A stretch of 46,394 nt of DNA, taken from an uncultured Anaerolineae bacterium (GTDB taxonomy: Bacteria > Chloroflexota > Anaerolineae > CG2-30-64-16). Positions 1-46,394 of this stretch are shown one piece after another. The stretch lies in NCBI GenBank assembly GCA_937124585.1, contig CAKZKT010000082.1, positions 1 through 46,394 on the forward strand. The letters are read 5' to 3'. Made by a program: the position numbers and the translations under genes. Position 1 is the first letter of the stretch. Each line of letters starts with the position of its first letter. The notes under the pieces were generated by a model, which was not told the DNA's origin, did no database searches, and saw only the letters and a program-made list of their open reading frames with translations.

Positions 1-2
1 AC

Positions 3-56
3 CAGTTCCGGTCGGGCATTACTGCTGAGCAGCTCTATGCCCGCCTACCAGCATAG
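3..56 (+). CDS. Possible C-terminal end of an upstream gene (partial)
   Basis: One forward frame is open from the left edge to a TAG at 54-56 and would encode 17 residues ending in EQLYARLPA. The composition looks protein-like and the stop would leave a short gap before the convergent radical SAM gene. The stretch is too short to identify a family, and an open frame of this length can arise by chance. Confidence 0.25.
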   Translation, partial: QFRSGITAEQLYARLPA

Positions 57-107
57 TCACAAAGTGCAAAGATAGTGGATTCCACGGTATTCGGGAAATG
101 AACGCGA

Positions 108-1949
108 TCAGGCACGATCGTCTCCCCCGTTCTCCTCTGCCAACCAGCCAGGCAGCGGCCGGTCCTGTTCGCGCAGATGGCCTGCGTATTGCAACCGATA
201 TGCGTCCTGGGCATAGTACTGCCCATAACGCTTGCGCGGCAACACATCCAGCAGCCGCTCGGTGATGGTGCGGGCCATCTGCTCGTCGAGGCCCGATTCC
301 AGCTCATAGTCGAAATAGATGGCCAGATCCTGCTCGGGTCGCTCGATGATGCGACGCACACCGAAGTCTCGTGGTCGCAGATGTACCGGCGAATAGCGTT
401 CGAGCACGAACTCGCCCGGCGACGCGGAGTGGATGACATCGCCGTGCGCATAGACGAAATTGACCGTCTCCTGGGCGTCTGCCATCGTCTCGGTGGGAAA
501 GCCGAAGAAGAAAAAGGTGTGATTCCAGATACCGGTCGCTGCGCTCTCTTTCAAGATACGGCTCATCGTCTCGCGGCGCGTGCCTTTCTCCATCAGCGCG
601 ATCATCCGCTCCGAGGCGGTCTCCAGGCCGAAGAGGATCATCCGACAGCCGGCCGCAGCCATGCTCTGCAACAGGTCGGCCGTGATGGCCCGCTCGAAAC
701 GCATGCAGCCGCACCAATGCAGCGGCGCTGCGCCATTGCGGACATGCTCCTGCAGCTGCGCGGACATGATCCTCATGCTGTGCGGGGTCATGGCCTCGTC
801 GGCGAAAAAGATGTGGCGGACGCCATATTTGTGCTGCAGTGCCAGCATCTGCTCGACCACCTGCTCCGGCCGCAATGGCCGAAAGTGACCGCCGCGGCCG
901 TAGCCGACGTTGCAGAAAGCACAATCGCCGTGATAACAGCCGTGCGCCGTGAGCAGCGGCAGCACAGGATAGGGCGAAAGATAGCGACCGACAGGCAGAC
1001 CATCGAAATCAGGCAGAAGCCACGCCGGCCCCGTTCGGCTGACGAGAGGGATGGCCGCTCTGTTTGTACCCGGCCCGGGGCCGGAAGGCGACGCATTCAC
1101 CCGCACGGCCGTCCCATCACGCCAGATGAGGTTCGGCACGGCGGCCAGATCACCGCCGGTCGCCAGTGTCTCGGCCAGGCGCAGGAGCGGCTCCTCGCCT
1201 TCGAACGGGATCGCGCTGTCAATCAGCCGGAACAACGCGGGCACTCTCGGCAGCTGTTCGCGCAGCATGGTGATGTGCGGTCCGCCGACCGTCACGTGAC
1301 AGTCCAGGCCGCTCTGCTTGATCAGATGCGCCAGCGTCATGCCGGCCAGCATCTGCCCCTCGGTGGGGATGGAGATGCCGACGATTGCAGGCTGCTCGCG
1401 CACCAGATCGGGAAGAATGCCGCGGCGGAAAAGGCCCAGGAACATGTTGTGCTGCTCGTCGCGGACGGCCTGCAGCAGGACCCGCGAGCTGTCCACCGGC
1501 GCAGGCGACGTGTAGCCGAGCAGATCGAGCGCGGCCGGGAAAAACGGCAGCGAGGCAACTTCCAGGCTGCGGCTGATGGTCAGAAAGGCCTGCAGGCCGG
1601 TTGGACCATCCAGAAAGGCCGGGCTGCGGATGACGCTGACGGCCTGCTCGACCTGGGCCGCGAGCCGTGGCCCCTCGGTCAGCGCCCACTGTATGCGCTC
1701 GCGCGGCAGTTCCGGGCCGGCAGCCCCGGGCCGGCGGCCGGCTGTGCGTTCGCGCGTCGCATCGCGCAGCCGGCCGAGGCTTTCCTCCAGATAGCTCCGC
1801 GTCAGCGCCCGCTCGAAGACTTCCAGGTTCAGATCGCGCTGGATGACCTCGACCCCGTGCGCCCGCAGATAGGACGAAAGCGCCGGCAGTGCCAGATGCG
1901 GCATTGCCGGCGTCCAATACGGCGGAAAAACCAGGACAACCTTCGCCAT
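108..1949 (-). CDS. B12-binding radical SAM protein
   Basis: Predicted cobalamin-binding radical SAM enzyme of about 613 residues. The N-terminal third begins with the hydrophobic strand and FPPYW motif typical of B12-binding radical SAM proteins, and VTVGGPH (about 220-225) belongs to the same Rossmann-like domain. The iron-sulfur ligands are Cys338, Cys343 and Cys346, in the spaced form CX4CX2C (GCYHGDCAFC) known from several members rather than the classical CX3CX2C. The radical SAM barrel follows, with IFFADEA and GLETASERM motifs. I prefer the ATG at 1949 because MAKVVLVFPP is the usual family beginning; an ATG three codons earlier is possible. It is the last gene downstream of the Opp-type transporter on the same strand, about 90 bases after oppD. 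Members methylate or rearrange varied substrates, so the reaction here cannot be named. Confidence 0.85.
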   Translation of the reverse strand: MAKVVLVFPPYWTPAMPHLALPALSSYLRAHGVEVIQRDLNLEVFERALTRSYLEESLGRLRDATRERTAGRRPGAAGPELPRERIQWALTEGPRLAAQVEQAVSVIRSPAFLDGPTGLQAFLTISRSLEVASLPFFPAALDLLGYTSPAPVDSSRVLLQAVRDEQHNMFLGLFRRGILPDLVREQPAIVGISIPTEGQMLAGMTLAHLIKQSGLDCHVTVGGPHITMLREQLPRVPALFRLIDSAIPFEGEEPLLRLAETLATGGDLAAVPNLIWRDGTAVRVNASPSGPGPGTNRAAIPLVSRTGPAWLLPDFDGLPVGRYLSPYPVLPLLTAHGCYHGDCAFCNVGYGRGGHFRPLRPEQVVEQMLALQHKYGVRHIFFADEAMTPHSMRIMSAQLQEHVRNGAAPLHWCGCMRFERAITADLLQSMAAAGCRMILFGLETASERMIALMEKGTRRETMSRILKESAATGIWNHTFFFFGFPTETMADAQETVNFVYAHGDVIHSASPGEFVLERYSPVHLRPRDFGVRRIIERPEQDLAIYFDYELESGLDEQMARTITERLLDVLPRKRYGQYYAQDAYRLQYAGHLREQDRPLPGWLAEENGGDDRA

Positions 1950-1956
1950 ACCCCTC

Positions 1957-2010
1957 ATCCCCCCACCAACTCACACCCACTCACATTCACCCACACCGCT
2001 ACGTCTCACC
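1957..2010 (-). repeat. Low-complexity GTGAG/GGTG word tract
   Basis: The gap between oppD and the radical SAM gene is made almost wholly of short degenerate words. Read on the minus strand these are GTGAG, GGTGTG, GGGTG and GTTGGTG, ending in a run of six G. It may serve as the ribosome binding region of the radical SAM gene. In style it resembles the word repeats near 23979, 27883 and 35214. Confidence 0.5.
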
Positions 2011-2041
2011 TACCCAACCATTTGCCTGTTTCCTGCTTCAT

Positions 2042-3067
2042 CTATCCGTACAACACACATCGCACTTTGTGGCCGGGCTCCACTTCGAGCCAGGGCGGCT
2101 CGGTCTGATCGCATACGCCTCGGATGCGCTGCGTGCAGCGCGGATGGAAGGCGCAGCCTCGCGGCCGTGTGTAGGGATCGGGTACCGTGCCGCGAATGGA
2201 CTCCAGTTGACGCCGTTCTTTGGTTTTCTGGCCCAGCCGCGGAATCGAGCGAAGCAGCGCCTGCGTGTACGGATGCTTGGGATTGTGAAAGATATCGTCC
2301 ACCGGCGCCTCTTCGACGATGCGGCCCATGTACATCACGACGACGTCCTCACACATTTGCGCCACCACGCCCAGGTTGTGCGTGATAAACATGATCGCCA
2401 TGCCGAGATCGTGCTGGAGGCTGCGCATCAGCCGCAGGATCTGCGCCTCGGTGGTCACGTCGAGCGCGGTGGTCGGCTCGTCGGCGATGAGCAGGCTGGG
2501 ATGGCACGAGAGGCCCATGGCGATGACCGCGCGCTGGCGCAGGCCACCCGAAAGCTGGTGGGGATAGGAATCAATGCGCTGCTTGGGCTGCGGGAAGCCG
2601 GCCCGATCCAACATCTCGATCGCTTTGACGCGCGCCTCTTCCTTGCCCACTTTCTGGTGCAGCATGATCGCCTCGCAGATCTGGTTGCCGATCGTGTGCA
2701 CGGGGCTGAGGGAGGCCATCGGCTCCTGCGGCACCAGCGCGATCTCGGCCCCGCGGATGTTGCGCATCTCCGGGCCGGTCGGGTCGAGTTTGGTCAGATC
2801 GATCTCTTCGATCTGGCCGGCGCCGTTGTCGTGGAGCCTCCGATAGAAGGTGATCGTGCCGTCCACGATCCGCCCTGGCCGGGGCACAATGCGCAGGATC
2901 GAGCGCGCCGTGACGCTCTTGCCGCAACCGCTTTCGCCCACCACGCCGATGGTCTGTCCGCGCCAGATGTCGAAGTCCACACCGTCAAGCGCCCGCACCG
3001 TGCCTTCGTCCAGGAAGAAATAGGTTTTCAGGTTCTTGATTGCGATGAGCAGCTGATCTTGTTTCAT
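2042..3067 (-). CDS. oppD: Oligopeptide/dipeptide-type ABC transporter ATP-binding protein (OppD/DppD)
   Basis: One of two ATPase subunits of an Opp/Dpp-type importer, 341 residues, acting on the cytoplasmic face. Walker A is GESGCGKS at 44-51, the ABC signature LSGGL is at 172-176 and Walker B LLIADE is at 192-197. The C-terminal extension with FHPRC and further cysteines is the oligopeptide/dipeptide transporter tail; in some DppD proteins it holds a 4Fe-4S cluster. The ATG is preceded by AGGAG at nine bases. It lies 12 bases downstream of oppC in the same operon. In Chloroflexota and Thermotogota such importers often carry oligosaccharides rather than peptides, so the substrate is open. 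Confidence 0.93.
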   Translation of the reverse strand: MKQDQLLIAIKNLKTYFFLDEGTVRALDGVDFDIWRGQTIGVVGESGCGKSVTARSILRIVPRPGRIVDGTITFYRRLHDNGAGQIEEIDLTKLDPTGPEMRNIRGAEIALVPQEPMASLSPVHTIGNQICEAIMLHQKVGKEEARVKAIEMLDRAGFPQPKQRIDSYPHQLSGGLRQRAVIAMGLSCHPSLLIADEPTTALDVTTEAQILRLMRSLQHDLGMAIMFITHNLGVVAQMCEDVVVMYMGRIVEEAPVDDIFHNPKHPYTQALLRSIPRLGQKTKERRQLESIRGTVPDPYTRPRGCAFHPRCTQRIRGVCDQTEPPWLEVEPGHKVRCVLYG

Positions 3068-3079
3068 GGAAGAGGGCTC

Positions 3080-4261
3080 CTAGCGGGCGTAGGGATCGGC
3101 GGCATCGCGCAGGCCATCGCCGACGAAGTTGAAGGCCAACACCGAGATGACCACGGCGAAGCCCGGCGTGAGCACCCAAGGCGACAGCACCAGCGACCGC
3201 AGGTTCATCGCCTCTTGGAGCAGAACGCCCCAACTGATGGCCGGCGGCCGCAGCCCCAGGCCCAGGAAGCTCAAGCCGGTCTCGGCCAGGATCATGCCGG
3301 GGATGGCGAGCGTCAGCGCGGCAATGATGTAGGAAAGGAACGAAGGCACCATATGCCGAAGGATGATGCGCATCTCGGTCGCACCGTTCAGACGGGCGGC
3401 CAGCACAAAATCTTCCTCGCGCATGGCCAGAAAACGGCCGCGCACCACGCGCGCCATGAAGGTCCAGCCGACCAGCGAAAGGATGACCGTGATGCCGAAG
3501 TAGACGCGAGTGATTGGCCAGTCAACGGGCAACGCCGCGCTGAGCGTCATCCAGAGCGGGATGGTCGGGATGGTGCGGATGAATTCGATGGTGCGCTGCA
3601 CGAGCGTGTCCACCCAGCCGCCAAAGTAGCCGGAAATGCCGCCCAGGATCACGCCGAGCACCAGGCTGATGAACACGCCGACCAGGCCCAGAGAAAGGGA
3701 CAGACGTGCGCCATAAGCGATGCGCGAGAACATATCGCGGCCCAGCCGATCGGCGCCGAAGAGGAAGACGCCCTGCTTCTCGCCAGCCTCCGGGACGCCG
3801 AACAGGTGGATGTTCGTGGGGATCAGACCGAGCAGTTTGTACTCAAAGCCCGGGACGAAGAAACGGATCGTGTAGCGCGTCGTCGTGTCTTCGACATAGC
3901 CGATCTGGAGGGTCTGCGGATCAATCCCGCGCTGCGTCTGATAGATGAAAGGCGCGCGGAAATTGCCCTCGGCATCGCGAATGTGGATTTTCGTCGGCGG
4001 CGCGTACTTATATTGAATGAAGCTGGCATCCGGGTCATAGGGCGCCACGAACTCGCAGAAAATCGCCGTGAAATAGAACAGGATCAGGATAACGGCGCTC
4101 ACCATCGCCATCTTGTGTTTGCGGAAACGCCACCACATCAGCTTCCAGGGCGGCGCCACATACACGTTTTCTCCGCCGCTGAGGATTTCATCGTCTAGGG
4201 CCTGGCTCTCGACCTGATCGGGGGTCGGCGTCTGGTCTGGGATCGGCCTTGCGTCGGTCAT
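3080..4261 (-). CDS. oppC: Opp/Dpp-type ABC transporter permease (OppC)
   Basis: Second membrane subunit of the importer, 393 residues. A first transmembrane segment follows the short cytoplasmic N-terminus (after MWWRFRKHKM), and a long extracytoplasmic loop of about 130 residues separates it from the transport domain. The EAA-type cytoplasmic loop lies near GATEMRIILRHMVPSF. The frame is open further upstream, but the start is the ATG at 4261: it sits two bases after the oppB stop, and the upstream part of the frame would overlap oppB and has no membrane-protein character. The very short gap suggests translational coupling with oppB. Confidence 0.93.
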   Translation of the reverse strand: MTDARPIPDQTPTPDQVESQALDDEILSGGENVYVAPPWKLMWWRFRKHKMAMVSAVILILFYFTAIFCEFVAPYDPDASFIQYKYAPPTKIHIRDAEGNFRAPFIYQTQRGIDPQTLQIGYVEDTTTRYTIRFFVPGFEYKLLGLIPTNIHLFGVPEAGEKQGVFLFGADRLGRDMFSRIAYGARLSLSLGLVGVFISLVLGVILGGISGYFGGWVDTLVQRTIEFIRTIPTIPLWMTLSAALPVDWPITRVYFGITVILSLVGWTFMARVVRGRFLAMREEDFVLAARLNGATEMRIILRHMVPSFLSYIIAALTLAIPGMILAETGLSFLGLGLRPPAISWGVLLQEAMNLRSLVLSPWVLTPGFAVVISVLAFNFVGDGLRDAADPYAR

Positions 4262-4263
4262 CT

Positions 4264-5253
4264 TTATTTCTCCAGTCGAATGCGGGGATCCACCCATGCC
4301 AGCAGGATGTCCGAGATCAGCGTGCCGATGACGGTGAGCACGCTTAAGATCAGCAGGAAACTGCCGGCCAGGTACATGTCCTGCGAAGTCAACGCGCGTA
4401 GCTGCATCGGCCCGGTCGTCTGCAGGCTGAGCACCACAGAAATGAGGGTAGCGCCGGAGATCAGGCTGGCCAGCGACCAACCGACGGTGCTGAAGAAGGG
4501 GTTCAGGGCGATGCGCACGGGGTACTTCCAGATCAGCTTCCACTCGCTGAGGCCTTTGGCGCGCGCCAGTTCGACGTATGGCTTGTTCAGCTCATCGAGG
4601 AGGTTGGCCCGCGTGGTGCGGATGCCGCCGGCAGTGCCTTCCACCGCCAGGATGAGCACCGGAATCCACAGGTGTTTGAGCATGTCTATAACGCGCTCCA
4701 CGCTCCACGGCGCGTTGATATATTCCTGCGAGAAGAGCCCGCCCACGTTCAGGTTGAGCCGGGTCTGCGCGAAATACATGATGATCAGTGCCAGCAGAAA
4801 GCCGGGCACGCCGACGCCGATGAAGCTGATGATGGACATTACGTAGTCGAGAATCGAGTATTGATGCGTGGCAGAATAGACACCGATTGGGATGGCAATG
4901 AACCAACTGACCAGGAGCGAGACGAGCGAAAGCACGACGGTAAGCAAAATCCGCTCGCCGATCAGATCTTTGACCGGTTTCTGCCATTCCATGGACTGGC
5001 CCCAGTCGCCGCGCAGGATGATCCCGCTGATCCATTTGATGTATTGCACGTAGACCGGCTGGCCCAGACCATAACGCTCGCGCAGGTTGTCAATGGCTTC
5101 CTGCTCGATGTTCTCTCCCATCGTGCGCAACCCTGCGACGTAAGACGTCATAAAGTCGCCGGGAGGAAGCTGGATGGCAACAAAGGAGATGATCGAGATC
5201 AAAAATATAGTCGGGATCATCAGCAAAACACGACGCGCGATATACACTAACAT
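4264..5253 (-). CDS. oppB: Opp/Dpp-type ABC transporter permease (OppB)
   Basis: First membrane subunit of the importer, 329 residues. The N-terminus MLVYIARRVLLMIPTI is the classical OppB/DppB start: a short basic stretch, then transmembrane segment 1. The EAA loop is near LARAKGLSEWKLIWKYPVR. The chosen ATG at 5253 has GGAGG six bases upstream; a TTG two codons earlier is in frame but less well placed. The gene follows the binding-protein gene after a 223-base spacer carrying three hairpins, which may set the permeases well below the binding protein in abundance. Confidence 0.93.
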   Translation of the reverse strand: MLVYIARRVLLMIPTIFLISIISFVAIQLPPGDFMTSYVAGLRTMGENIEQEAIDNLRERYGLGQPVYVQYIKWISGIILRGDWGQSMEWQKPVKDLIGERILLTVVLSLVSLLVSWFIAIPIGVYSATHQYSILDYVMSIISFIGVGVPGFLLALIIMYFAQTRLNLNVGGLFSQEYINAPWSVERVIDMLKHLWIPVLILAVEGTAGGIRTTRANLLDELNKPYVELARAKGLSEWKLIWKYPVRIALNPFFSTVGWSLASLISGATLISVVLSLQTTGPMQLRALTSQDMYLAGSFLLILSVLTVIGTLISDILLAWVDPRIRLEK

Positions 5254-5297
5254 GTGCAACCTCCAACAAAGCGGCTCTGAGAATCGCCGGTCACCTA

Positions 5298-5339
5298 TCG
5301 GGCGAGGTCATGAACGCTAACATGCATACTCTCGCCCGA
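5298..5339 (-). terminator. Intercistronic hairpin, 9-bp stem
   Basis: Arms at 5298-5306 (TCGGGCGAG) and 5331-5339 (CTCGCCCGA) are perfect inverted repeats around a 24-base loop. The hairpin lies just upstream of oppB on the coding strand. No U-run follows, so it is more likely an mRNA-processing or attenuation structure than a full terminator. Confidence 0.45.
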
Positions 5340-5368
5340 CAGCGCCGATGCTCGGAAAATACGCCGGT

Positions 5369-5390
5369 CATGCGAGATTGATCTCACATG
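5369..5390 (-). repeat. Tight imperfect palindrome
   Basis: CATGCGAGAT (5369-5378) faces ATCTCACATG (5381-5390) across two bases. The single mismatch becomes a G-U pair in the minus-strand RNA. It could be a short hairpin or a protein-binding palindrome; nothing decides between these. Confidence 0.4.
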
Positions 5391-5429
5391 ACAGGCGCAT
5401 TTTCATTTGCCGTGGCGACACGCGCGGCA

Positions 5430-5456
5430 GTAGGAGCGAGGTGGCCTCGCCCCTAC
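5430..5456 (-). terminator. Hairpin 12-bp stem, 3-base loop, after binding-protein gene
   Basis: Arms at 5430-5441 and 5445-5456 (core GTAGG-GCGAGG facing CCTCGC-CCTAC) pair over all 12 positions in the minus-strand RNA, counting one G-U pair. The hairpin sits 20 bases after the stop of the solute-binding protein gene. No U-run follows, so protection of the 3' end of the binding-protein message is as likely as partial termination. Confidence 0.55.
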
Positions 5457-5476
5457 CCGCACTCACGTTTTCCGAC

Positions 5477-7558
5477 CTAAGTGGTATGCTTAGCAGGATC
5501 GTCCCAGAAATAGGTCTCGGTGTGGAGCAAGTGCTCGTCGGCGGTCGTGTCGTCAATCGGCATGCCCGGCAGGTAGTTCTTGAAGCCGTTCTTGACGATG
5601 ACCAGCGCCGGCTGCTCGCCCAAGATGCCGATGTACGGCAGCTCTTCGGCCCAAATGTCCAGGATCTTCTTGAACGCCTCGTTCTGCTTCTGAGGATCCG
5701 GTTCGACCGCCACTTCCTCGTCCCAGATCTTCCAGATTGTGCGGATCCAGTGCCCCTGCGGCGGCTCCTCGGCGTTCGGGTTATTGGGATCCATGTAGTA
5801 CAGACCCCAGGCAGGCGCCCACGGCCGGTCAATCATGGTGGCGCGGAAGATCGGCGCTTCGGACGCCAGCGGCACCACCGTGCGGTCGCCGCCCCACCAG
5901 GCCGCCTCGATTTCGTTGCTCTCGTAGTGTTGGGTGTACAGCGCCCGCTCGACATACTTGTAGGTGGCCTTGATGCCGATCTTCGCCAGGTCCTTGCTCA
6001 CCAGGAGGGCGGCGTCCTCGGTGGGAGTGCCGGTCTGATCGGTACCCTCGATGACGAAGGAGATCGGCGTTGTGCCATCCTTGTGCAACCGGATGCCATC
6101 GGAGCCCTTCTTGCTGTAGCCCGCTTCGTCCAACAGCTTGTTGGCCAGATCCGGATTGTACTCCAGATACGCGTTGGATAGCTTCTCATAGTAGTTGGGT
6201 GACATCGGCAACGGGCTGTACTGCCGCGGCTTCAGCAGGCCGTTGAAGACCAACTCGTTGATCTGGTTGCGATTGATGGCGTGCGAAATGGCGATGCGCA
6301 CCTTGCGCTCGTTGAAGAACTCACGCAGCAGCTTGTTCTTGGTGGTCAGGTTGAGCTGGATGGCCACGTGCCCGGCGCTGATCCCCAGGAGCACCTTGTA
6401 GTCGCCCTTCTGCTCTGCCTGCTTGTAGAGCGTATAGTTGGCGACGCTCATGTGGCGGTTCTGGAAGTCAATTTCGCCGTTGGTCACCCACAGGTTGAGC
6501 ACCTCGGCGTTCTCGAACAGGCGGTGCGTGATTTTGTCAATGTACGGGAGCTGGTTGCCTTCCTTGTCCACCGCCCAGAAGTACGGATTGCGCTCCATGA
6601 TGAACAGCTCTTTGGAGAGCGCGCCCTTGGCCAGCCAGCCGCCGAGGAAAGGTCGCTCGGGGTTGGCATACCAGTACTGGGCGAAGTCCAAATAGTAGCG
6701 ATCCCAGCTGTCGAAGCCGCGTTTCTTGACATCTTCCGCCAGCTTAGCCTTGTCCGAGGTGGTGTCCTCGTGCAGCTCCTTCATGTAATGCGACGGCGTG
6801 TTCGGCCCCGCCACAGAGCGGGCGATGCCGTACAGGAACAACGGCTTGGGATCATCGTAGGTGAACTTGAGGGTATACTTGTCCGGCACTTCCAGTTTGA
6901 CGATTTTCTTGGTCTTGGCGCTGCGCCACTGGCTGGGGATCGCCGGGTTCAGCTTCTTGTTCTGCAGCTCGTACTGATACCACCACATCGTGTCGTCGCT
7001 GGTGTATTCCTTGCCGTCTGACCACTTCATGCCCTCGCGCAGCTTCAGGGTCCATGTCTTAGCGTCCGGAGTGACCTGCCACGACTCGATGATACGCGGC
7101 TGCAAATTCAGGCTTTTGTCATACCACACCCAGAAGCGATCCACGAACTTCGTCGGCCCCCAGCGATCGGAGACGCCACTGAAGGCGCGGCGCAGGGTGC
7201 CACCGTACTTGCCCACGCTCTCCTGCACCGGGAAGACGCACGGCTTCTTGGGCAGGCGCGCATCCACCGGCGGCAGCTTGCCGGCTTTCACCAGCTCGGC
7301 CAGCATGGGGGCCTCTTTGTACTGGCTGACGGGCGCAGCGGGCGCCTTGGTCGGCTCAGGCGCCTTCGTTGCTGCCGGTGCAGCCGGGGCCTTGGTCGGT
7401 TCCGGAGCCTTGGTGGGCTCAACCTTGGCCGCCGGAACCGCAGTTGGCTCGGGCGCCTTGGTCGGCGTGGGCTGCGCGCCGCAGGCCGCGGCTGCCGTCC
7501 CCACCGCTGTCAGCGCCGACAGTCGCAAGAACTCTCGACGATTGATCAACTTCTTCAT
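5477..7558 (-). CDS. Family 5 extracellular solute-binding lipoprotein
   Basis: Substrate-binding protein of the Opp-type importer, 693 residues, anchored outside the membrane. The N-terminus has a twin-arginine-like signal (NRREFLRL, Arg7-Arg8) and a lipobox ending at Cys26 (AAAAC). A flexible linker of repeated AlaProGluProThrLys units (about 28-75) follows. The mature domain has family 5 features: IIESWQVTPDAKTWTLKLR, the WSDGK motif and ISHAINRNQI. It is longer than the usual 500-600 residues because of the linker. An AAGGAGG box lies 8 bases before the ATG. The ligand may be a peptide or an oligosaccharide; the nearby sugar-type sensor favours the latter, weakly. Confidence 0.93.
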   Translation of the reverse strand: MKKLINRREFLRLSALTAVGTAAAACGAQPTPTKAPEPTAVPAAKVEPTKAPEPTKAPAAPAATKAPEPTKAPAAPVSQYKEAPMLAELVKAGKLPPVDARLPKKPCVFPVQESVGKYGGTLRRAFSGVSDRWGPTKFVDRFWVWYDKSLNLQPRIIESWQVTPDAKTWTLKLREGMKWSDGKEYTSDDTMWWYQYELQNKKLNPAIPSQWRSAKTKKIVKLEVPDKYTLKFTYDDPKPLFLYGIARSVAGPNTPSHYMKELHEDTTSDKAKLAEDVKKRGFDSWDRYYLDFAQYWYANPERPFLGGWLAKGALSKELFIMERNPYFWAVDKEGNQLPYIDKITHRLFENAEVLNLWVTNGEIDFQNRHMSVANYTLYKQAEQKGDYKVLLGISAGHVAIQLNLTTKNKLLREFFNERKVRIAISHAINRNQINELVFNGLLKPRQYSPLPMSPNYYEKLSNAYLEYNPDLANKLLDEAGYSKKGSDGIRLHKDGTTPISFVIEGTDQTGTPTEDAALLVSKDLAKIGIKATYKYVERALYTQHYESNEIEAAWWGGDRTVVPLASEAPIFRATMIDRPWAPAWGLYYMDPNNPNAEEPPQGHWIRTIWKIWDEEVAVEPDPQKQNEAFKKILDIWAEELPYIGILGEQPALVIVKNGFKNYLPGMPIDDTTADEHLLHTETYFWDDPAKHTT

Positions 7559-7888
7559 GACCCTTGCCTCCTTGTAGAGTGTGAGAAGATCGTCTCTGAC
7601 TCATGCCTATCACGGTCGCTTGCGCGACGCGACCGGTCCACCGATGAGGATTTGCTTTCCTGGCCTGACAGCCAGACAGGCCGATCAAGATCTACCCGCA
7701 ATTGCGCATCCCTGGATGTCGTTTGGCTCCTTTCCTCCTGTCCTGAAGATTGCCGTACTCGCGTGCCAGGCATCCCCGGCCCAGCCGGCGGAGCCGGGGC
7801 GGGCTTGCAGAGTTGCTGGCACGTGGCGACCCGCCGGGGCTATGGCGCCGGATGCGGCATGGATCTCTGTCTCGCGGCGACAGCCGCA
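7559..7888 (-). other. 330-base spacer between oppF and the binding-protein gene
   Basis: No gene is supported here. The spacer holds the structured repeat at 7762-7824 and two small inverted repeats: GGTCGC 7614-7619 with GCGACC 7629-7634, and GGCCTG 7662-7667 with CAGGCC 7677-7682. The 5' end of the binding-protein message must lie in it, but I see no convincing -35/-10 pair. Confidence 0.6.
7762..7824. repeat. REP-like structured repeat, copy A
   Basis: The first 52 bases (7762-7813) match 37424-37475 at 49 positions. The core CCCCGGC...GCCGGGG is an inverted repeat, and the ends GTGCCAG and CTGGCAC are inverted too, so the element can fold as a closed stem with an inner hairpin. It is intergenic in both places. 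Confidence 0.75.
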
Positions 7889-8926
7889 TCACACCATACC
7901 CATGACGCCGATCAGTTTGAGCTCCTCGGCGCGATGACAACTGACGAAATGGTCGGGCAAGATCTCCCGCAGCACGGGCTCCTCGCTCCGACAGCGATCA
8001 ATACAATAACGACAGCGCGGATGAAAATAGCATCCGCTCGGCGGATGCGCCGGATCGGCCACCTCGCCGGTGAGTGGCACCGCCTCGGTCCGAATGCGCG
8101 GATCGGGCTTCGGCACCGATGAGAGCAACGCCTCGGTATATGGATGACGAGGGTTCGTGAAGAGCTCGGTGGTCTCGGCGCTTTCCACCAGTTTGCCCAC
8201 GTACATCACCGCCACCCGATCGCTGATGTGCTCGACCACGCTCAAGTCGTGCGAGATGAACAGGTACGTGAGGCCGAAGTCCTTTTGCAGGTTCTGCAGC
8301 AAGTTCAAAATCTGCGCCTGGACCGAGACATCCAGTGCCGATACCGGCTCATCGCAGACCACCAGCTGCGGATGGAGCGCCAACGCGCGCGCCACGCCGA
8401 TACGCTGACGCTGGCCGCCGCTGAACGCATGAGGATAGCGGCTCATATACTCTGACCGCAACCCCACCACCTTCAGCAGCTCAGCAACCCGATCCTTCAA
8501 TTCCTCGCCTTTGGCAATGCCGTGATTGCGCAGCGGCTCGCCGACGATTTCGAGCAGGGTCATGCGAGGATTGAGCGACGAATAGGGATCCTGAAAGATC
8601 AACTGCATGTTTTTGCGCAGCTGACGCAGCTCTGCCTCCGTCTTGGTCGCCACATCCACACGACCCAGCTGGCGATCGTTGAACCAAATTTGGCCGGCCG
8701 TGGGCTCATAGGCGCGCAAAATCAGCCGGCCGATGGTCGTCTTGCCGCACCCGCTCTCGCCGACCAATCCCAGGGTCTCCCCCTCCCGGATAAAAAAGTC
8801 AACACCGTCCACGGCTTTTACGGCGCCGACCTGGCGTGCAAACAGGAAACCACGACGAATGGGAAAGTGCTTTTTGAGGCCTACCACTTCCAGGAGTTTG
8901 GGGCGAGCGGAGGTCTGTTCTGGCAT
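7889..8926 (-). CDS. oppF: Opp/Dpp-type ABC transporter ATP-binding protein (OppF)
   Basis: Second ATPase subunit, about 345 residues. It carries Walker A GESGCGKT, the Q-loop region [13 protein letters not shown], signature SGGQRQR, Walker B LVVCDEP and the C-terminal oligopeptide-transporter tail with CYFHPRC and further cysteines. OppF proteins typically begin a few residues before [11 protein letters not shown], as here. I chose the ATG at 8926 because AGGA stands eight bases before it; an ATG at 8941 and a TTG at 8947 are also in frame. It follows the receiver gene almost directly and is split from the rest of the transporter by the 330-base spacer, an unusual order (F, binding protein, B, C, D). 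Confidence 0.92.
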
Positions 8927-8943
8927 AGAAGAGGTCCTCATTG

Positions 8944-9306
8944 TCAAATGTGTATGCCGGCGTGCCTGAGCACCGCCACAAAATCATCGTACATAACCGA
9001 TTTCGGCAAATATCCGGCCACTTCTTCATCCCAGTCCCCCGGCGGTTCGTCTAAACCGGAATAAATCACGACCGGGATGCGGCAGGTATCGGCCTCAGCT
9101 CGGAGTCCATGCAACATCTTTTTGCCGGCAGCGCCGGGCAGATCACAATCCAGGATAATCAGAGCAGGGTGGGTGCGGTGCGCCAGAGCCAGCACATCGC
9201 TGCCCGCGCCAGTGCTGACGGTGTCGAAACCGCTCTCTTCCGCATAACGCTGAAGCAGATAGGTGATGTTTGGATCGTTGGCTGCGATCATGATTGTCGG
9301 GGGCAT
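8944..9306 (-). CDS. Stand-alone response regulator receiver domain
   Basis: CheY-like single-domain protein of 120 residues without an output domain. The phosphoacceptor is Asp53 in ILDCDLP, the conserved hydroxyl residue is Ser83 and the conserved lysine is Lys102 in YLPKS. The acidic pocket is partly changed: AANDP has one Asp (Asp11) where most receivers have two acidic residues. A GGGAGGAG box lies seven bases before the ATG at 9306; starts further upstream are in frame but lack such a site. Between the sensor kinase and oppF, it may be a phosphorelay partner or phosphate sink for the large hybrid kinase. Confidence 0.85.
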
Positions 9307-9390
9307 CTGGCGCTCCTCCCTGAGACCCAAACGTTGCACCTTGTCCGACGCGGCGCCCAATCAGCGCCCAGCCTAGAGCAGAGGTAGCTT

Positions 9391-9402
9391 CATGTTAACA
9401 TG
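9391..9402. promoter_or_regulatory. Perfect 12-bp palindrome, possible operator
   Basis: CATGTTAACATG is fully self-complementary and AT-rich in a GC-rich setting. It sits in the 133-base gap between the sensor gene and the receiver-oppF genes. It could be an operator for a dimeric regulator, perhaps the AraC-type sensor itself. No -35/-10 pair is clear beside it. Confidence 0.4.
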
Positions 9403-9439
9403 TTTTCATCGGCCTGTCTTCTGTCTTTGGGACATTCAA

Positions 9440-12400
9440 TCAAGGTTTTGGAGCAAGATTCCGCCGCCGGTAGTCGCGCGGGGTCATGCCGACTTCCCGC
9501 CGAAAGGCATCGGTGAAGTAGTTGCTGCTGGAGAAGCCGACCTCGATTGCGATCTCGGTGATGCTCATGTCGCTGCTGTCCAGCAGGTGCTTGGCCTTCT
9601 TGATGCGATAGCGATTCAGGTAGGTGATCGGCGACAGCCCCACCTCTTGCTGGAAACAACGCGTCAAATGGCGCGCGCTGACGCCGACATGCGCGGCCAT
9701 CTCCTCGCGCGAGATAGGTTCCGCGTAATGCTCGTGGATGTACGCCATCGCCCGCCGCACCGTGCGCTGCGCGTCGCTGCCCAGGCGCTTGTGCCGCGCC
9801 AGAACCTGTTGCACCTGCGCCAGCGTCTCCTCAGCGGTGAACACCCCTTTTTCCAGCACGGCAGCCACCCCGCGGTTGAGCTGCGCCATCTCCCGTTCGT
9901 TCAGCGCCTGGGCGGTCAACACGATCACCGGCACGGTGCGCAGCCGCTCATCGGCCTGCATGGCCGCCAGCACCCCCAGCCCATCCAGCTGTGGCATCAT
10001 CAGATCGAGCAGCACCAGGGCCGGCGCGGTCCGGCGCATGACCTCTAGCGCCGCCCGGCCATCGGCGGCATGCACGATGTCGGCATCGGGCAACGCCGAG
10101 CGCACCACTCGCTCGTGCAACGCCCGGATATGCGGGTCGTCGTCCACGATCAGGATGGTGCACCGACCGTCGTGGCTTTCTGCGCTCAATCCGTGGCGCT
10201 GCAGAGCGTGGGTCAGCGTCTCGACACCCAGAGGCTTCGCCAGATGGTCCCAGGCCAGCACGCCGCCCATCTCGGCACCCTGCAACGAGTAGAACAGGAT
10301 CGGGATATCCTGAGTCGCCGGATGGTTCTTGAGAAGCTCGATCACCTGCCAGCCCTGCGCCGAGACCGGCTGACAGTCGAGGATGATCGCGCCCGGAGAC
10401 AGCTTCAGCAACTGCGACAGCCAATCCTTCTCTACGCTGGCATCGAGCGTCTCGACCAGGAAGCCTTCTCCTTCCAGGTAGTCGCCCAGCATCCGACCGC
10501 TGCTGCTCTGTGGAGTGGTGATTAGCAGCACCACAGACGCCGACACGCCGGACGCCGCCCGCGCAGCCCCCGGATCGGATGCCTCCAGCGTCGGCAGGGT
10601 GAAATAAAACGTCGAGCCGCCGTCTTCGACACCGCTGGAGCGCACGCCGATGGTTCCGCCGTGAAGCTCCACCAGCTCTCGGCAGATCGCAAGCCCGATG
10701 CCCAGGCCGCCATAGCCCCGCGATGCAGTGCGCTCCGACTGACGAAACTCGTCGAAGATCGCCTCCTGTTCGGCCAACGGCACTCCCAAACCAGTATCGC
10801 TGACCGAGATGGTCAGGCCGTGCTCGTCAGCGGTCACGGCCAGCGCCACATGCCCCTGGGTGGTGAACTTGACGGCATTCGTGATGAGATTGAGGATCAC
10901 CTGGCGCAGCCGCGTGGCATCTCCCTTCACGCGCGGCAACGACTCCGGGATGTCGGCGCGCCATGCCAGCCCCTTGCTCTGCGCCATCTGTTCGCCCACC
11001 AGCGCCACCGCTTTGAGCAGCGGCACCGGGTCGAGCGGTTCTATCACCAATCGCAGCTGCCCCATCTGGCTGCGCGCCAGGTCGAGCACATCGCGCAGCA
11101 GGCTGTCCAATTGCTGCGCGCTGACGTGGATGCGCGCCAGATCCTGACGGTACGGCTCGGGCAATGGCGGTCGCCGGTCGCCGGTGCGCTCTCGCAGCAA
11201 CATCTCGCTCAAACCGACCAGCAGCACCAGCGGGGTGCGCAATTCGTGGCTCACCACCGACAGAAAGTGGCTTTTCTGACGGTTGGCCTCCTCGGCCAGC
11301 GCGCGCTCGGCCTGCGCCACCCGCTCCGCCTCGATCGCCTTGCGATAGAGCTCCACGTTCCGCTCGGCCAGCAGCGCAGCCTTCAGGGTCGCGCTGATCT
11401 CCTCGCGCAGCACCTCGTAGATTTCGCCCGCCGACCGCTGCTCGAAGATGAGCAGCCCCAGCTGCTCATCCTGGAAATGCAGCGGCAAGACGAGCCGGGC
11501 AAAGGACGTTTCGCCCGCGCCGGCACCGGAGAAAGACGCCAGGGCTGTGCCCATCGCCAGGTCGCGCGTGCGGAGGCGACGGCCCTCCACGGCCGGATCA
11601 TGATGTCCCTGGGCATCCAATGCCAGCAGGACGCGACACCACTCCTGCGGCCGGGCAGGGTCTTCATACAGAGCAAGCTGACACTGCGCGATGCCCAGCT
11701 GCGGCAGCTTCTCGGCCAGGACATCCATCAGATCGGACGTACGCGTGGTGGTCGCCAGGACGTGGCCGATCCGGCGCAGGCGCTGCGCCTGTTGCTGGGC
11801 CTGCCACTCCTGATAGCGGTCGCCGCGCTGGCCTTGCTCGCTGATCAGGATACGGGCCTGATGCCACAGATCCTCGGCGCGTCGGCACAGCTGCGGCTGA
11901 TGGCGCAGCGTCGGCAGCAGGCGACGGCGCAACTCGGAGACGGCTTCTTGCCAGGGCGCGGCATCGCCGCCCTGGCCGAGGGCCACACGCAGCAAGCCAT
12001 CCAAAGTGGGCAGGAAATCACCTCCAGCATCGCCCTGCAGATCGGCCATGAACGCATCGTACAGCCGGATGGCCGCGTCGCGGGCAGGTTCACTGCCGGC
12101 CAACACGGCCGCCAGCGCGTCCAGGCAGCTCGCCCGCACCGATGCTGAGCCGGCTGTGGTCGGCCCGGCCGCCTCGTCTGCAACGGGGGCCAAAGCCGGC
12201 GCAAAACAGCCACACGACCGCCGCACGATCAAATTCGCCGGCAACAGCACCTGTTCAGGCACAGGCCGTCCGGCCAGCATCTCCAGCAACAGCTCGGCGG
12301 CCTTCTGCCCGCGCTCGTACATACGCCAGGGCACGGTGGTCAGCGGCGGTGTCACAGCGCGGCTCAGCGGCACATCGTTGAACCCGACGACCGCCACATC

Positions 12401-13105
12401 CTCCGGCACCCGAATGCCGCGCGCCTGCAAGAACTCCATCGCTTGCACGGCGAGATCGTCGTTGACACACACCACGGCATCGAAGTCCACGCGGCGCTCG
12501 TCGAGCAGCAGGCGCATGCTGGTATAGCCGCCCGGATCATACCATTTGTGGTTCGGCGAAACCAGCGCAGGATCGAAGGCCAGACCGTAGTCACGCAGCG
12601 CCTCGACATAGGCGCGATAGCGCTCCTCGGCGTCGCGGTGGCCGACCGGCCCGCGCACGAACGCCAGGCGCCGACGGCCGTGCACCTCGATGAGGTGCAC
12701 GACGGCATCGCGCATCCCCTGATAGCTATCGAGGAGCACACCGGGGATGCCTTCGAGCGCCAGGCCGATGCTCACGATCGGCAGCGGACGATAGCGGGCG
12801 CAAAAGCGCGGCATGCATTCCGGGCCCACGTCGCTGGCCAATGAAGAGCCCCAAACGATCAGGCCGTCGAGCCGGTTGACATCAATCAGGTCGTAAACCA
12901 GGTTGCCCTGGCGGCTGAAGTCGCCCGGATCCAGCAGATTGCCGCCGGCAAAACACAACAAATTGCCACCATACGCCCGCACAGTGTCCGCGATGCCCGG
13001 CCACAGGCTGGAGCGCGATTCGCCCGACACGTGATCCATGATCACGCCGATGGTCAGGCCGGATCGGCCCCGCACATGGACATGCGGCATAGAGATGTGG
13101 CTCAT
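9440..13105 (-). CDS. LacI-like sugar-sensing hybrid histidine kinase with two receivers and AraC DNA-binding domain
   Basis: A complete two-component system in one chain of about 1221 residues, with no signal peptide or transmembrane segment, so probably cytoplasmic. Order: LacI-type periplasmic-binding-like domain without its HTH (about 15-300, ending at IVRRSCGCF); helical region; GAF-like domain (about 440-570); coiled coil; dimerisation domain with phosphoacceptor His620 (SHELRTP); ATPase domain with N-box LNLITNAVKF, G1 DTGLG and G2 GGLGIG; receiver 1 (855-970, Asp910); receiver 2 (983-1102, acidic triad DDD, Asp1034, Lys1086); AraC HTH (1117-1214). Receiver 1 lacks the N-terminal acidic pair. 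The start at 13105 is a judgement; in-frame ATGs at 13162 and 13090 are alternatives. The ligand-binding domain resembles sugar sensors, so it probably controls the adjacent transporter and the divergent operon. Confidence 0.9.
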   Translation of the reverse strand: MSHISMPHVHVRGRSGLTIGVIMDHVSGESRSSLWPGIADTVRAYGGNLLCFAGGNLLDPGDFSRQGNLVYDLIDVNRLDGLIVWGSSLASDVGPECMPRFCARYRPLPIVSIGLALEGIPGVLLDSYQGMRDAVVHLIEVHGRRRLAFVRGPVGHRDAEERYRAYVEALRDYGLAFDPALVSPNHKWYDPGGYTSMRLLLDERRVDFDAVVCVNDDLAVQAMEFLQARGIRVPEDVAVVGFNDVPLSRAVTPPLTTVPWRMYERGQKAAELLLEMLAGRPVPEQVLLPANLIVRRSCGCFAPALAPVADEAAGPTTAGSASVRASCLDALAAVLAGSEPARDAAIRLYDAFMADLQGDAGGDFLPTLDGLLRVALGQGGDAAPWQEAVSELRRRLLPTLRHQPQLCRRAEDLWHQARILISEQGQRGDRYQEWQAQQQAQRLRRIGHVLATTTRTSDLMDVLAEKLPQLGIAQCQLALYEDPARPQEWCRVLLALDAQGHHDPAVEGRRLRTRDLAMGTALASFSGAGAGETSFARLVLPLHFQDEQLGLLIFEQRSAGEIYEVLREEISATLKAALLAERNVELYRKAIEAERVAQAERALAEEANRQKSHFLSVVSHELRTPLVLLVGLSEMLLRERTGDRRPPLPEPYRQDLARIHVSAQQLDSLLRDVLDLARSQMGQLRLVIEPLDPVPLLKAVALVGEQMAQSKGLAWRADIPESLPRVKGDATRLRQVILNLITNAVKFTTQGHVALAVTADEHGLTISVSDTGLGVPLAEQEAIFDEFRQSERTASRGYGGLGIGLAICRELVELHGGTIGVRSSGVEDGGSTFYFTLPTLEASDPGAARAASGVSASVVLLITTPQSSSGRMLGDYLEGEGFLVETLDASVEKDWLSQLLKLSPGAIILDCQPVSAQGWQVIELLKNHPATQDIPILFYSLQGAEMGGVLAWDHLAKPLGVETLTHALQRHGLSAESHDGRCTILIVDDDPHIRALHERVVRSALPDADIVHAADGRAALEVMRRTAPALVLLDLMMPQLDGLGVLAAMQADERLRTVPVIVLTAQALNEREMAQLNRGVAAVLEKGVFTAEETLAQVQQVLARHKRLGSDAQRTVRRAMAYIHEHYAEPISREEMAAHVGVSARHLTRCFQQEVGLSPITYLNRYRIKKAKHLLDSSDMSITEIAIEVGFSSSNYFTDAFRREVGMTPRDYRRRNLAPKP

Positions 13106-13213
13106 GCTGTCGTCTCGGAAGGCAATGGCTGTATCGGGAAGTTTCCTGAAAGCGTCGCGCATACACGGGCAACGAGTTTGACCCGGCAGGCTGATCCAGA
13201 TATCATAAAACCC

Positions 13214-13222
13214 ATTATACCA
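13214..13222 (-). promoter_or_regulatory. Extended -10 promoter of the sensor gene
   Basis: On the minus strand the sequence reads TGGTATAAT, a perfect extended -10 (TG, one base, TATAAT). No good -35 stands 17 bases upstream, as is normal for extended -10 promoters. Transcription would start near 13206, leaving a leader of about 100 bases before the ATG at 13105. Confidence 0.65.
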
Positions 13223-13322
13223 CAAATTACACCGAGACGACATGCAGACCGGGCGAGGTTGCAGCAGACCTCGCTCCAGGCCGCGGCACGCCGTCTTGTG
13301 ACAACACGAGGGGGGCCATGCC

Positions 13323-14360
13323 ATGAAACCATTGCGCTTTGCGGTGCTCGGCACCGGTTTCTGGGCCAGATTCCAGATCGCGGCCTGGTTTGAGGTCGGC
13401 GGCGTGGAGCTGGTGGCGCTTTACAACCGCACTGTGGCCAAAGCCGAGGCCTTGGCCCAGCAGTACGGCGTGCCCAGGGTCTACGGCGACGCCGAAGAGC
13501 TCTTCCGCAACGAGCAGCTCGACTTCGTGGACATCATCACCGAGGTGCCCGGCCACGAGCCGCTGACGCTGCTGGCGGCCCAGTATCGCGTGCCGGTCAT
13601 CTGCCAGAAGCCGATGGCGGCCAGCTACGAGTCGGCTTGCCGCATGGTGCGCGCCTGTCAGCAGGCAGACGTGCCGTTCATGATCCACGAGAACTTCCGC
13701 TGGCAGACCACCCTGCGGGCACTCAAAGGCCTCCTCGACGAAGGCGTCATCGGCCAGCCGTTCCGGGCGCGGCTTTCCTTCGTGTTCTACAACCCCAAAG
13801 TCTTCGACAATCAGCCCATGCTGAAGCAGTTGCCCCGCCTGGCGCTGACCGACGTGGGCAGCCATCTGCTCGATCTGGCGCGCTTCTACTTCGGCGAGCC
13901 GGAGTCGCTCTACTGTACCGTCCACCGCACCCGCGACGACATCGCCGGCGAAGATGTCGCCACGGTCGTGCTGAAGATCGGCCCGGTGACCTGCACGTGT
14001 GAGATGAGCTACTCCAGCCGCACCGAATCGGTGCATTTCCCACAGACGCTGGTCGCCATCGAGGGCCATAATGGATCCATCGAAGTCGCGCCGGACTATC
14101 GCATCCGCATCACCACCGACGCGGGCACGCTGATCCGCCGCTACCCGCCGCCGCGCTATGCGTGGGCCGACCCGATGTACGACATCGTCCATGCCAGCAT
14201 CGTGCCGTGTAACGCCCATTTGCTGGAGGCGCTCCGCACGGGCCGACCGGCCGAAACCTCCGGTGAGGACAATCTGAAGACCATGCGGCTGGTCTATCGC
14301 GCTTACGAATCTGCCGAACGCAATGTCGTCATCCCGATCGACGAAGATGATTGCCCGTGA
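13323..14360 (+). CDS. Gfo/Idh/MocA family oxidoreductase
   Basis: NAD(P)-dependent sugar or inositol dehydrogenase-like protein of 345 residues. The N-terminal Rossmann fold starts FAVLGTGFWARFQI, and the family motif EVPGHEP (normally EKP-like further on, here QKPMA at about 98-102) holds the catalytic lysine. MIHENFRWQ and the later DVGSHLLDLARF (Asp and His of the active-site helix) are typical of the C-terminal domain. A GAGGGGGG box precedes the ATG. It leads a plus-strand cluster and faces the sensor gene, with both starts inside a 217-base gap, so coordinated control by the sensor is plausible. The sugar substrate is unknown. Confidence 0.92.
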   Translation: MKPLRFAVLGTGFWARFQIAAWFEVGGVELVALYNRTVAKAEALAQQYGVPRVYGDAEELFRNEQLDFVDIITEVPGHEPLTLLAAQYRVPVICQKPMAASYESACRMVRACQQADVPFMIHENFRWQTTLRALKGLLDEGVIGQPFRARLSFVFYNPKVFDNQPMLKQLPRLALTDVGSHLLDLARFYFGEPESLYCTVHRTRDDIAGEDVATVVLKIGPVTCTCEMSYSSRTESVHFPQTLVAIEGHNGSIEVAPDYRIRITTDAGTLIRRYPPPRYAWADPMYDIVHASIVPCNAHLLEALRTGRPAETSGEDNLKTMRLVYRAYESAERNVVIPIDEDDCP

Positions 14361-14380
14361 CCGCACTCCGAGGAGCCGCC

Positions 14381-14890
14381 ATGAACCTGGACGCCCACAT
14401 CCGACAGCTATCCGATCACACAAAGATCATCTGCGGCCTGCTGCGCGGCATGTCTGCAGCTCAGGCCGCCTGGAAGCCCGGCCCGGCTGACTGGTCTGCT
14501 CTCGAGGTCATCAACCACCTGGCCGACGAGGAACGGGAGGATTTTCGGTCGCACCTGCAGACCATCCTGGCCGGCCCCGCCGCTCCCTGGGCGCCGATTG
14601 ATCCCCAGGGCTGGGTGACACAACGCGACTACAACCGCCGTGACCTGGCCGAGTCGCTGGCGCGCTTCCTGGACGAACGCCGGCAATCGCTGGCCTGGCT
14701 GCCCGAACTGGCCGACGCGGACTGGGACGCCGCTTATTCCCGGCCATGGGGCGTCATCACGGCCGGCGATATGCTGGCGGCCTGGGTCGCGCATGATCTG
14801 CTGCACATCCGCCAGCTCGTCGCGCTGCGCTGGCATTATCTGGTCGCGGCCGTCGCGCCGCGGCAGGTGCACTATGCAGGAGAATGGTAG
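14381..14890 (+). CDS. DinB-like domain protein
   Basis: Predicted four-helix-bundle protein of the DinB/YfiT-like superfamily, 169 residues. Conserved features are WSALEVINHLADEE near the N-terminus and HDLLHIRQL near the C-terminus; the three histidines would bind a divalent metal. The frame is open ten codons upstream, but the ATG at 14381 has GAGGAG seven bases before it and starts the normal helix. Members include thiol transferases and damage-inducible proteins of unknown activity. It lies 20 bases after the oxidoreductase gene and 3 bases before the larA-like gene, so it is probably co-transcribed. Confidence 0.85.
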   Translation: MNLDAHIRQLSDHTKIICGLLRGMSAAQAAWKPGPADWSALEVINHLADEEREDFRSHLQTILAGPAAPWAPIDPQGWVTQRDYNRRDLAESLARFLDERRQSLAWLPELADADWDAAYSRPWGVITAGDMLAAWVAHDLLHIRQLVALRWHYLVAAVAPRQVHYAGEW

Positions 14891-14893
14891 CCC

Positions 14894-16168
14894 ATGCACA
14901 TCAAGCTCGCCTACGGCAAGACCGGCCTGCCGCTCACATTGCCCGACTCGCTCGCCGTGACGGTCGTCGAACCGACCTTCGTGGCCGGCCTGCCCGATCC
15001 GGTCGCCGCGCTGCGCCAGGCGTTGGCCGCACCGATCGCCGCGGCGCCGCTGGCCGAAGTCGTCCGGCCCGGCCAACGGGTCGGCGTCGTGTTCAGCGAC
15101 ATCACCCGCCCTACCCCCAACCGCCTGATCCTGCCGGTCGTCCTGGCCGAATTGGCGCGCGTGCCCGACGTGGAGATCATCCTGTTCAACGCGCTGGGCA
15201 CGCATCGGCCGAACACCGACGCCGAGCTCCGCGAAATGCTGGGCGACGATATCGTCGCCCAATATCGCATCGTACAGAACAACGCGTTCGACCAGGCCAC
15301 GCAGGTGCGCGTCGGCGTCACCCGCCGCGGCCACGAGGTGTGGCTGAACGCCGAGCTGATGGCGTGCGATCTGAAGGTGCTGACCGGCTTCATTGAACCG
15401 CACTTCTTCGCCGGCTTTTCCGGCGGCGGCAAAGCGATCATGCCGGGCATGGCCGGGCTGCGCACGGTGCTGGGCAACCACGACGCCGGCATGATCGCCG
15501 ATCCGGCTGCCACCTGGGGCATCACCCACGGCAACCCGATCTGGGAGGAAATCCACGAGGTGGCCCATCAGGCCGGCCCTGTTTTCCTCGTCAACGTGAC
15601 GCTGAACCGCAACAAAGAGATCACGGCCGTCTTCGCCGGCGACCTGGATCAGGCGCACGCGGCCGGCTGTGCGTTCGTGAAACACGCCGCCATGGTTCCG
15701 GTCCCGCAGCCGTTCGACATCGTCATCACCACCAACTCCGGCCATCCCCTCGACCTGAACCTGTATCAGGCCGTCAAAGGGATGAGCGCGGCGGCCCAGG
15801 TGGTGCGGCCGGGCGGGGCCATCATCATCGCGGCGAGCTGCTGGGACGGCATCCCGGAGCACGGCCGCTACGGCCGGCTGCTGCGGGAGGCGACCAGTCC
15901 CCAGGCGTTGCTCGACCGCATTTGCGCGCCGGGCTTCCTGGAGCAGGATCAGTGGCAAGCCCAGATCCAGGCGCAGATCCAGCTCAAGGCCGATGTCTAC
16001 GTGCACAGCGATCACCTGACCGATGAACAGATCACGGCCGCGCTGCTCCGGCCATGCCATCGGATCGAAGAGACCATCGAGGCGCTGCTGCGCCGCTACG
16101 GCCCGGCCGCCCGCATCTGCGTCCTGCCCGAGGGGCCGCAGACCATCCCATATCTCGCCCAAAGCTGA
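14894..16168 (+). CDS. larA: LarA-type nickel-pincer lactate racemase family protein
   Basis: Homologue of nickel-dependent lactate racemase, 424 residues, cytoplasmic. Functional residues of Lactiplantibacillus LarA can be placed by motif: Asp69 and Arg72 (SDITRP; Asp72/Arg75), His104 (GTHRP; His108), His170 (EPHFF; His174), Lys180 (SGGGKAIMPG; Lys184, which binds the pincer cofactor) and His196 (GNHDAG; His200). All are present, so the cofactor can probably be bound. Many LarA homologues act on other 2-hydroxy acids, including sugar acids, which would suit the neighbouring Gfo/Idh/MocA oxidoreductase. The cofactor genes larB, larC and larE are not in the window. An AGGAGA box stands upstream of the ATG. 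Confidence 0.9.
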   Translation: MHIKLAYGKTGLPLTLPDSLAVTVVEPTFVAGLPDPVAALRQALAAPIAAAPLAEVVRPGQRVGVVFSDITRPTPNRLILPVVLAELARVPDVEIILFNALGTHRPNTDAELREMLGDDIVAQYRIVQNNAFDQATQVRVGVTRRGHEVWLNAELMACDLKVLTGFIEPHFFAGFSGGGKAIMPGMAGLRTVLGNHDAGMIADPAATWGITHGNPIWEEIHEVAHQAGPVFLVNVTLNRNKEITAVFAGDLDQAHAAGCAFVKHAAMVPVPQPFDIVITTNSGHPLDLNLYQAVKGMSAAAQVVRPGGAIIIAASCWDGIPEHGRYGRLLREATSPQALLDRICAPGFLEQDQWQAQIQAQIQLKADVYVHSDHLTDEQITAALLRPCHRIEETIEALLRRYGPAARICVLPEGPQTIPYLAQS

Positions 16169-16220
16169 GCGCCGGCGCATCAGCCGGCTGCCAGCCAACC
16201 TGTCTCAGGAGTCTATTCCG

Positions 16221-18032
16221 GTGTCTCATCCAACCGCTTCGCCAAACGACGCTCGCTCCACGCCGCCGACCGGCGCGGAGACGGTCACCTGGGATCTAAG
16301 CGATCTCTACGCCGCCATCAATGACCCGGCTATAGACAGGGATCTGGACCTGTCGGACGCCGAGGCCGATGCGCTCGACAACGCCTATCGCGGCCGCATC
16401 GCCGACCTGGATGCGGCCGGGTTGGCCGGCCTGCTGTCGGCGTACGAGACGCTGCTGGAACGCAGTCATAAAGTCGGCAGTTTCGCGCATCTGGCCTGGT
16501 CGGCCGATACCACTGTGCCGGCTCACGGCGCGCTGCTCCAAAAAGCCATGGAGCGCGGCTCGCGGCTGAGCCAGAAGCTTGTCTTCGTCGAGCTGGAGCT
16601 GGCCGCCGCGCCGGACGAGGTCGCAGCGGCCTGGCTGGCCGATCCGGCCCTGGCGCGTTACCGCCACTGGCTCGAGCTGGTGCGGCGCTACCGGCCTCAC
16701 ATGCTCAGCGAGTCGGAAGAGAAGATCCTGGCCGAAAAAGCGGTGACCGGCCGCAATGCCTGGGTGCGCTTCTTCGACGAGACGCACAGCGCCGCGCGCT
16801 ACACGCTCGACGGCCAGGAACTGACCCGCGACCAGGTGCTGACCCGCCTCTATGCGCCCGATCGTGAGTTGCGCCGCCGCGCCCAGGAAGCCGTCACGGC
16901 CGGGCTGCGCGGTCTGCTGCACACCTCTACCTACGTCATGAACAACATCCTGGCCGATAAAGCCTCTGACGACCGGCTGCGCAAATATCCGACCTGGATC
17001 AGCGCCCGCAACATGGCCAACGAGGTGGACGACCGCACGGTGGAGGCCTTGATCGCGGCGGTCACATCGCGCTACGATATCGTGGCGCGCTACTACCGTT
17101 TGAAACGGCGCCTGCTCGGCGTGGACGAGCTGTACGACTACGACCGCTATGCGCCGCTGCCGGCGGCCGACCGCTACTATCCGTGGGACGAGGCCCGCGA
17201 GATTGTCCTGAACGCCTACGCCGGCTTCGACCGGCGCATGGCCGACACCGCGGCGCTCTTTTTCGAGCGGCGCTGGATTGATGCCGCGGTGCGACCCGGC
17301 AAGCGCGGCGGCGCGTTCAGCGCATCCACCGTGCCCTCGGTACACCCCTACGTGCTGCTCAACTACGAGGCCCGACCGCGCGACGTGATGACGCTGGCGC
17401 ACGAGCTGGGCCACGGCGTGCACCAGAAACTGGCCGGCCGCCAGGGCTTGTTGCAGGCCGACACGCCCCTCACCACGGCCGAGACCGCTTCCGTGTTCGG
17501 CGAAATGCTCGTCTTCCAGGATCTGCTGGCGCGCGAAGACAAGCCAGAAGTGCGCCTGGCGATGCTGACAAGCAAGATCGAAGACTCCTTCGCGACGGCC
17601 TTCCGCCAGGTGAGCATGAACCGCTTCGAGGACGCCATCCATACGGCGCGGCGCACCGAGGGCGAGCTGAGCGCCGAGCGCATCGGCGAGCTGTGGATGG
17701 CCTCGCAGCGGCCGATGTTCAGCGACAGCGTGACCCTGACCGACAATTATGCGCTGTGGTGGAGCTACATTCCCCACTTCATCAGCACACCGGGCTACGT
17801 TTACGCGTACGCATTCGGCGAGCTGCTGGTGCTGGCGCTCTATGCCCGCTACCGTCAGTCGCCGGCCGGTTTCGCCGACGCCTATCTGGACATGTTAGCC
17901 GCCGGCGGCTCCGACTGGCCGCACGAGATCGTCAAGCCGTTGGGGGTGGGTCTGACCGATCCGGGCTTCTGGCAAAACGGGCTGGGGATCCTGGACGAGA
18001 TGGTACAGGAGGCCGAGGCGCTGGCAAAGTAG
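16221..18032 (+). CDS. pepF: M3-family oligoendopeptidase F
   Basis: Zinc metallopeptidase that cleaves short peptides in the cytoplasm, 603 residues, the usual PepF length. The zinc site HELGH is at 394-398 (in LAHELGHGVHQ) and the third ligand region is about 26 residues later near TAETASVFGEML. The C-terminal part has the family pattern WWSYIPHF and VYAYAFGELL. The start is a GTG at 16221 with AGGAG nine bases before it; the open frame reaches further upstream but would run into larA. It is the last gene of the 13323-18032 cluster and may process peptides brought in by the Opp-type importer. Confidence 0.92.
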   Translation: MSHPTASPNDARSTPPTGAETVTWDLSDLYAAINDPAIDRDLDLSDAEADALDNAYRGRIADLDAAGLAGLLSAYETLLERSHKVGSFAHLAWSADTTVPAHGALLQKAMERGSRLSQKLVFVELELAAAPDEVAAAWLADPALARYRHWLELVRRYRPHMLSESEEKILAEKAVTGRNAWVRFFDETHSAARYTLDGQELTRDQVLTRLYAPDRELRRRAQEAVTAGLRGLLHTSTYVMNNILADKASDDRLRKYPTWISARNMANEVDDRTVEALIAAVTSRYDIVARYYRLKRRLLGVDELYDYDRYAPLPAADRYYPWDEAREIVLNAYAGFDRRMADTAALFFERRWIDAAVRPGKRGGAFSASTVPSVHPYVLLNYEARPRDVMTLAHELGHGVHQKLAGRQGLLQADTPLTTAETASVFGEMLVFQDLLAREDKPEVRLAMLTSKIEDSFATAFRQVSMNRFEDAIHTARRTEGELSAERIGELWMASQRPMFSDSVTLTDNYALWWSYIPHFISTPGYVYAYAFGELLVLALYARYRQSPAGFADAYLDMLAAGGSDWPHEIVKPLGVGLTDPGFWQNGLGILDEMVQEAEALAK

Positions 18033-18118
18033 AAAGCTGCGGACGACGGCCCTGTGAGTTTTGCTCAAACCTGCAGGGCTTCCGCCGATTCTGAATGCAT
18101 CCAGAATAGAAACACAAA

Positions 18119-18145
18119 GGCCGCCGATTCGATGAATCGGCGGCC
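18119..18145. terminator. Perfect 12-bp stem hairpin
   Basis: GGCCGCCGATTC (18119-18130) and its complement (18134-18145) enclose a 3-base loop. On the minus strand it is followed by TTTGTGTTTC, on the plus strand by TGTCATT. It lies 87 bases after pepF and can end that transcript; the better T-tract is on the minus side. The word CCGCCGATTC also occurs 40 bases upstream (18082-18091). Confidence 0.65.
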
Positions 18146-18404
18146 TGTCATTGGCTGAGTGCCCCGCTGTGCCGTGTGCAGCCGACAGTTTGAACCTGCT
18201 CGCGCAGGTGGGTGCCTTGCCGGCCGGATCTGCCTTGCCAATACGTGCCCTGGGTTCAGCAGGCCACGCGGCTATCGCATCGCCGAACGGATTGTCCAGC
18301 TCCCTGATGGATGGTGTTGGCTCAAAACGTTATTGGCGCATCACATGCACCGCAGGGTACTACGATTGAAATATTACCACAGGTTTGGCCGGGATGCAAA
18401 TGTC
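18146..18404 (+). other. Unassigned spacer between pepF and aspS
   Basis: About 260 bases between two terminator hairpins. A forward frame from a GTG at 18159 stays open through it and starts with a cysteine-rich stretch (CAVC, then GGC, ICL, TCP), but it has no ribosome binding site and runs on into antisense of aspS. It may be a decayed gene or non-coding; I do not recognise it. Confidence 0.4.
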
Positions 18405-18448
18405 AAAAAGGGCCGCCTTCAATCGGGCAGGGCCCTGCGGGTCGGCCC
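18405..18448 (-). terminator. Candidate intrinsic terminator of aspS
   Basis: On the minus strand GGGCCG (18448-18443 by complement) pairs with CGGCCC (18415-18410) and is followed directly by TTTTT (18409-18405). The loop contains the 12-base palindrome GCAGGGCCCTGC (18427-18438), which can form an inner or competing stem. It begins 10 bases after the aspS stop. Confidence 0.55.
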
Positions 18449-18457
18449 GCGATCCGC

Positions 18458-20224
18458 TCACGGTGTGATCGCCAAGTGCAGCTCGCGCAGCTGGGCAGGC
18501 GAGATGGGTGACGGCGAGCGGAACATCAGGTCGGTCGCCGAGGCGGTCTTCGGGAAGGCAATCACCTCGCGAATGCTGGGTGTGCCCGCCAGGATGGCTA
18601 CGGTGCGGTCTATGCCGGTGGCGATGCCGCCGTGGGGCGGCGCGCCGTACTCGAACGCCTCCAGCAGGTGGCCGAACTTCTCTTCGGCCTCGTCGGGACC
18701 GATGCCGAGCGCGCGAAACATCGCCTGTTGTTGTTCTCGCCGGTGGATGCGGATGCTGCCGCCGCCGACCTCCCAGCCGTCCATCACCAGATCGTAGGCT
18801 TTGGCGCGCACCGCGCCGGGGTCGCTCTCCAGCAGAGCCCAGTCCTCGTCCATGGCCGCGGTGAAGGGATGATGCATGGCAGTCCAGCGTCCCTCCTCGG
18901 CGCTCCATTCGAGCAGCGGGAACTCCACCACCCAGCACAGGGCGTGCACATTGTGGTTGATCAGGTTGAGCTGCTGGCCGAGGGCCAGGCGCAGCTCGCT
19001 CAGGCTGCGCGCGACCACGCTGCGATTGGCGTCGGCCACGATCACCACCAGGTCGCCGGTCGCGGCCTGTGTGCGCGCCAGCAGCGCCGTCATCGTCTCC
19101 GGCGTCAGGAATTTGGCGATGGACGATTTCACGCTGCCGTCGGCCTGCTGCGCGATGGTGACGATGCCCTGCGCGCCGAAGCGTCTGGCCAGCTCGGCCA
19201 GGTTATCCACCTGCTTGCGGCTGAAGCCAGCGGCGCCCGGCGCCACGATCGCCTTCACCTGGCCGCCGGCCGCCACGGCTTTGTGGAACAACTCGAATCC
19301 ACTTGCCCCGGCCAGGTCGCTCAGATCCACAAATTCCATCCCGAAACGCAGATCGGGCTTGTCCGAGCCGTATTTCGCCATCGCTTCGGCATAGGTGAGC
19401 ACCGGGAACGGCTTGACCAGGATCGGCTTGTTGCCGTACGTCTCGATGATGCGGGTGTAGAGCGGCTCGATAACGGCCATGATGTCCTGGCGATCTACGA
19501 ACGACATCTCCAGGTCGAGCTGGGTGAATTCCGGCTGGCGGTCGGCCCGCAGGTCTTCATCGCGAAAGCAACGGGCGATCTGGAAATAACGCTCGAAGCC
19601 GGCGACCATGAGCAGCTGTTTGAGCTGTTGGGGCGACTGAGGCAGCGCGTAGAACTCGCCAGGGTGCACGCGGCTGGGCACCACATAATCGCGCGCACCT
19701 TCGGGCGTGGTCTTGATCAGCATCGGCGTCTCGATCTCGACGAAGCCGAGCTGATCCAGATAGTCCCGGATCAGCTTGACCACCCGATGGCGTAGGATGA
19801 TGTTGGCCTGCATCGGCGGCCGGCGCAGGTCGAGATAGCGATATTTGAGCCGCAACGCCTCGTCCACCGCGGCATCTTCGTTGATATAAAAGGGAGGTGT
19901 ACGGGCTTCGTTCAGGACCTGGGCCGCGCTGACAACCACTTCGATCTCGCCGGTGGCGATGTTGGGGTTGACCAGGCCGACGGGCCGCTCCTGTACCACG
20001 CCCGTCACCTGGATGACGTACTCGTTGCGCACGCTGTTGAGTACGACATGGGCCGCAGGCGCACTCTGCGCGTTGCAGGTGATCTGTACCAGGCCAGAAC
20101 GGTCGCGCAGGTCAATGAAGATGAGCGCGCCGTGGTCGCGGCGCCGATGCACCCAGCCGGCCAGGACGACCGTCTGGCCGGTGTGCTCGCGGCGCAATTC
20201 TCCACAATGATGGTCTTTGAGCAT
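18458..20224 (-). CDS. aspS: Aspartate-tRNA ligase
   Basis: Class II aminoacyl-tRNA synthetase that charges tRNA-Asp, 588 residues, the bacterial length. The N-terminal OB-fold anticodon-binding domain has [14 protein letters not shown]; class II motifs include [38 protein letters not shown] and, near the C-terminus, [13 protein letters not shown]. The large insertion with the GAD domain is present (about 290-420). Whether it also charges tRNA-Asn cannot be told here. The chosen ATG at 20224 ([11 protein letters not shown]) has GAGGAGAG upstream and matches other AspRS starts; the frame is open 25 codons further but that part would overlap the promoter. It diverges from the epimerase gene. 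Confidence 0.97.
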
Positions 20225-20252
20225 GCGTGTTCTCTCCTCATGGGCTGCGTGC

Positions 20253-20281
20253 ATTATAGCGAGGGGAGAGGAAAAAACAAA
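20253..20281 (-). promoter_or_regulatory. aspS promoter
   Basis: A perfect TATAAT lies on the minus strand at 20258-20253. The best -35 is TTGTTT or TTTGTT, 16-17 bases upstream near 20275-20281, inside a T-rich stretch. The aspS leader would be about 20 bases long. Confidence 0.6.
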
Positions 20282-20321
20282 ACGCCATACTCTCGTCATT
20301 TGCGCGCGCGTTGACCTTCCA

Positions 20322-20330
20322 TGCTATAAT
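20322..20330 (+). promoter_or_regulatory. Extended -10 promoter of the epimerase gene
   Basis: TGCTATAAT is a perfect extended -10. The TTGACC at 20311-20316 is too close (8 bases) to serve as its -35. The start point would be near 20337, about 33 bases before the ATG. Confidence 0.65.
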
Positions 20331-20369
20331 TCATGTCAGGAATCACACCCACCCGATGTGAGGAGGAAT

Positions 20370-21347
20370 ATGCATTGCCTCATCACTGGCGGCGCGGGAT
20401 TCGTCGGCACGGCCCTGGCCAACCACATGGTCAAGGCAGGGCATCACGTGCGGGTTTTGGACGATCTCAGCGCTGGCGACCTGTCCAGACTTCACCCTGA
20501 AGTTGCCTTCACCCGCGGTGATGTGCGCGACCGCCCGAAACTATGGACATTGCTCCAGGGCGTGGATTGCGTCTTTCACCTGGCTGCGCGCGTTTCGGTG
20601 CAGGAGTCAATCCTGTATCCGCGCGAGTACAACGACACCAACGTCGGCGGCACGGTGAGCCTGGTGGAGGCGATTCGCGATGTCGGCGTTCGGCGCGTCG
20701 TCTTCGCGTCTTCGGCCACCGTGTATGGGCCACAGCCCATCCAGCCGGTGAGCGAGGCCGCCCGGCCGCAGCCGCTGGCGCCCTATGCGGTCAGCAAGCT
20801 CGCCGCCGAGTACTACATCTTCGCGCTCGGCGCGCTCAACGGCATCGAGACGGTCGCGCTGCGCATCTTTAACGCCTACGGTCCGGGCCAACGCCTGCCG
20901 CCGGTGCACGCGCCGGTCATTCCGCTCTTCATGAAGAACATCCTGACCGGCGCGTCATTGGTTGTACAGGGCACCGGCGAGCAGACCCGCGATTTCGTCT
21001 ACATTGACGATGTCGTTGCCGCGCTGGTGGCAGCTGCTACCGCGCCCGACGTTAATGGCATGATCATCAATGTGGGCTCCGGCATCGAAACAAGCATTAA
21101 TCGCCTCATCGCCGATCTGAGCGAAGTGACAGGACGGCAGCCGCACGTTATCGTGAACTCTCATCTCAGCGGCGGCATTGACCGCCTCGTCGCCGATGTA
21201 CGATTGGCGCAGGAAAAGCTGGGATATCGGCCACGGGTTTCTTTGCAGGAAGGCCTCTGGAGGACCCTTCAGGAGGATACCCGCTTCAGAACCAGGCGCA
21301 TGGAGATGATGGAGACGGGCGAGTCCGGAGGCCCGCGCCGCATGTAG
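20370..21347 (+). CDS. NAD-dependent epimerase/dehydratase (extended SDR)
   Basis: Nucleotide-sugar epimerase or dehydratase of 325 residues, related to UDP-glucose 4-epimerase. The dinucleotide-binding motif GGAGFVG is at 7-13, the catalytic Tyr-Lys pair is in YAVSK with Ser in the preceding FASSATVYG, and FNAYGPGQR is the sugar-binding region of this family. The start is the ATG at 20370 after AGGAGG (spacing three to seven bases depending on which GAGG pairs). The open frame reaches upstream through the promoter, so longer starts are rejected. It is transcribed alone, with a hairpin terminator 57 bases after its stop. The likely role is in cell-surface polysaccharide precursors; the exact sugar is not readable. 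Confidence 0.9.
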   Translation: MHCLITGGAGFVGTALANHMVKAGHHVRVLDDLSAGDLSRLHPEVAFTRGDVRDRPKLWTLLQGVDCVFHLAARVSVQESILYPREYNDTNVGGTVSLVEAIRDVGVRRVVFASSATVYGPQPIQPVSEAARPQPLAPYAVSKLAAEYYIFALGALNGIETVALRIFNAYGPGQRLPPVHAPVIPLFMKNILTGASLVVQGTGEQTRDFVYIDDVVAALVAAATAPDVNGMIINVGSGIETSINRLIADLSEVTGRQPHVIVNSHLSGGIDRLVADVRLAQEKLGYRPRVSLQEGLWRTLQEDTRFRTRRMEMMETGESGGPRRM

Positions 21348-21403
21348 GGCCGATCTCTCTGCGGTCGCGCCGACGGGCGGGCATACCGATATCGCGCCAA
21401 CGA

Positions 21404-21434
21404 AAACGGGCCAGCCAGATCTGCTGGCCCGTTT
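21404..21434. terminator. Bidirectional terminator, 12-bp stem
   Basis: AAACGGGCCAGC (21404-21415) pairs perfectly with 21423-21434 across a 7-base loop. The outer A/T pairs give a T-run on both strands. It lies between the convergent epimerase and L,D-transpeptidase genes and can serve both. Confidence 0.85.
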
Positions 21435-21537
21435 CTTGTCTCCGCGGGCTTAGAACAACGCCCGAAGCAACGGGGATGAATGCAAAAACGATCGGGGCCC
21501 CGGGGGCCGTCGCTAACCCACCTGGAATGTGCCAAAA

Positions 21538-22182
21538 TCAATAATGCACGACGACCGGCGTCCCGATGCTCGCCCAATTGTAAAGCCACTGCGCATCCGG
21601 GATGCGCATGTTTATGCAGCCGTGGCTCATCGGCCGGCCGAAGTTGTTGTGCCAGTAGGTGCCGTGAATCGCATTGGCGCCGGCAAAGTACATCACCCAC
21701 GGTACGCCTGGCAGATTATACCCCGGCCCGACCATCCGCTGCGAGGGGATCTTGGTGCGGATGGCAAAACGACCCGTCGGCGTCCGATAGCCGGCGACGC
21801 CGCTGCTGATCAACGTCGAAAAAACCGCAGTCTGCCCCTGATAGGCGGTCAGACGCTGCGTGCTCAGGTTCACGTCAATCCAGCGACCGGCCACCGGCGC
21901 AGCAACGCCGCCAGGTTGCGGTGCCGGAGCGGCAGTCTTGCCCGGAATAATCAGCCGCTGTCCGGTATAAATCAGATTCGGATTGCGGATGCCGTTGGCA
22001 GCCACCAGCGCGCTGATCGAAACCCCATAGCGCGCTGCGATCCGCGCCAGGGTCTCGCCGCGCTGCACGATGTGCACGATGCTCGCCGGCTCCGGCTCCG
22101 CGAAGGCGACGGTCGGCGCACACAGGATCGCCACCACGAGGAGGAGCAACAAGACTCGATGAAAACGGGAGCGCTCAAACAT
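21538..22182 (-). CDS. LysM domain L,D-transpeptidase (YkuD)
   Basis: Secreted peptidoglycan cross-linking enzyme, 214 residues. A signal peptide (about 1-28, basic start, leucine-rich core, AFA cleavage region) is followed by one LysM domain (about 34-78, [13 protein letters not shown] to LIIP) that would bind peptidoglycan. The catalytic YkuD domain (about 95-214) has the conserved His in IHGTYWHN and the nucleophile in SHGCINM. A GAAGGAG box precedes the ATG at 22182. It forms L,D cross-links or attaches proteins to the wall, and its presence argues for a peptidoglycan-containing organism. It is monocistronic and diverges from the cytochrome c maturation cluster. Confidence 0.95.
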
Positions 22183-22312
22183 AACTGCTCCTTCGCTGGC
22201 GCAAACCAGCCGAACGGATGGAATTGAGACGGGTATCGGACCCGGTCCAGGGTCTTAACCCCCAACTGACACGAGCACGGCGATCACACAAGTGTGGCAC
22301 ACTACGAATTCA

Positions 22313-22341
22313 TTTATAGCAGAGTACCTGCGGTTTGTCAA
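22313..22341 (-). promoter_or_regulatory. Strong sigma-70-type promoter of the L,D-transpeptidase gene
   Basis: On the minus strand a perfect -35 TTGACA (22341-22336) is followed after exactly 17 bases by TATAAA (22318-22313), with TG one base before the -10. This is the best consensus promoter seen in the window. The leader would be about 125 bases. Confidence 0.8.
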
Positions 22342-22372
22342 CCGCGTTTCCTGAATGTTTTTCTCATGGCCT

Positions 22373-22400
22373 TTGCGCAGGTCGGGCAATGTGGTATACT
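22373..22400 (+). promoter_or_regulatory. Promoter of the cytochrome c maturation cluster
   Basis: TGGTATACT (22392-22400) is an extended -10, with TTGCGC at 22373-22378 as a weak -35 (16-base spacer). The start point would be near 22407, about 67 bases before the first ATG. Confidence 0.55.
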
Positions 22401-22473
22401 CCCCTACCGATGATGGCGCTGGTTTCGCGGTGCTGGCAGCAAGCCGGCCAATCTCTGGGGAGGTTCATTCCTG

Positions 22474-23415
22474 ATGTCGCGGATGTTCAGTCAGTCTGAG
22501 CGCAGACTCGTGCTGGCGCTGGCGCTGGCCGCGCTGATCGGCGCGGCGACCGGCCAGATCCAGCCCATTGCCGCGCAGGACGCGCCCCTGACGCTTGATC
22601 AGGCAACGCTGCGCCTGTGGCCCGAATACGATGACCCCGGCCTGTTGGTGATCCTGTCGGGCGTCTTCACAGGAACGAAATCCTTTCCGCAACAAGTGGC
22701 CTTTCCGCTGCCGTCCGCCGCGCGCGGCATCCAGGCGACCTACATCGGCGCCAACGGCGACCTGTTCAGCCAGCCCTGGCAGGTCGTGGACGGCCAGCTC
22801 CGCTACGAACTGCCGCGACCCAAATTCCAGATCGAGTTTTATCTCGACCGGCCTCCGGCAGGAAATCAGCGCGAGCTCAGCTACACTTTCGAGACGCTGT
22901 ATGCCATCAATAGCCTGACGGTCTCTCTCCAGCAGCCGGCGCGCGCCACCGGATTCGCCGCAACGCCGCAGCCAGAGCAGGCTTTCCAGGGCAGCGATGG
23001 CTTCACCTACTACACGTTCACCCGCACTGCGCTCAAACCTGGCGACAGGCTGCCGATCATCATGCGCTATGCCAAGACAGATCAGGGCCTCTCGGTGGCG
23101 CAGGCCAGACCGGAGACAGGCGCTGCGGCTGCAACTGCCGAGATGCCGCCTCGCGCAGCGGCCGGCAGCATCCCGCAATGGCTGCCCTACCTGCTGATTG
23201 CCCTGGCCAGCGCCATACTGATCGGCGCGGCCGGCTATTGGCTCCTGCGCATGCGACCGGCCCAGGCCGCATCGTCCCCGGCGGCAGGTTCACGGCCTGG
23301 CGCGCGGGTCCGGCCGGCGCCGACCGGCAAAAGTGCCTTCTGCACACAATGCGGGCACCAGTTCAGCCCGGGAGACCGTTTTTGCGCCAAATGCGGCGCG
23401 CCGCGGCGAGGTTAA
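22474..23415 (+). CDS. Membrane protein with exported domain and C-terminal zinc ribbon
   Basis: Uncharacterised 313-residue protein. The N-terminal hydrophobic stretch (about 9-28) can be a signal sequence or first membrane anchor. An outside domain of about 190 residues follows (beta-rich by eye, with AFPLPSAARGIQATYIG-like strands), then a transmembrane helix near 230-250 (LPYLLIALASAILIGAAGYW) and a cytoplasmic zinc ribbon at the end (CTQCGHQF, then FCAKCGAP). An AGG-rich site stands about ten bases before the ATG. As first gene of the cytochrome c maturation cluster it may help assemble or stabilise that machinery; this rests only on position. A similar zinc ribbon recurs in the CcmI-like protein at 27347. 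Confidence 0.75.
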   Translation: MSRMFSQSERRLVLALALAALIGAATGQIQPIAAQDAPLTLDQATLRLWPEYDDPGLLVILSGVFTGTKSFPQQVAFPLPSAARGIQATYIGANGDLFSQPWQVVDGQLRYELPRPKFQIEFYLDRPPAGNQRELSYTFETLYAINSLTVSLQQPARATGFAATPQPEQAFQGSDGFTYYTFTRTALKPGDRLPIIMRYAKTDQGLSVAQARPETGAAAATAEMPPRAAAGSIPQWLPYLLIALASAILIGAAGYWLLRMRPAQAASSPAAGSRPGARVRPAPTGKSAFCTQCGHQFSPGDRFCAKCGAPRRG

Positions 23416-23434
23416 CGCCCTCGGAGAGGTGTGC

Positions 23435-23944
23435 ATGTACAAAACCGTTGATGTCCACACGATCGGTCGTTGCCTGTTGGTGATCGGCCTGGCACTCATC
23501 TTCGCGCTGGGCGCTATCGCGCCGGCCCACGCGCAGACGCCGACGCCGAATCAAATCAATGCCGTGGCACGAGAGCTGTGGTGCCCGCTGTGCAACGGTG
23601 TCCGGCTGGACAATTGCGATCTGCAGGCCTGCGTCCAAATGCGAGAAGTCATCGCCGAGAAGCTGATGGCCGGCGAAAGCAAAGAACAGATCAAAGCCTA
23701 CTTCGTCCAACAATACGGCGATGTGGTCCTGGGCGCGCCCTCCAGCACAGGGTTCAATCTCGTGGCCTGGCTGTTGCCCGTGCTGATCTTCCTCGTGGCC
23801 GTGGGCTGGCTGGCGTTTCTCGTGCGCACCTGGACCAGGCGTCGCGCGCCGATCGCCGTCACCTCCGCTGCAGCCGGGCCATCTCCTGCACCACCCGATG
23901 CCTATCTCAAACGGGTAGATGAGGAGCTGAAGCAATACGAATGA
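23435..23944 (+). CDS. ccmH: Cytochrome c maturation protein CcmH/CycL
   Basis: Membrane-anchored thiol-disulfide protein that reduces apocytochrome c for haem attachment, 169 residues. A signal sequence (about 12-33, ending APAHA) precedes the domain with the redox pair Cys50-Cys53 (ELWCPLCNG). Two further cysteines, Cys61 and Cys66, follow, which classical proteobacterial CcmH lacks. A transmembrane helix at about 108-130 and a basic tail complete the protein. The ATG at 23435 has GGAGAGG upstream; the longer frame would overlap the preceding gene. It lies 19 bases after the zinc-ribbon gene. Confidence 0.9.
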   Translation: MYKTVDVHTIGRCLLVIGLALIFALGAIAPAHAQTPTPNQINAVARELWCPLCNGVRLDNCDLQACVQMREVIAEKLMAGESKEQIKAYFVQQYGDVVLGAPSSTGFNLVAWLLPVLIFLVAVGWLAFLVRTWTRRRAPIAVTSAAAGPSPAPPDAYLKRVDEELKQYE

Positions 23945-23978
23945 CAGATCCCTGGCGCCAAACATCGCCGATCACTGT

Positions 23979-24006
23979 GGACTGACGACTACGGACTGAC
24001 GATCAC
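23979..24006 (+). repeat. Two tandem 14-base units abutting the Nudix start
   Basis: Units at 23979-23992 and 23993-24006 share GGACTGACGA and match at 12 of 14 positions. The second unit ends directly at the ATG at 24007, so the Nudix gene has no room for a normal ribosome binding site. Confidence 0.65.
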
Positions 24007-24474
24007 ATGTTGACTATCCTGCAAGGTGAACGGATTGGCCGGACTGCTGCGCTGTTCGTGGGCTGCTCCGGCGCCGTGTTCGACCAGGCACGGCGCCGCA
24101 TCCTATTGACACGACGCGCTGACAACGGCCGCTGGTGTCTGCCCGGCGGCCATGTTGAGCCCGGCGAGACTGTCGCCGAAGCCTGCGTGCGCGAGATGCT
24201 GGAAGAGACCGGCCTGCAATGCCGCGTTGTGCGCCTGATCGGCGTGTACAGCAGCCCGGGCTTCGTCCTGGACTACGGCGAACGCGGCCGTTTTCAAGTT
24301 GTCGGCCTTCATTTCGAAGTCGAACCGATTGGCGGCGAGCTGGGGCTGAGCAATGAAACGACCGCGGTGGGGTTCTTCGTGGCCGAGGAGATCGCCGGAC
24401 TCAATCTGCTGGAACACCATCGCGAGCGGATCGCGGACACGTTCGCCGGCCAGACGATGCCCTTCATCCGTTGA
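24007..24474 (+). CDS. Nudix hydrolase
   Basis: Hydrolase of nucleoside diphosphates linked to another group, 155 residues. The Nudix box runs from Gly48 (GGHVEPGE) to about residue 70 and has the full pattern with Glu54, Arg62-Glu63 and the metal-binding EE pair in MLEETGL. An insertion [19 protein letters not shown] is typical of the NUDIX type acting on NADH or sugar nucleotides, but the substrate is not readable. It sits inside the cytochrome c maturation cluster without obvious functional link. The ATG immediately follows a tandem repeat, with no Shine-Dalgarno sequence; this start is uncertain, although the next good start would cut into the domain. Confidence 0.88.
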
Positions 24475-24525
24475 CCGACCTGGGCCCGTCCCGCGGACCG
24501 CCGAGCCAAAGGATACTTTGATCAC

Positions 24526-25104
24526 ATGACCAGACCGATCACCAAATTTGCGCTCCCGCGACAGCGTTGGCTGCCCGGCTGGATCATTGCGCTGGGCATC
24601 GTTGTCGTCTTCGTCGCCGGACTGCTGACGCTTTTGCTGACACGACCGCCGCAAAAGAGCCTGTGCAATGAGGCCGCGCCGGACTTCACGCTGACCCTCT
24701 TTCCCGAATACCGGGGCGGATGGCCGGCCGACTCGCTCAAATTGAGCGATTTGCGCGGCAACGGAGTCGTGCTCAACTTCTGGGCCAGCTGGTGTCAGCC
24801 CTGCGAGGAGGAGGCGGCGACCCTGGAGGCGGCCTGGCGCCAGTATCAGGACCGCGGCATCGTGTTCGTCGGCGTAGACTACCTGGATCAGGATCCGGCC
24901 GCGAAACGCTACCTGCGCAAATTCAACATCACCTATGCCAACGGCCCCGATCTGGCGAGCACGATCTCCAAACGGTATACGATCCGCGGGGTGCCGGAGA
25001 CCTTCTTCATTGACCCGCAGGGGATGATCGTGGGCTGTCGGCGGGTCGGCCCTCTCGGCGAGGCCGAACTGAAACGACGCATCGCCGAGATCATGCCGAA
25101 GTAG
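24526..25104 (+). CDS. TlpA/CcmG-like membrane-anchored thioredoxin
   Basis: Thiol-disulfide oxidoreductase of the TlpA/ResA/CcmG type, 192 residues. One N-terminal transmembrane anchor (about 18-38) puts the domain outside the cytoplasm. The redox motif is WCQPC (Cys90, Cys93) in NFWASWCQPC. The cis-proline region is in RGVPETFFIDPQG. Cys47, shortly before the domain, is an extra cysteine. Between ccmH and ccmF it would deliver reductant for haem attachment to cytochrome c. The ATG at 24526 has AAGGA about twelve bases upstream, a weak site. Confidence 0.92.
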   Translation: MTRPITKFALPRQRWLPGWIIALGIVVVFVAGLLTLLLTRPPQKSLCNEAAPDFTLTLFPEYRGGWPADSLKLSDLRGNGVVLNFWASWCQPCEEEAATLEAAWRQYQDRGIVFVGVDYLDQDPAAKRYLRKFNITYANGPDLASTISKRYTIRGVPETFFIDPQGMIVGCRRVGPLGEAELKRRIAEIMPK

Positions 25105-25226
25105 AGATCCGGCCAGCAATCTGATGGCCTGCCAGCTTATTTGACATTAAGCCGTTGCGGGTGTGAACCTGCAGGGTCTGGCGCTTCGCCGCCACCGACC
25201 GATCGGCAATTTGCGGAGTATTGTCC

Positions 25227-27281
25227 ATGACAGTCACCGATATCGGTTATGTCGCCTTCGTTCTGGCGCTCGTCCTCAGCCTGTACGGCATCGTCGTATC
25301 AGTGTTGGGCGCGCGCCGCGGCCTGCCCGAACTGATCGCCAGCGGCCGCAATGCCGTCTATGTCGTCGGCGGCCTCGTGCTGATCGCCGCGCTGACGCTG
25401 TGGTATGCTCTGCTCAACAATCAGTTCCAGGTCGAATTCGTCGCCACGCACAGCGAACGCAACCTGCCCGCCCTCTACAAATTCGCCGCGCTGTGGGGCG
25501 GTCAGGCCGGCTCACTCACTTTCTGGACGCTGCTTTTGTGCGGCTTCGCCGTGGCCGCCACCTGGTTCTTTCGCAACGAGCAGCCCAGTCTGCGCCCTTA
25601 TGTCAATGCGACGCTGTTGGGCGCCATTGCCTTCTTCGTGACGGTCGTGCTCTTCGCGGCCAATCCGTTCGAGAAGCTGTGGCGGGCGACGAATGGCCAG
25701 ATCATCAGCGCGGTGATACCACCGGCCGGCGCCACGCCGTTCGTCCCGGCCGACGGCCAGGGGCTCAACCCGCAGCTGCAAAACTACTGGATGATCGTCC
25801 ACCCTGTCATGCTCTACCTGGGCTTCGTCGGGCTTACCGTGCCGTTTGCGTTCGCCGTGGCCGCGCTGATCACCGGCCAGCTCGGCAACACCTGGGTCAA
25901 GCTGATCCGCAAATGGACGCTGATCCCCTGGCTCTTCCTGGGTATCGGCATCATCATGGGGTCGCAATGGGCTTATGTCGAGCTGGGCTGGGGTGGCTAT
26001 TGGGCCTGGGATCCGGTTGAGAACGCCTCCCTCCTCCCCTGGCTGACCGCCACGGCTTTCATCCACAGCATCATGATCCAGGAACGCCGCGGCATGCTCA
26101 AAGTATGGAACATGGTGCTGATCTGGCTCACCTGGGAGCTGACCCTTTTCGGCACATTCCTGACCCGCAGCGGCGTGATCGAGTCGGTGCACTCGTTCGC
26201 CCTTTCACCCATCGGGCCGATGTTCGCCGTCTTTATCATCGCCACGCTGTTGGCCTATCTGGCGCTGCTGGTCTGGCGGCTGCCCCTGCTGCAGAGTGAC
26301 AACCAACTGGATGCCGTGCTCTCACGCGAGACGGCATTCCTCTCGCAAAACGTCATCTTTGTCGTGATCATGCTCGCCACGCTGTTGGGCACGATGTTTC
26401 GCCCCATCTCCGAATGGGTCACCGGCAACAAAATCTCGCTGAACGAGCCGTACTTCGAGCAGGTGAATGGCCCGATCTTCCTTGTACTGCTTCTGATCAT
26501 GGGCGCGGCCCCCCTGCTGGCCTGGCACCGCTCCGGGCCCGAAACGTTGCGCCGCAACTTCGCGTTGCCGATCGCCGCGACCCTGCTCGCCGCAGCGCTG
26601 CTCTACCTGTTCGGGATGCGCAACCCGGCCGGCATCGTCGGCATTGCGGCTCTAGTCTTCGTCTTCGCCGGCATCGTGCAGGAGTACGTGCGCGGCGTGC
26701 AAGCGCGGCGCCATGCCACCGGCGAGCCGCTGCTCCAGGCGCTGGTCAATCTAGTGCGGCGCAATGGCCGGCGCTACGGCGGCTACATCGTCCACGTCGG
26801 CGTACTGATGATCGCGCTCGGCATCATCGGCAACGAGTTCTTCCAGTCCGAATCTCAGGGCAACCTGCAGCCGGGCCAGACGATCCAGGTGGCAAACACC
26901 GTGTTGACCTATCGGGGTCTCGAAGCCAGCCGGGGGCCGAACTACATCGAGTACACCGCCCGGCTGGACGTCCAGCGCGGCGGCCGTTCGGTCGGCCAGG
27001 TGCTGCCCAAGAAACATGTCTACGACAAAAATCCGGAACAGCCGATGACCGAAGTGGGACTGATGCCCGGCCTGATCGAGGATGTCTACGTCGTCCTGGC
27101 CGGCTTCGAAGGGAGCGGCAGCACGGCCTCCTTCAAAGTCTACATCAACCCATTGATGTCATGGCTGTGGATCGGCGAAGTCTTTTTGGTGTTGGGTGTG
27201 CTGATCGCCACCTGGCCGCGTCGTGCGCCGGCCCTCGTCGCGGCCAGCGCCCGCCTGCCCACCAGCGCCCAACCGGCCTGA
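25227..27281 (+). CDS. ccmF: Haem lyase CcmF, cytochrome c maturation
   Basis: Large polytopic membrane protein that joins haem to apocytochrome c, 684 residues, close to the usual 650-690. The periplasmic tryptophan-rich WWD domain is at about 255-273 ([15 protein letters not shown]). Conserved histidines are His75 (in [13 protein letters not shown]) and His192 (VHPVMLYLG). A second run of helices and a periplasmic segment (about 540-660) precede the last helix. The ATG at 25227 has GGAG eight bases upstream; a TTG two codons earlier is in frame. Neither ccmE nor the CcmABC haem exporter is in the window, so they must be elsewhere or replaced. Confidence 0.96.
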
Positions 27282-27306
27282 AGGTCAGAAATCAAGTTGC
27301 CGGTTT

Positions 27307-27330
27307 GACGCCTGATGCTTCACGTTTCAT
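27307..27330 (-). repeat. 24-base word repeat, left inverted copy
   Basis: Read on the minus strand this copy matches 27883-27906 at 20 of 24 positions (ATGAAACGTGAA at one end, CAGGCGTC at the other). The pair brackets the CcmI-like gene in inverted orientation. Confidence 0.6.
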
Positions 27331-27346
27331 GCTCACAGGAACGTCC

Positions 27347-27886
27347 ATGCTCATCATCCTGGCCATTGTCATCGTGATCGCGGCGCTGCTGATCGTCGCG
27401 TATCCCATTCTTGCCAAAACACGAGAGGTTCCCGCCGAGACGAGCCCGGCCCAGGAAGAACTGGCCGAGCTGATGGCCCGGCGCGACGCGGTCTTCCAGG
27501 CGCTGCGCGATCTCAACTTCGACCGCCAGGTCGGAAAGATCGCCGAGGAGGATTTCGTCATCTTCGAAGCCAACCTGAAGGAGACGGCTGCCGAGGCCCT
27601 GCGGGCGATAGATCAGTGGGAAGCCGCCGCCGATCAGTCCCTCGACGCGGCGATCGAACGCCTGATCGCAGAGCGACGCCAGGCGGTACTGCGGGGCGAG
27701 CGCACATGCCCGACCTGTGGCCAGGCAGCACGGCCGGAAGACAAGTTCTGTGCGGCCTGTGGCACCGCGTTGCCCTCCCCGGAGGCAAAACCCGCAGCGA
27801 CCGCCGGCCGCGCCTGCCCGCACTGCGGCCGGCCCTGCCTGCCCACAGACCGCTTCTGCGGCGCCTGCGGCGCGGCGCTGGGATGA
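27347..27886 (+). CDS. CcmI-like membrane protein with double zinc ribbon
   Basis: A 179-residue protein in the position normally held by ccmI. The N-terminal transmembrane helix (about 1-20, MLIILAIVIVIAALLIVAYP) and the helical segment with FQALRDLNFDRQVGKIAEEDF resemble the CcmI N-terminus, which begins with a helix and a coiled coil near the membrane. Instead of TPR repeats it ends in two zinc ribbons (CPTCG...CAACG, then CPHCG...CGACG). The ATG at 27347 has AGGA six bases upstream. Its TGA stop (27884-27886) lies inside an intergenic repeat unit. The combination of CcmI-like head and zinc-ribbon tail echoes the first gene of the cluster; function is inferred from position. Confidence 0.75.
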   Translation: MLIILAIVIVIAALLIVAYPILAKTREVPAETSPAQEELAELMARRDAVFQALRDLNFDRQVGKIAEEDFVIFEANLKETAAEALRAIDQWEAAADQSLDAAIERLIAERRQAVLRGERTCPTCGQAARPEDKFCAACGTALPSPEAKPAATAGRACPHCGRPCLPTDRFCGACGAALG

Positions 27887-27906
27887 AACGTGAAACGTCA
27901 GGCGTC
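27883..27906 (+). repeat. 24-base word repeat, right copy
   Basis: Partner of 27307-27330 (20 of 24 positions). The stop codon of the CcmI-like gene is inside it, so the repeat defines the protein's end. Confidence 0.6.
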
Positions 27907-27909
27907 ACC

Positions 27910-27966
27910 CATGAACACATGACACGTGAACCCATGACCCGTGAACACATGAGCCCATGACACGTG
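27910..27966 (+). repeat. Tandem CATGA/CGTGA words, 15-base period
   Basis: Seven 7- to 8-base units (CATGAACA, CATGACA, CGTGAACC, CATGACC, CGTGAACA, CATGAGCC, CATGACA) and a part unit fill the gap before glnE. Alternating lengths give a period near 15. The tract contains no stop-free gene. Confidence 0.75.
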
Positions 27967-27978
27967 CGCTGAAACCCG

Positions 27979-30900
27979 ATGAACACGGTGCACTCATTTG
28001 AGGCCTTTGCGCCGTTCCTCGATGACGAGGCAGCCCGCCGTTTGCTGGCGCCCATCGGCTTTGCCGATCCGGCTGCGGCCAGCCGCAGCGTGCGCGATCT
28101 GGCCGCGCTGCCCGGCGCCTCGGCCCATCTCGGCCGCATCTGGCCCTGGCTGACGACCGCGCTGGTGGCCGCAGCCAGCCCCGATCGGGCACTCACCAAC
28201 CTGACCCGCTTCGTCCGGGCCGTCGCGAACGGCCCCGCGCTGCTTGCCAGACTGACCGACGACCAGCGCCTGATCGAGATGCTGGTCACGCTTTTCGCCG
28301 GCAGCCAGTTCCTCACCGAGATCCTGCTGCGCAACGACCTCGACCTCTCCCGCCTCGCCGATCGTCATAGCCTGACCCGGCTGAAGACGGCCGATCAATT
28401 TGCGGTCGAAGCCGCGGCTGTCGCCAACCCGACCGCAAAATCGTCCGACGCCGGCGCCGGCCGTGAGCTGGCCTTTCATTCCCTGGCCGGCGACGCCCTC
28501 GACGCGCTCCGCCGCTACCAGCGCCAGGAGCTGCTGCGCATCGGCATCTGCGACCTGTGCGGCCTGCTCGATCTGCCCTCCGTGACCCAGCAGCTCTCCA
28601 ACCTGGCCGAGGGCATCCTGCGCGTCGCGCTCGATCTGGCGGCCCGCCAGACCGACACCGATCTGCGCGGCTTTGTGGCGCTGGCGCTGGGCAAACTCGG
28701 CAGCGGCGAGCTCAACTACAGCTCCGACATTGACCTGCTCTTCCTGGCCGCCACAGACGCGACCCGCTATCAACGCCTGGCCGTCCGCCTGATCGCCGCG
28801 CTCTCCGAGGCCACGGCCGAGGGCTTCCTCTATCGGGTGGACATGCGCCTGCGGCCCTGGGGAGCGGTCGGTCCCCTCGTCGCCACGGTTGGCGGCCACC
28901 TGAAATACCTGCAACAACACGCCCGGCTGTGGGAAAAACAGGCGCTCCTGCGCGGCCGGCCGATCGCCGGCGACTGCGCACTGGGCCAGGCTTTCCTCGA
29001 ACAGGCGGCCGGGCTGATCTTTGCCGCCGATCACGAGGCCGTGCGCGCCGACGTCCACGCCATGAAGCAGCGCACCGAGGCGCGGCTGCGCGAGCTCGGC
29101 CAGAGCTGGGGCGAGGTCAAACTGGGCGAAGGCTCCATCCGCGATGTCGAATTCGTCGTCCAGTTCCTTCAATTGATCCACGGCGCCGCCTACCCCGACC
29201 TGCGCACTGGTGCCACGCTCGACCTGCTGGCGCGCCTGGCCGACCACGGCCTGATCACCGCGGACGAGCGCCGCATCCTGACCGAGGGCTACCTCTTTCT
29301 GCGCACCGTCGAACACTACCTGCAGATTCTGGACTACCGTCAGACCCACATCCTGCCAACCAACCCGGCCGATCTGCGCTATCTGGCCCAGCGCCTGGGT
29401 TATACCGGCGACGAAGCAGCCCATCGCTTCGTGACCCGCTACCAGCAACACAGTGCAGCCGTGCGCGCCATCTATCAACGCTACCTGGCTGCGCCAGCCA
29501 GCGCATCAGGAGGTTCTGCCATGACAACGACCGTCGGACAGCCCTCTCATTCGGTGAACCAGGCCGCGGCCGAGCTCGTCGAAACGCAATTCCGCCAACA
29601 CCTCGCTCGCATGTCGCCTTCCTATGCAGAAGCCTTCAGCGAGGCCGAGATCCGCCGCCACGCCGACCTGGCCGCGCGGCTGAGCGACTCCAATCCGGTC
29701 GAAGTGCGCGCGGAAGCGATCGGCGAGTCGCTCTGGCGTGTCACCATCGTCGCTTTCGACTACCTGGGCGAACTCTCGGCCATCTGCGGCCTCCTCTTCG
29801 CCGATGGCTTCAACATCATTGACGGCCAGGTGTTCACCTACGATGTAGATGCCGGCGCAGGCGCCGCCAGCACCTCGGATCGTGCGGCCGGCGCGACGAT
29901 GACCGGCTGCGGCCGACGCAAAATCGTGGACGTCTTCACCGTGGACTCCACGCAGGCCGAAGCCAGAGCCGGCAAAGGCGTTCTCGGTCGAGAGCTGTGG
30001 CTTAGCTACGCTGGCAACCTGGCCGCGCTGCTCCGTCTGCTGCAGGGCCGCCAGCAACGCGAGGCCCAGGCTGAGCTCGCCAAACGGGTGGCCGCGGCCA
30101 TGCGCAGCGCGCCGATGGCCAGCCCGACACTGCATCCGGTCGAAATCACCGTAGACAACGAGGCATCGGACCACTACACCATCCTGCGCATCTCGGCCCT
30201 CGACACCCCGGGCTTCCTGTACGAGTTCACCAACGCGCTGGCGCTCAACGGCATCTACATCGCTCAGGTCAGCGTCAATTCCATCGGCAATCGGGTGCAC
30301 GACATCCTCTACGTCACCGATGCGCAGGGCCGCAAAATCACCGATCCCACCCGACAGCGCGAGCTGCGCGCCGCCACCGTGCTCGTCAAACACTTCACCC
30401 ACCTGTTGCCGCATTCGCCCAATCCCGGCGCGGCCCTGCTCCACTTTCACGAGTACCTGGGCGAGCTCTTCCGCCGGCCATCGTGGCCCGATGAACTCGC
30501 CTCACTCGAACGGCCGGAAGTGCTGGCTGCGCTCGCCCGTCTGCTGGGAGTCAGCGAGTTTCTGTGGGATGACTTCCTGCGCATGCAATACGCCAACCTC
30601 TTCCCGGTCGTCGAGGACGTCGCCGGCCTGGCTGCCCCGAAGCCGAAGCCGGCCCTGGAGGCCGAACTGGCCGCCGAGTTGGCTGCCGCGGCCGACCCTC
30701 AGGAGCGTCGCCGCCGGCTGAACGCGTTCAAAGATCGGGAGATGTTTCGCATTGACATGCGCCACATCATGGGTCATACCCCCGAATTCGGCCAGTTCGC
30801 GGCCGAGCTGACCGATCTGGCCGAGACGGTGGTGGCGGCTGCCGTCGGCCTGGCCTGGGCCGAACTGACCGCACAATACGGCGAGCCGCGCGCGGCGGAT

Positions 30901-31761
30901 GGGGGGCCGATCCCGTTGGCTGTCTGCGCGTTGGGCAAATGCGGCGGCTATGAGCTGGGCTATGCATCCGACATCGAGCTCATGTTCGTCTACGGCGGGC
31001 CGGGTCAGACGACCGGCCCGCGCGTGCTCAGCGCGGCCGAATTCTTCGAGCGCCTCGTGACCGAATTCAAGGCCGCCATCTGGGCGCGGCGCGCGGGCAT
31101 CTTCGAGATTGACCTCGAGCTGCGGCCCTACGGCAACGCGGGCAGCCTGGCCGTCTCGCTCGATGCCTTTCGCCGCTACTTCGCGCCGGGCGGCCCGGCC
31201 TGGAGCTACGAGCGCCAGGCGCTGATCAAGCTGCGGGCTATCGCCGGCGATCCGGCTTTCGGCCGCCATGTCGAGACGCTGCGCGACATGTTCGTCTACG
31301 AGTCGGGGGCGTTCGACGTGGCCGCCATGCGTGCCATGCGCGAACGCCAGCTGCGCCACCTGGTGACGCCCGGCGCCATCAACGCCAAATTCAGCCCCGG
31401 CGCGCTGGTGGATGTAGAATATACCGTGCAGGGCCTGCAGATGATCCATGGCCGCAGCCATCCGCAGATCCGTCTGACCAATACCCAAGCAGCCATCCAG
31501 GCACTGGCGCAGGCCGACATCATCTCGGTCGAAAACGCAGCCCGGTTGAGCAGGGCGCTGCTCTTCCTGCGCGAGCTGATCAACGCCCTGCGGGTCGTGC
31601 GGGGCAACAGCAAAGACCTCACCGTGCCACCGGAAGAGAGCGAGGAATTCGCGTTCCTGGCCCGTCGTCTGGGCTACGGCAGCGAGCCCGGTCGCCTGCG
31701 CGCCGACCTGACGCACCATCTCGAATGGGTGCGCCAGCTCAACGTGCGCCTGCTCGGATGA
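27979..31761 (+). CDS. glnE: GlnE-type glutamine synthetase adenylyltransferase with central ACT domains
   Basis: Bifunctional-type nucleotidyltransferase of 1260 residues; classical GlnE has about 950. Half 1 has the catalytic motif GKLGSGELNYSSDIDL at 238-253 (Asp250, Asp252) and VDMRLRP (Asp288), then a helical GlnD_UR_UTase-type domain (GSIRDVEFVVQFLQLIHG, 385-402). Half 2 has GKCGGYELGYASDIEL at 986-1001 (Asp998, with Glu1000 in place of the second Asp) and IDLELRP, then SPGALVDVEYTVQGLQMIHG. Between them lie two ACT-like regions (about 586-695 and 733-812, LDTPGFLYEFTNALALNG) of the kind that senses glutamine in GlnD. In E. coli GlnE the two halves remove and add AMP on glutamine synthetase. 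An in-frame ATG at residue 515 has a perfect ribosome binding site. The ATG at 27979 itself has a weak one. Confidence 0.9.
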   Translation: MNTVHSFEAFAPFLDDEAARRLLAPIGFADPAAASRSVRDLAALPGASAHLGRIWPWLTTALVAAASPDRALTNLTRFVRAVANGPALLARLTDDQRLIEMLVTLFAGSQFLTEILLRNDLDLSRLADRHSLTRLKTADQFAVEAAAVANPTAKSSDAGAGRELAFHSLAGDALDALRRYQRQELLRIGICDLCGLLDLPSVTQQLSNLAEGILRVALDLAARQTDTDLRGFVALALGKLGSGELNYSSDIDLLFLAATDATRYQRLAVRLIAALSEATAEGFLYRVDMRLRPWGAVGPLVATVGGHLKYLQQHARLWEKQALLRGRPIAGDCALGQAFLEQAAGLIFAADHEAVRADVHAMKQRTEARLRELGQSWGEVKLGEGSIRDVEFVVQFLQLIHGAAYPDLRTGATLDLLARLADHGLITADERRILTEGYLFLRTVEHYLQILDYRQTHILPTNPADLRYLAQRLGYTGDEAAHRFVTRYQQHSAAVRAIYQRYLAAPASASGGSAMTTTVGQPSHSVNQAAAELVETQFRQHLARMSPSYAEAFSEAEIRRHADLAARLSDSNPVEVRAEAIGESLWRVTIVAFDYLGELSAICGLLFADGFNIIDGQVFTYDVDAGAGAASTSDRAAGATMTGCGRRKIVDVFTVDSTQAEARAGKGVLGRELWLSYAGNLAALLRLLQGRQQREAQAELAKRVAAAMRSAPMASPTLHPVEITVDNEASDHYTILRISALDTPGFLYEFTNALALNGIYIAQVSVNSIGNRVHDILYVTDAQGRKITDPTRQRELRAATVLVKHFTHLLPHSPNPGAALLHFHEYLGELFRRPSWPDELASLERPEVLAALARLLGVSEFLWDDFLRMQYANLFPVVEDVAGLAAPKPKPALEAELAAELAAAADPQERRRRLNAFKDREMFRIDMRHIMGHTPEFGQFAAELTDLAETVVAAAVGLAWAELTAQYGEPRAADGGPIPLAVCALGKCGGYELGYASDIELMFVYGGPGQTTGPRVLSAAEFFERLVTEFKAAIWARRAGIFEIDLELRPYGNAGSLAVSLDAFRRYFAPGGPAWSYERQALIKLRAIAGDPAFGRHVETLRDMFVYESGAFDVAAMRAMRERQLRHLVTPGAINAKFSPGALVDVEYTVQGLQMIHGRSHPQIRLTNTQAAIQALAQADIISVENAARLSRALLFLRELINALRVVRGNSKDLTVPPEESEEFAFLARRLGYGSEPGRLRADLTHHLEWVRQLNVRLLG
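29508..29523 (+). promoter_or_regulatory. Internal ribosome binding site and in-frame ATG within glnE
   Basis: AGGAGG at 29508-29513 stands seven bases before an in-frame ATG at 29521-29523. The site lies in an Ala/Ser/Gly linker exactly between the first GlnE half and the ACT part. Initiation here would give a 746-residue protein made of the ACT domains and the second catalytic half. Confidence 0.65.
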
Positions 31762-31858
31762 GGGGCAGCAATCACGCCCGCAGACTCCGCTCGGGCCGGT
31801 CTCCGACCATGTCCGCCCGTCGCAGCAATGATTACGTCAACTTAAAGCAGGAGGAATC

Positions 31859-33079
31859 ATGAATAGAACAGCCCAGTTCTCTCTACCGTTGCTCATCGTG
31901 ACCGCGCTGCTGCTGGCGACGTGCGCCACGCCCACCCCCCCGCCGGAACCCATCACCATCCGCCTGGCAGTGCCCGCGGCCGATCAGGATCAGATCAAAA
32001 AACTGACAGAGCAATTTGCAAAGGCGCACCCGGGCGTCACCGTCGAGGTGCTGGCCCGGCGATGGGATGCCATCACCGGCCTCGATGTCGGCGGCGCCGA
32101 TGTCGTCCTCACCACCCAGTTCGCCCTCGACGAAATGCGCAGTCGCGGCCTCCTGATCAGCCTCGATCCGCTGATCGCCGGGGACAAAAGCCTCAACCAG
32201 GCCGATTTCCTGCCGAGTGCTGCCAAAATGTTCGTGGACGCGGGCAAGACCTGGGCCCTGCCTGCCGGCCTCGATGTCCAGGTGCTCTACTTCAACAAAG
32301 ATCTGTTCGATCGCCGCGGGGTAGCCTATCCGAACGAACGCTGGACGCGGGCCGACTTCGAACAGGCCGCGCGCAAGCTGAGCGATCCGGACAGCGCCAG
32401 CTTCGGCTACGCGGTCATCACTGACTTCCTAGACCCGATCCTGTTCATCTATCAGCATGGTGGCCGGCTGGTGGATGACCTGCAAGCACCGACCCGTACC
32501 ACCTTCACCGATCCCAAGACGATCGCGGCGGTAGACTGGTACGCCAGGCTGCTCCGCGAGCCGGGGATCGTCCTGACCGCGCAGAACGCGGCGACGGTGG
32601 GCGCTGGCAACGTCCAATACACCGTCCGTTCCGGCAAAGTGGGCATGTGGATCGCGGCACTCTCCGCGCGTGGCGGACGTTTCGACCGCGCGGCCTGGCC
32701 CATGAAGTGGGGCATGGCACCGTTGCCGTCCGATGCCCGTGCGGCGACCATGGCCACAGCCGCCGGCTACGCCATCACCACGCAGTGCAAAAAGACGCTC
32801 ACCTGCTGGCAGCTCACCGCGTTCTTGAGCCAACAGCCGATCGCCACCTTCGCGCCGGCCCGCCGCTCTCTGATCAAGGCCATGTCCGGCCAGGATGCCG
32901 AGGTCGCCCGCATCGCGCAGGCGGCGGCCGACAACGCGCTGATGATTCGCGGCGGCGACATCAACAAGCTGGAGAAGGCCATCGAGGTGTTCATAGCCGC
33001 CCTCGATCAGGTGATCGCCGACAAAGCTACGGCAGCCGAGGCCATGGCGGCCGCCCAGCTCAACTCACCGATGCCGTGA
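31859..33079 (+). CDS. Family 1 extracellular solute-binding lipoprotein
   Basis: Sugar-type binding protein of 406 residues, lipid-anchored outside the membrane. The signal peptide ends in the lipobox LLATC, with Cys22 as lipidation site, followed by a proline-rich spacer. Typical family 1 features are ITIRLAVPAADQDQIKKL at the mature start, the hinge VLYFNKDLFDRRGV and GKVGMWI. An AGGAGG box stands five bases before the ATG. No permease genes follow; the next genes encode a metallopeptidase-like membrane protein and an MFS carrier. It may share permeases encoded elsewhere or act as a receptor. It begins a new unit 97 bases after glnE. Confidence 0.9.
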   Translation: MNRTAQFSLPLLIVTALLLATCATPTPPPEPITIRLAVPAADQDQIKKLTEQFAKAHPGVTVEVLARRWDAITGLDVGGADVVLTTQFALDEMRSRGLLISLDPLIAGDKSLNQADFLPSAAKMFVDAGKTWALPAGLDVQVLYFNKDLFDRRGVAYPNERWTRADFEQAARKLSDPDSASFGYAVITDFLDPILFIYQHGGRLVDDLQAPTRTTFTDPKTIAAVDWYARLLREPGIVLTAQNAATVGAGNVQYTVRSGKVGMWIAALSARGGRFDRAAWPMKWGMAPLPSDARAATMATAAGYAITTQCKKTLTCWQLTAFLSQQPIATFAPARRSLIKAMSGQDAEVARIAQAAADNALMIRGGDINKLEKAIEVFIAALDQVIADKATAAEAMAAAQLNSPMP

Positions 33080-33087
33080 GGCCGATC

Positions 33088-33933
33088 ATGGACGAGAACG
33101 CTTCGAAAACTCATCGCGTCGCCTGGCAGCAGATCGGCCGCCGGGGCGCCCGTGTGTTCGTGGTCGTCAGTGCATGGCTAGGCGACCGGCTGCTGGACGC
33201 GGCCATGTGGGCGGTCAACCTGGTGCGCGATCTGCCGCTCCGGCTCGGCCGGCTGGCGTTGGCGCTTTGGGCCGGGCTGGTTGGCGTCGTCCTGGCGCTG
33301 CCCCAGGCCCGGCGCGCGATGTCTGCCGGGCCCGGGCTGCGCGCCTGGCTGGCCGACGTGCCTCGTCGAGTCATCTTCTGGCTGGTTCTCTTCCTGTTTC
33401 GCGTGCTCGATCTGGTCGGCGTGCCGGAGCTGTGGAGCCTGCTGATGCGGCTGACCGCCCGCGTCACCCCGCTGACCGGCGCCGAGATCGCGGCCGCCTC
33501 GGCCATCCTCGGCCCCACCGCGCTGCGCTATGCAGACGTGCGCGTGGCCGAGGGTGGCCTCCTCAACCTGATCTTCCGGCACAACCAGGGCCGCGCCTTC
33601 ACCACGTTCCACACCATCAACATGCCGACCTTCGGCGCGCATCAGCGCACCAATTTCGCCATCCTCCTGCACGAGCTGGTGCACGTGTATCAGTACGAGC
33701 GCACCGGCGGCCTCTACATCGCCGAAGCGATCTACGCGCAACTGACGACGGGCTACAACTATGGCAGCCCGGAAGATCTGCAGCAATGCCTGCTGACCGG
33801 CGTCTGCTATCGCGATTTCAACCGCGAGCAACAGGCACAGCTGGTGCAGGACTACTACGAGCGCCTCCAGGCCAACCTGCCGGTGGCCGCGTATGAGCCA
33901 TACATCGAGGAGATGCGCAGCGGCCGGGTATGA
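33088..33933 (+). CDS. Membrane protein with HExxH metallopeptidase motif
   Basis: Uncharacterised protein of 281 residues. Two or three hydrophobic segments (about 22-45, 52-72 and 93-112) suggest membrane attachment. The C-terminal half has a zinc-site signature HELVH at 195-199 in LLHELVHVYQYERTGG, followed by AEAIYAQLTTGYNYG, where Glu213 could be the third ligand. The layout recalls DUF4157-type domains, which often accompany export or toxin-like systems. The start at 33088 is nine bases after the binding-protein stop; no strong ribosome binding site is present, so coupling to the upstream gene is likely. Substrate and role are unknown. Confidence 0.75.
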   Translation: MDENASKTHRVAWQQIGRRGARVFVVVSAWLGDRLLDAAMWAVNLVRDLPLRLGRLALALWAGLVGVVLALPQARRAMSAGPGLRAWLADVPRRVIFWLVLFLFRVLDLVGVPELWSLLMRLTARVTPLTGAEIAAASAILGPTALRYADVRVAEGGLLNLIFRHNQGRAFTTFHTINMPTFGAHQRTNFAILLHELVHVYQYERTGGLYIAEAIYAQLTTGYNYGSPEDLQQCLLTGVCYRDFNREQQAQLVQDYYERLQANLPVAAYEPYIEEMRSGRV

Positions 33934-33970
33934 AGTTGTGTCGCGCTGCCACAACCAAATATAGGCCCAC

Positions 33971-33997
33971 CGGGTTCCGGGAGTCGCACGGAACCCG
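33971..33997 (+). terminator. Hairpin 8-bp stem after the metallopeptidase gene
   Basis: CGGGTTCC (33971-33978) pairs with GGAACCCG (33990-33997) across an 11-base loop. No T-run follows, so termination is not assured. Confidence 0.45.
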
Positions 33998-34032
33998 ACA
34001 ACCCCACCATTTGAGACAGATGGAGAAAGCCC

Positions 34033-35256
34033 ATGTCAACCATCAGACCTGGCCATGTTGCTCGCTTTGCTCGCTATCTCCTTTTCGGCTCGCTCTACTT
34101 TGCCCAGGGCTCGATCCTGGCCTACTTCACGGCCCTGAACGCCCTTTACCTGCTCTCGTTCAACCTGACCATGAGCCAGGTCGGCATTTTTTCGGCCATT
34201 GCGCTGACGCCCTTCATCATCAAGATCTTCTTCGGGATGCTCAGCGATCGGGTGAACCTGCTGGGCCGAGGACATCGCCAGCCCTACATCGTGCTCGGCC
34301 TGCTGATCCAGGCGCTCTGCCTGATCATCGCACCGTTCATCCATCCGGGGCTGTTCTACTGGGGGTTCGCCCTGCTGGCGTTCATCCTGATGTCCGGCAT
34401 GGCGCTCTACGATACCTGCACCGACGGGCTGGCGCTCGACACGACGCCCGCCGACGAGCGCGGGACGATCCAGGGGATCATGGTGGGCGGCCGGGCGCTC
34501 GGCGTGGTGGTGATCTCGGGCATCGTCGGCATCCTGGCGCAACACGTCGGCTGGACCGCGGTTTTCTGGAGCCTGGCGGCCATCACGCTGGCGCCACTGC
34601 CGCTGGCCTGGAGGGTGCGCGAGGCGCCGCGGCCGGCCGAGCGACGGTTTCGCTGGGGTGCCTTCCGGGCGTTCGGCCGTGGGCCGGTCATCGCGCTGGC
34701 TGCGTTCGGCGCCCTCTACTCGCTGATCATCAATGCCACGAACGAAATCGTCAATCCATTCCTCGAGCACGATTTCGCCATCAGCCTGACTGCCGCCGGC
34801 TTCTACACGGCAGTGTGGGGCATTGGCGTGACGCTGGGCGGGCTGACCGGCGGCCGGCTCACCGACCGGATCGGCCCGTGCCAGGCGGCGCTGGGCGCGA
34901 TGGGACTGGCGCTGGCCAGCATTCTCGCGCTTGCGCTGACCGCCAGCCCGCTGATGGCCTGGCCCCTGGTGCTGCTCTTCGGCCTGGCCTTCGGCTACTA
35001 CGAGACGGTCTACTTCGCCTCGGCCATGGCGTTCACCGATCCGCACATCGCGGCTTCCATGTTCGCCATCTTGATGGCGGTTGCCAATCTGGGCACCGGT
35101 GTGGGCCTGGCCCTCAGCGGCGCGCTGGTGGACGCGGCCGGCTACCGATCAACCTTCGTGATCGTCGCCACGCTCAATCTGCTGGCCCTGCCGTTGATCG
35201 GGGTGATTTTTGGAGGCGTAAGGCGTAAAACAGCGAACGTCGAACGTCAAACGTGA
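34033..35256 (+). CDS. Major facilitator superfamily transporter
   Basis: Secondary carrier of 407 residues with about twelve transmembrane helices. The loop between helices 2 and 3 has FFGMLSDRVNLLGRGHRQPY, the form of the MFS signature in the PucC/BT1-like branch, and the second half repeats it as GGRLTDRIG. The substrate cannot be told from sequence. GGAGAAA stands before the ATG at 34033. The last eleven residues (RRKTANVERQT) and the TGA are encoded by a 7-base tandem repeat tract (35214-35261), so the natural C-terminus may have been replaced by repeat sequence. The gene is convergent with the ABC ATPase gene 28 bases away. Confidence 0.9.
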   Translation: MSTIRPGHVARFARYLLFGSLYFAQGSILAYFTALNALYLLSFNLTMSQVGIFSAIALTPFIIKIFFGMLSDRVNLLGRGHRQPYIVLGLLIQALCLIIAPFIHPGLFYWGFALLAFILMSGMALYDTCTDGLALDTTPADERGTIQGIMVGGRALGVVVISGIVGILAQHVGWTAVFWSLAAITLAPLPLAWRVREAPRPAERRFRWGAFRAFGRGPVIALAAFGALYSLIINATNEIVNPFLEHDFAISLTAAGFYTAVWGIGVTLGGLTGGRLTDRIGPCQAALGAMGLALASILALALTASPLMAWPLVLLFGLAFGYYETVYFASAMAFTDPHIAASMFAILMAVANLGTGVGLALSGALVDAAGYRSTFVIVATLNLLALPLIGVIFGGVRRKTANVERQT

Positions 35257-35261
35257 AACCC
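35214..35261 (+). repeat. 7-base tandem words forming the end of the MFS gene
   Basis: Units AGGCGTA (twice), CGAACGT (twice), CAAACGT and GAAACCC follow each other with one six-base interruption. The tract shares the ACGTGAAAC word with the copies at 27307 and 27883. Confidence 0.7.
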
Positions 35262-35284
35262 GGCCAGCCCATTCGCCGACCCGC

Positions 35285-36271
35285 TCATTGCAATAGCCCG
35301 CCTTCGTAAATCTCGCGCACGACCTCTTCGATCTCGGGTTCGGTGAGAGAGACATCGCGCACACGATAATCACGGAAAAGCACGGGCATCAGCTCGGCGA
35401 TGGCCGGGCTGCCGTTGGCCTGAGCGACACGAAACCACGCCCGATTGCCTTCGACGCGCATCAGGGTCGCGCCGGGCAGGCTGACCGCGCCGGGCCAGCT
35501 CTCGAAATCCACCACCAGGATGCGACCGCGTCCGAAGCGCGCCCGTAGCTCTGCCAGCGCGCCGTCGAACACCAGTCGGCCGTGGTCAATCATGACCACC
35601 CGGTCACATAGTTTCTCGACATCGCCCAGATCGTGGGTCGTCAGAATGACGGTGACGCCCCGCTCCCGGTTGATCGTGCGGATGAACTGCCGGATGCGCT
35701 CCTTCGCCACCACATCCAGCCCGATCGTCGGCTCGTCCAGGAAGAGGAGCGGCGGCTCGTGCAGGAGCGCGGCCGCCAGGTCGGCCCGCATGCGCTGACC
35801 CAGACTCAGCCCGCGCACTGGCGTATTCAGGAACGGCCTCAGCTCCAGCAATTCGTCGAAAAAGGCCAGGTTCCGCCGAAAACGTTCTGCCGGCACGCGG
35901 TAGATGTGGCGCAACAGGTCGAACGACTCGATCACCGGCAGGTCCCACCACAGGCTTGTGCGCTGGCCGAAGACGACCCCGATGCGCGCCACATGCTGTC
36001 GTCGTTCGCGCCACGGCACGCGGCCATCCACCCACACCTCGCCGGCCGTCGGCACCAGGATGCCGGTCAGGATCTTGATCGTGGTGGACTTGCCGGCGCC
36101 GTTCGGCCCCAGATAGCCGACCAGCTCCCCGCGGCCGATGTCGAAGCTGACGCCGTCCACGGCGCGCACGAGCTGGAACTGCCGCGTCACCAGGTTGCGC
36201 AGCGCGCCCAGGCCGCCACGATGATGGCGATAGACGCGAAAATGTTTGTGCAGGTCGCGGACGTGGATCAT
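35285..36271 (-). CDS. ABC transporter ATP-binding protein, ABC-2 exporter type
   Basis: ATPase of 328 residues resembling those paired with ABC-2-type permeases. Walker A is GPNGAGKST at 55-63, the signature is the variant LSLGQRMRADLA, and Walker B is LLFLDEPTIGLD. The N-terminal piece with YRHHRGGLGALRNLV before VRAVDGVSFDIGRGEL is typical of this subgroup, which usually travels with two permease genes. Neither permease is in the window: the downstream neighbour is the convergent MFS gene. The start ATG overlaps the stop of the upstream peptidase gene by four bases (ATGA), a sign of coupled translation. Confidence 0.9.
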   Translation of the reverse strand: MIHVRDLHKHFRVYRHHRGGLGALRNLVTRQFQLVRAVDGVSFDIGRGELVGYLGPNGAGKSTTIKILTGILVPTAGEVWVDGRVPWRERRQHVARIGVVFGQRTSLWWDLPVIESFDLLRHIYRVPAERFRRNLAFFDELLELRPFLNTPVRGLSLGQRMRADLAAALLHEPPLLFLDEPTIGLDVVAKERIRQFIRTINRERGVTVILTTHDLGDVEKLCDRVVMIDHGRLVFDGALAELRARFGRGRILVVDFESWPGAVSLPGATLMRVEGNRAWFRVAQANGSPAIAELMPVLFRDYRVRDVSLTEPEIEEVVREIYEGGLLQ

Positions 36272-37359
36272 GGGCAGGCATCCGACACCGGGAGCCAGCC
36301 GGTCACCGGCAACGCCTCGACGGTGCGACCGCGGTAGCCGGTGACGGTCACCGCGCAGAGCAGCGAGTTGTAGATTGCCTCTTCGGTCGCCTCGATGGCC
36401 GCCAGGAAGAGGGGCGAGACGAGATCGTTGGGCAGATCGGGCCGCAGCATCACGGCCCGGCGACGTTCCGGCGTGCGCCGCACAGCCTCAGCCGCCGAGA
36501 AGGCCAGCGCGTAGTCGCCGGAGCCGTTCGTCATAGCCGCGCCGGTGCGCGCCAGGCCGGCGAAGGCGCGCCGCGCCAGCCGGGTCAGATTGCGGTCGGA
36601 GAGGGGCGCGTCGGTGGCGAGCACGATCATGATCGAACCGTCGGCAGCGCCGCGTTCGAGCTGATCCTTGAGGTAGTAGCGGCCCAACTTCTGGCCGACC
36701 GGAACCCCCATGATCTGCAGGACGCCGCCGAAGTTCGACTGCACGAGGACGCCCACGGTGTAGCCGCCCAGGCTGGCGGGCAATCGCCGCGAGCTCGTGC
36801 CGATGCCGCCTTTCCAGCCGAACGCCACCGTGCCGGTCCCCGCGCCGACACATCCCTCGGCCACCGGGCCGGACTGCGCCTGGGCGAGGGCCGCCAGCAC
36901 GTGATCGGGCGTGATGGCCCGGTGGCGGATATCGTTCAGCCAGCCGTCGTTCGTCTCGCCGACGACGGGATTGACCGAGACGACCGCTTCATTGCCCGGC
37001 TGCGCCAGCGTCCAATCCAGGAGCGCGTCGGCGGCGCGAGGCACGGCCAGGGTGTTGGTCAGCACGATCGGCGTCTCGATCTCGCCCAGCTCCATGATCT
37101 GCGTGGCGCCGGCCAGCTTGCCGAAGCCGTTGGCCACCGCCAGCCCGGCCGGGACTTTCTCCTGGAACAGATTGCCGGCATGAGGGAGGATCGCAGTGAC
37201 GCCGGTGCGGATGTCGTCTCCCTCCCACAGCGTCACCTGGCCCACGCGCACATCCGCCACATCGGTGATGGCGTTGAGCGGGCCGGTCGGCAGGATACCC
37301 GGCACGATGCCGAGATCTCGGGCACGCGGGCGCGATTCAGAACCGGATTCAGAACACAT
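36268..37359 (-). CDS. P1 family peptidase (DmpA/BapA-like)
   Basis: N-terminal nucleophile aminopeptidase of 363 residues that matures by self-cleavage. The cleavage and active site is Gly241-Ser242 in ADGSIMIVLATDAP, corresponding to Gly249-Ser250 of DmpA. NGFGKLAG, VGETNDGWLND and GAGTGTVAFGWKGGIG are other family motifs. Members release D-Ala, beta-Ala or other N-terminal residues from peptides and amides. The ATG at 37359 lacks a clear ribosome binding site; the residues before RDLGIVPG are not conserved in kind, so the true start could be slightly further in. It is co-transcribed with the ABC ATPase gene. Confidence 0.9.
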   Translation of the reverse strand: MCSESGSESRPRARDLGIVPGILPTGPLNAITDVADVRVGQVTLWEGDDIRTGVTAILPHAGNLFQEKVPAGLAVANGFGKLAGATQIMELGEIETPIVLTNTLAVPRAADALLDWTLAQPGNEAVVSVNPVVGETNDGWLNDIRHRAITPDHVLAALAQAQSGPVAEGCVGAGTGTVAFGWKGGIGTSSRRLPASLGGYTVGVLVQSNFGGVLQIMGVPVGQKLGRYYLKDQLERGAADGSIMIVLATDAPLSDRNLTRLARRAFAGLARTGAAMTNGSGDYALAFSAAEAVRRTPERRRAVMLRPDLPNDLVSPLFLAAIEATEEAIYNSLLCAVTVTGYRGRTVEALPVTGWLPVSDACP

Positions 37360-37423
37360 TCAGGGCCAAACTCGGGAAAGATGCTCGTGCCGCGGCCGGC
37401 GCCACAATGGGTAAAAGTCGCCA

Positions 37424-37475
37424 CGTGCCAGGCATCCCCGGCCCGACCGGCGGAGCCGGGGCGGGTTTGCAGAGT
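37424..37475. repeat. REP-like structured repeat, copy B
   Basis: It matches 7762-7813 at 49 of 52 positions, including the CCCCGGC/GCCGGGG arms. The right-hand CTGGCAC arm of copy A is not kept at the same place, but GGCACGTGCC follows at 37501-37510. Confidence 0.75.
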
Positions 37476-37513
37476 GCCTGTGAAGTCCTGCGATAGCTGG
37501 GGCACGTGCCATA

Positions 37514-37531
37514 CGGCGATTTTCGGGCCAG
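37514..37531 (+). repeat. 18-base direct repeat, left of nuoEF
   Basis: CGGCGATTTTCGGGCCAG recurs at 39376-39393 with one change. The two copies bracket the nuoE-nuoF pair in the same orientation. Confidence 0.5.
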
Positions 37532-37588
37532 GGCAGGCGATTGGCTGCCATTTTAACACGAATGCGACGAATGTCCAAGGCAGATAAC

Positions 37589-37617
37589 TTGTGAAGCATG
37601 GTGGAATGTGCTACACT
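37589..37617 (+). promoter_or_regulatory. nuoE promoter predicting a leaderless mRNA
   Basis: TTGTGA (37589-37594), a 17-base spacer and TACACT (37612-37617) preceded by TG plus one base make a good promoter with extended -10. The expected start point is near 37624, which is the A of an in-frame ATG. Confidence 0.6.
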
Positions 37618-37623
37618 ATGACC

Positions 37624-38109
37624 ATGGACGCTGCCAGACAGACACCTCACGCACCTGGCGCAGGGCTTGTTGATCCCACCAAACAGGCGATGCTTCTGTC
37701 GGCCCTGTATCTGGCACAGGAGCAGGCCGGCTATCTGACCCCCGCCGCCATTGAGCGGGTGGCACAGCGACTGGGCCTGAGCCCGGGCCAGGTGTACAGC
37801 GTGGCCAGTTTCTACTCCCTGTTTCGCATCGAACCGGTTGGCCGCTATGTGATCCAGGTGTGCAAGGGGCTTTCGTGCTACCTGTGCGGCGGCGCAGAGA
37901 AGGTAGCAGACTACATCTCGGCCAAGCTGGGCATCCGGCCCGGTGAAACGACTCCAGATGGCCGCATCACCCTGGAACTGGTGGAATGCCTGGCTTCTTG
38001 CGGCACCGCGCCGGCCATGCGGATCAACGATCAGCTCTACGAGAACTTGACGCTGGATGCCATTGACCTGGCCCTGGAGCGACTGCTGGAAGGAGGCGAG
38101 CATGGCTGA
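37624..38109 (+). CDS. nuoE: NADH dehydrogenase subunit NuoE-like, 2Fe-2S thioredoxin fold
   Basis: Small 2Fe-2S subunit of an NADH-oxidising module, 161 residues. The four cluster ligands are Cys80 and Cys85 (CKGLSC, CX4C) and Cys122 and Cys126 (CLASC, CX3C), as in NuoE/HoxE. The N-terminal helical part includes the SVASFYSLF motif. An ATG at 37618 and a GTG at 37591 are in frame, but both fall at or before the predicted transcription start, so I take 37624. The gene overlaps nuoF by eight bases. No other complex I gene follows, so it may belong to a hydrogenase, formate dehydrogenase or transhydrogenase diaphorase. Confidence 0.9.
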   Translation: MDAARQTPHAPGAGLVDPTKQAMLLSALYLAQEQAGYLTPAAIERVAQRLGLSPGQVYSVASFYSLFRIEPVGRYVIQVCKGLSCYLCGGAEKVADYISAKLGIRPGETTPDGRITLELVECLASCGTAPAMRINDQLYENLTLDAIDLALERLLEGGEHG

Positions 38110-39361
38110 GTGGGAGCCTGTGCTGCTGGCCAACGTCCATCGGCCGAACTCGGAGAAGATCGGCACCTATCTCGCGCACGGCGGATATCAGGCTCTGCGC
38201 AAGGCGCTGAGCATGTCGCCAGAGGCGGTCGTCGCCGAGGTGAAAGCCTCCGGCCTGCGGGGCCGCGGCGGGGCCGGTTTTCCCACCGGGGTCAAGTGGG
38301 GGTTCCTCCCGCCCGATGCGCCGGTGAAGTACCTGGCCGTCAACACCGACGAAGGGGAGCCGGGCACGTTCAAGGATCGTCTGATCGTAGAGCGCGATCC
38401 CCATGCGATTCTGGAAGGGGTGATCATCGCGGCTTACGCGATCGGCGCGCACCGGGCCTTCGTCTACATCCGTGGCGAGTTCTTCCTGGGCGTCAAGCGT
38501 TGGATCAAGGCCATCGCCGACGCGTATCAGCACGGGTTCTTGGGCAAGGACATCCTAGGCAGTGGCTTTGACCTGGATGTCTCCGTGCACCGGGGCGCGG
38601 GCGCGTACATCTGCGGCGAAGAGACCGCCATGCTGGAGTCGTTGGAAGGGAAACGGGGGCAGCCGCGGCTGAAACCGCCCTATCCGGCGCAGGTGGGCCT
38701 CTGGGGACGGCCAACCATCGTGCAAAACGTCGAGACGCTGGCCAACGTCCCTCACATCATCTTGCGGGGGGCCGCCTGGTATGCCAGCATCGGCACGGAG
38801 CAGAGCAAGGGTCCCAAAATTTTCTGCGTCAGCGGCCACGTCAACCGCCCCGGCAACTACGAGCTGCCGCTGGGCACACCGCTGCGGGAGATCATCGAGA
38901 AGTACGCGGGCGGGGTGCGCTACGGCCGTCACATCAAAGCCGTGATCCCCGGTGGCGTTTCGACCCCCATGCTCACGGCCCGGCAGATCGACGTGCCGAT
39001 GGCATTCGAGACCCTGGCCGCCGCCGGCTCGGCCCTGGGCACCGGCGCGGTGATCGTGATGGACGAGACCACCGACATGGTGGAGGTAGCCCGGCGTATC
39101 ACCGACTTCTTCGTGCACGAGTCATGCGGCGCCTGCGTGCCGTGTCGCCTCGGCGGCTTCCGGATGCTGGAACGGTTGGAGGCGATCGCCCGGGGTCGAG
39201 GCCGGCCGGACGATCTGGCCAAGCTGGAGTCGCTGGCGCGCGGCATTTCCGGCCTGACGTTTTGTCCCCTGGGCACCGGCATGTGTGAGCCGGTGCTGTC
39301 GGGGTTGGCGTTATATCGCGACGAGTTCGTTGCTCGCCTCAACACGGCCGCCAAACGGTGA
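38102..39361 (+). CDS. nuoF: NADH dehydrogenase subunit NuoF-like, FMN and 4Fe-4S flavoprotein
   Basis: NADH-binding flavoprotein of 419 residues, near the usual 420-440. The FMN and NADH sites are GRGGAGFPTG and NTDEGEPGTFKDR, with AYICGEETAM further on. The 4Fe-4S ligands are in ESCGACVPCRLG (three Cys) and TFCPLG (fourth). With NuoE it makes a two-subunit diaphorase that passes electrons from NADH to an acceptor. The ATG at 38102 has AGGAGG six bases upstream. No nuoG follows; the next gene is convergent. The extra 2Fe-2S domain of HoxF/HndC-type proteins is absent. Confidence 0.94.
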   Translation: MAEWEPVLLANVHRPNSEKIGTYLAHGGYQALRKALSMSPEAVVAEVKASGLRGRGGAGFPTGVKWGFLPPDAPVKYLAVNTDEGEPGTFKDRLIVERDPHAILEGVIIAAYAIGAHRAFVYIRGEFFLGVKRWIKAIADAYQHGFLGKDILGSGFDLDVSVHRGAGAYICGEETAMLESLEGKRGQPRLKPPYPAQVGLWGRPTIVQNVETLANVPHIILRGAAWYASIGTEQSKGPKIFCVSGHVNRPGNYELPLGTPLREIIEKYAGGVRYGRHIKAVIPGGVSTPMLTARQIDVPMAFETLAAAGSALGTGAVIVMDETTDMVEVARRITDFFVHESCGACVPCRLGGFRMLERLEAIARGRGRPDDLAKLESLARGISGLTFCPLGTGMCEPVLSGLALYRDEFVARLNTAAKR

Positions 39362-39375
39362 GGCCCAGTCACATC

Positions 39376-39393
39376 CGGCGATTTTCGGGTCAG
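39376..39393 (+). repeat. 18-base direct repeat, right of nuoEF
   Basis: Second copy of the motif at 37514-37531 (17 of 18 positions), starting 15 bases after the nuoF stop. Confidence 0.5.
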
Positions 39394-39472
39394 CTCGCGA
39401 TCGGTGCCGCACCCATGCGCCGAACGGACGTAGCGGATCAGCAGCCGGCAGCGCGGCCCCGCCTCATTTTCC

Positions 39473-40846
39473 TCACCAGCCCTCCGGCCATTTGAAATGC
39501 TCGTTGATGTCCTGCACATACTTCATCGGCTCGTTCGGCTCCATGTGCAGGATCGCCTCCAGCACGGCGACCGCCTGGTCGTAGGAACGCGTCTGGTGGC
39601 TTTCCAGGATGCTCCAGAGCAGCACCGATTTGTCGCCGGTGTGGAACGCTTCGAGGGTGCGCTCCATGTCGAGCCAATCGGGATAGATCTGCTCCAGCAT
39701 GATCTTGTTGGGCAGCGGCCCGACGCGCAGCGGCTGGATGCCCTTGATGTTGACGATGGCAGGCACTTCGACCGCCACGTCGTCCGGGATGCCGCTCAGC
39801 GCGCCGTTGTTCGGCACATTGACCTGGAACTGCCCTTCGTGGTCGTTCACCAGCGCGTCAATGATCGGGATATGCTGTTCTGTGGTCTTCTCGGCGCCGA
39901 ACATGTTGATGGGGCGCATCTGCGGATCATAGGCGGCCTCTTTCATGCGCACGCGCATCTCTTCTTTGTGGCGCAGAATACGATCGCGGCCTTCGGGCGT
40001 GTCGCCGCCGCCGCCCGGTCCATACCAGCGCTCGCGCGTGGCCAGATCGGTGTGATACCACCAGCCGCCCTGGCGCGGGGTGTCGCCGATCGGCATCAGG
40101 CCATACATTTTGTACTGGTGAATGGCCGCGGGCGACATCTGGGTGGCGATCGCCTGTCCGTTCCGCCGACATTCCTCCCAGTATGCTTCGGCTTTGTGCG
40201 CGATCCACTCGTCCAGGAGGGGATAGGCGTCCTTGCCCTCGTAGAAAAAGTGCGTCAGCCAGATGTTATGATTGAGGCCGGGCGCCTGCCAGGTGACCCG
40301 CTCCGGATCGAGGCCGAGCGTACGGGCAATGTGGCGATAGCCGTAGTGACCGTGGCACAGGCCGCACACCTTGATCGAAGTCTCGCGCGTCATCAGGGTG
40401 ACGCCATCGAACACCGGATTGCCGGCCTGGAGAATCCACGCGTCCGGGCAGATCTGTTCCATGTCGAGCGCGACGTCGAGCATCAGGCGCAGGTTGTGCC
40501 ATTCGGACATGCCGGTGCGACCATAGAAATAGCCGTACTGCGCGGCGAGCTCACGACGGCGCTTCATGTAATGCTCGTCGTGCGTGATCGTGGCCGTGTT
40601 GATGACGAAATCGGCGTCTTGCAACGCCTCGCGACGATCCAGCGTGCGCTTGAAACGCAGGTCGGCGCCCAGGTCCTCGGCATAGCGCTGACCGAGCCGA
40701 TAGACGATCTCCAGCCGCTCCTCGTTGATGTCCATGAAGTGGACTTCGCTCCCTGCCAGGCCGGCGGTCAGGCAGAGATCTTTGACCAGGCCGAGAGAGA
40801 ACACAACGCTCCCGGCGCCGATGATGGTCACTTTGACGCTGCTCAT
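39473..40846 (-). CDS. Glycoside hydrolase family 4 (alpha-galactosidase/alpha-glucosidase type)
   Basis: NAD- and metal-dependent glycosidase of 457 residues in the cytoplasm. The N-terminal Rossmann motif is IIGAGSVVFSLGLVKDL, and the Mn-binding and catalytic regions appear as QAGNPVFDGV and GLCHGHYG (Cys and His ligands). GH4 enzymes oxidise C3 of the sugar, eliminate, and reduce again, cleaving alpha- or beta-glycosides including some that GH4 alone handles. The exact glycoside is not readable; melibiase and alpha-galacturonidase types are both possible. GGAG stands six bases before the ATG. It diverges from the URO-D-like gene through overlapping promoters, which suggests control with the sugar importer downstream. 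Confidence 0.93.
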   Translation of the reverse strand: MSSVKVTIIGAGSVVFSLGLVKDLCLTAGLAGSEVHFMDINEERLEIVYRLGQRYAEDLGADLRFKRTLDRREALQDADFVINTATITHDEHYMKRRRELAAQYGYFYGRTGMSEWHNLRLMLDVALDMEQICPDAWILQAGNPVFDGVTLMTRETSIKVCGLCHGHYGYRHIARTLGLDPERVTWQAPGLNHNIWLTHFFYEGKDAYPLLDEWIAHKAEAYWEECRRNGQAIATQMSPAAIHQYKMYGLMPIGDTPRQGGWWYHTDLATRERWYGPGGGGDTPEGRDRILRHKEEMRVRMKEAAYDPQMRPINMFGAEKTTEQHIPIIDALVNDHEGQFQVNVPNNGALSGIPDDVAVEVPAIVNIKGIQPLRVGPLPNKIMLEQIYPDWLDMERTLEAFHTGDKSVLLWSILESHQTRSYDQAVAVLEAILHMEPNEPMKYVQDINEHFKWPEGW

Positions 40847-40878
40847 GCTATCTCCCGAAGGCGCTCAAAATATGAACT

Positions 40879-40905
40879 GCGCCCGGACGCTGGTGCGCCG
40901 GGCGC
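40879..40905 (-). other. 5' leader hairpin of the GH4 message
   Basis: GCGCCCGG (40879-40886) and CCGGGCGC (40898-40905) form a perfect 8-bp stem with an 11-base loop. The predicted transcription start is near 40904, so the mRNA would begin with this stem. Such 5' stems can slow decay. Confidence 0.5.
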
Positions 40906-40910
40906 AGCCC

Positions 40911-40939
40911 ATTATACGACGCAGTCCCGAATTGCACAA
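40911..40939 (-). promoter_or_regulatory. GH4 promoter (divergent, overlapping)
   Basis: On the minus strand TTGTGC (40939-40934), 17 bases, then perfect TATAAT (40916-40911). Its -35 box shares four bases with the -35 box of the opposite promoter. Confidence 0.7.
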
Positions 40940-40960
40940 ACGCATCCTTCGACCTATAAT
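40932..40960 (+). promoter_or_regulatory. URO-D-like gene promoter (divergent, overlapping)
   Basis: TTGCAC (40932-40937), 17 bases, then perfect TATAAT (40955-40960). The start point would be near 40967, 46 bases before the ATG. Confidence 0.7.
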
Positions 40961-41012
40961 GCGCGCACATCCGCCATACAGTCGTTCTATTCTGCTCTCA
41001 GGAGACGATCCA

Positions 41013-42038
41013 ATGGATTCACGAACGAGGGTATCCATCGCGCTGCGCTGCGATCAACCGGATCGCGTGCCCTACTGCGAATTGGGTATTGATCGGGCGC
41101 TGGCCCAAAAGCTGATGGGCTGGGGGCCGGGCACGAACCAGGCCGCCAACCTGGAGGCGAATGTCTACAACGTGGATGAGGCCAAAGCCCTGGCGGCGCG
41201 CCTGGGGCTGGACAACATCACCTATGTACTGCGCGCGCCGGTCTATGCCGAGAAGCTGCCCGGCATGGACGGCCGCCTCTTCTACGGCAACGGCCTACTG
41301 ACCTCGCGCGACAAGCTGTCGCTGTTACAACTGCCCGATCCGCACGACGAGACGCTGTATGCAGACGCGGCCAGATTCCTGGCCGGTCGGGGCGACTATT
41401 CAACCTGGTTTGTCACTCGCATGGGCATCTTCCCCACGCTGCTCGGCATGGGTGCGGAAACGTTCAGCGTTGCGCTCTATGAGGATCGCGATCTGGTCGA
41501 GGAGATCCTCGACCGCTATGTGGCGTGGGCCATCGTCGTTGCCCGTCGCGTCTGTCAAATGGGCTTCGATGTCTACGTCACAACCGACGACATGGCGTTC
41601 AAGACCACAACCTTCTTTTCGCCGAAGGTGTTTCGTGAGCTGGTGCTGCCTCGCTATCGCAGGCTGCGCGAGGTCGTTACGCTGCCGTGGGTCATCCACA
41701 GCGACGGCAACATGATGCCGTTCATGGACGACCTGGTGAGCCTGGGAATCGCCGGCTTTCACCCGAACGAAAAAGGTGCCATGGACATCCGAGAGATGAA
41801 ACGGCGCTACGGCAAGCGTATCTGCCTGCTCGGCAATGTGGATCTGAACATCCTCGGCACGGGCACGCCAGAAGACGTCGAGTGCGAGGTCAGCGAGCTG
41901 ATTCGCGATGTCGGCCCTGGCGGCGGCTACATTGTCACCAGCGGCAATAGCCTGGCCGGGTATCTGAAGCCGGAGAACGCTCTGGCGCTCGGCCGCGCGG
42001 TGGCAAAGTACGGCGTTTATCCGACATCGGCGTCTTGA
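41013..42038 (+). CDS. Uroporphyrinogen decarboxylase (URO-D) family protein
   Basis: TIM-barrel protein of the URO-D superfamily, 341 residues. It belongs to the branch found beside sugar transport genes rather than in haem synthesis. RVPYCELGIDRALAQKL at the start, VIHSDGNMMPFMDDL and GFHPNEKGAMDI later, and LLGNVDLNIL are typical of that branch. The substrate-binding arginines of true HemE are not seen at the N-terminus. Relatives include corrinoid methyltransferases (MtaA/CmuA), but their HxC...C zinc site is not evident here. The ATG at 41013 has AGGAGA ten bases upstream. Its link to carbohydrate use is by context only. Confidence 0.85.
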   Translation: MDSRTRVSIALRCDQPDRVPYCELGIDRALAQKLMGWGPGTNQAANLEANVYNVDEAKALAARLGLDNITYVLRAPVYAEKLPGMDGRLFYGNGLLTSRDKLSLLQLPDPHDETLYADAARFLAGRGDYSTWFVTRMGIFPTLLGMGAETFSVALYEDRDLVEEILDRYVAWAIVVARRVCQMGFDVYVTTDDMAFKTTTFFSPKVFRELVLPRYRRLREVVTLPWVIHSDGNMMPFMDDLVSLGIAGFHPNEKGAMDIREMKRRYGKRICLLGNVDLNILGTGTPEDVECEVSELIRDVGPGGGYIVTSGNSLAGYLKPENALALGRAVAKYGVYPTSAS

Positions 42039-42357
42039 GACATCAACGCCACCGTCGTGCCACCGGCCCATTCTCTGCCGCCAGGCTAACATCCGGCGCG
42101 TTATGCTCCGCCCGAACCGGCCCCATGGCCCCATCGTTCTGCGCGCTATTTTCAGCCCCTTCCCGTAACAACACGCGTAATTCCATATCAGTCCAAACAA
42201 AATCGGCCCTGCTCGATCTTGACTTTATTGGAATCCTGTGGTATTGTGTGTACATCACAGGCGCATGCGGCCTCCACATTCACAGGGCCTGGGAGTCAAA
42301 CATCTGACCCCGATCATCGCTCATAGCCTGTCGGTGCAGCCAAAGGAGATCATCCGC
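42039..42357 (+). other. 319-base leader region before the DeoR gene
   Basis: No gene is supported. It contains the DeoR promoter (42219-42247) and, just downstream, CTGTG (42235-42239) facing CACAG (42257-42261), a possible operator half-site pair. The predicted leader is about 100 bases. Confidence 0.5.
42219..42247 (+). promoter_or_regulatory. Promoter of the DeoR-family regulator
   Basis: TTGACT (42219-42224), 17-base spacer, TATTGT (42242-42247), with TG one base before the -10. An imperfect CTGTG/CACAG palindrome overlaps the -10 and start region and could allow self-control. Confidence 0.65.
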
Positions 42358-43206
42358 ATGTTCGCTTCAGAAAGACGCCATCGCATCAAGGAAATTCTGC
42401 TCAAGGACGGCCGGGTCCGCGTGACGGACCTAGTGGCACAATTTGGAGTCTCGGACGAGACGATCCGCCGCGACCTCGATCAGCTGGCAGAGGAAGGCCT
42501 CGTGCAGCGCGGCTATGGCGGTGCCGTATTGGCCGATCACGTGCGCTCGGCCATTGCCGCCATCCCGCCGGTCCATCAACGGACGCTCCAGTACAGCGCG
42601 GAAAAGGACACGATCGGTCGCGCGGCCGCCGCGCTGGTGGAAGACGGCCAAATGGTCATCATAGATGCCGGCTCCACCACCTGGAACGTCGCCAGGCACC
42701 TCAGGCGCTGTCGAGACGTGACGGTGGTCACCAACAGCCTCGACGTGGCTCAGGAATGCGCCAAAAATCCCAACTTGAGCGTACACCTCACCGGCGGCCG
42801 GCTCATTGCGCGCTCGATGTGCGTGGTCGGGCCGCAGGCCGAGGCCGAGCTGCGGCGCTATCACGCGCATCTCGCCATCCTGGGCACCACAGGCATTTCG
42901 CTGGACAAAGGCTTCGCCTGCACCGACATCTTCGAAGCAGAGACCAAGCGCGCGATGGCGGGATCGGCCGAGCGGGTGGTGGTGGTGGCCGATCACAGCA
43001 AGCTGCAGAAGCGGGGACTGGTCTCCTTCGCGCTGATGAGCGACGTGGACCTGCTGATCACCAGCAATTTAGCCGACCCGACCGTCCTGGCCGAGATCGA
43101 GGCCCATGGGGTCAAAGTGCTGGCCTGTGCCATCGGAGAGCCGTGCAGCGAGGCCGATGTCGGCGGCCTATCTCTTAACGACGCAAATGCGTGGCCGCGG
43201 CGCTGA
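42358..43206 (+). CDS. DeoR/GlpR family transcriptional regulator
   Basis: Repressor-type regulator of 282 residues. The N-terminal winged helix (about 4-58) has the DeoR signature RRHRIKEILLKDGRVRVTDL and VSDETIRRDLDQLAEEGL. The C-terminal DeoRC sensor domain has DAGSTTWNVARHL, VTNSLDV, GTTGISLDKGFACTD and VVVADHSKL, which bind phosphorylated sugars in this family. The ATG at 42358 has AAGGAG nine bases upstream; longer frames run into the promoter. It precedes a sugar importer on the same strand and follows the URO-D-like gene, so it probably controls this whole carbohydrate cluster. Confidence 0.94.
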   Translation: MFASERRHRIKEILLKDGRVRVTDLVAQFGVSDETIRRDLDQLAEEGLVQRGYGGAVLADHVRSAIAAIPPVHQRTLQYSAEKDTIGRAAAALVEDGQMVIIDAGSTTWNVARHLRRCRDVTVVTNSLDVAQECAKNPNLSVHLTGGRLIARSMCVVGPQAEAELRRYHAHLAILGTTGISLDKGFACTDIFEAETKRAMAGSAERVVVVADHSKLQKRGLVSFALMSDVDLLITSNLADPTVLAEIEAHGVKVLACAIGEPCSEADVGGLSLNDANAWPRR

Positions 43207-43320
43207 GGGCGACGCGCCGACACCGGGATCGAGATTCGGCCGTTCGCTCCGTCAACGGCCATAACGCTCAGAGAGGAGGTTGGCACCAGGAGAGACGAGC
43301 CACTGCCAGGAAGAGCCCCA

Positions 43321-43352
43321 GGCGCTGCGGGGCTACACGGAGGCGCAGCGCC
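43321..43352 (+). other. Leader hairpin, 9-bp stem, before the sugar-binding protein gene
   Basis: GGCGCTGCG (43321-43329) pairs perfectly with CGCAGCGCC (43344-43352) across 14 bases in the 222-base gap before the importer genes. No T-run follows. It may be part of a structured 5' leader. Confidence 0.45.
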
Positions 43353-43428
43353 GACGTGATGGTCGCATGCATGAACGTCATCACCAGAAATTAAGCCATC
43401 TCTATCTATCACCAAGGAGAAGAGGAAC

Positions 43429-44904
43429 ATGAAGCATTCACGCCAGCCATGGTTGTGGATCATGATGACCGTGCTGCTCGTCGCCAGCATGGTGCTGAGC
43501 GCCTGCGCCACGCCCACCCCTCAGGTTGTCGAGAAGGTGGTGACCCAGGTCGTCGAGAAGGAGAAGGTCGTCGAAAAACCGGTCGAGAAGGTCGTCGAAA
43601 AACCGGTGGAAAAGGTCGTCGAGAAGCAGGTCGTGGTGACGGCCACTCCGGCACCGTCGGCCGGTCCCAAGCTCAACCCGGGGGTCAAAGGCACGGTCGA
43701 GCTGTGGCACTGGTGGGCCTCGCCGGTGCGGCGCAACGCCGTCCGCCGCATCATCGCCATGTGCGAGCAGAAGCTGCCAAACATCAAGGTGACAGACACG
43801 GTGAAACCGTGGGGCGATATCTGGACGGCCAACGTGGCGGCTGTGGCCGCTGGCTCAGGCATGCCTGATGTCATCGTCTCGGATCGGCCTACCCTGCCGA
43901 AGGATGCGGCCGATGGCGTGTACATGAGCCTGCAGGCGTGGGCGACGCGCGACGGCGTGACCCGCGACCAGTTCTACGGCTGGGCGTGGGATCAGACCCT
44001 GTACAAAGGCGAGACCTACGGCATCCCGTTCGAGACCGACGTGCGCGTGCTCTTCTGGAACAAGCAGCTGTTCAAGGAAGCCGGCCTGGATCCTGAGGTG
44101 CCGCCGAAGACCTGGGATGAGCTGTGGGCCTACGCCGACAAGCTGGACAAGAAGAACCCCGATGGCACCTATGCCCGCATCGCCTTCCTGCCGCACTGGA
44201 ACGGCAGCCTCAACCCGTTCTGGGCCTACAACAACGGCGCGCCGCTAATCCTGCCGGACGGCACGCCCAAGCTAAACGACCCGAAAGCGGTCGAGGCCAT
44301 GGAGTGGATGAAGAAGTGGGTGGATCGCTACGGCGGCTGGCAAAAACTCCAGAACTACAAGGCCGGCTTCGGCGCCGCGCCCAATGACCTGTTCATGGGT
44401 GAAGGTGTCGCGATGTTCGTGGACATCTTCGGCTACAACAGCCAACTGGAGTTCTACCGGCCGAACCATAAGCTGCCCGACGGCAAGACGCAGAAGATGG
44501 AGTGGGGCATCGGCATGTTGCCGCACAACACGGGCGCCAAGCCGGCCAACTGGAGCGGTGGCTTCTCGCTCTCGATCCCGAAGGGCGCCAAGAATGCCGA
44601 GGCCGCGTGGGAGTTCATTAAGTGCATGTCGGGCGCCGAGGCGCAGGCCTCCTGGGCGCGCGACACACAGGCGCAGCCCCCGCATGTCGTCGCCGCGAAG
44701 GATCCTGTGGTCGTCTCTAACCCGCTCTGGAAGGTCGTGGACGAAGCGCTGAAGGTGAGCACCGGCGGCGTCTTCGTGCCGAAATACCCCAACTGGAGCG
44801 AGCAGATCAACCAGCGCGAAGAGAAGGTCTGGAAGGGCGAGCTGACGCCCAAACAGGCCCTCGATGAAGCGCAGGCTGCGGTCGAAGCGGCGCTGAAGAA
44901 ATAA
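43429..44904 (+). CDS. Sugar ABC transporter substrate-binding lipoprotein (family 1)
   Basis: Ligand-binding subunit of a carbohydrate importer, 491 residues, lipid-anchored at Cys26 (lipobox LSAC). A striking linker of Val-Glu-Lys-rich repeats (about 33-68, VVEK and PVEK units, then VTATPAP) separates anchor and domain. The mature domain starts GTVELWHWWASPVRR, a common sugar-binding protein opening, and has VLFWNKQLFKEAGLDPEVPP in the hinge region. AAGGAG with a second AGGA lies upstream of the ATG. It is followed by a stable hairpin and two permease genes; the ATPase gene is not in the window. The ligand is probably an oligosaccharide handled by the GH4 enzyme. Confidence 0.94.
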   Translation: MKHSRQPWLWIMMTVLLVASMVLSACATPTPQVVEKVVTQVVEKEKVVEKPVEKVVEKPVEKVVEKQVVVTATPAPSAGPKLNPGVKGTVELWHWWASPVRRNAVRRIIAMCEQKLPNIKVTDTVKPWGDIWTANVAAVAAGSGMPDVIVSDRPTLPKDAADGVYMSLQAWATRDGVTRDQFYGWAWDQTLYKGETYGIPFETDVRVLFWNKQLFKEAGLDPEVPPKTWDELWAYADKLDKKNPDGTYARIAFLPHWNGSLNPFWAYNNGAPLILPDGTPKLNDPKAVEAMEWMKKWVDRYGGWQKLQNYKAGFGAAPNDLFMGEGVAMFVDIFGYNSQLEFYRPNHKLPDGKTQKMEWGIGMLPHNTGAKPANWSGGFSLSIPKGAKNAEAAWEFIKCMSGAEAQASWARDTQAQPPHVVAAKDPVVVSNPLWKVVDEALKVSTGGVFVPKYPNWSEQINQREEKVWKGELTPKQALDEAQAAVEAALKK

Positions 44905-44921
44905 AAACATCTGGCGTCGCC

Positions 44922-44952
44922 GTGCCTGGCATCCTGATGGGATGCCAGGCAC
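44922..44952 (+). repeat. Intercistronic 13-bp hairpin, REP-like
   Basis: Perfect arms 44922-44934 (GTGCCTGGCATCC) and 44940-44952 enclose five bases. It lies between the binding-protein and permease genes, where such stems protect the upstream message. One arm matches the start of the dispersed repeat at 7763 and 37425 at 12 of 13 positions. Confidence 0.75.
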
Positions 44953-45007
44953 ATGGAGACCGGCTCGCCCGCAGCGAAAATATCGCGCTTGCAAAGAGAG
45001 ACCTGCC

Positions 45008-45955
45008 ATGACCATCCGCTCCACCGTTTTGCGCCGACCGATCCTCAAACCGGCTGTGCGCGAGGAGATCACCGGCTGGCTTTTTGCATCGCCCTGGATT
45101 TTTGGCTTCCTGCTCTTCACCGTGGGGCCGATGCTCTTCTCGCTCTACACCAGCTTCACCAAATACAACATCATCGGCGCGCCCCAGTGGCGCGGGCTGG
45201 AAAACTATCAGAACCTTTTCTTCAACGATCCATTTTTCTACAAAGCGCTCGCCAACACCTTCTGGATGGTCATCGTCAAGACGCCGATCGTGATCGTCGC
45301 GGCGATGACGATCGCGATGCTGCTTAACAGCGGGCTGCCGGCCGAGAAAGGCTTTCGCACGATCATTTATCTGCCCAATGTGCTATCGGGCGTGGCCGCG
45401 GTCTTCTTGTGGCAGTGGATCCTCAATCCCAGAGGCCTGCTGAACAATGCGCTCGGGCTGTTCGGCATCGAGGGGCCAGGCTGGTTCGTGGACCCGCTTT
45501 GGACCAAACCCGGCATGGTGGTGATGGGCATGTGGTGGATCGGCGGCAACGTGCTGATCTTCCTGGCGGGCCTCAAAGGGATTCCCAAAGACCTGTACGA
45601 GGCGGCCTCCATTGATGGCGCGCGCGGCTGGATGCAGATCCGCCATATCACCCTGCCCCTCCTCACCCCGACGATCTTTTTCGAGATCGTGACCAGCATC
45701 ATCGGCACATTTCAGATCTTCACCACCGCCTTCATCCTGGCAGGCAAGGATGCGCCGTTGGGCGGGCCGGGGCAATCCATGCTGTTTTATGTGCTCTATC
45801 TGTACAACCGGGCCTTCGGCAAAGTAGGGGTCGGCGGCTTCCAGATGGGATACGCGTCGGCGATGGCGTGGATCCTGTTCGTCATCATCCTGGCGATCAC
45901 GCTGGTGCAGTTGTGGGCTTCCAGGCGCTGGGTCTATTACGAGGCGGAGAAGTGA
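45008..45955 (+). CDS. Sugar ABC transporter permease (MalF/UgpA type)
   Basis: First membrane subunit of the importer, 315 residues and about six helices. The start TGWLFASPWIFGFLLFTVGPM is the typical first helix of this family. The EAA loop is DLYEAASIDGARGWMQIRHITLPLL, which docks the ATPase. The ATG at 45008 has a weak AAGAGAG site. The frame is open further upstream, but that part contains the intercistronic hairpin. Confidence 0.94.
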   Translation: MTIRSTVLRRPILKPAVREEITGWLFASPWIFGFLLFTVGPMLFSLYTSFTKYNIIGAPQWRGLENYQNLFFNDPFFYKALANTFWMVIVKTPIVIVAAMTIAMLLNSGLPAEKGFRTIIYLPNVLSGVAAVFLWQWILNPRGLLNNALGLFGIEGPGWFVDPLWTKPGMVVMGMWWIGGNVLIFLAGLKGIPKDLYEAASIDGARGWMQIRHITLPLLTPTIFFEIVTSIIGTFQIFTTAFILAGKDAPLGGPGQSMLFYVLYLYNRAFGKVGVGGFQMGYASAMAWILFVIILAITLVQLWASRRWVYYEAEK

Positions 45956-45962
45956 GGGCGAC

Positions 45963-46394
45963 ATGACAGCGATACCAGCACAACGAGCCAGTACCATCGC
46001 CATCCGCAACCCGCGACGCTGGCTGCGCGGCTGGACTGTGGGCAAGTTTCTCGCCCTGCTGCTGATGCTGGGGATCAGCGTCTTGTTCCTCGTGCCGTTT
46101 GTGTGGATGCTGTCCACCTCGCTGAAGGAGCCCAGCGAGCTCATGAGCAAGAACTGGATCCCGAGCCGGCTGGCATTTGAGAACTACCGCGACGCGTTCA
46201 GCTTCGGCATGTGGCCGCAGTGGACCCTCAACACAGTGATCATCACGGTGGCCGGCGTGATCGGCATGACGCTGTCTTCCTCTATTGTGGCGTATTCCTT
46301 CGCCCGCTTGCGCTGGCGCGGCCGCGACACCCTGTTTTCCGTGGTGCTGGCGACCATGATGCTGCCGAGCGTGGTGACGATGATCCCGCAGTTC
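45963..46394 (+). CDS. Sugar ABC transporter permease (MalG/UgpE type), 3' end cut by window
   Basis: Second membrane subunit, 144 residues visible. A basic N-terminus is followed by a helix (LALLLMLGISVLFLVPFVWML) and the family motif STSLKEPSEL. LAFENYRDAF and NTVIITVAGVIGMTLSSSIVAYSFARLRWRGRD are characteristic of MalG-like proteins. The EAA loop lies beyond the window. The ATG at 45963 is seven bases after the stop of the first permease gene, with GAGG just upstream. Confidence 0.93.
   Translation, partial: MTAIPAQRASTIAIRNPRRWLRGWTVGKFLALLLMLGISVLFLVPFVWMLSTSLKEPSELMSKNWIPSRLAFENYRDAFSFGMWPQWTLNTVIITVAGVIGMTLSSSIVAYSFARLRWRGRDTLFSVVLATMMLPSVVTMIPQF

Follow-up and report, generated by a model that had tools for sequence, protein, structure and literature searches.

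Hybrid two-component systems (HTCS) of Bacteroidota carry a sensor, a histidine kinase, a receiver and an AraC domain in one polypeptide chain. In its accessible text, one study calls these systems unique to Bacteroidetes and describes the binding motifs of the Bacteroides members as direct repeats with an average distance of 21 bp (PMC3878776). The available part of another paper presents an S/CHIP motif, located in the receiver that adjoins the DNA-binding domain, as an HTCS feature (PMC11253607). A comparable set of functions is found in three-component sugar systems such as CuaDSR, where a sugar-binding protein, a kinase and an AraC regulator are thought to control the adjoining sugar ABC transporter, as far as the available text goes (PMC5663094). 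No description of a hybrid kinase with a LacI-type sensor and an AraC domain was found in the accessible portions of the full-text literature, mostly outside subscription papers.

Here, we report the analysis of such a protein, encoded in a 46,394-nucleotide stretch of DNA (the window) from an uncultured Anaerolineae bacterium. The 1,221-aa chain is probably a cytoplasmic regulator of the hybrid two-component type that controls a sugar importer, and a counterpart of the Bacteroidota HTCS. The observations in sequence or model behind this proposal are the domains and their intact motifs, a degenerate receiver gene, an Opp-type operon and a 21-bp-phased repeat at the promoter.

A single chain from sensor to DNA-binding domain

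The reading frame of the sensor gene opens with an ATG at 13105 and closes with a stop at 9440-9442 (Table 1). A LacI HTH hidden upstream of 13105 was considered and ruled out; the 83-codon in-frame extension has neither coding composition nor an HTH reading, and in several relatives an in-frame stop lies just upstream of the equivalent start. Pfam assigned Peripla_BP_3 to residues 137-298 (2.3e-31), HisKA to 610-681 (1.4e-16), HATPase_c to 728-839 (5.7e-28), Response_reg twice (1.4e-23) and HTH_18 to 1136-1215 (2.1e-29), the last being the AraC-type HTH that marks the AraC/XylS family. The domain order is LacI-type effector domain, helical linker, GAF, HisKA/HATPase, receiver 1, receiver 2 and AraC HTH. 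A sequence-only reading made beforehand had placed a sensor, a kinase, two receivers and an AraC domain in one chain, so that the DNA-binding domain is part of the sensor chain itself. Pfam (for the latter point, the HTH_18 match) and AlphaFold2 bear this out, although that list had overlooked the linker and GAF between sensor and kinase, and receiver 1 is degenerate. The same chain was found in 36 relatives, all with Chloroflexota titles, and the architecture is kept in 36/36 of these loci as far as each contig extends; its spread, which the earlier reading had left to be checked, is not that of a one-off.

Table 1. Coordinates of the features of the sensor gene and the receiver-transporter operon in the window.
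Feature	Position	Strand	Basis
Soluble hybrid sensor kinase / transcription factor, 1,221 aa (P0001)	9440..13105	-	ORF, Pfam, alignment
LacI-type effector-binding domain, residues 16-300, without HTH	12206..13060	-	Pfam; AF2 + VIA-align Z 27.5
Invariant RxSCGC, exit of LacI domain, residues 295-300	12206..12223	-	alignment
Helical linker, residues about 320-452	11750..12148	-	AF2 model
GAF-fold domain, residues about 456-590	11336..11740	-	AF2, Foldseek, VIA
HisKA-HATPase kinase core, phospho-acceptor His620	10580..11290	-	Pfam, alignment
Receiver 1, degenerate: without acid pair	10196..10537	-	alignment
Receiver 2, intact: Asp/Glu988, Asp989, Asp1034, Lys1086	9791..10165	-	Pfam, alignment
AraC-type HTH (HTH_18), residues 1112-1218	9452..9772	-	Pfam
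Operator candidate: TGCTCCAAAA (9446-9455), 11-bp spacer, TGTCCCAAAG (9425-9434); 21-bp phase	9425..9455	-	motif scans
Promoter candidate, receiver-transporter operon: -35 AAGACA 9415-9420, 17-bp spacer, -10 TAACAT 9392-9397	9392..9420	-	
Stand-alone degenerate receiver gene, 120 aa	8944..9306	-	directly after sensor gene
Opp/Dpp-type ABC ATPase	7889..8947	-	
Family-5 solute-binding protein	5477..7558	-	nearest solved chains 5ipw, SPH1118 (pectin), alpha-galactoside-binding protein 6epy
OppB-type permease	4264..5259	-	
OppC-type permease, start uncertain, overlaps previous frame	3080..4543	-	
Second Opp/Dpp-type ABC ATPase	2042..3067	-	

The neighbouring operons and a candidate operator

The sensor gene lies between a transporter operon and an oxidoreductase-LarA operon, both correctly described in the sequence-only reading, which took either as a plausible target. 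The transporter side is supported by conserved synteny and a conserved operator-like repeat; neither was found for the oxidoreductase-LarA side. The stand-alone receiver gene adjoins the sensor gene in 18 of the 29 relatives with room for it, and an Opp-type operon directly follows the receiver gene in 7/36 loci, with the full five transporter genes in 4. The LarA/GFO/M3 operon was rejected as a target: searches of the 36 related loci at E<=1e-10 detected no window-like GFO, LarA or M3 gene, and scanning the window gave no further copy of the candidate operator. An M3 oligopeptidase gene is present nearby in the window; it is not conserved beside the relatives. Other relatives adjoin GH5, GH16, GH3, FGGY kinase or sugar-ABC genes.

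The transporter might instead carry peptides or metal chelates, in which case its link to a LacI-type sensor would be incidental. Proteins of the SBP_bac_5 family frequently carry peptides, and the solute-binding protein here matches Pfam SBP_bac_5, while the transporter genes best fit NCBIfam oligopeptide/nickel (Opp/Nik) names, all below cut-off; the top solved match of the solute-binding protein, 5ipw, is named an oligopeptide-binding protein, and the nearby M3 gene would suit such a substrate. We nevertheless consider this somewhat unlikely. The solute-binding protein also matches 6epy, named an alpha-galactoside-binding protein, and SPH1118 (E 2e-68), which binds pectin and an oligogalacturonide according to the available text of PMC9314435, and the M3 gene does not recur beside the relatives.

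A conserved direct repeat with a 21-bp phase, TGYYCCAAAA-N11-TGTCCCAAA, lies in the gap between the sensor and receiver genes. It is the best operator candidate and, judged from the sequence, would point at the receiver/Opp-type ABC operon and not at the LarA side. Its position at 9425-9455 falls partly within the last codons of the sensor gene. A phase of 21 outscores every other phase in 11-35. Scans run leave-one-out or externally placed the gap site first among about 11,000-93,000 positions, and in the expected register, in 11/19 loci; the model was built from 8 sites picked via a consensus read by eye, and the relatives are not independent. L022, first in its leave-one-out scan but in the wrong register, was left out of this count. 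Allowing <=1 mismatch, the 60 genomes scanned (the own genome and 59 relatives) contain the repeat at just 2 places, both in the sensor-receiver gap; the reversed control gave 1. The repeat is not evident in L024 (rank 29) or L032 (rank 92), nor in the majority of loci from the clade that lacks the receiver gene. Extension of the repeat to that clade is not claimed; in a scan of the downstream stretch of 17 loci, some of them carrying the receiver gene, L025, L032 and L038 came first and the others 2nd to 963rd. A second match in the own genome (C119, 2 mismatches) was taken as chance, because it lies at an inverted repeat, across the end of a coding frame, and because 3 matches at <=3 mismatches were obtained with the reversed control as well.

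The repeat lies upstream of, and abuts, the -35 box of the promoter candidate. This box (AAGACA) is poor; weak -35 boxes are typical of activator-dependent promoters. A sigma-70 consensus scan of the minus strand over 7500-13400 returned no consensus promoter and did not recover the candidate at 9392-9420, and the -10 tally of 15/19 loci is partly circular because the repeat model covered part of that hexamer. The palindrome at 9391-9402, where DNA binding had been proposed, was set aside as the best operator candidate: it overlaps the -10 box, is not the conserved element in the relatives and more plausibly represents the -10 region of the promoter that serves the transporter operon.

The 1,221-aa protein could also repress the transporter operon without ligand, instead of activating it. 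In Bacteroides, at least one HTCS departing from the S/CHIP-DK contact acts as a repressor of its target genes, according to the available part of PMC11253607. The window protein is without the S/C-H part of S/CHIP; in the comparison, which covered the S/CHIP half of the motif, its receiver adjoining the DNA-binding domain has RTVP, and His is found at position 2 in 0/27 proteins. Repression is unlikely in view of the repeat, which lies upstream of and against a poor -35 box as at activator-dependent promoters, and we infer that the direction of control is activation.

Sensor fold, linker-GAF module and kinase core

In an AlphaFold2 model of residues 1-610 (pLDDT 84.8), residues 16-300 superpose on LacI-family cores, with VIA-align Z 27.5 to CcpA (2jcg) and Z 27.1 at 35% identity to a reconstructed LacI ancestor (9nt5). 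Pfam and structure comparison agree on a LacI-type periplasmic-binding fold; the chain begins at this core fold, without the N-terminal LacI HTH of a full LacI-family regulator. Hydropathy gave no signal peptide or membrane helix in the chain, the top 19-residue Kyte-Doolittle mean being 1.71, reached within the LacI domain; over the first 60 residues the maximum is 0.62. No membrane segment was seen by the same measure in 27/27 aligned proteins, where the 19-residue mean never exceeded 1.75. Fold comparison and the upstream frame, which is not coding-like, uphold the earlier view of a LacI-type sensor lacking its own HTH, and the hydropathy check agrees with its statement that no transmembrane segment is present; a membrane helix, a signal peptide or an N-terminus that does not model as a LacI fold, which it had named as contrary findings, were looked for and not encountered. 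Because the sensor is LacI-type without an HTH and no membrane segment is seen, ligand detection is predicted to be cytoplasmic, as had been suggested, and the assignment of residues 1-310 as the ligand module appears right as far as the modelled fold goes.

It is improbable that this domain no longer binds a small ligand and serves as a dimerisation or partner-binding platform, with the signal coming from GAF or a partner protein. Across the family, variation is seen in many columns of the candidate pocket, which was also counted against fixing a predicted ligand class, and GAF, a common small-molecule fold, adjoins the kinase. However, the LacI-family core positions Arg162 (25/26), Asn215 (18/26) and Asp216 (25/26), which we take to line the ligand pocket, are kept, sugar genes neighbour many relatives, and different sugars would also yield pocket variation.

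The GAF region of the window protein is below Pfam detection; its predicted fold is supported by the model (pLDDT 89.9) and by matches to GAF domains in Foldseek (9.2e-5) and VIA (Z 12.2). RxSCGC was found in 26/26 proteins of aligned set A1 and in 74 of 75 fused LacI chains, against 0/14 HTH-bearing LacI proteins of the same genome. The linker-GAF module was present in 36 of 400 genomes of the window's phylum, the own genome included.

His620 is conserved in 27/27 aligned proteins. The acid pair of receiver 1 is missing in 27/27, with Asp910 present in 25/27 and Lys957 in 27/27, whereas receiver 2 has Asp989, Asp1034 and Lys1086 in 27/27 and either Asp or Glu at 988. Since receiver 1 is without its acidic pocket throughout, phosphate should be expected on receiver 2 only. 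Least probable of all is that the protein is chiefly a one-component regulator, its ligand alone driving the AraC domain and its kinase-receiver part being modulatory; this would resemble E. coli XylR, which Ni et al. are said to have described in 2013 as a LacI/GalR ligand domain joined to an AraC domain, and would suit a degenerate receiver 1 and stand-alone receiver, but essentially all of the 27 proteins retain His620, the ATP-binding boxes and the pocket of receiver 2.

Proposed mechanism and comparison with known systems

In the hybrid two-component regulator proposed here, a sugar or sugar breakdown product, once inside the cell, would bind residues 16-300, and the resulting change would travel via the linker, GAF and the long helix 561-609 to the kinase. 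His620 would be phosphorylated and its phosphate passed to Asp1034 of receiver 2, which may free or pair the AraC domain. This domain would bind the two half-sites, arranged in tandem next to the -35 box, and activate the receiver-transporter operon, so that an imported sugar would induce its own importer. Receiver 1 and the stand-alone receiver may be phosphate-independent docking or brake modules.

More tentatively, Chloroflexota may possess a membrane-free class of HTCS. Intracellular sugar would set a phospho-switch within a single chain, and two dedicated receivers that cannot be phosphorylated would gate it, the first being part of that chain and the second the product of the adjacent gene, which lies behind the same operator. 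The LacI-linker-GAF unit with RxSCGC would be a plug-in of general use, driving kinases, diguanylate cyclases and HD-domain proteins as well in several phyla. We regard this broader picture as possible rather than probable.

If true, hybrid two-component control, described as a trait of Bacteroidota and of membrane sensors, would extend to an abundant, mostly uncultured phylum, with an intracellular cue in place of an external one. It also becomes testable why a full phosphorelay is retained although the LacI domain could act directly on DNA. The operator candidate is precise enough for gel shift, purification and structure determination should be simpler for the soluble chain than for a membrane HTCS, and the conserved degenerate receiver beside the sensor gene would be a further regulatory component.

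The one-chain arrangement is shared with the Bacteroidota HTCS, and the fructose sensor BT1754 likewise has a periplasmic-binding-protein-type sensor. The conserved repeat that the AraC domain may bind has a phase equal to the average 21-bp distance in the Bacteroides motifs. Those HTCS have an N-terminal periplasmic sensor with a membrane helix. In contrast, the window protein is soluble, hydropathy showing no membrane segment in 27/27 proteins, and its sensor is LacI-type, predicted to be cytoplasmic and followed by a linker and GAF. It also has additional degenerate receivers, both in the chain and in trans, and no S/C-H of the S/CHIP contact, and it occurs with its 36 relatives in Chloroflexota, outside Bacteroidota. 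XylR of E. coli has the LacI-type ligand domain and AraC HTH in common with the window protein, which matches its AraC part in phmmer, and to our knowledge lacks a GAF, kinase or receiver. Histidine kinases and GGDEF/HD proteins with LacI-linker-GAF, from Chloroflexota and other phyla, share this input and an SCGC-type motif; they differ from the window protein in having a kinase (frequently accompanied by a separate receiver gene), GGDEF or HD as output, and an AraC domain in the same chain was present in none of 9 stretches fetched from other phyla. CuaDSR resembles the window system in its sugar-binding module, kinase, AraC regulator and neighbouring sugar ABC transporter, but distributes the first three over separate proteins, namely a solute-binding protein, a membrane kinase with an external loop and a regulator.

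Domain organisation of the sensor-regulator chain

The sequence-only reading had placed a LacI-like sensor, a kinase, two receivers and an AraC domain in one soluble chain. This arrangement was borne out by Pfam, which detected a LacI-type sugar-binding domain, HisKA, HATPase_c, two receivers and an AraC helix-turn-helix (HTH), and, for the LacI fold, by AlphaFold2 and VIA. The AlphaFold2 model of residues 1-610 (26 rows; pLDDT 84.8, pTM 0.78) resembled LacI-family cores over residues 16-300 (VIA Z 27.5, 2.3 Å over 268 residues against CcpA, 2jcg) and placed helices at about 320-452, between the LacI-type and GAF parts. Residues 440-590, modelled separately (pLDDT 89.9), were matched to GAF domains by Foldseek at 9.2e-5 and to the GAF domain 3trc by VIA (Z 12.2, 3.0 Å over 132 residues).

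That the chain has no transmembrane segment was likewise upheld by Kyte-Doolittle hydropathy, a simple measure of membrane segments. In 27 aligned proteins (the window's and 26 relatives, that of locus L024 being truncated) the mean never exceeded 1.75 over any 19 residues and the peaks fall inside soluble domains; the first 60 residues of the window protein peak at 0.62.

Receiver 2 retains Asp989, Asp1034 and Lys1086 in all 27 proteins, with position 988 being Asp in 25 and Glu in two. The acid pair of receiver 1 was found in none of the 27, Asp910 being kept in 25 and Lys957 in every one. The gene directly downstream of the sensor gene also encodes a degenerate receiver, with Glu (9), Asp (7) or Gln (2) at the phospho-site position in 18 aligned sequences. 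This stand-alone receiver gene comes next in 18 of the 29 relatives with room for it (17 from one neighbourhood comparison and L009 from another; seven further loci end too soon to tell), and the 11 relatives lacking it are mainly a clade with a different LacI N-terminus.

At the exit of the LacI domain, the motif RxSCGC is invariant (26/26). CGC-type motifs occur in 74 of 75 fused LacI chains, the exception reading SCKC; none occurs in 14 stand-alone LacI proteins with an HTH from the window's genome; two of four short LacI frames carry the motif, both being pieces of split fused genes. Structural, metal or redox functions are candidate roles.

Features of the window and of related loci (L numbers)
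Feature	Coordinates	Strand
Sensor-regulator, 1,221 residues	13105→9440	minus
RxSCGC motif	12206-12223	minus
Operator candidate	9425-9455	minus
Stand-alone degenerate receiver	8947-9306	
B12-binding radical SAM protein	111-1958	minus
Nickel-dependent lactate racemase LarA	14894-16168	plus
~490-aa protein	L009:6403-7866; L014:6366-7841; L016:6393-7859	minus
~840-aa proteins	L034:13305-15812; L041:4022-6541	

Distribution of the chain and its input module

A scan of 84,980 species genomes returned 43 loci; the chain is present in 36 (L009-L044), every one with a Chloroflexota title, and the remaining seven match single parts only. The chain is a family and not a one-off. Its domain order is identical in all 36 loci as far as each contig extends, the LacI part of L024 being lost from the frame.

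The linker-GAF module was found in 36 of 400 genomes of the window's phylum, its own genome included (E<=1e-8). Among 20 stretches chosen for variety, in which the outputs joined to it differ, eight hold the full chain (including L097, where no linker was detected) and L091 holds the chain without receiver 1; kinases, with or without a receiver, are the output in L093-L096 and L101. The LacI-linker-GAF input is joined to GGDEF (by Pfam) in L087 and L092 and to an HD domain in L099, which suggests that intracellular sugars control c-di-GMP. In other phyla the module occurs in 6/299, 2/199 and 2/201 genomes (E<=1e-5); AraC was in the same chain in none of nine stretches fetched from these, and in five (L107, L108, L110, L111, L113) a separate receiver protein comes next.

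Operator candidate and neighbouring genes

A direct repeat, TGYYCCAAAA-N11-TGTYCCAAAA, recurs in the gap between the sensor and receiver genes. When phases 11-35 were scanned over ten gaps, phase 21 gave the highest sum (163), followed by its neighbours 22 (147) and 20 (143). A 66-column model was built from eight sites, each left out in turn: the gap site ranked first of all locus positions in the window (92,658), L009, L011, L012, L013 and L015, second in L014, where another strong site is present, and first but out of register in L022. Among 11 further loci outside the model it ranked first in L019, L026, L037, L040 and L041, second to seventh in L017, L034, L023 and L018, 29th in L024 and 92nd in L032. 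A weak –35 lies at a fixed distance after the repeat, with a –10-like hexamer 17 bp further in 15 of 19 sites, a partly circular tally. The window's copy is the only match in its own genome with fewer than two mismatches; across 60 genomes (its own and 59 relatives) two matches with at most one mismatch were found vs one for the reversed control, namely the window's and one in a relative, G005, with letters equal to the L012 gap site.

Five Opp-type transporter genes come after the receiver gene in the window, L009, L011, L014 and L015; in L012, L022 and L023 the set begins and the contig ends within it. Over the seven related loci these genes are 47-90% identical. The nearest relatives of the binding protein are 5ipw (1.9e-104), SPH1118 (2.4e-68), which binds pectin (PMC9314435), and, at 5.3e-30, an alpha-galactoside-binding protein. 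At other loci the genes alongside are a CUT2-like sugar ABC set (L017), GH5 (L034), SBP_bac_8 (L035), GH16 with CBM11 (L043) and a URO-D-like protein (L019); the ~840-aa proteins close downstream of the receiver gene gave no Pfam match at 1e-6.

A second repeat copy in L009, L014 and L016 faces a divergent operon, the genes of which, where examined, include those for GFO/IDH/MocA oxidoreductases (L009, L016), xylose-isomerase-like proteins (L009, L014), GH3 (L009) and an FGGY kinase (L014). Its first gene in all three encodes the ~490-aa protein, which had no Pfam match at 1e-6.

After the window's transporter genes lies the B12-binding radical SAM gene, which scored below every NCBIfam cut-off; L011 has a counterpart in the corresponding position (54% over a stretch truncated where the locus ends). 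LarA, above its NCBIfam cut-off, has a GFO/IDH/MocA oxidoreductase on one side and, on the other, an M3 oligoendopeptidase, the frame of which overlaps the LarA end.

Comparison with known systems

XylR, which is not known to carry a kinase, is the closest known pairing of a sensor with an AraC domain. For the chain as a whole, the closest working model is the hybrid two-component system (HTCS) of Bacteroidota, which PMC3878776 presents as unique to that phylum and always periplasmic in its sensor. The chain resembles HTCS in having the same domain order in one chain and a candidate operator repeat of the same phase, the tandem sites of HTCS motifs averaging 21 bp apart in that paper. It differs in its phylum, in lacking a membrane sensor and in lacking the S/C-H contact, as the His of this contact, described in PMC11253607, was present in none of the 27 aligned proteins. 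Because domain order and the phase of the candidate repeat agree but membrane sensor, phylum and contact do not, the chain, which would probably work like an HTCS, fits better as a soluble variant than as a member.

What the first reader, a model, noticed from the sequence alone, without database searches (positions are those of the whole stretch)
27979..31761. GlnE with GlnD-like ACT domains placed between its two catalytic halves
The 1260-residue protein has both nucleotidyltransferase plus helical units of GlnE, separated by about 300 residues with two ACT-like segments. In known nitrogen control, ACT domains sit at the C-terminus of GlnD, where they sense glutamine, and GlnE receives the signal through PII. 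A GlnE carrying its own ACT pair could sense glutamine directly and shorten the cascade. The domain order is read from the sequence; the sensing role is inference.
Basis: partly seen in the sequence, partly recalled or inferred. Interest (0 to 1): 0.75.

Follow-up and report, generated by a model that had tools for sequence, protein, structure and literature searches.

The report
GlnE enzyme carrying GlnD's sensor domains
In a group of Chloroflexota bacteria, the enzyme that switches glutamine synthetase on and off carries, between its two catalytic halves, the amino-acid sensor that other bacteria keep on a separate protein (GlnD), and most of these bacteria lack GlnD and its messenger PII, so nitrogen sensing may happen inside the switch itself.

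Summary
Window 27979-31761 (+) encodes a 1260-aa GlnE: a deadenylylase (AR) half, about 300 residues, then an adenylylase (AT) half. The centre is the C-terminal module of GlnD (pre-ACT segment, ACT1, ACT2): it aligns colinearly with E. coli GlnD 659-876, and AlphaFold2 gives two ACT folds (mean pLDDT 88.8). It is not a one-off. The same architecture appears in about 65 loci, mostly Anaerolineae, and in 4 of 40 Calditrichota genomes. Both catalytic centres and both ACT loops are conserved. glnA often lies next door, and its product always carries the modifiable tyrosine. In the class survey, 34 of 150 genomes encode it; none has GlnD, and 26 of the 34 also lack canonical PII. Three cultured or complete genomes show the same. 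The window's own genome has PII but no GlnD. Two MAGs from other phyla carry it together with GlnD and PII, so it does not strictly replace them. Best explanation: a reversible glutamine synthetase adenylyltransferase gated in cis by its own GlnD-derived ACT pair, probably sensing glutamine. The sensing step is inferred; the ligand was not tested. No paper describing it was found in the open-access library. New variant of a known kind.

The parts
27979..31761 (+). ACT-type GlnE, 1260 aa, whole ORF
   Evidence: full-length relatives
28276..29001 (+). N-half nucleotidyltransferase (PF03710, residues 100-341), deadenylylase-like (AR)
   Evidence: groups with AR halves in the tree of halves
28726..28842 (+). 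N-half catalytic acids D250, D252, D288 (motif G..ELNYSSDID, then YRVDMRLRP), invariant in 56 of 56
29080..29481 (+). N-half GlnD_UR_UTase helical domain (PF08335, residues 368-501)
29545..29676 (+). GlnD-type pre-ACT helical segment (residues 523-566, ARMSPSYAEAFSEAEIRRHADLA)
   Evidence: aligned with the HD-to-ACT connector of E. coli GlnD; helices in the model
29698..30045 (+). ACT1 (residues about 574-689; loop DYLGELS, family consensus DYPGELS)
30142..30414 (+). ACT2 (residues about 722-812; loop DTPGFLYEFTNAL; D742, T743, G745, F746, L747, Y748 invariant)
30520..31308 (+). C-half helical start and nucleotidyltransferase (residues 848-1110), adenylylase-like (AT)
   Evidence: (3k7d)
30970..31113 (+). 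C-half catalytic acids D998, E1000, D1045 (GYASDIEL, then FEIDLELRP); D-x-E instead of D-x-D, invariant in 56 of 56
31348..31752 (+). C-half GlnD_UR_UTase helical domain (PF08335)

Best explanation
A reversible glutamine synthetase (GS) adenylyltransferase/deadenylylase with a built-in nitrogen sensor. The N half should remove AMP from the GS tyrosine (Tyr399 here, Tyr397 in E. coli) and the C half should add it. The central GlnD-derived ACT pair sits at the junction where E. coli GlnE has only a short helical link. It most likely binds glutamine. High glutamine would favour the C half (GS adenylylated and off), and low glutamine would favour the N half (GS deadenylylated and on), with no GlnD and in most species no PII. 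Shown: domain order, colinear homology of the centre to GlnD's C-terminus, predicted ACT folds, intact catalytic acids in both halves, linkage and co-occurrence with an adenylylatable GS, absence of GlnD across the class and of PII in most carriers. Inferred: the ligand, the direction of the effect, and that PII is dispensable.
For: Centre is colinear with GlnD 659-876, including the connector before ACT1. Two ACT folds. ACT1 and ACT2 are about as conserved as the catalytic domains (mean pairwise identity 0.54 and 0.63, against 0.57 and 0.61 for the NT domains and 0.12 for the linker). Catalytic acids invariant. glnA within 4 kb of the gene in 31 of 68 loci, in different orientations. Every high-identity class-I GS recovered near the gene or from these genomes, wherever the site was covered, has DKD[LI]Y. 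GS-site pattern and GlnE co-occur, 24 of 37 vs 7 of 113 genomes, Fisher p about 1e-12. No GlnD in any of 34 carriers in the class and no canonical PII in 26; the only extra PF08335 matches in carriers are at 21-23 bits in G030 and G059, and the G030 one is a DUF294 protein, as are two similar weak matches in non-carriers. Same in Anaerolinea thermolimosa, Leptolinea tardivitalis and Leptolinea HRD-7 (complete genome). GlnD's ACT pair is considered the glutamine sensor (PMC3173338).
Against: No ligand, affinity or activity data. ACT domains bind many amino acids. The window's own genome keeps PII. Two carriers from other phyla keep GlnD and PII. The full-length model has low pTM (0.51), so contact between ACTs and catalytic halves is not shown. 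The C half is D-x-E rather than the D-x-D of described GS-ATases. Co-occurrence counts are not corrected for shared ancestry.
Confidence: 0.66

Rival explanations
1. The ACT pair senses an amino acid other than glutamine, or a combined signal (for example glutamate, an aspartate-family or a branched-chain amino acid), so GS is tuned to a different product.
For: The best Foldseek matches of the central model include ACT domains of large glutamate dehydrogenase, threonine deaminase (isoleucine) and SerB2 (serine). ACT specificity cannot be read from the fold.
Against: Sequence homology is specifically to GlnD's ACT pair, including the connector, and the enzyme often sits next to glnA.
Confidence: 0.17
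2. The ACT pair is a protein-protein or dimerisation module (for example docking GS or PII) and not a metabolite sensor; regulation is by PII where present and by direct binding of glutamine to the catalytic halves, as in E. coli.
For: The own genome and 7 of 33 other class carriers have PII. Some ACT-like domains serve dimerisation (established knowledge). E. coli ATase responds to glutamine without ACT domains (Jiang et al. 2007, title cited in PMC8097203).
Against: Most carriers have no canonical PII. The beta1-alpha1 loop aspartate and glycine of both ACTs, the ligand site in other ACT proteins (PMC3173338), are invariant or nearly so.
Confidence: 0.13
3. The C half, with D-x-E, has lost or changed its activity (for example a different nucleotide or target), so the protein is not a standard reversible GS adenylyltransferase.
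For: D-x-E in 56 of 56 plus the two one-headed proteins, against D-x-D in E. coli, 12 alphaproteobacteria, an actinobacterium and Tistrella.
Against: The third acid D1045 and the surrounding motifs are invariant, the nucleotidyltransferase superfamily tolerates Asp or Glu at this place (established knowledge), and every linked GS covered at the site keeps the target tyrosine.
Confidence: 0.04

Closest known systems
GlnE (GS adenylyltransferase/adenylyl-removing enzyme) of E. coli, actinobacteria and alphaproteobacteria
   Same: Two PF03710+PF08335 halves in the order AR then AT, catalytic acids, GS partner with the target tyrosine
   Different: The classical GlnE examined here (E. coli, alphaproteobacteria) has no ACT insert; E. 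coli residues about 444-550 form the junction. Here about 300 residues of GlnD-type ACT module lie there. The C-half motif is D-x-E. NCBIfam equivalog cut-offs are not reached (498 vs 625, 458 vs 487).
GlnD (PII uridylyltransferase/uridylyl-removing enzyme)
   Same: The connector plus ACT1-ACT2 module is homologous and colinear with GlnD's C-terminus
   Different: No HD domain, GlnE-type and not GlnD-type nucleotidyltransferases, ACTs internal and not C-terminal
Plant ACR proteins (ACR9, ACR11)
   Same: GlnD-like ACT repeats; PF24931 (ACR9-like) is the best Pfam match of ACT2
   Different: ACRs have no nucleotidyltransferase domains
Enzymes with regulatory ACT domains in cis (large glutamate dehydrogenase, threonine deaminase, SerB2)
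   Same: ACT fold attached to a metabolic enzyme
   Different: Here ACT is attached to an enzyme that modifies another enzyme

Membership tests
GlnE (GS adenylyltransferase) | Two tandem PF03710+PF08335 units | tested here: met
GlnE (GS adenylyltransferase) | Catalytic G-x11-D-x-D motif in both halves | tested here: inconclusive
   N half D-x-D met in 56 of 56; C half D-x-E in 56 of 56. Motif as stated in PMC12894286.
GlnE (GS adenylyltransferase) | AR half first, AT half second | tested here: met
   Tree of halves: N with AR (SH-aLRT 85), C outside that group. Motifs QTH.LP in N, LVD-E in C. Support is moderate and raw HMM scores do not separate AR from AT.
GlnE (GS adenylyltransferase) | Partner GS with an adenylylatable tyrosine | tested here: met
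   DKDLYGLPPEE in the own GS; DKD[LI]Y in relatives
GlnE (GS adenylyltransferase) | Reversible adenylylation of GS | not testable with these tools
   needs enzymology
GlnD (PII uridylyltransferase) | NT-UR_UTase-HD-ACT-ACT order with HD domain | tested here: not met
   No HD match in P0001; true GlnDs L110 and L131 show HD
GlnD (PII uridylyltransferase) | C-terminal connector-ACT1-ACT2 module | tested here: met
   Present but internal
ACT amino-acid-binding domain | beta-alpha-beta-beta-alpha fold with D/N-x-P/x-G loop | tested here: met
ACT amino-acid-binding domain | Binds an amino acid | not testable with these tools
   needs binding assay

The most novel reading that the evidence does not exclude
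A one-protein version of the classical two-cycle nitrogen cascade: GlnE took over GlnD's glutamine sensor, so that GS modification is controlled without GlnD and, in most carriers, without PII. A one-headed ACT-ACT-AT form in other Chloroflexota may be a still simpler version, able only to switch GS off.
Probability: 0.55. Interest if true: 0.75.

Novelty: new variant of a known kind. Interest (0 to 1): 0.64.

Why it matters
The GS/GlnE/PII/GlnD bicyclic cascade is a textbook case of signal processing. A clade that has the sensor inside the effector and lacks the middle layers is a natural experiment on what PII and GlnD add (amplification, 2-oxoglutarate and energy input). It also gives a single protein in which glutamine sensing by GlnD-type ACT domains can be studied; no GlnD entry appeared among the PDB matches of this protein. 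It would correct automatic annotation of these genes as ordinary GlnE.

Tried and rejected
An assembly or fusion artefact was rejected: full-length relatives occur in dozens of loci, including the isolates A. thermolimosa and L. tardivitalis and the complete genome of Leptolinea HRD-7. A hidden GlnD in the class was rejected: the three weak extra PF08335 matches examined are DUF294 nucleotidyltransferases. Misbinning as the source of all non-Chloroflexota hits is unlikely: 4 of 40 Calditrichota genomes carry it. Assigning halves to AR or AT by HMM score failed because scores were nearly equal; the tree and motifs were used instead. The full-length model gave no reliable arrangement of ACTs and catalytic halves (pTM 0.51). 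ACT-GlnE and PII presence are not significantly associated in the class (8 of 34 vs 17 of 113, p 0.30). Paper searches found nothing on an ACT-containing GlnE; only open-licence papers are held.

Full report
What is there. Window 27979-31761 (+) is one open frame of 1260 aa. Pfam gives two GlnE (PF03710) and two GlnD_UR_UTase (PF08335) units and an ACT match between them. NCBIfam GlnE models match both halves, and GlnD models match 510-799. The two halves match 1v4a (E. coli deadenylylation domain) and 3k7d (adenylylation domain) by sequence, and these are the top fold matches of the model.

The centre is GlnD's C-terminus. A profile of residues 520-850 aligns with E. coli GlnD 659-876 over both ACTs and the connector that precedes them, and finds nothing in E. 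coli GlnE. A direct alignment with four GlnDs shows the connector, the two ACTs and the spacer in register. ACT1 is too divergent for single Pfam ACT models, while ACT2 passes two of them. AlphaFold2 on 56 sequences gives pLDDT 88.8 with two ACT folds, and the best PDB neighbours are mostly proteins with regulatory ACT domains. In the comparisons with E. coli GlnE the AR half ends at residue about 444 and the AT match resumes at about 550-580, so the module is inserted at the AR/AT junction, next to the R region described as the PII-binding part of E. coli GlnE (PMC12894286).

It is a conserved family. One scan of genome contigs gave 68 ACT-type loci (L005-L072), overwhelmingly Anaerolineae. 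In 56 full-length sequences the catalytic acids D250, D252, D288 and D998, E1000, D1045 are invariant. Mean pairwise identity is 0.54 in ACT1, 0.63 in ACT2, 0.57 and 0.61 in the two nucleotidyltransferase domains, and 0.12 in the linker, so the ACT pair is under constraint comparable to the catalytic domains. A junction profile (A3) finds it in 4 of 40 Calditrichota genomes. The scan also gave single MAGs labelled Acidobacteriota (Thermoanaerobaculia), Spirochaetales, Fraserbacteria and Nitrospinota; their binning was not checked.

The order of the halves is the usual one. In a tree of halves the N half groups with AR halves (support 85) and the C half lies between the AR and AT groups. Motifs agree, although HMM scores alone do not separate them. 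The C half uses D-x-E where E. coli, alphaproteobacteria, Nonomuraea and Tistrella have D-x-D.

The partner is the expected one. The own genome has one GS, 471 aa, with EPLDKDLYGLPPEEAK, the E. coli Tyr397 site, in a glnA-amtB-glnK cluster on another contig. In relatives glnA lies within 4 kb of the gene in 31 of 68 loci, and every closely related GS covered at the site keeps the tyrosine. Across 150 class genomes the GS-site pattern and GlnE co-occur (24 of 37 vs 7 of 113, p about 1e-12, not corrected for ancestry). Eleven of the twelve paired-match carriers that missed the pattern have a GS with the tyrosine but a varied tail of the motif; one has no GS match.

The upstream cascade is missing. 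In the class survey 34 of 150 genomes (at least 90% complete) have paired PF08335 matches, with spacings of about 690-760 codons in the 18 measured; none has a further match that could be GlnD. Only 8 of the 34 have canonical PII (over 75 bits). A. thermolimosa, L. tardivitalis and complete Leptolinea HRD-7 have neither GlnD nor canonical PII. The window's genome has PII and no GlnD. Outside the class, GlnD occurs in G184. G427 and G428 carry ACT-GlnE plus GlnD plus PII, and in G428 amtB, glnK, glnD, glnA and glnE-ACT lie within 11 kb, so the ACT module does not exclude the classical cascade.

Mechanism. Shown: architecture, homology, conservation, partner, and the missing GlnD/PII. Inferred: glutamine as ligand (from homology to GlnD's ACT pair, which is considered the glutamine sensor, PMC3173338), the sign of the response, and cis gating of the two halves. 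E. coli GlnE is itself regulated by glutamine (title of Jiang et al. 2007, cited in PMC8097203), so the new element is the dedicated sensor and not direct sensing as such.

Novelty. Nine paper searches found no description, but only open-licence papers are held. It is a new variant of GlnE. The ACT insert, the missed NCBIfam GlnE cut-offs and the D-x-E motif in the C half set it apart; the GlnD membership test fails for lack of HD.

Noticed in passing
L111:484-3129 (G159:C20) and L112:180-2774 (G227:C44): One-headed proteins in Chloroflexota outside the class: ACT1-ACT2-AT with no AR half and no other PF08335 in the genome; D-x-E kept; no glnA in the roughly 40 kb read around each.
   Followed up: partly
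window 30970-30978 (residues 998-1000): C-half catalytic motif is D-x-E in all 56 ACT-type sequences and both one-headed ones, but D-x-D in all classical GlnE examined.
   Followed up: partly
G009, G042, G069, G088, G105, G118 (one genus, f10 g16): These genomes match the GS adenylylation-site pattern but have no PF08335 match, so a modifiable GS without a recognisable GlnE.
   Followed up: no
L002:1495-1908 (own genome PII): PII keeps a T-loop tyrosine (GPYKVDLLP) although no uridylyltransferase is found in the genome.
   Followed up: no
L130 (G428:C43, MAG labelled Spirochaetales): amtB, glnK, a divergent glnD, glnA and ACT-type glnE within about 11 kb, a complete nitrogen cassette.
   Followed up: partly
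L119 (G122:C15:82861-83118): Short PF08335 match with an in-frame TAG, possibly a glnE remnant.
   Followed up: no
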